Virus record (IMG/VR): IMGVR_UViG_3300047551_001516
Span: 1-34,149 of that record
Length of the DNA stretch: 34,149 nt
Source: a virus
Strand: one strand, 5' to 3'
The number at the start of each line of letters is the position of its first letter. The stretch's first letter is position 1. A model generated the notes under the pieces. The model was not told where the DNA came from, made no database searches, and saw only the letters and a list, made by a program, of their open reading frames with translations. A program made the position numbers and the translations under genes. Below are positions 1 to 34,149 of the stretch, piece after piece.

Positions 1-308
1 TGAATTATTGGTTTTTCAGTCATTCTTTTTGGTTTAATTTCTATTAATATACACTTTTCTTTATTTTTATCATCTCTAGTTTTAACCCAAAAATCTACAA
101 AGTAACGATGAATTTTTTGATCTATAGGAGAGCGATAAGGAACTATTACCTCCTCAGAAGACCAAAAAACAACAGATTCATTAAGATCACAATACAACAT
201 AAATCGCCTCTCCCATAGTGATCTATAAATGCATTTTGTAGGATCCCCTTTGTATTTTTGAGGATTTTGAGGCTTATAAAACCCCTTATATGTTTTAAAG
301 GTTGCTAT
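1..308 (-). CDS. 4: Head completion protein gp4-like (partial, AUA start)
   Basis: This is the amino-terminal 102 codons of a homologue of T4 gp4, the head-completion protein of the TnsA-like nuclease superfamily that prepares the filled head for tail joining. The carboxyl end lies outside the window. Conserved family blocks are visible: KYKGDPTKCIYRSLWERRF at about residues 18-36, then SSEEVIVPYRSP, RYFVDFWVK and IEIKPK. E33, D72 and E90-x-K92 fit the catalytic E/D/ExK pattern of this fold. There is no ATG, GTG or TTG between the in-frame TAG at 323-321 and the conserved region. The likely start is ATA at 308-306, eight bases after a perfect AGGAGG. The next in-frame ATG (codon 37) would delete the conserved DPT and WE blocks. 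This is the only minus-strand gene seen. The family call is strong; the AUA start is inferred. Confidence 0.85.
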   Translation of the reverse strand, partial: MATFKTYKGFYKPQNPQKYKGDPTKCIYRSLWERRFMLYCDLNESVVFWSSEEVIVPYRSPIDQKIHRYFVDFWVKTRDDKNKEKCILIEIKPKRMTEKPII

Positions 309-316
309 TTTAAAGT

Positions 317-322
317 CCTCCT
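317..322 (-). promoter_or_regulatory. Strong ribosome binding site for gp4 (AGGAGG)
   Basis: A perfect AGGAGG on the minus strand ends eight bases before the ATA codon at 308-306. It fixes the likely start of the gp4 gene because no standard start codon lies at a usable distance. The in-frame stop TAG overlaps its upstream edge. Confidence 0.75.
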
Positions 323-329
323 ACCTTAT

Positions 330-337
330 TATTTATG
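330..337 (-). promoter_or_regulatory. T4-type late promoter-like motif for gp4
   Basis: The minus strand reads CATAAATA, seven of eight matches to the T4 late promoter consensus TATAAATA, followed by AT-rich sequence. It sits about eight bases upstream of the gp4 AGGAGG, the tight spacing typical of late phage leaders. Assignment rests on the motif and position only; AT-rich sequence gives such matches by chance. Confidence 0.45.
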
Positions 338-349
338 TTATTTTTTTAT

Positions 350-357
350 AATAAATA
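350..357 (+). promoter_or_regulatory. T4-type late promoter-like motif for the baseplate operon
   Basis: AATAAATA followed by CC matches the T4 late consensus TATAAATA at seven of eight positions. It lies about 64 bases upstream of the gp48 ATG and diverges from the gp4 motif at 330-337. Identical AATAAATA recurs at 30317-30324. Transcription would begin near base 362. Motif-based inference only. Confidence 0.45.
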
Positions 358-361
358 CCTT

Positions 362-424
362 ATGACATTGAAAGCCAAGAATAACGAAAGGTTCAAATAT
401 GTTGATCGGAGCCAAGTCCAATGA
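362..424 (+). CDS. Possible 20-residue leader peptide overlapping gp48 start
   Basis: An ATG at 362 opens a 20-codon reading frame whose TGA overlaps the gp48 start codon as ATGA (421-424), the arrangement used for translational coupling. The frame can be extended upstream to an ATG at 335. The peptide is basic and polar (begins MTLKAKNNERF). No Shine-Dalgarno precedes either ATG, and a start at the proposed late promoter would leave almost no leader. It could be chance, or the remnant of a lost gene's carboxyl end. I do not recognise it. Confidence 0.2.
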   Translation: MTLKAKNNERFKYVDRSQVQ

Positions 425-1935
425 GTATTGATGACTGGAATATACAGTTTAGAGATGCTAATACAGATAACCTGTATAAACAGGTGGAAGATACCGATCC
501 TGATCATTTTTACAAGAACGGTCAAGATTTTGATATAAAATTGGACGATTATGATCTATTGACAGAAAATCAAGACATTTTTTATAATGAAGCAACAAAC
601 ACATGGACTGTAGTTCCATCTCCCAATAGAGCAAAATCAAACGAAATATTAAGACAGTTAGCGCACGAAAAACAAAAGAAAATAGAAACAGACGCAGTTG
701 ATCAAGCAAAACAATTACAACAGCAAGATTCTGTTTTTTTTAATGACAAAACCATAAGCACATCTGGAGACGATAAAGAAATAATATACTCTTATCCATA
801 TGATCTTGGATTAACACCCGAATTAAGAAATTGGATATCTTTTGAAATATTTGTTTCTGGTGGTAATAATCTTAAAACAAATACAGATTCTAAATCAGAT
901 GCAAATCCTAGAATTTTTGGTGTTGATATAAAAAACCTATCACAAATTCCAGGAGTTAATCCAGAAAAAGTAGCAAATATAATAAACAGTCCAGCAGGAA
1001 CAGCCGCAACTTTAGGAACACTGGGTGTCGGAACAGGTTCATTAGCAGTTAGTGGAATAGGTTCACAAGTTGCTAAAGATCTTTGGAACAACTTTAGTTA
1101 CGAGGGAAGCGATAAAACAAGTGCTGGAGAATTTGGATTTGTTCAACAAACTACAGGTATGACAACTGCTAATGTTAGAGTTCCCAGAACAATATGTCTT
1201 TACATGCCAAGTAATTTAAAAACCTCTTACGGCGTTGAATATAGCGAAGAGGACTTTACGAAACTTGGAGTTTTAACTAGTGCAATGAAAATAACAGCAC
1301 AAACTTTAGCAAACATTTTAAAGGGTCGTGGTTCAAACGACGAAAATCTTGCCGCTGAAATAAGAGCAACAATGCAATATCTTGGTACGGAAGCATTGAA
1401 ATCTAGTGGTGATTATTTTTCACAAATGATGGAAAACATATCAAAGGGTCTTGGTGGTGATTATAACTTGGCTAATTATTATAGAGCAGTTCAAAGAAGG
1501 GTTACAAATCCCTTTATAATCAATATGTACAAATCTACCAAAAGAAGAACATTCGAATTTTCTTTTAAATTTTTACCAAGAAGTCCCAAAGAAGTTGAAT
1601 CTGTATATCAGATAATAAATCTTTTTAAGAGATATTCTCTGCCCAAAAGAATAGGTGGATTAAATGGAAAATTTGTTGAATTTCCTGCTGAATTCCGAAT
1701 TAGATTTAATCACGATGGTTTAGAGAATCTTTATTTACCTAGAATAGGTCGTTGTGCACTAACTGATATAAATGTTGTTTATGGTGATGAAGTATTTTCT
1801 ACATTTGCTCCAACAATAGCACAAACTGAACGGGGTGAAAAGGTTGGTGGAGCACCTCCAACAAAAATAGAAATGACTTTATCGTTTAATGAACTAGAAA
1901 TTCTAACAGCAGATAGAATAGAACAAGGATTCTAA
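421..1935 (+). CDS. 48: Baseplate tail-tube cap protein (T4 gp48-like)
   Basis: This is likely the gp48-family protein that sits on the finished baseplate and starts tail-tube polymerisation. Family-like blocks are VRVPRTICLYMPSNL (about residues 253-267), FEFSFKFLPRSPKEVESVYQ (about 378-397), then GKFVEFPAEFRIRF and a terminal PTKIEMTLSFNELEILTADR. At 504 residues it is longer than T4 gp48 (364). The excess is mainly an acidic amino-terminal region of about 110 residues plus a Gly/Ala-rich hydrophobic stretch near 190-215. A GGAG at 408-411 supports the ATG at 421. The gp53 gene follows after one base. The related tube initiator gp54 is the main alternative, and no separate gp54 gene is visible here. 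Confidence 0.75.
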   Translation: MSIDDWNIQFRDANTDNLYKQVEDTDPDHFYKNGQDFDIKLDDYDLLTENQDIFYNEATNTWTVVPSPNRAKSNEILRQLAHEKQKKIETDAVDQAKQLQQQDSVFFNDKTISTSGDDKEIIYSYPYDLGLTPELRNWISFEIFVSGGNNLKTNTDSKSDANPRIFGVDIKNLSQIPGVNPEKVANIINSPAGTAATLGTLGVGTGSLAVSGIGSQVAKDLWNNFSYEGSDKTSAGEFGFVQQTTGMTTANVRVPRTICLYMPSNLKTSYGVEYSEEDFTKLGVLTSAMKITAQTLANILKGRGSNDENLAAEIRATMQYLGTEALKSSGDYFSQMMENISKGLGGDYNLANYYRAVQRRVTNPFIINMYKSTKRRTFEFSFKFLPRSPKEVESVYQIINLFKRYSLPKRIGGLNGKFVEFPAEFRIRFNHDGLENLYLPRIGRCALTDINVVYGDEVFSTFAPTIAQTERGEKVGGAPPTKIEMTLSFNELEILTADRIEQGF

Positions 1936-1936
1936 A

Positions 1937-2803
1937 ATGAGTTATTTTTCCTTTTTTCCTGTTACCTCTGTTGTTTTAGACGGAGAAAAATTAGAGATTA
2001 AACAAGTAAAAAATATACTTGTTAGAGCAAAATTTTCTAACTATTTAAAAGAAAAAGAAGGGTTATATTCTCCTTATAGAATAAAAGAAAACGACAGACC
2101 AGATACATTAGCCCATAGGTTTTATGGCAAATCAGATTTGCATTGGTTGATATTATTATTCAATGAAATAATAGATCCGTATTTCGATTGGCCTCTAAAC
2201 GATAGAGCACTTAATAATTACATACAACAAAAATATTCTGGAACTGCTGTTTATGTTGAAGATTTATTTTACTATGCTTCTGGAAATAAAAAAACTCAAG
2301 AAATATCAAAAACTGAACCTATAATAAATGGTAACACTCAAGCACAAATAACAACACAAACTGGTGTTGAACCACTTTTAATAACATCGTATGATCCTAC
2401 TTTAAGTAAAATGGTTGTTTACGGAAAAGTTGGTAGTTACGGAGTTCCAAACTCTAGTTTTAATAAAATGATAATCACGAATTCAAACGGAATACAGATA
2501 GAAGCGAAAATTAGATACATTGAAAAAAACGAAACTGCAATACATCATTTCGAAACAACAACAGGAGAGTGGTTAAACCCAAGAGGAATTCCATTTGAAG
2601 ATATCGTAGAATCAAGAATAAGAATTTATACATCAGGATCAGAAAGATCACTAAATTTGTTGGGAGAAATAAACAATACTGATTACGAAATAAGGCTTAA
2701 TGAAAAGAAAAGAGTGATAAATCTGATAAAGCCAGAATATGTTAATCTTGTTTTAGAACAATTTTCAAATTTGATGAAGCCAAGAAGAAAAACACAATTA
2801 TAA
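1937..2803 (+). CDS. 53: Baseplate wedge subunit (T4 gp53-like)
   Basis: The protein resembles T4 gp53, the wedge subunit that binds gp6 and joins neighbouring wedges around the hub. The amino-terminal third carries the family core: YRIKENDRPDTLAHRFYGKS, then LHWLILLFNEIIDPYFDWPL (about residues 74-93), matching the 'RPExLAxxxYGxxxxYWVLLxxNxxxDPY' pattern of T4 gp53. The carboxyl two thirds are less conserved and end in a basic tail (KPRRKTQL). At 288 residues it is longer than T4 gp53 (196). It starts one base after gp48, with AAGGA upstream as ribosome binding site. The following hub gene begins after three bases, so hub and wedge genes share a transcript. Confidence 0.8.
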   Translation: MSYFSFFPVTSVVLDGEKLEIKQVKNILVRAKFSNYLKEKEGLYSPYRIKENDRPDTLAHRFYGKSDLHWLILLFNEIIDPYFDWPLNDRALNNYIQQKYSGTAVYVEDLFYYASGNKKTQEISKTEPIINGNTQAQITTQTGVEPLLITSYDPTLSKMVVYGKVGSYGVPNSSFNKMIITNSNGIQIEAKIRYIEKNETAIHHFETTTGEWLNPRGIPFEDIVESRIRIYTSGSERSLNLLGEINNTDYEIRLNEKKRVINLIKPEYVNLVLEQFSNLMKPRRKTQL

Positions 2804-2806
2804 TTT

Positions 2807-4375
2807 ATGATTTTAAATTCATCATTAGATCCTAAACCCATAGAGGGAGCACCATTAAACAAGATAGCCAATCTTGGCGATATTGTTATAAAAGATGTAA
2901 TTTTAACAACAAGATCTGGGTTTTCTGTTAGTTTGCTAAAAATGGTTAGTTCAATAGAAATTTATGAAGACATGTATTTTAATAGTCTTTCGGGTTCTTT
3001 AGTTTTTATTGATTCTCTTGCTTTAGTCACACACGCTCCAATAATTGGAGATGAAAAACTATCAATATGTTTTTACACTCCAGGACAAGAAGATCAGGCG
3101 CATAAAGAAATAACTCTAATGATGCGAGTTTATAAGTGCACAAGAAATACCATAGGAAACACAGATAAAAATGCGTTTGTTACTTTGTCATTTATATCTC
3201 CTGAATTTTTCTTAAACACCCAAGTTAAATTTTCGGGATCATTCAGAGACATGCCATATTCTGATATGGCAAAAAAAATATTTGAAGAACAAATAGTAAA
3301 AAATGTTCAAAAAGATCCAATGTTTTTTAGTGGTCCAGCATTTTACAATGCTCCTCAAGAAACATATTCTCCTTCATTTTATGATTACAAAACCGAAGGT
3401 AACAAAACTGTAGTTTTTCCTTATTGGTCTCCGTTTTACGCTATAAATTGGTTGGCTAATAGATCACACTCTATAGTAGAAAATAAAATTGCATCAGATT
3501 ATTTGTTTTTTCAACAATTAAATGGTATATACAATTTTGTTCCGCTATCTTATTTTAAAAGTAAACCTGTTGTAGCGAGTTATATAAGAACTCCAAGCGA
3601 TAAAACAAAAGAACTTCTTCAATACAGAAATATAGAAGAATTAGTAATATTGAGTCATGGCGATAAAATGAGAGATGTAACATCAGGTGTATATTCATCA
3701 TCATATAAAACCTTAGACATTACAAAAAAAACCATAGAATTTGGTTTGTTTAATTACTTTGATTCTTTTTATAGAACAATACATACCGAAGATTCTCCTA
3801 GAATAGTTTCTAGTGATTTAAATAAAAGCGGAGTTTCAAATCCAATAATAACAGCAGAGTCTTATTCTTTTGGAGGTACTCCAAATAAAAGTAATCCTTA
3901 TTCAGATAGAATAGCATCTTATATAAAGATACTACCAAAAAAATCCAATAAGTTTGGAGACAGTAAAAATTATCAACACGAATCCATGATTGATAATGAT
4001 CAGTACGAAAATTATATTTTGTTGAGACAAAGTATGATGAATCAAATTGGAACAACTATGGTTCAAATAAAAGTTTTAGGTGACTCTAGAAGAAGAGTCG
4101 GAGACATGGTTGAGTTGTTAATACCTTCTATGGAAGATCCTTCAGGTATTGAAAAGGATTTTGAATATGATAGATATTTGAGTGGTAATTATATGGTAAC
4201 AAAAATAAATCACTCGTTTACACATAATAACTACGAACTGATTATAACTTTAGTCAAAGATTCTTATGCACAACCGTTAAGCAATGTTAAACAAGACGGA
4301 GAAACGGTAACTCTTTCTGATAACAGTAAATCTATTAGTGCAGTAACACCAAAATATACTAATCCAATGGTATAA
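2807..4375 (+). CDS. 27: Baseplate hub protein (T4 gp27-like)
   Basis: This is probably the hub protein that forms the central trimeric ring connecting tube, spike and wedges. The amino-terminal 200 residues show the hub pattern: LGDIVIKDVILTT, VSSIEIYEDMYFNSLSGSLV, DSLALVTHAPIIGDEKLSIC and a second beta domain VTLSFISPEFFLN. A carboxyl beta domain, MVQIKVLGDSRRRVGDMVEL, ends in GNYMVTKINHSFTHNNYELI, a pattern shared by gp27/gpD/VgrG hub folds. At 522 residues it is larger than T4 gp27 (391). It lies directly before the spike gene, as expected for a hub-spike pair. The upstream ribosome binding site is weak, so coupling with gp53 is likely. Fold-level assignment, not close identity. Confidence 0.7.
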   Translation: MILNSSLDPKPIEGAPLNKIANLGDIVIKDVILTTRSGFSVSLLKMVSSIEIYEDMYFNSLSGSLVFIDSLALVTHAPIIGDEKLSICFYTPGQEDQAHKEITLMMRVYKCTRNTIGNTDKNAFVTLSFISPEFFLNTQVKFSGSFRDMPYSDMAKKIFEEQIVKNVQKDPMFFSGPAFYNAPQETYSPSFYDYKTEGNKTVVFPYWSPFYAINWLANRSHSIVENKIASDYLFFQQLNGIYNFVPLSYFKSKPVVASYIRTPSDKTKELLQYRNIEELVILSHGDKMRDVTSGVYSSSYKTLDITKKTIEFGLFNYFDSFYRTIHTEDSPRIVSSDLNKSGVSNPIITAESYSFGGTPNKSNPYSDRIASYIKILPKKSNKFGDSKNYQHESMIDNDQYENYILLRQSMMNQIGTTMVQIKVLGDSRRRVGDMVELLIPSMEDPSGIEKDFEYDRYLSGNYMVTKINHSFTHNNYELIITLVKDSYAQPLSNVKQDGETVTLSDNSKSISAVTPKYTNPMV

Positions 4376-4390
4376 AACTAGGTAAATAAA

Positions 4391-6562
4391 ATGTCAGAAA
4401 CCAATACAACAATTCACGATCAAATGGGTAAAAACGGATTCTTTTGGTTTCACGGTGTCATTGAAGATAATAAAGATCCATTAAAAATAGGAAGAGTTAG
4501 AGTTCGCTGTTTTGAATATCACACTCAAAATAAAGAAGAATTACCAACAGAAGATCTTCCGTGGGCTACAGTATTAATGCCTGTTACAAGTTCTTCTGTC
4601 AGTGGTAAAGGAATTTCGCCATCAGGACTATTGCAGGGGTCTTGGGTTATAGGATTTTTTAGAGACGGTAGCAATTTTCAAGATCCAATAGTTTTGGGTT
4701 CTTTTCATGGAATTCCAGGATATGCCGCTTCTCCATCTTTAGGGTTTAATGATCCAGATGGAAATTGGCCCAACAAAGATCATTTAAATGAACCTGACAC
4801 TAATAGACTTTCTAGGAATGAATCAACAGAAAAAACCATAGTAGAAAAAAAGAAAAAAGAAAAAATAGTGGGTGTAAAAACTGCGTTACAACCGTGGTTA
4901 AAATGGAATGAAAAAGAAACTTCTTATGCTGCTGAATATCCAAAAAATCATGTTATAGAAACAGAATCGGGTCACATAATAGAATTGGATGACACTCCCG
5001 AAAAGGAAAGAATAGGTGTATATCACAAAGCGGGAACATGGCTAGAAATACATCCAGACGGATCTAAGGTAGAAAAAGTTGTTGGAGAAGATAACGAAAT
5101 AGTTCTGTCAGATAAAAAATTACTAGTTAAAGGTAATTGTTATTTAAATATGGACGGTGCTGTAACCACGCTAAAAACTGCTAAAGATTTTTATATTGAG
5201 ATTGGTGGGGATGTTTTAGTTCACACCAAAGGAAATGTGGTTATGGAAACTGATAAAAATTTTGAACACCGTGTTCATGGTACTTATACTGTAGCAAGCG
5301 ATGGTGGAATGCTTTTTGTAGCACCAAGAATAGATTTTAATCCAGAAGGAGTTCAGCCAGGTCTTGCTTCTAGTCCTAATATGAGTTTAGGGCAAGCGTC
5401 TCCTTTATTAAAATCTACAGCAATACCTCCAGATGTTATAAGTAAACTTCAAGACAAAAATTCTAATTTGTTCTTAAATACAGACTACTTAAAAAATTTG
5501 AATGATCAAGGAGATATGTGGAAATCCGGAGGATCAAGTGCGTTGCAAACTGCAACGACCTCAACAAACACCCCAATTAAATCTTGGGGCGATAATCAAC
5601 AACAACTTGAAAATGTTGCAAATGGATATAACAATACAGCAACAATACCATCTAATCTTTCTGCTGAAACAATAGTAAGTGATGTTGATTCTTCTTCTCT
5701 TTATTCCGAAAAAGAAATACTTAATAAAAATAGAACACAAACTATAACAGATATAGGAACTCAGGAGCAAGTAATACAATCATCTCAGATAGAAAAAACT
5801 CAAGTTGATTCTGTTATTGCTGAAAGAGCATCTCAACAAACTCAATTGCAACAAGTTGTTGGTGAAAATAATGTTAATTTGATTACAACAAATCAAACAA
5901 CAATTTCTCAGTCTTCAGTTTCTACACAACTTACAACTACAAGTATACCAGAATCTACAAATATTGTTGAACCTCTAAGTCAAAATATTGGTGGAGTTTT
6001 AAATTCTATAGGAAATGAAATTTCTTCTATACCAACTGCTTTGAGTAATACTTTACAAAAACTATCACCTGGTTTAGATTTATCAAATATTGTCACAATA
6101 GGAGCAGGAATAGGTTTGGCTGGTGTTGCTGGGCCCGCTGGTGTTGTTGTTGGGGGTGCTGTTGGAGGGGCTTTAGCATTATTAAATCCGGCTGCTGCGG
6201 TTCAAGCAGTAAATACTGCGGCAAATGTTGCCGTAACTACAGTTCCATCTCCATCTTCATTCCTATCTAGCGGCCCACAAGATATAACAAATCTTAGCGC
6301 AGTTCCACTTCCTCCTGTTGGTGGTGGTCTAAGCGGATCTGTTTTAAATACGAACTTAATTGATATTGGGGGTCCTGGAATACCAACTCAAAGTTTGTAT
6401 GCAGTCCCTCAAGGAACAGCAACTTTAATATCTGCTTATCCAGGCAGAGAGACAAATGATAGCGCGATAAGAGGAATACCCGCAATACCAATAGTTGCGT
6501 TTGAATCTGAATTCCCAACAATAAAAGAAGACATAACAGAAATAGACGGTGGAGAATTCTAA
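4391..6562 (+). CDS. 5: Baseplate spike protein with OB domain and beta-helix (T4 gp5-like)
   Basis: The central membrane-piercing spike. Residues about 15-110 form a gp5-type OB domain (FFWFHGVIEDNKDPLKIGRV, PWATVLMP, WVIGFFRDG, DPIVLGSFHGIPG). A charged KKKKEK linker follows, then a beta-helix-like region (about 185-320) with repeats such as IETESGHIIELDDTP, TWLEIHPDGSK, YIEIGGDVLVHTKGN. No lysozyme domain, which T4 gp5 has between these parts, is visible. After residue 330 comes a long Gln/Ser/Thr/Asn-rich tail, with a Gly/Ala/Val hydrophobic stretch at about 566-600 (AGIGLAGVAGPAGVVVGGAV) and a proline/glycine-rich end. At 723 residues it exceeds T4 gp5 (575) despite lacking the enzyme. 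Its stop overlaps the next start as TAATG. Confidence 0.85.
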   Translation: MSETNTTIHDQMGKNGFFWFHGVIEDNKDPLKIGRVRVRCFEYHTQNKEELPTEDLPWATVLMPVTSSSVSGKGISPSGLLQGSWVIGFFRDGSNFQDPIVLGSFHGIPGYAASPSLGFNDPDGNWPNKDHLNEPDTNRLSRNESTEKTIVEKKKKEKIVGVKTALQPWLKWNEKETSYAAEYPKNHVIETESGHIIELDDTPEKERIGVYHKAGTWLEIHPDGSKVEKVVGEDNEIVLSDKKLLVKGNCYLNMDGAVTTLKTAKDFYIEIGGDVLVHTKGNVVMETDKNFEHRVHGTYTVASDGGMLFVAPRIDFNPEGVQPGLASSPNMSLGQASPLLKSTAIPPDVISKLQDKNSNLFLNTDYLKNLNDQGDMWKSGGSSALQTATTSTNTPIKSWGDNQQQLENVANGYNNTATIPSNLSAETIVSDVDSSSLYSEKEILNKNRTQTITDIGTQEQVIQSSQIEKTQVDSVIAERASQQTQLQQVVGENNVNLITTNQTTISQSSVSTQLTTTSIPESTNIVEPLSQNIGGVLNSIGNEISSIPTALSNTLQKLSPGLDLSNIVTIGAGIGLAGVAGPAGVVVGGAVGGALALLNPAAAVQAVNTAANVAVTTVPSPSSFLSSGPQDITNLSAVPLPPVGGGLSGSVLNTNLIDIGGPGIPTQSLYAVPQGTATLISAYPGRETNDSAIRGIPAIPIVAFESEFPTIKEDITEIDGGEF

Positions 6563-7566
6563 TGCCTAGATTTTCATCAGGAACAAGATATTCTTCAGGA
6601 GGATACAGCAGAGTTTGTGTTATTCCTGCCGAGTGCCACATTTCAGATGGTTCTTCAGTTTATGGTAATACAGGCCCAAAGGATTGGGGAGTTTGGCAAG
6701 GCAGATATAGTCACTATGGTATGAGACCACCTGAATTTTATTACCCAAATGGTCCCTATAATGTCGAGGGAACACAAATAACAACAGTAACGGGTTGTCA
6801 TGCAGTTGGTTTAAACACATTTAACTGTTATAGTGTTTCTCCTGGTTCTGGTGAACCTCATACAAGACCTGTTACAACAAGTGTAAACGAACCAGAAACA
6901 AGATGTCTTATAGTTTTTGGTGGTAGTAGAGGAATAACAGAAAAAAATACCACTATACTTAATTCAAATATTGGATCCTTTAGAGAGGGGCAAAAGATAG
7001 CAAAAGGATCTCAAAGAATAACATTTTATGCTTATCCGTCACCACCCCCACCGACATTTTATGCAGGAGGAGTGTATGCTTCCGCGTTTGGGGTTGTTTA
7101 CGGCTGTAATGATTGCTGTGATATTAAATACATGGTTGTGTCTGGTGAATTTCCACCAAATTTAACCTTAGACATGGAAACGGGAGAGGCATACGGTTTT
7201 ATATCTGAAATGGATTTACCTGATAATCCAGGAGATCCTACATCCAAAGATTATTTTATGGAAAGATGGAGATTGCCCCCCGATTTCAGGATAAATGAAA
7301 AAAATTATGCTACGGTAGGTTCTGCTTCGTCTTTTAGAAACGGAAGAGGAGCAGAAAATATTGCAAAATTTGTAATAAGAGCGTTTAACGCTAGAGATCC
7401 AAGAGTGTTTACAGACAAAGAATTTAGCATAAGTATATCAAACAACTGGTCTTCTGACCGCGACAGATTGATAATAAATATTAATAATCAATTTTATGTG
7501 GACGGAAACCCAACAAGTAATAAAGAATATTTAAATAAAATGAAAGAAAGAGGATTTTTCGATTAA
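6562..7566 (+). CDS. Putative spike-associated Ig-like protein, cysteine-containing
   Basis: I do not recognise a close named family. The 334-residue product sits between the spike and the PAAR tip, suggesting a baseplate-centre structural role. Residues about 190-220 read SGEFPPNLTLDMETGEAYGF, close to the putative-Ig (He_PIG) pattern 'sGxlPpgLtld..tGxisG'. A carboxyl strand FVIRAFNARDPRVFTDKEFS fits the end of such a domain. The amino half is Gly/Tyr/Pro-rich. Cysteines occur at VCVIPAEC, TGCHAVG, FNCYS and CNDCCD. It begins by a TAATG overlap with the spike gene, with GGAG upstream, and ends by another TAATG overlap with the PAAR gene, so the three are probably translated together. Structural role inferred from position. 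Confidence 0.6.
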   Translation: MPRFSSGTRYSSGGYSRVCVIPAECHISDGSSVYGNTGPKDWGVWQGRYSHYGMRPPEFYYPNGPYNVEGTQITTVTGCHAVGLNTFNCYSVSPGSGEPHTRPVTTSVNEPETRCLIVFGGSRGITEKNTTILNSNIGSFREGQKIAKGSQRITFYAYPSPPPPTFYAGGVYASAFGVVYGCNDCCDIKYMVVSGEFPPNLTLDMETGEAYGFISEMDLPDNPGDPTSKDYFMERWRLPPDFRINEKNYATVGSASSFRNGRGAENIAKFVIRAFNARDPRVFTDKEFSISISNNWSSDRDRLIININNQFYVDGNPTSNKEYLNKMKERGFFD

Positions 7567-7865
7567 TGCCAGGAGTAAGCACACAAGGGGATATATGTAG
7601 CGGTCATGAGTGTTATCCGCCTCGTCAGGTTATCGCTTGGTCTAGTAATGTTTTTGTAAATAGCAAAGGATGTCACAGACAATTTGATGGATTGGGGCCT
7701 CATTGTGATCTGTGTGATAAACATCACCCATGCCACATTTCAATGAGTATACAAGGGTCTTCACAGGTTTATGTTAACAGCAGGCAACTTATGAGAGTTG
7801 GAGATCCCGTTGCCTGCGGTTCATCCATAGCAACAGGAAGTAGTAATGTTCACTGTGGAGGGTAA
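7566..7865 (+). CDS. 5.4: PAAR-domain spike tip protein (T4 gp5.4-like)
   Basis: A 99-residue PAAR-type protein expected to cap the gp5-like beta-helix as a sharpened conical tip that punctures the host envelope. The PAAR pattern is visible: MPGVSTQGDICSGHECYPPR at the amino end, VFVNSKGCHRQFD, a Cys/His-rich middle (HCDLCDKHHPCH), and VYVNSRQLMRVGDPVACGS near the carboxyl end. Cys and His residues probably bind one metal ion at the apex; the middle segment is richer in them than a minimal PAAR protein. AGAGGA lies upstream, and the start overlaps the previous stop (TAATG). Family assignment is strong; its place on the spike follows from the family and from gene order. Confidence 0.88.
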   Translation: MPGVSTQGDICSGHECYPPRQVIAWSSNVFVNSKGCHRQFDGLGPHCDLCDKHHPCHISMSIQGSSQVYVNSRQLMRVGDPVACGSSIATGSSNVHCGG

Positions 7866-7866
7866 A

Positions 7867-8508
7867 ATGACACAATTAATAGCATCAAACATACAATATT
7901 GGCTAGATTTAGGAACCGCAATAGTGGGAACTGTTGGCGGGTTAATTTTGGGGGTTTTGTATTTTACAAAGAAATATCAAGAAACAAAAGACAAAAAAGA
8001 ACAAAACTCTTTAAATGTAAATTCAAAAGATAATTATAAGCACACAACAATACATGAACTTTTAACTTCCTTAAGATTTCAACTAAATGCTGATAGAATA
8101 CAATTGGCTCAATTTCATAATGGAGGTAAATTTCTAGAAGGATCACCTATAAAAAGATTTAGTGTTACTCACGAATCTTGCAGACCTGGCATTTCTATGG
8201 AATCTGTTAATCTTCACAATATTTTGGTATCTCTGTTTTGGTGTTTAATAGGCTTACTTAAAGAAAATGATCCAAAAATTAGACTAACAAGATCTTTACA
8301 AGAAGATATTCCTCTTAAAACATACAATGAATCTAAAAATATAGAAGCATTTTGTGTTTTGCCTATCAAAAAAGAAGAAATGTTTTTAGGGTTTATAAAA
8401 GCAGAGTGGAATAATTTACACGACATACCGGATGATTATGAAAATTCTGAAAGGCTAATGGATAAGTATAGATCTTTTATAGAGTTGGAATTATTGAGGG
8501 GAACTTGA
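7867..8508 (+). CDS. Membrane-anchored GAF-like protein of unknown role
   Basis: A 213-residue product with one predicted transmembrane helix near the amino end (about 12-32; GTAIVGTVGGLILGVLYF), followed by a basic and polar linker (KKYQETKDKKEQ). The soluble domain resembles a GAF-type sensory fold: ELLTSLRFQLNADRIQLAQF, HNGGKFLEG, RFSVTHE, and a last-strand motif FCVLPIKKEEMFLGFIKAEW. I chose the ATG at 7867 because GGAGGG lies five bases upstream; an earlier in-frame ATG at 7846 sits inside the PAAR gene without a ribosome binding site. It lies between the spike tip and gp25, so it is co-expressed with the baseplate, yet a membrane segment is unexpected for a wedge or hub part. It could act at the host membrane late in infection. 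Function unknown. Confidence 0.7.
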   Translation: MTQLIASNIQYWLDLGTAIVGTVGGLILGVLYFTKKYQETKDKKEQNSLNVNSKDNYKHTTIHELLTSLRFQLNADRIQLAQFHNGGKFLEGSPIKRFSVTHESCRPGISMESVNLHNILVSLFWCLIGLLKENDPKIRLTRSLQEDIPLKTYNESKNIEAFCVLPIKKEEMFLGFIKAEWNNLHDIPDDYENSERLMDKYRSFIELELLRGT

Positions 8509-8509
8509 A

Positions 8510-8914
8510 ATGAGAAGTGATATTAAATTAGAAAAATTTATTTTTGGTGATTTGGATTTAAACATCATTCCCCATCCAATAACAAGCGATGTTATAGTCA
8601 AGGTAAATGAAAATGCAATAAAAAGAGCCATAAGAAATTTACTTTTACTAAAAAAGTTTGAAAAACCATTTCATCCAGAAATAAGTTCTGGAATACAGGA
8701 TTTACTGTTTGAAAATCCAAGTCCTGTAGTTTACTCGATTTTAAAAAGAAATATAGAAGAAACTATAAAAAATTATGAACCAAGAATAACAGGTCTTAAC
8801 ATTACATTTGAAAGTAGACCCGATACAAATTCTTTAAACATTAAGGTTACTTTTAGTATACTCAATAGACCTCAAACCTTTGACACAAACATTTTGTTGG
8901 AGAGAACTAGATGA
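8510..8914 (+). CDS. 25: Baseplate wedge subunit gp25 (GPW/gp25 family)
   Basis: This is the 134-residue gp25-family wedge protein, a core sheath-initiator-proximal subunit found in contractile tails and type VI secretion (TssE). The family features are AIKRAIRNLLLLKKFEKPFH, PEISSGIQDLLFE, and the signature NYEPRI (about residues 90-95) with its EPR motif, followed by two beta strands (NITFESRPDT, NIKVTFSILN). The length matches T4 gp25 (132). GAGGGG lies upstream. The TGA overlaps the gp6 ATG as ATGA, so gp25 and gp6, which contact each other in the wedge, are probably translationally coupled. Confidence 0.93.
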   Translation: MRSDIKLEKFIFGDLDLNIIPHPITSDVIVKVNENAIKRAIRNLLLLKKFEKPFHPEISSGIQDLLFENPSPVVYSILKRNIEETIKNYEPRITGLNITFESRPDTNSLNIKVTFSILNRPQTFDTNILLERTR

Positions 8915-10851
8915 ATAAAAACAATCTAAAAATAGATGCTCTAGATTTTGATTCTATAAAAGATAATTTAAAAAACTATCTTAAAGATCAACCTTTATTT
9001 AAAGACTTTGATTTTGAAGGTGCTGGTATAAACATACTTTTAGATGTTTTAGCATACAATACACACTATCAAGCATTTTACGCAAACATGGTTGCTAATG
9101 AAGCATTTTTAGACTCTGCTGTTCTTAGAAATAGTGCCGTTTCTATCGCAAAACAATTAGGGTACACTCCAAGATCTATTAAAGCCTCTCAAGTATTTGT
9201 TGATGTTGAGTTTAACAATGGAAACAATTCGGATCCTGAATTGCTTTTAAATAGAGTTAAAAATGGCACAGCATTTATAAATCGTGGAGATGTTTTTAGA
9301 GGAAGGTTTACCGGAGGTTCATTTTTTGATTTTATAGCAGCAGAAGATTACAAACTAAAAGTCATAGATGGAATAATAAAAGCAACAGATGTTAAATTGA
9401 TAGAGGGATCCCTCAAAACATATTCATTTGTAGTTAATAGTTTTGATCCATCACAAAGATTTATTCTTCCGAGTAACAATATTGATATTGATACTATAAA
9501 AGTTAGAGTTCAAAATTCAGTAAACGATACAACAGGCATTTTAGATATTTGGTCTAAAGCAACAGATATAAACTCTCTAAATTCAGGTTCATATGTTTAT
9601 TTCTTACAAGAATCAGAAGATGGAAGATACGAAATATACTTTGGTGATGGTATTTTGGGAAGATCTTTGCAAAATGGAAATGTAGTTAATGTAGAGTATA
9701 TTTTAACAAGTGGAAATTTGGCTAATAACTGTAAAACATTTGTTTATAATACAGGACAAGTTTCTGCATTTGCTTCTCCAAGAACTACAGGAAGAGCAAC
9801 AGCAGTTACGACAATTTTAGATGGTGAAGGTAAAGCCACAAGTTCTTTTGGGGGGACTCAAGCAGAATCATTAGACTCTATTAAATATTATGCTCCAAGA
9901 AATTATCAAGCAAGAGAAAGAGCAGTAACAACAGAAGATTATAAAACCATACTTGTTTCGGAATTTAATGACACAATAGATTCTTTTTTTGTATGGGGTG
10001 GTGAAGAAAATGATCCTCCTTCTTATGGTAAAGTTTTCATATCAATTAAACCTAAAAATGGTAAAAAAATAAGTTTAATAGAAAAATTAGCAATAGAAAA
10101 AACCGTTTTGGGTAAAAGAAATTTAGTAACCATAACTCCAGAAATTGTGGATCCAGATTACATTTATCTTGAAATAAACACAAACACAACATACGATCAA
10201 GCAAAAACTAATTTAAGCATAGATGGTTTGAGAGAAATCATAACAAATAGAGTAAATGAGTATGAAACTTTTTATCTGTTTAAATTTGGAAAAGATTTTA
10301 GGGCTTCAAAATTTATATCAGCGATAGATTCTGTAAATGCATCAACAACAGGTACTACACTCAATTTAAAACTGCAAAAAAGAATTGAACCCTTTTTGGC
10401 TAAACCATCACCTTACACGATAAAATTCTTCAATCAATTACTACACCCTATTGATGGGTATACGCCAATAGTTTCTTCTACTTCTTTTGGTTATCAGGAT
10501 AAAACAAATCCTGCTGTAGTTAAACCTATAGTTGACGCTTTCTTGGATGATGACGGTTATGGAAATATAAGAATCTATAAAATTGACGGGCAATCTAAAA
10601 TTTATCTAGAAACAAAAGTAGGAAAAATAGATTACATAAAAGGAATAATAACTTTAAATAATTTCAAACCAGAGTATATAAAACCCAAAACAGAATCTGA
10701 GATAAAAATAACAGTGATTCCGCAAAAACAAGATGTTAAAGCAATAAGAAATCAAATAATTAATATAGACTACCAAAATTCAAATTTTTCTATTGAACCT
10801 GATACTACATATGCACCCGACGCAGAATCTGGAACTACATTTCCCTTTTAA
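8911..10851 (+). CDS. 6: Baseplate wedge subunit gp6
   Basis: Gp6 forms the dimers that make the inner ring of the baseplate and hold wedges together. The 646-residue length is close to T4 gp6 (660). The conserved amino end reads DFDSIKDNLKNYLKDQPLFK, then GAGINILLDVLAYNTHYQAF and NEAFLDSAVLRNSAVSIAKQ (about residues 38-87). Further family-like blocks are YEIYFGDGILGRSLQNGNVV (about 244-263), a baseplate-J pattern, and YYAPRNYQARERAVTTEDYK, followed by the FIS-PK strand region. It starts inside the gp25 stop (ATGA). The following wedge gene begins after seven bases. Confident by motif order, length and neighbours. Confidence 0.93.
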   Translation: MNKNNLKIDALDFDSIKDNLKNYLKDQPLFKDFDFEGAGINILLDVLAYNTHYQAFYANMVANEAFLDSAVLRNSAVSIAKQLGYTPRSIKASQVFVDVEFNNGNNSDPELLLNRVKNGTAFINRGDVFRGRFTGGSFFDFIAAEDYKLKVIDGIIKATDVKLIEGSLKTYSFVVNSFDPSQRFILPSNNIDIDTIKVRVQNSVNDTTGILDIWSKATDINSLNSGSYVYFLQESEDGRYEIYFGDGILGRSLQNGNVVNVEYILTSGNLANNCKTFVYNTGQVSAFASPRTTGRATAVTTILDGEGKATSSFGGTQAESLDSIKYYAPRNYQARERAVTTEDYKTILVSEFNDTIDSFFVWGGEENDPPSYGKVFISIKPKNGKKISLIEKLAIEKTVLGKRNLVTITPEIVDPDYIYLEINTNTTYDQAKTNLSIDGLREIITNRVNEYETFYLFKFGKDFRASKFISAIDSVNASTTGTTLNLKLQKRIEPFLAKPSPYTIKFFNQLLHPIDGYTPIVSSTSFGYQDKTNPAVVKPIVDAFLDDDGYGNIRIYKIDGQSKIYLETKVGKIDYIKGIITLNNFKPEYIKPKTESEIKITVIPQKQDVKAIRNQIINIDYQNSNFSIEPDTTYAPDAESGTTFPF

Positions 10852-10858
10852 GTAAAAA

Positions 10859-13288
10859 ATGTCAAACGATAAAAATAAACCAATAACTCCATTTGTATCT
10901 GGACAACTTCCAGAATTTGTTAGGATTGATCATCCTACTTTAGTTGCATTTTTATCTTCTTATTATGAGTGGTTAGATAGTGATGAGTCGGGGTTTAGAT
11001 CTGCTAAAAAATTAGCAAACGCTACAGATGTTGATAATACTTTAGAAGAATTTGTTCAAAGATTCAAAAATGAATATCTTTTAGATTTTCCTGAAAAATT
11101 AGCGATATCCGAAAGAACAAAAAAGCCAGTAGATGCTATGAAGTTACTAAAAAATATAAAAGGATTTTATAACGCTAAAGGAACAGAAAAAACATATGAT
11201 TTTCTGTTTAGAATTCTTTTTGATACAGGAGTAGAATTTTACTATCCTAAAAATGATATATTAAAACTTTCTGACGGTAAATGGATTCTTTCTAGATCCT
11301 TAAAGATAACAAATAATTTAGGCAACATTATTTTTGATTCGGTTGGTAAAACAATATATCAAAAAGATCAAGAAGGGAATATTATAGCAAGTGCTAGAGT
11401 TTTAGACGCTAGTGTTTATAGAATAGGAACTAATGATGTAGCAGAATTATTTTTGGGTAATATAAATGGAGAATTTGTTTCTGGTTATAATGGAATAGAG
11501 TTTGAAGATTTAAAAGGTATTATCAGAAAAGAAAATAGAGTTTTTTCCGTTTTGGGAAAAATACAAATAAGCAATGGTGGATCAGGGTATAGAGTTGGTG
11601 ATAAAGTAATAATAACTCCTGCCGAAAATGACACAGGACTAAAAGCATCTGCTCGTGTTTCTGAAGTCGATATAAGTGGAAGAGTCAGAAAAATAGTTAT
11701 TAATAATTTTGGAATAAACTATAAAACTCCACCAAGCGTCACAATAGAATCTGAGTTTGGAAAAAATTTTTCTGCTACAACAACAATCAGCGGCATATCT
11801 GAATATCAGGGGTATTACGCCAACAATGACGGTAGACTAAGCACAAGCAAAGTTATACAAGACAATCATTATTATCAAAATTATTCTTATCTGATATTAA
11901 CAGAAATAACAATAGACAGATATAGAGATATACTAAAACGACTCTTAAATCCAGCAGGACTAGCGTTTTTTGGTAAAGTGCAACTCAAAAAGTGTTCTGT
12001 TGCTTCTTTAGAAAATAGTTCTTCTTTGATTAGTTACGAAATTCCTATTATTGGGAATTATGCCCCATATACACTTTTAACTTATGATGATTTGGCTCCG
12101 TGGTTTACCAATACAAACACTGGTTTAATAGCAGGGTATGATCCTGTAGTTCATGATTCTTTGTTGATTGGATCTTTAGATTTAAACGGAGATGGCATTT
12201 TCGGTTCTGGGGATATCCCAAAAATGAATGAACTGGGAATAGATCCGTATAAGGCACACAAACTTCTTGGTAATCCTGTTACTTACGAAAGAAATTTTAT
12301 AAATCCAATAAGTGCATTAACCACAACTTCTTTTGAAAATTCAATTCCTTTTTGGATTGTGTATCAGCATCCAAACAGAAAAGTTAGAGAATCTGTTGTT
12401 GCAAGAATTCCCTATGATCTAAAAAATGATTTTTTAAATGACATAGGTGGGTTTAGGCTTATGGCTACAGCAGATTATATAAATCTACCATCAAATTTTA
12501 CAGGGCACAATAGTGGAGCAACAGGATATTGGCCTGAATGGTCTGAGGGTTCAACCTCCACACGAGAAAATTGGGCAACAGGATTTACTTCAGGCGAAAG
12601 ATATGTTGTTTTAAATTATAATCCTACAACTCATGTAACTAGAAACATTGGGGGGCAAACTACAACTGGCGAAGAAATACAATATTCAGAATTTAGAAAA
12701 ATGACTATAAATTCATTTTTAAAAATTCCTGTTGGTGTTGAATTTGACTGTAGGCAAGAAGAAAAATTAGCCCCGCAAGTTCCACAATTTATAGTCACCA
12801 AAGTTAATTCTACCAATGTTAATTCTCCGTCTTGGAGTTTAGATCCTCAATATTTTGTTACAGGATTAACCGGTATTAGTCGAGGAATGCAAATTACAAT
12901 AGAAGATGTAAAGTCCTCTTCTGGTGTATCTACTATTTTGAACACTGGATATTATGGAGCCGTTTCAACTTGGTGTGATCTGTATATTTCTAATCTTTCG
13001 GGAGAAGAATATAAAATGGCATCAATAGGGCCAATTTCCTTGTCTACTAGAATAATAAACATAAACTATCCGTTTATAAATCCAGAATATCCTCAAAGCG
13101 AACCTGGTGTTGTTAATCTGGGTGTTGGAGTTTTGGGTATACCATTTAAATACAACGGAACTAACATAACCAATAACAACTGTTTTTATAAAGTTAAAAT
13201 TTATTTAATAAACTCTCAAAACAAAGTTATAACCGGTAGCGAAACAATTAAAACCTTTAATTATGTCATACCTACTTTAACCTCTTAA
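10859..13288 (+). CDS. Baseplate wedge protein in the gp7 position
   Basis: An 809-residue structural protein between gp6 and gp8, where T4 has gp7. The amino end is characteristic of T4-like aquatic phage wedge proteins: PEFVRIDHPTLVAFLSSYYE, MKLLKNIKGFYNAKGTEKTY, FLFRILFDTGVEFYYPKNDI and LKLSDGKW (within about residues 19-150). Repeated beta patterns follow (ISNGGSGYRVGDKVIITPA; INNFGINYKTPPSVTIES). A loop DLNGDGIFGSGD at residues 441-452 matches a dockerin/EF-hand calcium loop. The carboxyl third (SYEI...ATGYWPEWSEGSTS) is beta-rich and lacks clear relatives. No good Shine-Dalgarno precedes the start. Homology with T4 gp7 is not established by what I can see, so no symbol is given. Confidence 0.7.
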   Translation: MSNDKNKPITPFVSGQLPEFVRIDHPTLVAFLSSYYEWLDSDESGFRSAKKLANATDVDNTLEEFVQRFKNEYLLDFPEKLAISERTKKPVDAMKLLKNIKGFYNAKGTEKTYDFLFRILFDTGVEFYYPKNDILKLSDGKWILSRSLKITNNLGNIIFDSVGKTIYQKDQEGNIIASARVLDASVYRIGTNDVAELFLGNINGEFVSGYNGIEFEDLKGIIRKENRVFSVLGKIQISNGGSGYRVGDKVIITPAENDTGLKASARVSEVDISGRVRKIVINNFGINYKTPPSVTIESEFGKNFSATTTISGISEYQGYYANNDGRLSTSKVIQDNHYYQNYSYLILTEITIDRYRDILKRLLNPAGLAFFGKVQLKKCSVASLENSSSLISYEIPIIGNYAPYTLLTYDDLAPWFTNTNTGLIAGYDPVVHDSLLIGSLDLNGDGIFGSGDIPKMNELGIDPYKAHKLLGNPVTYERNFINPISALTTTSFENSIPFWIVYQHPNRKVRESVVARIPYDLKNDFLNDIGGFRLMATADYINLPSNFTGHNSGATGYWPEWSEGSTSTRENWATGFTSGERYVVLNYNPTTHVTRNIGGQTTTGEEIQYSEFRKMTINSFLKIPVGVEFDCRQEEKLAPQVPQFIVTKVNSTNVNSPSWSLDPQYFVTGLTGISRGMQITIEDVKSSSGVSTILNTGYYGAVSTWCDLYISNLSGEEYKMASIGPISLSTRIININYPFINPEYPQSEPGVVNLGVGVLGIPFKYNGTNITNNNCFYKVKIYLINSQNKVITGSETIKTFNYVIPTLTS

Positions 13289-13310
13289 AATTTATTATAG
13301 ATAATAACAT

Positions 13311-15776
13311 ATGGCATCTTGTTCACCAATTAGACAAAATTACAAAAGGCACATGTCAGAAATTTTACTTTCTGATATGAGTATATTTTCTCAAAATAAT
13401 TACTTTTTAACTTTAGGGAGGGTTTCTCCGTGGCCCTCTGAGTCTTCAGCAACAGGCTCTAATCCTATAACTATACCCGAATCTTTAGATACAGACACAA
13501 CAGAAACTCAATTTTGGAGAGACATGGTTGCCGCTAAACGAATAACTCAAGAAAATATTTCTTTGGTTATTCCAAGATATGATTGGAAATTAGGTTCAGT
13601 TTATGAACCTTATAATAGTTCAAATGATCTTTTTAGCGATATATCTCCAGCAAAGTTTTATGTTTTGGTTGATGAAACAAGAGTTTATAAATGCATAGAC
13701 AATTATTATAATTCTCAATCTAAAGTTGCTCCAACACACACAGATTCCGAAATTAGAAAACTTTCTGACGGGTATAGGTGGAAGTTTATGTACTCTATAC
13801 CAGAAAGCAAAAGAAAATTTTTAACAAAAACTTTATATGATGAAAGTGTTGGAGCAACAACAACACAAAGAATAATAACACAAGGATACATGCCTGTTGA
13901 ATATGTTGAATATTTAAGAATAACAGACGAAGAAAGATCTTTACAGTGGAATGTTCAAGAAACTGCTGTTCCTGGTGAAATTTCTTTTATAGAACTTAAA
14001 GAAAAGTATAGACCATACTTAACAATAATAAATTGTGTAAAACCAGATAATTCAAATTCTGTTCAAGAAGATTATGGAAATGGTTATACCGGCTCTGTAA
14101 GAATATACAGTCCATATCTGGTTGGTTCTAATAATTTTTATAATGATTTAATTTTTTCTGTTGATTCTGGTCAAGGAGAAGGACAAAGAAGAAAAATAAA
14201 CACCTATAGTTATTCCGCTACAGGAAATTATGGAACAATAACTCTAAATTCTCCGCTAACAGTCGGTTTGTCAGCAAATGATAGTAAATTTTCAATAGTT
14301 CCAAACATAAAAATTTCTGGAGATGGAAGGGCTAAAGATACTTATCTAAACAATTTCTTAGGTGCTGATATAACAGTAAAATTTGGAGAAGGGTTAACAT
14401 TATCCACCGATACATGTAATTTACAAAACATATACAATCAAAGTTATGTGGATTCTTTCGAATTAGTTGACAAAGGAACAAATTATACAACAGCAGACTT
14501 TTTATCTGTTAAAGGATTAACTTTTGTTTCAGGTTACATAGGAAACATAAACGATGTTGCAAATGTAATAGTATCTCCTCCTAAGGGGCACGGATACAAT
14601 GCAACAAAAGAACTAGGAGCATCTGCCATAATGATAGTTATGGATTTTTCTCAAACAGAAAAAGACAAACTATCGGCAATAACAAAATATAGACAGTTTG
14701 GTATTGTAAAAAATCCTGAACTAGAAAACACACAATATAAAATTAGATTTGAACAGGCAGGAACAACAGGAAGTTTTATACTCAATCAATACTTAGAACA
14801 ATCTGCCACAGGATCTAATGGAATTACAGGATTTGATTTGGCGAAAGGTAGAATAGTTTCTTGGTCTAAAGGAGTTTCTGGCTATTATGGAACTTCTGAA
14901 ATAATAATTGATAGTGTTACTGGAGGAGAATTTTTCTGTGATGCTTTTGCATCATCTACTACAGGTGCTTTAAACAGTGGAGACTTTACTATAGTCGATG
15001 TATCTAAAAGAATGGTTGCAGGAACTGAAGGTAGCGAGGTTTTAAGATTAAAAGTTATTCCTGCACCAGGAGCATTAGGGGGTTCAGCAGGAACAGAATT
15101 TAGAATAGATGGTGGTGATTTTAGAACAGGATTATTTGTTAGTAGCATTGGTAATAAAACAAGTAATATATCAAATACTAGATTTACTGCTAAAATTAAT
15201 CGTTGGGAACCAGCAGCAGGAGTTCAATCTCTAGGAACTTTATACTTAGAAGATTCTTCTAAAATACCAACAAGATTAGAAAGATTAATAGAATGTGATT
15301 ATTTCTTATGCCCAACTTCAACTAGAGGAGCATCTGGAGCATCAGGAATTGCTACAATAATGGATATAGGAGAAACTACAAGAAATTCTCCTACTGTTTA
15401 TGATCAAACAACATCAATATCTTTAAGAACAACAATAAGTAATCCATTTTCAAAACAAACTTTTGATTCAACAACTTTAGTTTCTGGTGTTACAGGTTCT
15501 ACAACACAAGGAACAGGATATGTCGTAGAATGGAGTTCTGCCACTGGAGCAACACAAGGAACTCTTCGGTTATACGGAGTTGATGGTGTGTTTTCAGGAA
15601 CAAGAATTGCTTTTACAGACTCTAATGGAATAAGTGCAAACGCTATTGTGACAGGAATCAGTCACGAAAAAGAACTGAAATATCGTTCAGGAGAACTGAT
15701 ATACATACAAAATGTTCAACCAATAACTAGAAATATAGAACAAAAAGAAGAAATTAAAGTTCTTTTCCAATTCTAA
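13311..15776 (+). CDS. 8: Baseplate wedge subunit gp8-like (extended)
   Basis: The amino-terminal part matches gp8-type wedge proteins: SPIRQNYKRHMSEILLSDMS, a substrate-like strand NYFLTLGRVSPWP, then WRDMVAAKRITQENISLVIP, KFYVLVDETRVYKCIDNYYN, LSDGYRWKFMYSIPESKRKF and MPVEYVEYL (all within about residues 6-204). T4 gp8 has 334 residues; this one has 821. The long carboxyl extension is beta-rich, with many dispersed Thr-Gly dipeptides (for example ATGSNGITGFDLAKG and TTGALNSGD), and ends EIKVLFQF. No convincing Shine-Dalgarno precedes the ATG. The DUF4815-type gene follows after ten bases. The family call for the amino part is good; the extension is of unknown role. Confidence 0.78.
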   Translation: MASCSPIRQNYKRHMSEILLSDMSIFSQNNYFLTLGRVSPWPSESSATGSNPITIPESLDTDTTETQFWRDMVAAKRITQENISLVIPRYDWKLGSVYEPYNSSNDLFSDISPAKFYVLVDETRVYKCIDNYYNSQSKVAPTHTDSEIRKLSDGYRWKFMYSIPESKRKFLTKTLYDESVGATTTQRIITQGYMPVEYVEYLRITDEERSLQWNVQETAVPGEISFIELKEKYRPYLTIINCVKPDNSNSVQEDYGNGYTGSVRIYSPYLVGSNNFYNDLIFSVDSGQGEGQRRKINTYSYSATGNYGTITLNSPLTVGLSANDSKFSIVPNIKISGDGRAKDTYLNNFLGADITVKFGEGLTLSTDTCNLQNIYNQSYVDSFELVDKGTNYTTADFLSVKGLTFVSGYIGNINDVANVIVSPPKGHGYNATKELGASAIMIVMDFSQTEKDKLSAITKYRQFGIVKNPELENTQYKIRFEQAGTTGSFILNQYLEQSATGSNGITGFDLAKGRIVSWSKGVSGYYGTSEIIIDSVTGGEFFCDAFASSTTGALNSGDFTIVDVSKRMVAGTEGSEVLRLKVIPAPGALGGSAGTEFRIDGGDFRTGLFVSSIGNKTSNISNTRFTAKINRWEPAAGVQSLGTLYLEDSSKIPTRLERLIECDYFLCPTSTRGASGASGIATIMDIGETTRNSPTVYDQTTSISLRTTISNPFSKQTFDSTTLVSGVTGSTTQGTGYVVEWSSATGATQGTLRLYGVDGVFSGTRIAFTDSNGISANAIVTGISHEKELKYRSGELIYIQNVQPITRNIEQKEEIKVLFQF

Positions 15777-15786
15777 AGGATAACAA

Positions 15787-18700
15787 ATGGCATACGATCC
15801 AACAAGATTTAATATAGATCCTTACTATGACGACTACGATGCAGACAAAAAATTTATTCGTATGTTATTTAAACCTGGATATGCAGTTCAGGCAAGAGAA
15901 CTTACACAAATACAAAGCATAATTCACAATCAAATTCAAAGATTTGGAGACAATGTTTTTCAAGATGGATCTATAGTTTTGGGTGGAGAAGTTGTAGAAA
16001 ACAAAGTAAAGTATGCCCGTATAACCGGTTTAACAGGAACTTTAGATGTAAAGGATTCTGTAGGTACAATTTTAACAACAAGTGGTTATGCAAATGCAAA
16101 AATAGTTCACGCTGAACCAGGTTTATCGGCAAGTATAGTAGATAATATTCCAATAGTTTTCTTTGAATACATTTCTGGTGGTCTAGAATTTGCTGAGAAT
16201 GTAACTGTTGGTGGCACTGCTCCAAATGGTAGTAGTATATCAATGCAAATATCAGGAGTTACCTCTGGTTCTCTTACAGGATTTGCATTAGGAAATGCCA
16301 CAGTAGTTAGTGTTGGTAATGGCGTTAGATATGTTGATGGATTTTTTGTAAGTAATGACAAACAAACAATAGGTGCGTATTCTTTAACAGGAATTGATGG
16401 TTCTCAAATAAGAGAATATCAATCGGCTAATAGCAGAATTGGGTTTAATGTTGATCGTTTGTTTATTACATCTGAAGAAGAAGAAACACTAAAAGATCCA
16501 GCATTCGGATTTTATAACTATGCCGCTCCCGGCGCGGATCGTTATAAAATTGATTTAAAAATAACTCAATATCCATTTACGCCATTAAATAGTTCTTCTA
16601 CAGATAATTTTTCTAGAGAAAACTTTATAGAATTTATAAGAATAGTAAACGGAGATGTAGTAAAGAAAGAAAAATATCCAGAATATGTTGCAATAGTGGA
16701 TACTTTAGCAAGAAGAACATATGACGAATCTGGTAATTATATTGTTGATCCATTCACAATAAACATAACCGATTCTGTTTACGGAGCAACAGGAGCAACA
16801 TTAACTGCTGAGTTGGGCCCAGGAAAAGCATACATTTATGGTTATGAATTTGAAACTCAAGGAACAACAAAGTTAGATATACCAAAACCAAGAACAACTA
16901 GATCTTACGAAGATGCAAGACTCTCTACCGTTGTTGGGCCTTATGTTTTAGGAGAACTAAATCCTTATTCCAAATTTAGAGCAGAAGGGTTGTCCTCTTT
17001 TGATGTATCAACTTGTCCAACTGTAATTTTATCATCGGCAACAGGAACAAATTTTACAGAAATAGGAACAGCAAAACTAAGAGCAATTGAATATCGTGGT
17101 GGAATAACAGGAAGAAGATGGAGAATTGATCTTTTTGATATTTCAATGACAGGAAATAATATCTTCTCTAATGTTAGAAGTATATTTCCTCAAGGCATAA
17201 CTGTTGGCGGGCCAACAGGGGAAGCAATAACAGGAGGTCAATTGTTCAGTGTTTACGCTCCAACAGGTGGGGCTGAATTATTAGATTATACCAATACATT
17301 ATTATTCCCACACACAGCAGGATCTGGAACAAAAACAATAACAGATGTTGATTATCTTGTTAAGATGTCCAAAGTTGTTAAATTTGATGCAACAGGATCT
17401 TACACTCTATCAATATCTGATTTGAATTTGGGTGGAGACTCAAGTAAAGCATTTTTTGATTATCCAGCAGGAGTTTATTCGCCAAACAGTAATTTTACAA
17501 TAATCAATATGTCCGGTCAGTCTATTGAAAACGCTTATGCAGAAGGAGACTCGGATTCTTATGGTCAATTGTTTATAACAAATGGTCCTCTTGGTGCTTC
17601 TGGCGTAGTTAATTTTGAAGTTTCGATGCAGGGGCAAAGTAATGCTTATCTGTACAGAACAAAAACTCTAACAGAAACAACAATGTCAGTTACTGGTGGA
17701 GCATCAAATATTTTCTATGAGGTTGGAACAACAGGAGTAGGTTCAATAGGAAAAGAATTCTTGTACTTGAACAAGTATGTTGATGTTGTAACTGTTTCTT
17801 CAATTACTGGAGTGTCTGGAGACATAACACAATATTTCACATTAGATACTGGTCAAAGAGATAATTACTATGATTGGTCTAAAATAGTTGTTGCTCCTGG
17901 TTACACATCAGGAAATATTCCTGGTAAATTAGAAGGAACTCTAACAGTTAATCTACAATATTTTGCAAGACCAACAACAGGAGTTTTATCTGCCCCATTT
18001 ACCGTTGATTCTTATTCATTACCTTTAGAGCAAATACCAACATACACAAGTTCAGATACAGGCAAATCTATTAAACTTTCGGATGTTATAGACTTTAGAC
18101 CTGATAAACTATCAAATGGGACTTTCTATCCAAATATTATACCATCGTCTAACAATATAAATTTTATAAATTTAGAGAGGTATATTCCAAGAACAGACAA
18201 AATAATTTTGACAAGAAACAAAGAATTTAAATTAGTTCAAGGTGTTCCTGATGTTAATGCACCAACGCCTAAAGATGAACCAAATAACATGACTTTGTAC
18301 ACATTATTCAATCCACCATACACCTATTCTAAAGATGATGTATCTGTTAGAGCACAAAACAATAAACGATACACTATGGAAGATATAGGAAATATTGAAA
18401 AACGACTAAGTGCCGTTGAATATTACACATCTTTAAGTTTGTTAGAACAAGAGGCTAAAGCAACTGTTATAGAAGATGATGATGGAATAGAAATTCCAAA
18501 GAAAGGAATTTTAGTAGATTCATTTAGGGGTCACAATATTTCAGATGTGAAAGACAAAATGTTTAATGCTGCAATAGATTATCAAAATAATATTCTAAGA
18601 CCAGCATTTAGAACAAAAATTTATAGAATGGATGTGGATAGTCGATTCCCATCATCTTCTTATGTTCTTCCAGCACAACCAACTCCTGGAATAACTGCTG

Positions 18701-20907
18701 ATAGAATTTATACAATTCAATATAACGAAGTTCCTGGTATCATTCAACCTCTCGCAACAACAAGCAGAAGATTAAATCCTTATGGAATTTTTGATTACTT
18801 AGGTAATTTAAAGTTGTATCCAGAATCAGATTTCTGGTTCTCTGACATTGCATCCCCATCCGTTAGAGTTAATATCTCAGGAGAAAATGATAACTGGTCA
18901 TACTCAGTAAGAGGCAATGTTGGTGCTGAAGGAGGAAGTGGGCCTGGAAACTCATATGGGTTTGGAACTCAATGGAACGACTGGGAAGCCAATTGGTTTG
19001 GTAAGAGTAATTTAGATGAAACCAACCAACTCTTAACAAACAAAAATGTTGGTAACATGTCTATAGATTCAAGTTATGATAAATCTTCGTCTATATTGAA
19101 TTTATCAGCACAAACACCAGAATCTATAACACAAACAAAAACTTCAAATACAATAAGCAAAGATTTAGATTATTATGCTAGAAACATTTATGTTTTGTTA
19201 AAAGCAGAAGGATTAAAACCATTTACTGATGTATATGCTTTTGTTGACGGCAATACAACACCATCAACAATATACGAAGTTGTTCAAGGAATAACAGCAG
19301 GAGCGTATAACATTGTAAATACTTTAAGTCAAATTACAGTACAATCAGACGGTTCCGTTGGAAATGTCGGAACTAAGTATGCAATTTTGCTAAATGAAAC
19401 AGGAAATGTTAAAACGGGATCAAGATTAATAAGGCTTTGTGATAGTTCAACAAATGATTTATCACAAGTCACAACATCTGCTGAAAAATTATTCTATGCA
19501 GAAGGATCTTATGGAAGCCGAGATAGTGACATAATAAGCACACGAAAATCTTCTTCTTATAGAGAAAGTGTAAACTCACCAAATATAGAAACTGAAATAT
19601 TTACCAAGAGAACAGGATCTTTGGCATCAACAAAGAGTAAAGTTAATCCTATGTCTCAATCCTTTATAGTTGATCCAACACTATATCCTTATGGTCTGTT
19701 TGTTAAGAGTATAAATGTTTGGTTTGCTACTAAAGATGATGTTAATGGAATACCAGTAACTCTCATGCTTAAGCCTATGTCAGATGGATATCCGCATCCT
19801 TCTAAAGTAATGCCACTAGGAACTTCAACACTTTACTCTGAAAATATAACAACAACAAATTATGCTACAGGAAATGGAACTAAATTTGAATTTACCTCTC
19901 CAATTTACCTTACACCAGGATTTGAATATTGCTTCTCATTTAAAACAAGCAGTCAAGAATTTTCATTACATAGTGCTATTATAGGAGACACAGTATATCG
20001 ACCAACAGAAGGCGATCCTGCTTATACAGCAACAAATCAACCTAATAGTGGCAATTTGTTTGCGGCTCAGGGACAAAATACTTTAAACAAGATAGAAAAC
20101 GAAGATTTGAAGTTTACTGTTAATATCTGTGAGTTTGATACGGCTAACTCTCCTGTTCTTAGAATAACTAATATATCAAATAATTATTATGGAACCGAAA
20201 ACACCAATCCTTCAACTATTAGATTTCATATACCAAACATGTTACCTCCAGGAACTAATGTAAATATGGTTGAAGAAGGGATAATTGGAACTTCTGGAGT
20301 TGCTGCAAAAATCCTAGAAAATAAAAATATAACAAGAAGAAACTCTATTACAGCAGATTCTACTGGAATAAATCCAGTTAGCCAATTTACATCTGTTTAT
20401 GTTTATATGACAACAGTAAACAAATATGTTTCTCCAGTTATAGATTTAGACAGAGCATGTGTAGTTTTTGTTGAAAATCAAGTCAACAACAACAAGGTTG
20501 GTTCTCAAAACGATAATGGAGAACAAAGTCCAGATAATCGCCTTGTTGATGGAAGCGCAAGATCAAAATCCAGATACATTACTAAGAAAGTAAATCTTGA
20601 AAATCCAGCAACAAGATTAGATGTTTATCTTTCTTTGAGCAATCCATCTCCGTCTTCAATTGAAGTTTTTGCTAGAACTTTACCCGACGAAACAGATTCT
20701 TCGGTTTTCTTTTCAAATCGTGGTTATACAAAAATGCCTGCTTCAACCACCGCAAATACATCAGAAGGAGAATATCAGGAAGTTAAATATACTCTGTCCG
20801 TAGAGGAAAAAGATAAATTTTCAACATTTGCAATAAAGATAGTATTTAACACAAGTAAAGAAAGCGTAGTTCCTTCAATCAAATCTCTAAGAGTAATAGC
20901 CACATGA
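15787..20907 (+). CDS. Large baseplate-periphery structural protein (DUF4815-type)
   Basis: A 1706-residue virion protein. The amino end (FNIDPYYDDYDADKKFIRML, KPGYAVQARELTQIQSIIHN, FGDNVFQDGSIVLGG) is the signature of the DUF4815-type proteins of T4-like aquatic phages. The central part is beta-rich. Near residues 1140-1160, YYARNIYVLLKAEGLKPFTD with VYAFVDG repeats a conserved strand-loop pattern. Residues about 1285-1410 (NPMSQSFIVDP, YPYGLFVKSINVWFATKDD, VTLMLKPMSDGYPHPSKVMP, TSPIYLTPGFEYCFSF) resemble a domain of baseplate fibre-attachment proteins. Its place after gp8 corresponds to T4 gp9-gp10, so it may link the wedges to fibres. AAAGGA supports the start. The next gene overlaps its stop (ATGA). 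Confidence 0.78.
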   Translation: MAYDPTRFNIDPYYDDYDADKKFIRMLFKPGYAVQARELTQIQSIIHNQIQRFGDNVFQDGSIVLGGEVVENKVKYARITGLTGTLDVKDSVGTILTTSGYANAKIVHAEPGLSASIVDNIPIVFFEYISGGLEFAENVTVGGTAPNGSSISMQISGVTSGSLTGFALGNATVVSVGNGVRYVDGFFVSNDKQTIGAYSLTGIDGSQIREYQSANSRIGFNVDRLFITSEEEETLKDPAFGFYNYAAPGADRYKIDLKITQYPFTPLNSSSTDNFSRENFIEFIRIVNGDVVKKEKYPEYVAIVDTLARRTYDESGNYIVDPFTINITDSVYGATGATLTAELGPGKAYIYGYEFETQGTTKLDIPKPRTTRSYEDARLSTVVGPYVLGELNPYSKFRAEGLSSFDVSTCPTVILSSATGTNFTEIGTAKLRAIEYRGGITGRRWRIDLFDISMTGNNIFSNVRSIFPQGITVGGPTGEAITGGQLFSVYAPTGGAELLDYTNTLLFPHTAGSGTKTITDVDYLVKMSKVVKFDATGSYTLSISDLNLGGDSSKAFFDYPAGVYSPNSNFTIINMSGQSIENAYAEGDSDSYGQLFITNGPLGASGVVNFEVSMQGQSNAYLYRTKTLTETTMSVTGGASNIFYEVGTTGVGSIGKEFLYLNKYVDVVTVSSITGVSGDITQYFTLDTGQRDNYYDWSKIVVAPGYTSGNIPGKLEGTLTVNLQYFARPTTGVLSAPFTVDSYSLPLEQIPTYTSSDTGKSIKLSDVIDFRPDKLSNGTFYPNIIPSSNNINFINLERYIPRTDKIILTRNKEFKLVQGVPDVNAPTPKDEPNNMTLYTLFNPPYTYSKDDVSVRAQNNKRYTMEDIGNIEKRLSAVEYYTSLSLLEQEAKATVIEDDDGIEIPKKGILVDSFRGHNISDVKDKMFNAAIDYQNNILRPAFRTKIYRMDVDSRFPSSSYVLPAQPTPGITADRIYTIQYNEVPGIIQPLATTSRRLNPYGIFDYLGNLKLYPESDFWFSDIASPSVRVNISGENDNWSYSVRGNVGAEGGSGPGNSYGFGTQWNDWEANWFGKSNLDETNQLLTNKNVGNMSIDSSYDKSSSILNLSAQTPESITQTKTSNTISKDLDYYARNIYVLLKAEGLKPFTDVYAFVDGNTTPSTIYEVVQGITAGAYNIVNTLSQITVQSDGSVGNVGTKYAILLNETGNVKTGSRLIRLCDSSTNDLSQVTTSAEKLFYAEGSYGSRDSDIISTRKSSSYRESVNSPNIETEIFTKRTGSLASTKSKVNPMSQSFIVDPTLYPYGLFVKSINVWFATKDDVNGIPVTLMLKPMSDGYPHPSKVMPLGTSTLYSENITTTNYATGNGTKFEFTSPIYLTPGFEYCFSFKTSSQEFSLHSAIIGDTVYRPTEGDPAYTATNQPNSGNLFAAQGQNTLNKIENEDLKFTVNICEFDTANSPVLRITNISNNYYGTENTNPSTIRFHIPNMLPPGTNVNMVEEGIIGTSGVAAKILENKNITRRNSITADSTGINPVSQFTSVYVYMTTVNKYVSPVIDLDRACVVFVENQVNNNKVGSQNDNGEQSPDNRLVDGSARSKSRYITKKVNLENPATRLDVYLSLSNPSPSSIEVFARTLPDETDSSVFFSNRGYTKMPASTTANTSEGEYQEVKYTLSVEEKDKFSTFAIKIVFNTSKESVVPSIKSLRVIAT

Positions 20908-21125
20908 ACGACAAATTGAAAGTAGAAAATGAATCAATTTACAGGGATACTCAAAATAATGCTTTAATTTTTACAAATAAACTAGAAATAGAAGAATACG
21001 AAACAAAAAAACAAAAGAAAAAACAAAAAGAAGACGCTTTAAAAAATGAAATAAATACCATAAAACAAGATGTGAATGAATTAAAACAAATGATTGAATT
21101 GATTCTAAACAAATTAAAGAATTAA
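20904..21125 (+). CDS. Small charged coiled-coil protein
   Basis: A 73-residue product. The amino half, with ESIYRDTQNNALIFTN at residues 9-24, resembles small 'YRDxxxxAIxxT' proteins found next to large structural genes in T4-like aquatic phages. The carboxyl half is lysine-rich and has a heptad-like pattern (INTIKQDVNELKQMIELILN), so it probably forms a short coiled coil. It starts inside the stop of the 1706-residue gene (ATGA), so its synthesis is likely tied to it, and it lies 15 bases before the large fibre gene. It may be a fibre assembly or attachment cofactor; function is not known. Confidence 0.7.
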   Translation: MNDKLKVENESIYRDTQNNALIFTNKLEIEEYETKKQKKKQKEDALKNEINTIKQDVNELKQMIELILNKLKN

Positions 21126-21140
21126 AAGGAAGGTTAACAA

Positions 21141-24100
21141 ATGCCAGACGGAGCAACAGGGCCAACAGGAGTAAGCGGTAACAGCATTATAAATGCTGGT
21201 CTATCTGGCGGTAATTTAATCATAACAATTCAAACATTTGATTCTAGTCCTCCAGGATTAACATATAACATTGATGTTGGTTATGTTATAGGATCAACCG
21301 GTGTTACAGGACCGCAGGGAGCAACAGGTGCTACAGGTGCTGCTGGTGCTGTAGGTCAAACGGGTGCGTACATAACTAATGCTGCTGTTGTTGGCGGCAA
21401 TCTTATAATAACCTTATCAACAGGAATTACATTTAGTGCTGGTAATGTTGTTGGTCCAGCAGGAGCAACAGGATCAACTGCTTGTATAGGAGGAAGTGCT
21501 GGTTGTGTTCCTTGTTGCAACCCACTTCAAGGAATTGGTGGAACTTCATTTTCTTGTGATAATCTAATTCAAATAGATCGTCTTGTTTTATCAGACACAT
21601 TTCACACTTGGTATGATAGAACAAATCAAATAATTGATGCTATAAATCCTTTAAATTTATATGAAATAGCGGGATTGACAGGTATTGAACTTGTAACAGG
21701 TAAAGGAAATTGTAATTACAACGGTGTTGTTGGAATTTCTTTTAAACATGGTCCAGGTATAACTTGGGGTAATCCAGACTCAGTTTCAGGAAACAGTGAT
21801 TTTTACAAGAAAATGTTTATTGATCCAGGAACTCTTCCAATACAAGAAGGATTATTTTCTGTTGCTAATAACGACTTGTTCATATTTAAAGACATAAGCG
21901 ATACATCAACAGTTTACTCAGGAACACCAAAATCAGTTCGCGCTGAGTACATGGTTCCGCCTCGTTTAACTTTTGATACTTTAGAATTAAATGGTGATGT
22001 TTTAATTAATGGAAACTTTACAATTCTTGGTGATCAAAGTAGTGTAGGAACAAATGATATTGTAGTTGAAAGCAAAAATTTAAATCTAGCGTTTCAAAGA
22101 TCCGGATTAATTACAATAACCGGCCCATCTGCTAGCATTCTTCAATTATATCAATTTGAAATTGTTGGTGCTTCTGCTTTCTATGACACTACGGGAAACA
22201 ATCCTGGATTAACTGCTCCGACAATTGGCGTAGTTAAAAGTATTACAGGTCCAGCAAATGGATTGACTGCACATGTTTCAATTGGTTCCATTTTCCAATC
22301 AGGTAACCCAGATGATTTTCAAACTGGTGGATTTGTTAGATTCAAATCTGCTACAGGTGCTACATTCTCTGTTTTGTCTGCTGATGGAGCAACAACGAAT
22401 TTCTTCGGTGATTCGGATTTAGATGGCGCAGGAATCATAGTAAAAGGAGCAAGTGGAGACAAATACTTTACTTGGGAAAATTGTAGTAAAGCATGGATAT
22501 CAGATAAAAATCTTGGTGTTGATACTAATCTTGGTTTTATAACTGCAAGAAACTATAGAAATGTTTGTTTGATTGGTGATGGATTAAACGAATTTAACTT
22601 TTATGGATCAAACGGTCAAACAGGACACGCAACACTAAGAATCGGTCATGATGATGCTGGTAGATGGGCTTGGTCTTATGCTCATAATTTGTCTGGTTCT
22701 CCTTTGTTGTTAAAAAATGATAGCACAACCGGAACTTCAGAATTAACTTTATCAACAATATACGGTCAAACACACGGTCCCCACAATTTCACAACTGCTC
22801 TTGGTGGAACCTCAAACATGTGGGCAAAGGGGTTCAATGCTGATTATTTGGATGGTGCAGGAGCAACCACAGGAAGTCCATATGGAGGAGCGTATGAACC
22901 AAACGATGGCAACAAAGGTTCTACTGCTTATACCATCCCAATATCAGATGTTAGAGGAAGAATAAATGCAAATTGGCTTGATGCAGATTCAACGAGAATT
23001 CGTGTATATCAACAAACACACGGATTAACAGCAGGAAATTGCATAACAAGACAAATAGAAACTGCAATGGGCCCAACCGCTGCTCATTATATTTTGGCTA
23101 GTCCTTACTCAACAGATTTGTCTGAAGCAATAGGAATTGTTGTAGAAGTAATAAACGACAATGAGTTTGTATATGTAAATTCAGGATTGGCTACAATTCC
23201 TGTTCCGGGAGATATTAAACCTGGTATATCACTTTTGTTAGGAGCAAGTGGTGGCTTAACATCAGATTTTGGTAATTTGGCTGAAGGCTCTTTCTACATT
23301 GAGAAGAGCATGTTCATGCCAATATCAATAACAGGAAGTGTTTCTAATAGATTTGCAACAGGTGTGGTTTTAGCACAACCTGGATTCTTAGTTGGTGGTT
23401 CAGCGTCAGACCAAATTTACGCTAAAGGATTAGTTCCTGTAGGAGCAATCAATTCGTATTCAGGGTTCTTGGGAGAACTTTCAGATTCATGGTTGGTTTG
23501 TGATGGTAAGAAGATTCGTCCTGGAAATTATCCTGAACTTTACAAAGTTATTGGATTAACAGGCGGTAGTTCCCCACTTCAAAGATACTATGCCGATTTA
23601 AAACTTATAAATTCTTCTTCAGAAGCATTTATTGACGAAGACTCACAAAATGCTGGACCGGGAAATGGAGTTGCTTCTTTTTATATCAAAGGAGGAACTC
23701 GTGGGTTTTCAGAAGCATCTGGAAATCGTGTAACTGAACAAGGCGATCTTGTAACAATAACAATTTACTCAAATGTAACAAAATCTGTTGTTGCTTCTCA
23801 CGACGCTCGTGTTTGGGTTATTGGAGGAGATTACCAAATATCTCTAGCACTAAGAAAAGCCGATCAAGATGGTTATACTAGAGAAGAATTTATTCAAGAG
23901 TTGGATAATGTAAAGGATAATAAAGATTATTCAATTCGTCTATACGGTAGACACAGAACAGACGCTCTAAGTGTTTGGGGAACAACACTTCTTCCAGACT
24001 TTAGAAACAGAACCATTTATGGTGCTGGTGCAGGAACAAATGAAAACGATAACGGAGCGCAAATGGTTGTTGGTGATGTTATCAACAATCAAAGTTATCA

Positions 24101-25061
24101 AATAGAAAATGGAATTGTAAGACCTTATGGTGATGGTGTTGATGGATTAAGTGGTACAACAGGTGCAAGCGGAAGTTATGTTTACACTCCAGGTGTTGTA
24201 ACAAATTTTATTATTCGTTCTAAACCTGAGGTGAATGCTTTAATTATAACAGGTCACAATCACGATGATCGTTATGTCAGAATAGACATGACTGCTCAAG
24301 CACAACTTCATACAGACTCTGGATTAACAGCACAAAAGAGAGCAAACGCTCGCTATAACATTCAAGCAATGTCTAGAGAAACTGGTGATGTTCACTCAGG
24401 GCCAGCAGGAATAACTTTCCAAAGTGAAGGACAATACAAATTCCGTGCTTCTTCTTCATCTTCAAATGCTGCAAACATAGAAATAGAAAATGAATATGGT
24501 TGGAGCAAAATTAAACTCGGAGGTGCTTCTGGTTCAGTTATTGATATAGCATCACCTTTTGACAATACAGCAACAGGAATAACATCTGAAAATTATGACA
24601 TTAGATTTATTTCGGACAATTCAAAGGCTCAAATTGTTGCAGGAGGAAACCTACCTTTACTAATAAATGTAGGTGGTTTAACAGGAATAGAAAGAAGTTG
24701 GGGAATTTCCATTACAGGAACCACAGGATTGTCTGCGGGTTCTGTGGGAATAAAAACATCAAATCCTGTAATGACACTTGATGTTCGTGGTTCGGGTATA
24801 AAGATAGGCCCAAGTATTTACGAAGGAAATACAAATACTCCGGCAGGAAATTGGAACACAAGACCATTAGAAGGTATGTTCTATGGTGGTATGTTTAATT
24901 CTACAGGATTAACTACTTTAGGAGTCAGTTTAACTATGGGAACTTCTTTATTCCCAGAGAATCCAAATGGAATTTATACAATTGATCCAGGATCCGGCAT
25001 AAGTATATTAGCAGGAAATACAGTAACAATTCAGTCTGGATTTACATGGAAAATTTTGTGA
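21141..25061 (+). CDS. Large tail fibre with collagen-like segment and collar domain
   Basis: A 1306-residue fibre. Residues about 50-78 are collagen-like (TGVTGPQGATGATGAAGAV) and a shorter GPAGATG lies near 108. A cysteine group, CIGGSAGCVPCCNP, follows at about 115-128. The LNGDVLINGNFTILGDQ segment near 283 is a common fibre beta-strand module. A phage tail collar domain appears split: SDSWLVCDGKKIRPGNYPEL near 777 and LLPDFRNRTIYGAGAG near 950, separated by about 150 residues. GHNHDDRYVR near 1039 gives a His-x-His element typical of short-fibre and collar regions. AAGGAAGG supports the start. It is probably a receptor-binding or short tail fibre; equivalence to T4 gp12 is uncertain. Confidence 0.82.
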   Translation: MPDGATGPTGVSGNSIINAGLSGGNLIITIQTFDSSPPGLTYNIDVGYVIGSTGVTGPQGATGATGAAGAVGQTGAYITNAAVVGGNLIITLSTGITFSAGNVVGPAGATGSTACIGGSAGCVPCCNPLQGIGGTSFSCDNLIQIDRLVLSDTFHTWYDRTNQIIDAINPLNLYEIAGLTGIELVTGKGNCNYNGVVGISFKHGPGITWGNPDSVSGNSDFYKKMFIDPGTLPIQEGLFSVANNDLFIFKDISDTSTVYSGTPKSVRAEYMVPPRLTFDTLELNGDVLINGNFTILGDQSSVGTNDIVVESKNLNLAFQRSGLITITGPSASILQLYQFEIVGASAFYDTTGNNPGLTAPTIGVVKSITGPANGLTAHVSIGSIFQSGNPDDFQTGGFVRFKSATGATFSVLSADGATTNFFGDSDLDGAGIIVKGASGDKYFTWENCSKAWISDKNLGVDTNLGFITARNYRNVCLIGDGLNEFNFYGSNGQTGHATLRIGHDDAGRWAWSYAHNLSGSPLLLKNDSTTGTSELTLSTIYGQTHGPHNFTTALGGTSNMWAKGFNADYLDGAGATTGSPYGGAYEPNDGNKGSTAYTIPISDVRGRINANWLDADSTRIRVYQQTHGLTAGNCITRQIETAMGPTAAHYILASPYSTDLSEAIGIVVEVINDNEFVYVNSGLATIPVPGDIKPGISLLLGASGGLTSDFGNLAEGSFYIEKSMFMPISITGSVSNRFATGVVLAQPGFLVGGSASDQIYAKGLVPVGAINSYSGFLGELSDSWLVCDGKKIRPGNYPELYKVIGLTGGSSPLQRYYADLKLINSSSEAFIDEDSQNAGPGNGVASFYIKGGTRGFSEASGNRVTEQGDLVTITIYSNVTKSVVASHDARVWVIGGDYQISLALRKADQDGYTREEFIQELDNVKDNKDYSIRLYGRHRTDALSVWGTTLLPDFRNRTIYGAGAGTNENDNGAQMVVGDVINNQSYQIENGIVRPYGDGVDGLSGTTGASGSYVYTPGVVTNFIIRSKPEVNALIITGHNHDDRYVRIDMTAQAQLHTDSGLTAQKRANARYNIQAMSRETGDVHSGPAGITFQSEGQYKFRASSSSSNAANIEIENEYGWSKIKLGGASGSVIDIASPFDNTATGITSENYDIRFISDNSKAQIVAGGNLPLLINVGGLTGIERSWGISITGTTGLSAGSVGIKTSNPVMTLDVRGSGIKIGPSIYEGNTNTPAGNWNTRPLEGMFYGGMFNSTGLTTLGVSLTMGTSLFPENPNGIYTIDPGSGISILAGNTVTIQSGFTWKIL
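21291..21368 (+). repeat. Collagen-like Gly-X-Y coding segment
   Basis: About 26 codons encode near-continuous Gly-X-Y triplets (for example GPQGATGATGAAGAVGQTG) inside the large fibre gene. Such segments form triple helices in phage fibre trimers. The DNA is only partly repetitive here, using GGTGCT/ACAGGT variants. Confidence 0.75.
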
Positions 25062-25069
25062 GGTGAATT

Positions 25070-26050
25070 GTGTCGAAACTAGAAGTAGATGTATTAAAAT
25101 CCGTTACAGGAAGTTCCATTGCGTTTGAAAGAAAGTTAATTGTAAAAGATTCAACAGAAACTTTTGAAGCATTTGTTTCTTCTACTGCTGGTAATTTTAT
25201 TACTGGATTAATATACACGGGTACAGAATACGATAACACACCAGGAATTTCAGGTCAGATTCTTTTTGGTAGTGATGGTCCAACTTCTTCGGTCTCTTGG
25301 AAATTTCCTCCTGTTCCAAGTTTAGTAGGAATAGAAAAAGGAACTATCGTTCCGTGGATTGTAAACTATAATCCATTCTGTCCATCGGGAAGTTTACCTC
25401 CAGTTCCTACAACAGATAATATACCAGACTGGGAGTATTGTACCGGAAGAAATGGAACACCAGATTATAGAATAACAAACCCGTTTTCTCCAACAGGAGG
25501 AAAAGAGTTTCCTCCTTTTTCTTCTTCGGATATTGTTGTAACACTTCAGGTAACGGGCCCTACTACAGATATAAGAAGACTTTATCAAACAAATAATTTA
25601 GAAAGATTAGTATTTTACGGAACATCTATATGCGGTGATAGCGGTCCTACAACACAATGGGCTTTAGGCCCAACAACTTCGTCAACTATAGGAGTGTTGT
25701 TGTCTATAACTGGACCAACTGTTGTTGGCAATTCTCAAAGACCAACTGGAGTTCCAACACACGAGTACGCTGTTATTGTAATAGGAGGAGCAACAGGAGA
25801 AACCGCTTCTTTATGGGAAAACGCTCAAAGAGTTCCTCAACTAATTGTTTCTGGTTATGTTGGAGAATTTTATAAAGGATCTCCAACAGATTTTACAGTC
25901 AACGGATACATTAATTTTAAAACAGGAACTGGAACAATATTCCGAATACACAATATTTCCTCCACGGAATACATACAACCAGCAACAGTTCAACCTTGGT
26001 TAAACCGTTGTAGATATAAAAATTCCATTTCTTATTTGAGAAGGTTGTAA
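25070..26050 (+). CDS. Tag-bearing fibre protein with collar-like segment
   Basis: A 326-residue product starting with GTG at 25070, preceded by GAGGTG; its amino tag MSKLEVDVLKSVTGSS is shared with the next five genes. GIEKGTIVPWIV at about residue 87 and PDWEYCTGRNGTPDYRI at about 118-134 resemble the opening of a tail collar domain ('P.GW..CDG.ngTPDlR'). A beta-rich region follows and the protein ends SISYLRRL, similar to collar ends. Cysteines are at NPFCPSG, EYCTG, ICGDSG and NRCRY. It is probably a small tail-fibre or baseplate-tip protein that binds the virion through its tag. Inferred from motif and neighbours; receptor unknown. Confidence 0.65.
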   Translation: MSKLEVDVLKSVTGSSIAFERKLIVKDSTETFEAFVSSTAGNFITGLIYTGTEYDNTPGISGQILFGSDGPTSSVSWKFPPVPSLVGIEKGTIVPWIVNYNPFCPSGSLPPVPTTDNIPDWEYCTGRNGTPDYRITNPFSPTGGKEFPPFSSSDIVVTLQVTGPTTDIRRLYQTNNLERLVFYGTSICGDSGPTTQWALGPTTSSTIGVLLSITGPTVVGNSQRPTGVPTHEYAVIVIGGATGETASLWENAQRVPQLIVSGYVGEFYKGSPTDFTVNGYINFKTGTGTIFRIHNISSTEYIQPATVQPWLNRCRYKNSISYLRRL

Positions 26051-26051
26051 A

Positions 26052-27977
26052 ATGTCAGAAATTAAAACCAACAAAGTTGTTTCCGCATTAAACCCATCAA
26101 AAGTAACATTTAAAAATGGTATAAGTGTTGTTGATTCAAATAGTCTTTCAGATAGAAATAAATCTTTTGGTGTTAACGAAAACGGACAAATTGAAATATT
26201 TAAACAACTAAGTGTTTCAACTTATGGTTCTGTAAATTTTGGAGAAGACAAACAAGTTTTAATTTCTAGAGGAATAAAAATGCCTCCAGTATGGGCAAGA
26301 GTTCCTCCATCTCCTTGTCCTCCTTTGCAAAATGTTGGAACAGCATGGGCTATAGGAGTTAATGATGTTGGAAGTTTAGCAAGATCAGACACATCTACTC
26401 CTTATAATTCAACTGAAGGAGAATATACAGTTCAAGATTGTTGTCGCATAGGTTTTGGTACTACAAATTTCTCAGGATATGGATCACCTAAAGCAATTCC
26501 AGGAGAAAATATTGACGGTATTCAAGATAAAAATTGGTATTACATATCAAAAAGTGGTTTCTATGCTATTAAAACAGACGGAACATTATGGTCTTGGGGG
26601 TCTTCTTGTAGGGGAAGACTAGGAACTGGTTTTGGTTTTGGTGCACCTAATAACGGTTGTGGTAACTGTATAAGTCCTGGTGATAATTGTAATAACGATT
26701 ATAAAACAGGAAAATCTAAACCACAAAGAATAGGAACAGCAAGTGATTGGATACAAGTATCTGGTAGTTTACAAGGTGCTTTAAAAACAGATGGAACTAT
26801 TTGGGTTTGGGGAGACGGAGAAGACGGAAGAAGAGGAGATGGAATTGACAATACAAATAGTATAGTTTGGGAACCAGTTCCTTTACAAAACAATTCTGGA
26901 GGATACGATTCTGATTGGATTTTCTTGAGCGACAATAGATCAGGTGTAACTAAAACTTTTAAAGCAATAAAAAATAATAGAACTTTGTGGTCTTGGGGTA
27001 AAGGAGGAGAACCCGCGCACGGGTTTTCATCCTCCTCAAGTCAAATTTTAAAACCTACGCAGGTTGGCACAGATACAGATTGGGTTTATGTTTCAGGATC
27101 AAAAGGAATAAAAGCAAATGGTTCTTTGTGGTCTTGGGGCAGATCTGGTTCTGTCGGAGACGGAAGAATTACCGGTAATCAAACAACTCCAAAACAAATA
27201 TCAAGCGATAAATGGTTAAAGGTTGTTGAAACTGATCCTGCTGGTGGTAGTAATTCCGTTTGGGCTATAAAGCAAGATGGCACTTTATGGGCATGGGGTT
27301 GGAATTTTTCAGGAAGATATTTGGGTGTTGGAGAAACTGATCCACAACAAGAAGGGTACGGTTGGAATCAATCTACACCACCATCAGGAAAAGTTAATTT
27401 TGTTAAATCTCCAATTCAAGTTGGAGAAGACAGTGATTGGGTTGATGTTGTTCCTGGTTCTGTTGGAGCAATGTTATTGAAAAGTAATGGAACAATTTGG
27501 TGGGTTGGAACGGGATACAGTATTACAGGATGTACAAATTGTAGTAGTACAACTCAAGCGGATTACGCTTACACGCCAAGACAACCAACAAACTTTAAAA
27601 ATATTTCAATTTCTTCATTGGGGTACTATGAGAGTTTTCATTTTCAATTTATTGCAGAAGAAATTGCTGCTGTGCCAGAAAGTACAATGATAAAGTGGAT
27701 TCGTAGAGGATTTACTTCTTTAAAAAATACTCCTTGTGTTAATCCAATAATAGGATACGCTGGCTTGGGATCTTTGATAGGAGAAATTCCACCTCCTACA
27801 GGATACAAATACGCTGACGGTTCTTTAGGAACAATAAACATGAAAAGTTATTTTAATGCATTAACAGGCAAATTAGATTGGCCTCCAGTTGATGGTACAG
27901 ACGGATGTGGAGATTCTCCTCAAAATTTGAACGGGACAATAGACGGGCAAATAACTTACATACAGAAAACAACATAA
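26052..27977 (+). CDS. Fibre protein with RCC1-type beta-propeller between tag and collar-like tip
   Basis: A 641-residue product in three parts. Residues 1-85 carry the shared tag (MSEIKTNKVVSALNPSKV). Residues about 95-500 hold repeats of RCC1/propeller type, each with an '(A/L)(I/L)KxDGTLWxWG' core: AIKTDGTLWSWG near 173, ALKTDGTIWVWGDG near 243, AIKNNRTLWSWGKG near 304, GIKANGSLWSWGRSG near 352, AIKQDGTLWAWGW near 404, and a degenerate LLKSNGTIWWVGTG near 475. TAWAIGVND near 97 may be a seventh. The end has EIPPPTGYKYADGSLGTINM, a degenerate collar pattern. GAAGG precedes the ATG. The propeller probably displays a binding surface. RCC1 assignment is strong; receptor binding is inferred. 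Confidence 0.8.
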   Translation: MSEIKTNKVVSALNPSKVTFKNGISVVDSNSLSDRNKSFGVNENGQIEIFKQLSVSTYGSVNFGEDKQVLISRGIKMPPVWARVPPSPCPPLQNVGTAWAIGVNDVGSLARSDTSTPYNSTEGEYTVQDCCRIGFGTTNFSGYGSPKAIPGENIDGIQDKNWYYISKSGFYAIKTDGTLWSWGSSCRGRLGTGFGFGAPNNGCGNCISPGDNCNNDYKTGKSKPQRIGTASDWIQVSGSLQGALKTDGTIWVWGDGEDGRRGDGIDNTNSIVWEPVPLQNNSGGYDSDWIFLSDNRSGVTKTFKAIKNNRTLWSWGKGGEPAHGFSSSSSQILKPTQVGTDTDWVYVSGSKGIKANGSLWSWGRSGSVGDGRITGNQTTPKQISSDKWLKVVETDPAGGSNSVWAIKQDGTLWAWGWNFSGRYLGVGETDPQQEGYGWNQSTPPSGKVNFVKSPIQVGEDSDWVDVVPGSVGAMLLKSNGTIWWVGTGYSITGCTNCSSTTQADYAYTPRQPTNFKNISISSLGYYESFHFQFIAEEIAAVPESTMIKWIRRGFTSLKNTPCVNPIIGYAGLGSLIGEIPPPTGYKYADGSLGTINMKSYFNALTGKLDWPPVDGTDGCGDSPQNLNGTIDGQITYIQKTT

Positions 27978-27978
27978 A

Positions 27979-28485
27979 ATGTCTGAATTAAATGTAAACA
28001 GAATAATTTCACAAACCCCAACAGGAGAATTAATTGTTTCTCCCGGAATGGTTGTTGGTATAGGATCTTATCCAAAATTTGAAGTAACAGACACAGGAGA
28101 TGTTAAATTTTTTGGTGCTATTTTATTAGGAACTCAAACAGGAAATACGCACGGTGGGGAAATGCAAATGGTTTCTTCTAGTGGTGAAGGCACAATTAAA
28201 TGGAGAAATTATGTTTACGAATGCCCCATTATAGATAATGGTATACCCGCAAATTCAATTTTGGAATATATTGTTACTGGCTTTTGTGCTGGTTGCACTA
28301 CGAGCACTGTTGGAGAACCAACTGCTCCTCCAGGATTTGCTTTTTGTGATGGTTCAAATCAAACGCCAGATTTTAGAAGCACCTTAAATACAAATACAGG
28401 ATTGATAGATTTTGAACACAGTTGTAACACACCAAACTCATTTCTTTCTGGAGTATGGACAAAATATTTAATTATTAGATTATAA
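27979..28485 (+). CDS. Short tag-bearing fibre protein with collar-like end
   Basis: A 168-residue product with the shared tag MSELNVNRIISQTPTGEL at its start. Residues 95-130 read GFCAGCTTSTVGEPTAPPGF then AFCDGSNQTPDFRS, a recognisable tail collar opening ('P.Gf..CDGs.qTPDfR'). The last residues WTKYLIIRL fit a collar terminus. The body between tag and collar is short (FEVTDTGDVKFFGAIL), so the gene looks like a minimal version of the same design as its two upstream neighbours. It starts one base after the previous stop with only a weak ribosome binding site, suggesting coupled translation. Confidence 0.68.
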   Translation: MSELNVNRIISQTPTGELIVSPGMVVGIGSYPKFEVTDTGDVKFFGAILLGTQTGNTHGGEMQMVSSSGEGTIKWRNYVYECPIIDNGIPANSILEYIVTGFCAGCTTSTVGEPTAPPGFAFCDGSNQTPDFRSTLNTNTGLIDFEHSCNTPNSFLSGVWTKYLIIRL

Positions 28486-28494
28486 AGGATTTTT

Positions 28495-29316
28495 ATGTCA
28501 GAACTAAAAGTAAATTCAATAGCACCTTTAACAACAACAGGAATTAGATTTAACAGTCCTGTGGGTATTAACACAAACGCTCCAACATCAGGATTACAAA
28601 TTAGTGGAAAATTGAATGTCATAGACAACAATATAGAAGTTGTTACTGTCGGTGCTCAAAATTACGGAATAAAAATAAAAGCAGCACCGTCAACTGGAGA
28701 CTCTGTGCTTCAATTTGCAAACTATGATGGTTCCGAAAGAGCACACATTAAATCTTCAGTTCTTGGAGATTTGATTTTTAATACAGGTGGAGCAACTGCC
28801 GCAGTAATGGGTTCTGATGGTGTTTTCAATATGCTTCAGAAAACTATATTTAATAGACCAGTAACTGTTAATGCAACAAGTAGATTTAATAATCAAGCAA
28901 ACTTTTTGAGCAATTTTATCCCTAAGTGTAGTGGAGTTCCAACAGTAGACGATCATCTTGTTAATTTTGCATATTTAAAAAGATTTGTTTTAGGAACAAA
29001 TACAATAAAAACATGGCAAGTGTTTGGAAATATAGACAATGGAGGTAGAGGTGGATGTTGTAGATATTTTAACGGATCTACCTCTACAGGATCTTACTAT
29101 GAAGGATTGCCCGGAAAATGGGTTGTTATAGGTTTTAATTTTGGAGCAAGATCATGTTCTTGCAGAGACAATGAAACTTTTCATTTTCCAATAGACAATT
29201 CTGCGGTTTGGATGCAAACAGATTCTTCAGTTAGACAAAAAATAGCACAATATCTTGGAACGAATATTTACAGTGCATTTGGTATGGCAATAAGAGTTGA
29301 TATAGGTGAAGCATAA
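28495..29316 (+). CDS. Tag-bearing fibre protein with cysteine-cluster tip (paralogue 1)
   Basis: A 273-residue product with the shared tag MSELKVNSIAPLTTTG. It aligns along its length with the next gene: SGKLNVIDNNIEVVTVG against SGKVVVENSGAEVVTVA, NFIPKCSGVPTVDDHLVNFA against NYIPKCPGEATEDDHLINLG, and LPGKWVVIGFNFGARSCSC against LQGTWICIGFSFGDRGCSC. Cysteines occur near 146, as a CC pair near 188 and as CSC near 221-223. The end, FGMAIRVDIGEA, resembles the last strand of fibre tips. AAAGGA precedes the start. I cannot name the tip family; the role as a fibre is inferred from the tag, the 'kC..P...dhlvn' module and the neighbours. Confidence 0.65.
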   Translation: MSELKVNSIAPLTTTGIRFNSPVGINTNAPTSGLQISGKLNVIDNNIEVVTVGAQNYGIKIKAAPSTGDSVLQFANYDGSERAHIKSSVLGDLIFNTGGATAAVMGSDGVFNMLQKTIFNRPVTVNATSRFNNQANFLSNFIPKCSGVPTVDDHLVNFAYLKRFVLGTNTIKTWQVFGNIDNGGRGGCCRYFNGSTSTGSYYEGLPGKWVVIGFNFGARSCSCRDNETFHFPIDNSAVWMQTDSSVRQKIAQYLGTNIYSAFGMAIRVDIGEA

Positions 29317-29317
29317 T

Positions 29318-30310
29318 ATGTCCGCAACAAAAACAAATATAATATCTGGATTAGGTTCAAATGGTGTAATTATAGATTGCCCTGTTGGTATTAGTGCAAA
29401 TAACTCTTCAGAAGGTTTGGTTATAAGTGGAAAAGTTGTTGTTGAAAACAGCGGAGCAGAAGTTGTAACTGTTGCTAGTGAAAATTTTGGAGTAAAAATT
29501 AGAGGACTTACAGGGCCAGCACTGATATTAAGAAATATAAATCAAGGGTATATACGAAATCCCTTTGAGTCTAGTGTGTTCTTTTCAAGTGGTGCTGGAG
29601 GACAAACTTCAGGCAGAAGAGCAGATATAACATCAACAATAGACAAAGATATAAGATTTAACACTTCACCTAAAAATTTAGGTCTTACAGGCCCAGTTTT
29701 TACTAATGCTGGTGGAGCAACAGGAGGATTGTACATAACAGAAACTAATTCTGTTTTTTCAGGAAATATTAGTTTAAATGATGTTATTCAATTTGGAATA
29801 ACAGGTTCTCCTTTTAACGGCGAGTGTAGATTTGATGCAAATTATATTCCAAAGTGTCCTGGAGAAGCGACCGAAGATGATCATTTAATAAATTTAGGAC
29901 TACTTCAACAAATTCTTTTAGGTTCAACAACAGTTAAAACTTGGTCTGTTGCTGGTGGTCTTGATAATGTTGGATGGAAAATGGGAAAGGTTAGAAGTGG
30001 CAATTTCTTTCTTAAACTTTTTGGGTTAAATAAACCAAAATGTTGCTGCGGTTGTCAAACACTTCCAGGCGCAACAAATCCAAAATCTTATACCGAACAA
30101 CTTCAAGGAACTTGGATTTGTATAGGATTTTCTTTTGGCGATAGAGGATGTTCGTGTTATGACAATGAAGAAAAGCATATACCAATAGATTATTCTGCGG
30201 TTTGGAAAATAACAAATAATAGTGTTAAAAACACTTTACCGGCAAACCTGTCAGGAACTTATAGTTTGTTTGGTATTTTAATAAAACCTTATTACGATAT
30301 TTCTCCATAA
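29318..30310 (+). CDS. Tag-bearing fibre protein with cysteine-cluster tip (paralogue 2)
   Basis: A 331-residue paralogue of the preceding gene. The start is taken as ATG at 29318, one base after the previous TAA, because its tag (MSATKTNIISGLGSNG) then aligns with the neighbours; a GTG at 29306 would add four residues inside the previous gene. It contains extra inserts compared with its paralogue (RNPFESSVFFSSGAGGQTSG, and a longer loop with KCCCGCQTLPGATNP near residue 242). The CSC pair in RGCSCYDNEE is kept, as is the HIPIDYSAVWKI core. Probably a fibre tip subunit. Whether the cysteines bind metal or form bonds cannot be told. Confidence 0.65.
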   Translation: MSATKTNIISGLGSNGVIIDCPVGISANNSSEGLVISGKVVVENSGAEVVTVASENFGVKIRGLTGPALILRNINQGYIRNPFESSVFFSSGAGGQTSGRRADITSTIDKDIRFNTSPKNLGLTGPVFTNAGGATGGLYITETNSVFSGNISLNDVIQFGITGSPFNGECRFDANYIPKCPGEATEDDHLINLGLLQQILLGSTTVKTWSVAGGLDNVGWKMGKVRSGNFFLKLFGLNKPKCCCGCQTLPGATNPKSYTEQLQGTWICIGFSFGDRGCSCYDNEEKHIPIDYSAVWKITNNSVKNTLPANLSGTYSLFGILIKPYYDISP

Positions 30311-30316
30311 ACATCA

Positions 30317-30324
30317 AATAAATA
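30317..30324 (+). promoter_or_regulatory. Possible internal late promoter motif
   Basis: AATAAATA, identical to the motif at 350-357 and seven of eight to TATAAATA, lies in a 32-base gap, one of the wider gaps in the fibre array. Start would fall just before the AAAGG ribosome binding site of the gene at 30343. AT-rich sequence makes chance matches likely. Confidence 0.35.
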
Positions 30325-30342
30325 AAGGTAAAAGGAAAACAC

Positions 30343-31314
30343 ATGTCTAACATTAAAGTAAACACAATAGAAGCACAATCAGGAAATTCTATTGTAAGCA
30401 ATTCTTATATTAAATGTAGCATACCACCTATTCAACCAAATGACTTGGTTAACAAACAATATGTGGACAGTATACTACCAACTATACCAACTACTTCTAC
30501 AGTTTATGTTGACACTCAAGATCAGTTTTACGCACAACAAGCAGATTTAAAATTTGTAGATAAAGCAAATGATATTCAAGAAACCATAACAGGAACAAAA
30601 ACATTTACCAAAAGACCTAAATGTTCTTTGGTTCCTTCTGGACCCGAAGATTTAACGAATAAAGAGTATGTAGATTCGCAAAAAGGAGCGGCAGTTATTG
30701 AATCAAATTTATATACTGACACACAAATATCGGCTTTTCAGATATCACAAATTGGCCCATACTATAGATTTTTTGTGACTTCTGCAATTACAGGAGCAAG
30801 TGCATCGTTTACAGATCCAGTTACAAATTTAACCGCTAGAGGATATTATACATTATATGCAGACACTGGTGGTGGTGCAGTTTTCTTTGATGGAATAAAT
30901 GGAATATCAATTACTGCATCTGACGATGAGGAAACTTATAATAAAGTTATAGAAATTGATGGTGTTCCAGGTGTAACTTCTGCAACAGAAATTGTGAACA
31001 GAATAATTATAGACGCAAAAGCATTAGGTCATGCACCACAAGTGTGGACAAACATGCTTAGTAGCAGAAGCAACGGTACAAATTATGTAAATACAACAAG
31101 TAGACCTATCATGGTAATGGTTAAACCTGATTTTCAAACATCGGTTCAAATATCAGTTGGGGCAACACATACCGGTGGGGGAATGGTTACAATTTATAGC
31201 AATAACAACTCTATGGAACCTCCTTCATTTGTTGTTCCAATAAGTCATGTTTATAATGTTACTTTTGGTTCTTTCCCAACTTCTCCTAACGGATCTTGGA
31301 TGGAATTGCGTTAA
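30343..31314 (+). CDS. Tag-bearing tail fibre protein with 'LxNKxYVDS' repeats
   Basis: A 323-residue product starting with the shared tag MSNIKVNTIEAQSGNS, after AAAAGGA. Two copies of a fibre repeat follow: IKCSIPPIQPNDLVNKQYVD at about residues 26-45 and CSLVPSGPEDLTNKEYVDS at about 90-108, a module widespread in phage tail fibres and matching the shorter 'PKC..P...DDHLIN' element of the two preceding genes. GTKTFTKRPK between them is also a common fibre strand. The carboxyl part (from about 140) is beta-rich and ends FPTSPNGSWMELR. It is likely a trimeric fibre. The upstream 32-base gap may hold a promoter. Confidence 0.7.
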   Translation: MSNIKVNTIEAQSGNSIVSNSYIKCSIPPIQPNDLVNKQYVDSILPTIPTTSTVYVDTQDQFYAQQADLKFVDKANDIQETITGTKTFTKRPKCSLVPSGPEDLTNKEYVDSQKGAAVIESNLYTDTQISAFQISQIGPYYRFFVTSAITGASASFTDPVTNLTARGYYTLYADTGGGAVFFDGINGISITASDDEETYNKVIEIDGVPGVTSATEIVNRIIIDAKALGHAPQVWTNMLSSRSNGTNYVNTTSRPIMVMVKPDFQTSVQISVGATHTGGGMVTIYSNNNSMEPPSFVVPISHVYNVTFGSFPTSPNGSWMELR

Positions 31315-31328
31315 TTAAATGTTAAATT

Positions 31329-31850
31329 ATGAGCAACGATCAAAATGAACTTCAAAATAAAGCCTATCTTTTTCTAGCAAAAAAACAAGCAGAAGAAATA
31401 GCAAGAGAAAACTCTAGTTCTATTTTTGAATACTTAAAACAACAAGAATTTAGACTGCTTCAAAACGATTCAAAAATATTAGAAACATTAAAACAGTACA
31501 CACAAGAGTGTTTACAAAACTACATTAAGTTTTGTGCGGCAGAGGAAAACTCTGTTGTTAATGAAGAGTATCCTGTTGGATCAATAATTTCTGTGTCGGT
31601 AACATGCTCTGAAGAGGAAGGTAATCTTCCGTATTTAATTACGGGATTAAAAGTAAACTCCACCCTAAACAACATTTATCTAAATAATAGTGAAAAACAA
31701 GGTCAAGTTTTTCACTGGTTTGGTGGAAAAGAAGTTAATAGTAGTGATTTTTTTAAAATGCCTGGTGTTTGGAAGTCTAGGGGAATTTGTGGTGGATTTA
31801 GCAATGAAATAGTAGGATTTAAATACTATCTTGCACAAAGGGTAAAGTAA
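31329..31850 (+). CDS. Small tip-like protein with helical amino end
   Basis: A 173-residue product. Residues 1-70 are predicted helical and charged (AYLFLAKKQAEEIARENSSS, LLQNDSKILETLKQYTQE), perhaps a coiled coil. From about 83, YPVGSIISVSV begins a beta-rich tip whose end, MPGVWKSRGICGGF and FKYYLAQRVK, resembles the 'PGxWxxxGxxxG' tips of the genes at 28495 and 29318. It lacks the shared amino tag, so it may be an accessory tip carried by another subunit. No good ribosome binding site is seen before the ATG. Its stop overlaps the next start as TAATG. Family unknown to me. Confidence 0.55.
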   Translation: MSNDQNELQNKAYLFLAKKQAEEIARENSSSIFEYLKQQEFRLLQNDSKILETLKQYTQECLQNYIKFCAAEENSVVNEEYPVGSIISVSVTCSEEEGNLPYLITGLKVNSTLNNIYLNNSEKQGQVFHWFGGKEVNSSDFFKMPGVWKSRGICGGFSNEIVGFKYYLAQRVK

Positions 31851-32184
31851 TGGCAGTATCAATCAATCACGACATGGATCAAGGTGCTAATTTTGCGTTT
31901 AGTATTGTGGCTAAAGACTCCGCTGGTAATCCTATTGGATTGTCAGGTAGTACTGCACACTGTCAGATGCGTAAATATTATACATCAGAAACTGCTATAA
32001 CTCTCACAACTTCAATAACAGGTGGAACCGGATACATTATAGTTTCTATGGGCCCAACCGCAACCGCTGCTGTAAAGCCAGGCGTTTATTTTTACGATGT
32101 TGAACTGCATTCCAATAACAACACTATGGTTCAGCGTCTTGTTCAAGGAATGATTACAGTATATCCTGAAGTCACGAAAATCTA

Positions 32185-32185
<1 letters not shown>
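31850..32185 (+). CDS. Small virion protein, BppU-like beta-sandwich
   Basis: A 111-residue product with the pattern 'vdqGanfxfxixxxdxxGnpixLtGxtaxxqmR... G.i.vsmgp.[16 protein letters not shown].... [17 protein letters not shown]'. This matches a small beta-sandwich family common beside fibre genes in T4-like aquatic phages and similar to the amino-terminal domain of BppU baseplate proteins. Visible parts are [45 protein letters not shown] and VYPEVTKI. It joins its neighbours by TAATG overlaps on both sides, so it is probably made in ratio with the collagen-like fibre and may anchor it to the virion. Confidence 0.65.
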
Positions 32186-33210
<1,025 letters not shown>

Positions 33211-33229
33211 TTTATAGAAAGAATTTTTA

Positions 33230-34149
33230 ATGCCTCCTATTCAAATATCTTTAAAGAAAACCGACACAGATCCTACTTCAGCAGCAGGATTAACTCTTGC
33301 TGAACCAATTTTTAATGTTACAAACAATACATTATGGGTGGGTAAAGGAACAGGAAATTCTCCTGTATGGATAGGTTCTCCAGTAACAGGGGCTAGCGGA
33401 GCAATAAATTCAGGATTAGTAGGATACTTACCAACAACAAGCGCGGTTAAAGACTATGTTCTTTCTGTTACTCCGTTTAATTATGTTTCTAGTTGGAACG
33501 GGTTAACAGGTGCGGTAAATTATTCTCCACCTTTAGCCACCTCAAGTGTTACAGGTGTTGCTTCTTTTGGTAGTGGGTTTTTAATTTCTGCAACAGGTTC
33601 GGTTAGTTTAACGGGTGTTGCTAGACTAAACACATTCAATATTTTTACACAAGATCAACAAATTCGGAAAAGTGATGCAAAATTTACATTGTTTGATACA
33701 GGAGCAGGTAGTGATACTAGAATATTAGAAATAACACCTTGGCAAATACATTTACAAGATGCCGATGCAGGATGGGAACAATATGTTAGTTTACCAACTG
33801 GTTCCAATGAGAATTACACGGTTGTTGGAGACTCTTTATCTAACACCTTTACAGCAAGAAATAATTTTTCAGCAGGATTGAGTGCTGCTAATATTTTAAT
33901 AGTTGGTGGGGCTACATTTAACAGCAGCATATCTGCTCCAAACATAGTTAACTCTGTAAACAGTATAACTGGACAAGTAAACATAGTTGCTGGTAACAAT
34001 ATATCCATTACCGCAGACACAGAAAATCCAAATTCATTGATAGTGTCTGTGTCAGCATCTCTTTTAGGCCCTCAAGGCGTTCAAGGTGCTACAGGAGCAA
34101 CTGGCCCTCAAGGCGTTCAAGGTGCTACAGGAGCAACTGGCCCTCAAGG
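33230..34149 (+). CDS. Collagen-repeat tail fibre protein (partial)
   Basis: An open frame begins at ATG 33230 and runs past the window end without a stop (306 full codons seen). The start reads MPPIQISLKKTDTDP then PTSAAGLTLAEPIFNVTNNT and LWVGKGTGNSPVWIG, resembling phage fibre amino ends with the 'GEPxfxxxxnxLyVGxG' module. The middle is beta-rich (SSWNGLTGAVNYSPP, SVNSITGQVNIVAGNN). From about residue 280 it enters collagen-like repeats of a 12-residue unit GPQGVQGATGAT, which continue to the edge. Upstream AGAAAG is a weak ribosome binding site. It is probably another fibre; the carboxyl tip lies outside the window. Confidence 0.72.
   Translation, partial: MPPIQISLKKTDTDPTSAAGLTLAEPIFNVTNNTLWVGKGTGNSPVWIGSPVTGASGAINSGLVGYLPTTSAVKDYVLSVTPFNYVSSWNGLTGAVNYSPPLATSSVTGVASFGSGFLISATGSVSLTGVARLNTFNIFTQDQQIRKSDAKFTLFDTGAGSDTRILEITPWQIHLQDADAGWEQYVSLPTGSNENYTVVGDSLSNTFTARNNFSAGLSAANILIVGGATFNSSISAPNIVNSVNSITGQVNIVAGNNISITADTENPNSLIVSVSASLLGPQGVQGATGATGPQGVQGATGATGPQ
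34067..34149 (+). repeat. 36-base collagen repeat at the window end
   Basis: Two identical 36-base units (34067-34102 and 34103-34138) encode GPQGVQGATGAT, and an 11-base third partial copy (34139-34149) is cut by the window edge. Part of the unit (GCAACTGGCCCTCAAGG) is shared with the 27-base repeats of the preceding fibre gene. Confidence 0.88.

Follow-up and report, generated by a model that had tools for sequence, protein, structure and literature searches.

Multi-RBP cassettes, which encode several receptor-binding proteins (RBPs), and separate tip adhesins are already known, and the array described here is a variation on such systems. In the Ackermannviridae, several RBPs, TSP1-4, are encoded together and form branched tail-spike complexes in which Gp10-like domains act as the branching platform (PMC11414711). 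In RB49 and S16, the tip gp38 is encoded apart from the fibre and attached to its distal end, whereas T4 has its tip in cis on gp37 (PMC9569957).

We analysed a window of 34,149 nucleotides, the whole stretch taken from IMG/VR virus record IMGVR_UViG_3300047551_001516, which belongs to a phage akin to phages of ocean bacteria. The genes of its array lie side by side; their N-termini can be aligned while their C-termini diverge, and the array resembles TSP1-4 in combining co-encoded RBP-type genes, common N-terminal mounting parts and variable C-terminal tips. In the Ackermannviridae, however, mounting relies on whole domains (XD, TD and anchor) and the tips are tail spikes, whereas the array has a tag of about 10 residues and tips of the collar, propeller and cysteine types. 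Since none of the six proteins gave a Pfam or PHROG match to the XD or TD mounting domains, we do not class the array as an Ackermannviridae system. As with gp38, the tips are encoded separately while relatives have them fused, which holds for two tip families. However, the long tail fibre carries gp38 as its one, monomeric adhesin, whereas here three to six paralogues with collar-type tips lie behind a collar/Gp10_C-type fibre; no Pfam or PHROG match to the gp37 or gp38 families was found in the array, and the likeness to gp38 is one of how it works only. The Collar domain of T4 gp12/Gp10 is recognisable in homologues of this upstream fibre and, in relatives, in the tips of group A (see below). 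T4 has one gp12 gene, whereas here the collar-type tips are found in several tagged paralogues, one with an inserted RCC1 propeller.

Six tagged genes of three homology groups

Six consecutive plus-strand ORFs occupy positions 25070-31314, separated by 1-32 nt. The initial annotation had described six adjacent genes with a common N-terminal tag, and the range and tags that it quoted match; its account of the bodies (three with collar-like ends, one of them with an inserted propeller, two cysteine-tip paralogues and one LxNKxYVDS fibre) was likewise correct. Sequence comparison indicates that the six genes descend from three homology groups (A, B and C) by tandem duplication.

Group A comprises genes 1 to 3. 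Gene 1 (25070..26050) has a GTG start, an eroded tag (MSKLEVDVL), a stalk and a collar-like end that is split by an inserted domain (25544..25948; residues 159-293). This domain shares homology with a stretch of the upstream fibre, residues 324-411 (BLASTP E 1.4e-4 in the window and 1.2e-7 for the G001 orthologue), and the gene 1 orthologues of G006 and L158 are without it. In gene 2 (26052..27977), an RCC1-like propeller (26328..27611; about residues 93-520) lies between the stalk and the collar-like end. Its repeats scored 37.5 bits with PF13540 and 37.4 bits with PF00415, both above the Pfam cut-offs (about 22), and the gene 2 model, of low confidence (mean pLDDT 43), matched UVR8/HERC2 in Foldseek (E 1e-14); the repeats and the propeller-like model together identify an RCC1-like propeller. 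The parts flanking it align in two pieces to gene 3 (27979..28485), the shortest of the six, with a stalk and a collar-like end. The ends of genes 1-3 all remain below the Collar (PF07484) cut-off of 24 bits in the window (gene 3, 13.4 bits), while tagged genes of the relative L088 pass it: its gene 1, a homologue of the window's collar-like genes, at 30.7 bits and its gene 3 at 28.1 bits.

Group B consists of gene 4 (28495..29316), with a cysteine-rich tip, and its paralogue gene 5 (29318..30310), which has the same tip and is 42% identical to it; gene 5 starts at the ATG at 29318, the listed GTG at 29306 being merely an in-frame extension. The CC and CSCxDNE motifs are invariant in eight cysteine-tip proteins from four phages. 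The AlphaFold model of gene 4 (mean pLDDT 47) found no significant match in Foldseek. Gene 6 (30343..31314), of group C, has an NKxYVDS stalk, with NDLVNKQYVDS and EDLTNKEYVDS, and an exchangeable tip. Neither tblastn of gene 4 against cultured phages nor the related-locus search with gene 6 gave a match.

Two further plus-strand genes follow. An untagged companion (31329..31850), with a helical N-terminus and the end ..FKYYLAQR, occupies the same position in six- and three-gene relatives and is absent from L166 and L170. A small gene (31850..32185) closes the cassette; it matches phrog_1084 (E 4e-24) and phrog_3304, 'L-shaped tail fiber protein assembly' (E 7.5e-18), the assembly label coming from the family name only, and its conservation and position are the same whether or not tagged genes are present. 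We also considered a separate late promoter ahead of gene 6 and set the idea aside: the six-gene phages have ATAAATA- or CTAAATA-like stretches there but share no exact TATAAATA.

A tag enriched at N-termini

The six starts share the consensus MS.[LI]KVN.I. Whether they align above chance had been set beforehand as a test, and they do. An eight-column matrix trained on 13 distinct tags, taken from unrelated IMG/VR contigs and from cultured cyanophages, placed them at ranks 1-6 of the 24 window proteins, for which the chance is 1/C(24,6) = 7e-6. Gene 1 scored poorly (-1.1 bits, the next-ranked window protein having -1.8), and its orthologues carry the canonical tags MSELQIDKI and MSELKVDTV.

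The pattern MSE[LI]K[VT]N.I occurs in at least 119 IMG/VR stretches and, among the matches listed, nearly always starts an ORF of more than 100 aa; a codon-permuted control of the same pattern gave 16 stretches, mostly very short or broken frames. In loci picked independently of the tag, the motif was present at 28 of 391 N-termini; internally it occurred 23 times in 186,261 residues, which makes it about 145-fold enriched at N-termini. It is also found in unrelated phages, after quite different genes. One copy lies in mid-protein (L201, residue ~568), and Mosig has an internal stretch resembling the tag. The tag letters are alike across the three groups, though the stalks are otherwise unalignable by BLAST. 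The tag was not resolved in the AlphaFold models of genes 2 and 4, and its profile gave no credible match in the PDB. We found no earlier description of it in the open-access literature, and our literature search returned no virion proteomics or structure for any tagged protein; S-CREM2, whose virion proteome is published, has no tagged gene at this locus.

Tips in cis and in trans

Relatives were collected via the tag pattern, the 31850 gene and the upstream fibre. The gain and loss of tagged genes that the initial annotation proposed to look for is indeed seen, one locus holding six, three or none: the window and three relatives carry six genes in identical order, four others carry three, and further relatives carry none. 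Proteins of the other six-gene phages are 31-65% identical to those of the window. In the cassette-free phages, the gap from the fibre to the 31850 gene is only -1 to 15 bases, and the tag pattern had no match anywhere in those records.

In cassette-free relatives, the upstream fibre itself ends in fused homologues of such tagged tips, whereas the cassette phages have a conserved cap there. The collar tip of tagged gene 1 of G003-G005 matches the fused fibre end of L181 and L182 (36-41% identity, E down to 1e-29), with further matches in the fibre ends of L177, L192, L173 and L203. A second tagged family, represented by L170, has a tip that matches the fibre ends of L189 and L195 (E about 1e-16). 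Because the tips are in cis in these relatives and the fibre is capped here, the cassette seems to provide them in trans.

Tips have also been exchanged, both between orthologues and between paralogues; in gene 6 the stalk is common to all, and the C-terminus of the window and G001 differs from that of G006 and L158. The initial annotation had suggested swapping by recombination at the tag. The comparison does not support this: gene order is conserved between relatives, the tag DNA of paralogues is just 12-21/27 identical, and swapped tips join the rest of the protein within the gene, beyond residue ~70 (at ~72-110 and ~115-220).

The upstream fibre and its cap

The proposed mounting fibre, a collar/Gp10_C-type baseplate fibre of 1306 aa, is encoded at 21141..25061 on the plus strand. 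All 12 of its homologues have the Collar domain and 4 of the 12 have Gp10_C; against PF07484, the window fibre scored 21.2 bits (cut-off 24) and the L181 fibre 40.4 bits. Its conserved C-terminal cap (24939..25058, plus strand; ..YTIDPGSGISILAGNTVTIQSGFTWKIL) is a candidate docking end. The cap is present in relatives with canonical tagged genes, even the distant L166 (z 22), and absent from relatives without them, and fibres followed by canonical tagged genes have a C-terminal stretch of ~200 residues that the others lack. Shared descent confounds this joint presence of cap and tag among relatives.

The cap is a common ending among other phage fibres too. In an unbiased scan, a tagged gene followed 14 of 102 distinct caps, against a background of 52 of 1,191 ORF starts. 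Tagged genes are thus enriched ~3.5-fold behind caps, yet the caps are clearly not exclusive to them, which weakens the case for a tag-specific socket. Other fibres after caps begin with different short recurrent motifs, such as MPITINGTG. In the cultured cyanophages S-WAM2, ACG-2014j, Syn1, P-HM1 and S-RIM32 (Kyanoviridae), a capped long fibre is followed by one to three genes starting with MS.[LI].V..I or a looser form, and these runs precede gp13 where the fetched stretch extends that far. The annotation of these genes goes no further than hypothetical or tail fibre protein, and their bodies match families (phrog_6942 and phrog_2415) other than those of the array.

Discussion

Sequence comparison supports a cassette in which several proteins of tip type begin with one shared motif. 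The explanation that we prefer, at slightly better than even confidence, is that the array encodes, as separate genes, a cassette of tip proteins that serve a baseplate fibre of a T4-like phage and are probably mounted at or near the end of the 21141-25061 fibre. The product of each tagged gene would be a fibre on a short stalk, probably trimeric, whose base is the tag and whose far end is a tip of the receptor-binding type. Where cassette-free relatives have their own tip, the upstream fibre ends in a conserved cap, and the tagged proteins would most likely mount on or beside this end, so that a virion could display several specificities there. The set arose from three ancestral types through tandem duplication, and its diversity comes from exchange beyond the stalk. 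The sequences establish the tag, the homology groups, the duplication, the tip exchange and the distribution of tips in cis and in trans; we infer that the products occur in virions, form trimers, bind receptors and dock by the tag at the fibre end. Given the common tag and the fused tips of cassette-free relatives, the array looks like a set of interchangeable tips that would sit on one fibre.

The tag might instead be the mere structural start of a fibre fold, a first beta-strand and turn that sets the trimer register, with the six proteins attached at different baseplate sites via other surfaces. The alternation within LKVNxI and the second strand-like stretch behind it fit this, as do the occurrence of the tag in very different phages, the internal copy in L201, the similar internal stretch in Mosig, and the other motifs that start other capped-fibre followers. 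Against it stand the N-terminal enrichment and the likeness of the letters across three groups with unalignable stalks, which goes beyond the needs of a generic strand; we regard this account as a real but minor possibility. The initial annotation had proposed that the tag docks each protein either to the same virion site or to a chaperone. A common mounting site gains indirect support from the tagged-tip homologues fused to the upstream fibre in cassette-free phages. The chaperone would be a product such as that of the 31850 gene, loading all six; the position of this gene immediately after the cassette and its match to a family named for tail fibre assembly speak for this, but its product cannot be tag-specific because the gene is equally kept, and equally placed, in phages without a tagged gene, and we consider such a handle very improbable. 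Hardly more probable is the idea that the six are alternatives, one or a few being made or packaged per virion or host and the rest held in reserve for switching. It would accommodate the varying number of tagged genes among relatives and the different tips of the same gene; however, all six genes are intact and lie close together on the same strand, and their order is retained in four phages, suggesting that the full set is in use, and no inverted or silent copies were noticed in the ORF list of the window.

A bolder form of the tip-cassette explanation, which we offer tentatively and with more doubt than belief, is that phages of this group have outsourced the receptor-binding tip of a baseplate fibre to a plug-in set, the capped end being the candidate socket into which a ten-residue tag, in use among many marine phages, would fit. 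The recurring three-gene sets (A, B and C, and also three genes in S-WAM2, ACG-2014j and L166) may form putative hetero-oligomeric tips.

If the cassette explanation is true, the tag would be a means of finding, from sequence, the tip genes of uncultured aquatic phages, whose RBPs are usually unrecognisable by similarity, and the locus would be a natural case of a tip moving from cis to trans on a baseplate fibre. With the tag, the cap and the cis/trans pairs in hand, the docking question is directly testable in cultured cyanophages. Should the socket reading hold, tips would be gained, lost or swapped with the fibre unchanged.

Results

The 34,149-base IMG/VR virus record spans the tail region in the genome of a T4-like phage, with genes in the order tube cap, gp53, gp5, PAAR tip, a gp25-sized gene (labelled gp25 by size and position), gp6, a gp7-like gene and gp8, followed by a DUF4815 protein, a small coiled coil, a collar/collagen fibre (21141-25061) and six tagged genes (25070-31314, plus strand; numbered 1-6 in order). 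By gp6, the closest cultured relatives are Melnitz, HTVC008M, Mosig and cyanophages (35-37% identity). In the baseplate region, an unassigned 334-residue protein (6562-7566) precedes the PAAR-type spike tip (7566-7865; Pfam PF05488, 38.3 bits, cut-off 27).

We confirmed the six open reading frames described in the initial annotation, and the N-terminal tag they share (MS.[LI]KVN.I) stands above chance: a matrix trained only on tags of unrelated contigs and cultured cyanophages placed the six starts at ranks 1-6 among 24 window proteins. Gene 1 has the weakest tag of the six, and its orthologues have canonical ones. In IMG/VR, the pattern matched at least 119 stretches, nearly all at real gene starts; a permuted-pattern control gave 16 matches, mainly in broken or short frames. 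At loci gathered without use of the tag, it was about 145-fold enriched at N-termini relative to internal sites. Structure prediction did not resolve the structure of the tag. An untagged 1160-residue protein of another viral record (L201, 5997-9479) has an internal tag-like stretch, GDLHVNAIETLG, at residue ~568.

By BLAST, the proteins encoded in the cassettes of the window and of related phages form three groups: A (genes 1-3), B (genes 4 and 5) and C (gene 6). Three relatives (G001, G006 and L158) have all six tagged genes in the window's order, and four (G002-G005) have three each. G003-G005 have one gene per group by BLAST, the group C match being weak; the genes of G002 were assigned by eye in a frameshifted record. 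In that long record (L156), indels that look like sequencing error split the fibre into many frames, so its gene count is less certain. Relatives carry six, three or no tagged genes at the locus, in support of gain and loss of tagged genes in the population. Judged from the sequences, tandem duplication of three genes into six is the most economical reading.

Behind the last tagged gene, six- and three-gene relatives have an untagged 173-residue gene (31329-31850 in the window), whose product has the conserved end SRGxCGGFSxEVVGFKYYLAQR and no confident family match; a tagged gene in L198 has a similar end, FLAQRIS. The small gene that follows (31850-32185) is very widely conserved. Its phrog_3304 name, 'L-shaped tail fiber protein assembly', derives solely from similarity, and the product may have a structural role rather than that of a chaperone. 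Another fibre gene (33230-34149) extends past the window edge; its N-terminus, MPPIQISLKKTDTDPTSAAGLTLAEPIFN, is of another type than the six tags and is followed by a collagen-like repeat.

The bodies behind the tag are modular. Gene 2 encodes a gene-3-like protein whose halves are separated by an RCC1 propeller of ~400 residues; propellers also occur in the untagged L201 protein, with strong RCC1 matches over several stretches. Genes 4 and 5 have a common cysteine tip (CC and CSCxDNE invariant), and the group B stalk, to about residue 160, bears other tips in three-gene phages. Gene 6 has one C-terminus in the window and G001, and a different one on the same stalk in G006 and L158. In the window and G001, gene 1 includes a domain of ~130 residues (25544-25948 in the window) that is missing from G006 and L158 and is homologous to residues 324-414 of the adjoining fibre, a copy inside one genome. 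In L088, the third tagged gene joins a collar tip to a group C stalk; over 48 residues, this tip shares 73% identity with the tip of the first tagged gene of L088. It had been proposed that tips are swapped by recombination at the tag. The exchange junctions lie past residue ~70 and tag DNA is identical between paralogues at 12-21 of 27 positions; therefore, the data do not show exchange at the tag.

We compared relatives reached through the gene at 31850. Many lack a tagged gene, the fibre being followed by the gene at 31850 after -1 to 15 bases. The tag pattern had no match anywhere in 9 of 11 records searched whole (17-177 kb); these nine include L170, which has the looser tag-like starts MGNIKADSI and MSKIKTDII. 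Fibres of cassette-free phages match the window fibre to about residue 1092 and then bear unrelated tips. Some of these tips have homologues on tagged proteins elsewhere: residues 896-1063 of the L181 fibre align with G003 tagged gene 1 (E 1e-29), and the fibre ends of L189 and L195 with the L170 gene 2 tip (E ~1e-16). Fibres ahead of canonical tagged genes continue for another ~200 residues and terminate in GFxWKI[LIV] or GYTWKII. L166 also has this end, with 33% identity overall and tagged genes with other bodies.

The conserved fibre end, or cap, is not tag-specific, as judged from an unbiased scan that yielded at least 120 stretches ending in this way. Among the stretches listed, a tagged gene by regular expression lies behind 14 of 102 distinct caps (background, 52 of 1,191); behind most caps, the next gene begins with another recurrent fibre start. 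Viral contigs very commonly contain fibre ends that read P[IV]T[IV]xxGVTVTVPSGSxW[TV][IV]V-stop (IMG/VR loci L234-L353), and each following gene begins with one of a small number of short, recurring motifs (M..TINGTG.I.G, M.IKLN..GGSVTL, MFGISAFAQSPF and MS.LKVNSI). From these sequences, a fibre plus follower looks like a general arrangement in viral contigs. In the cultured cyanophages Syn1, S-WAM2, ACG-2014j, P-HM1 and S-RIM32, a capped fibre precedes one to three genes that begin with the tag or a more relaxed version of it, a tally that is not an independent count because three of the five were reached through tagged proteins; this order is not seen in cultured S-RIM8. Fisher tests on relatives ignored shared descent.

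Discussion

Ackermannviridae tail spikes comprise several receptor-binding proteins that have N-terminal mounting parts and Gp10-like domains in common (PMC11414711), and in gp38 adhesins the tip is encoded separately from its fibre (PMC9569957). In its mode of working, the cassette resembles a mix of both, although Pfam and PHROG searches found the defining domains of neither in the six proteins. Among 12 fibre homologues scanned, all had a collar match and four had Gp10_C; by analogy with T4 Gp10, we infer that this content fits a mounting role for the fibre. A search for virion data on the tagged proteins found none.

The simplest reading of the comparison is that tips borne in cis in other phages would here be provided in trans by the tagged proteins, which would be mounted on the end of the same fibre; in the window, they would attach through the tag to the end of the 21141-25061 fibre. 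Tag-mediated mounting at the fibre end is the leading, if unproven, mechanism for a cassette of tagged tip proteins that is itself real, conserved and modular.
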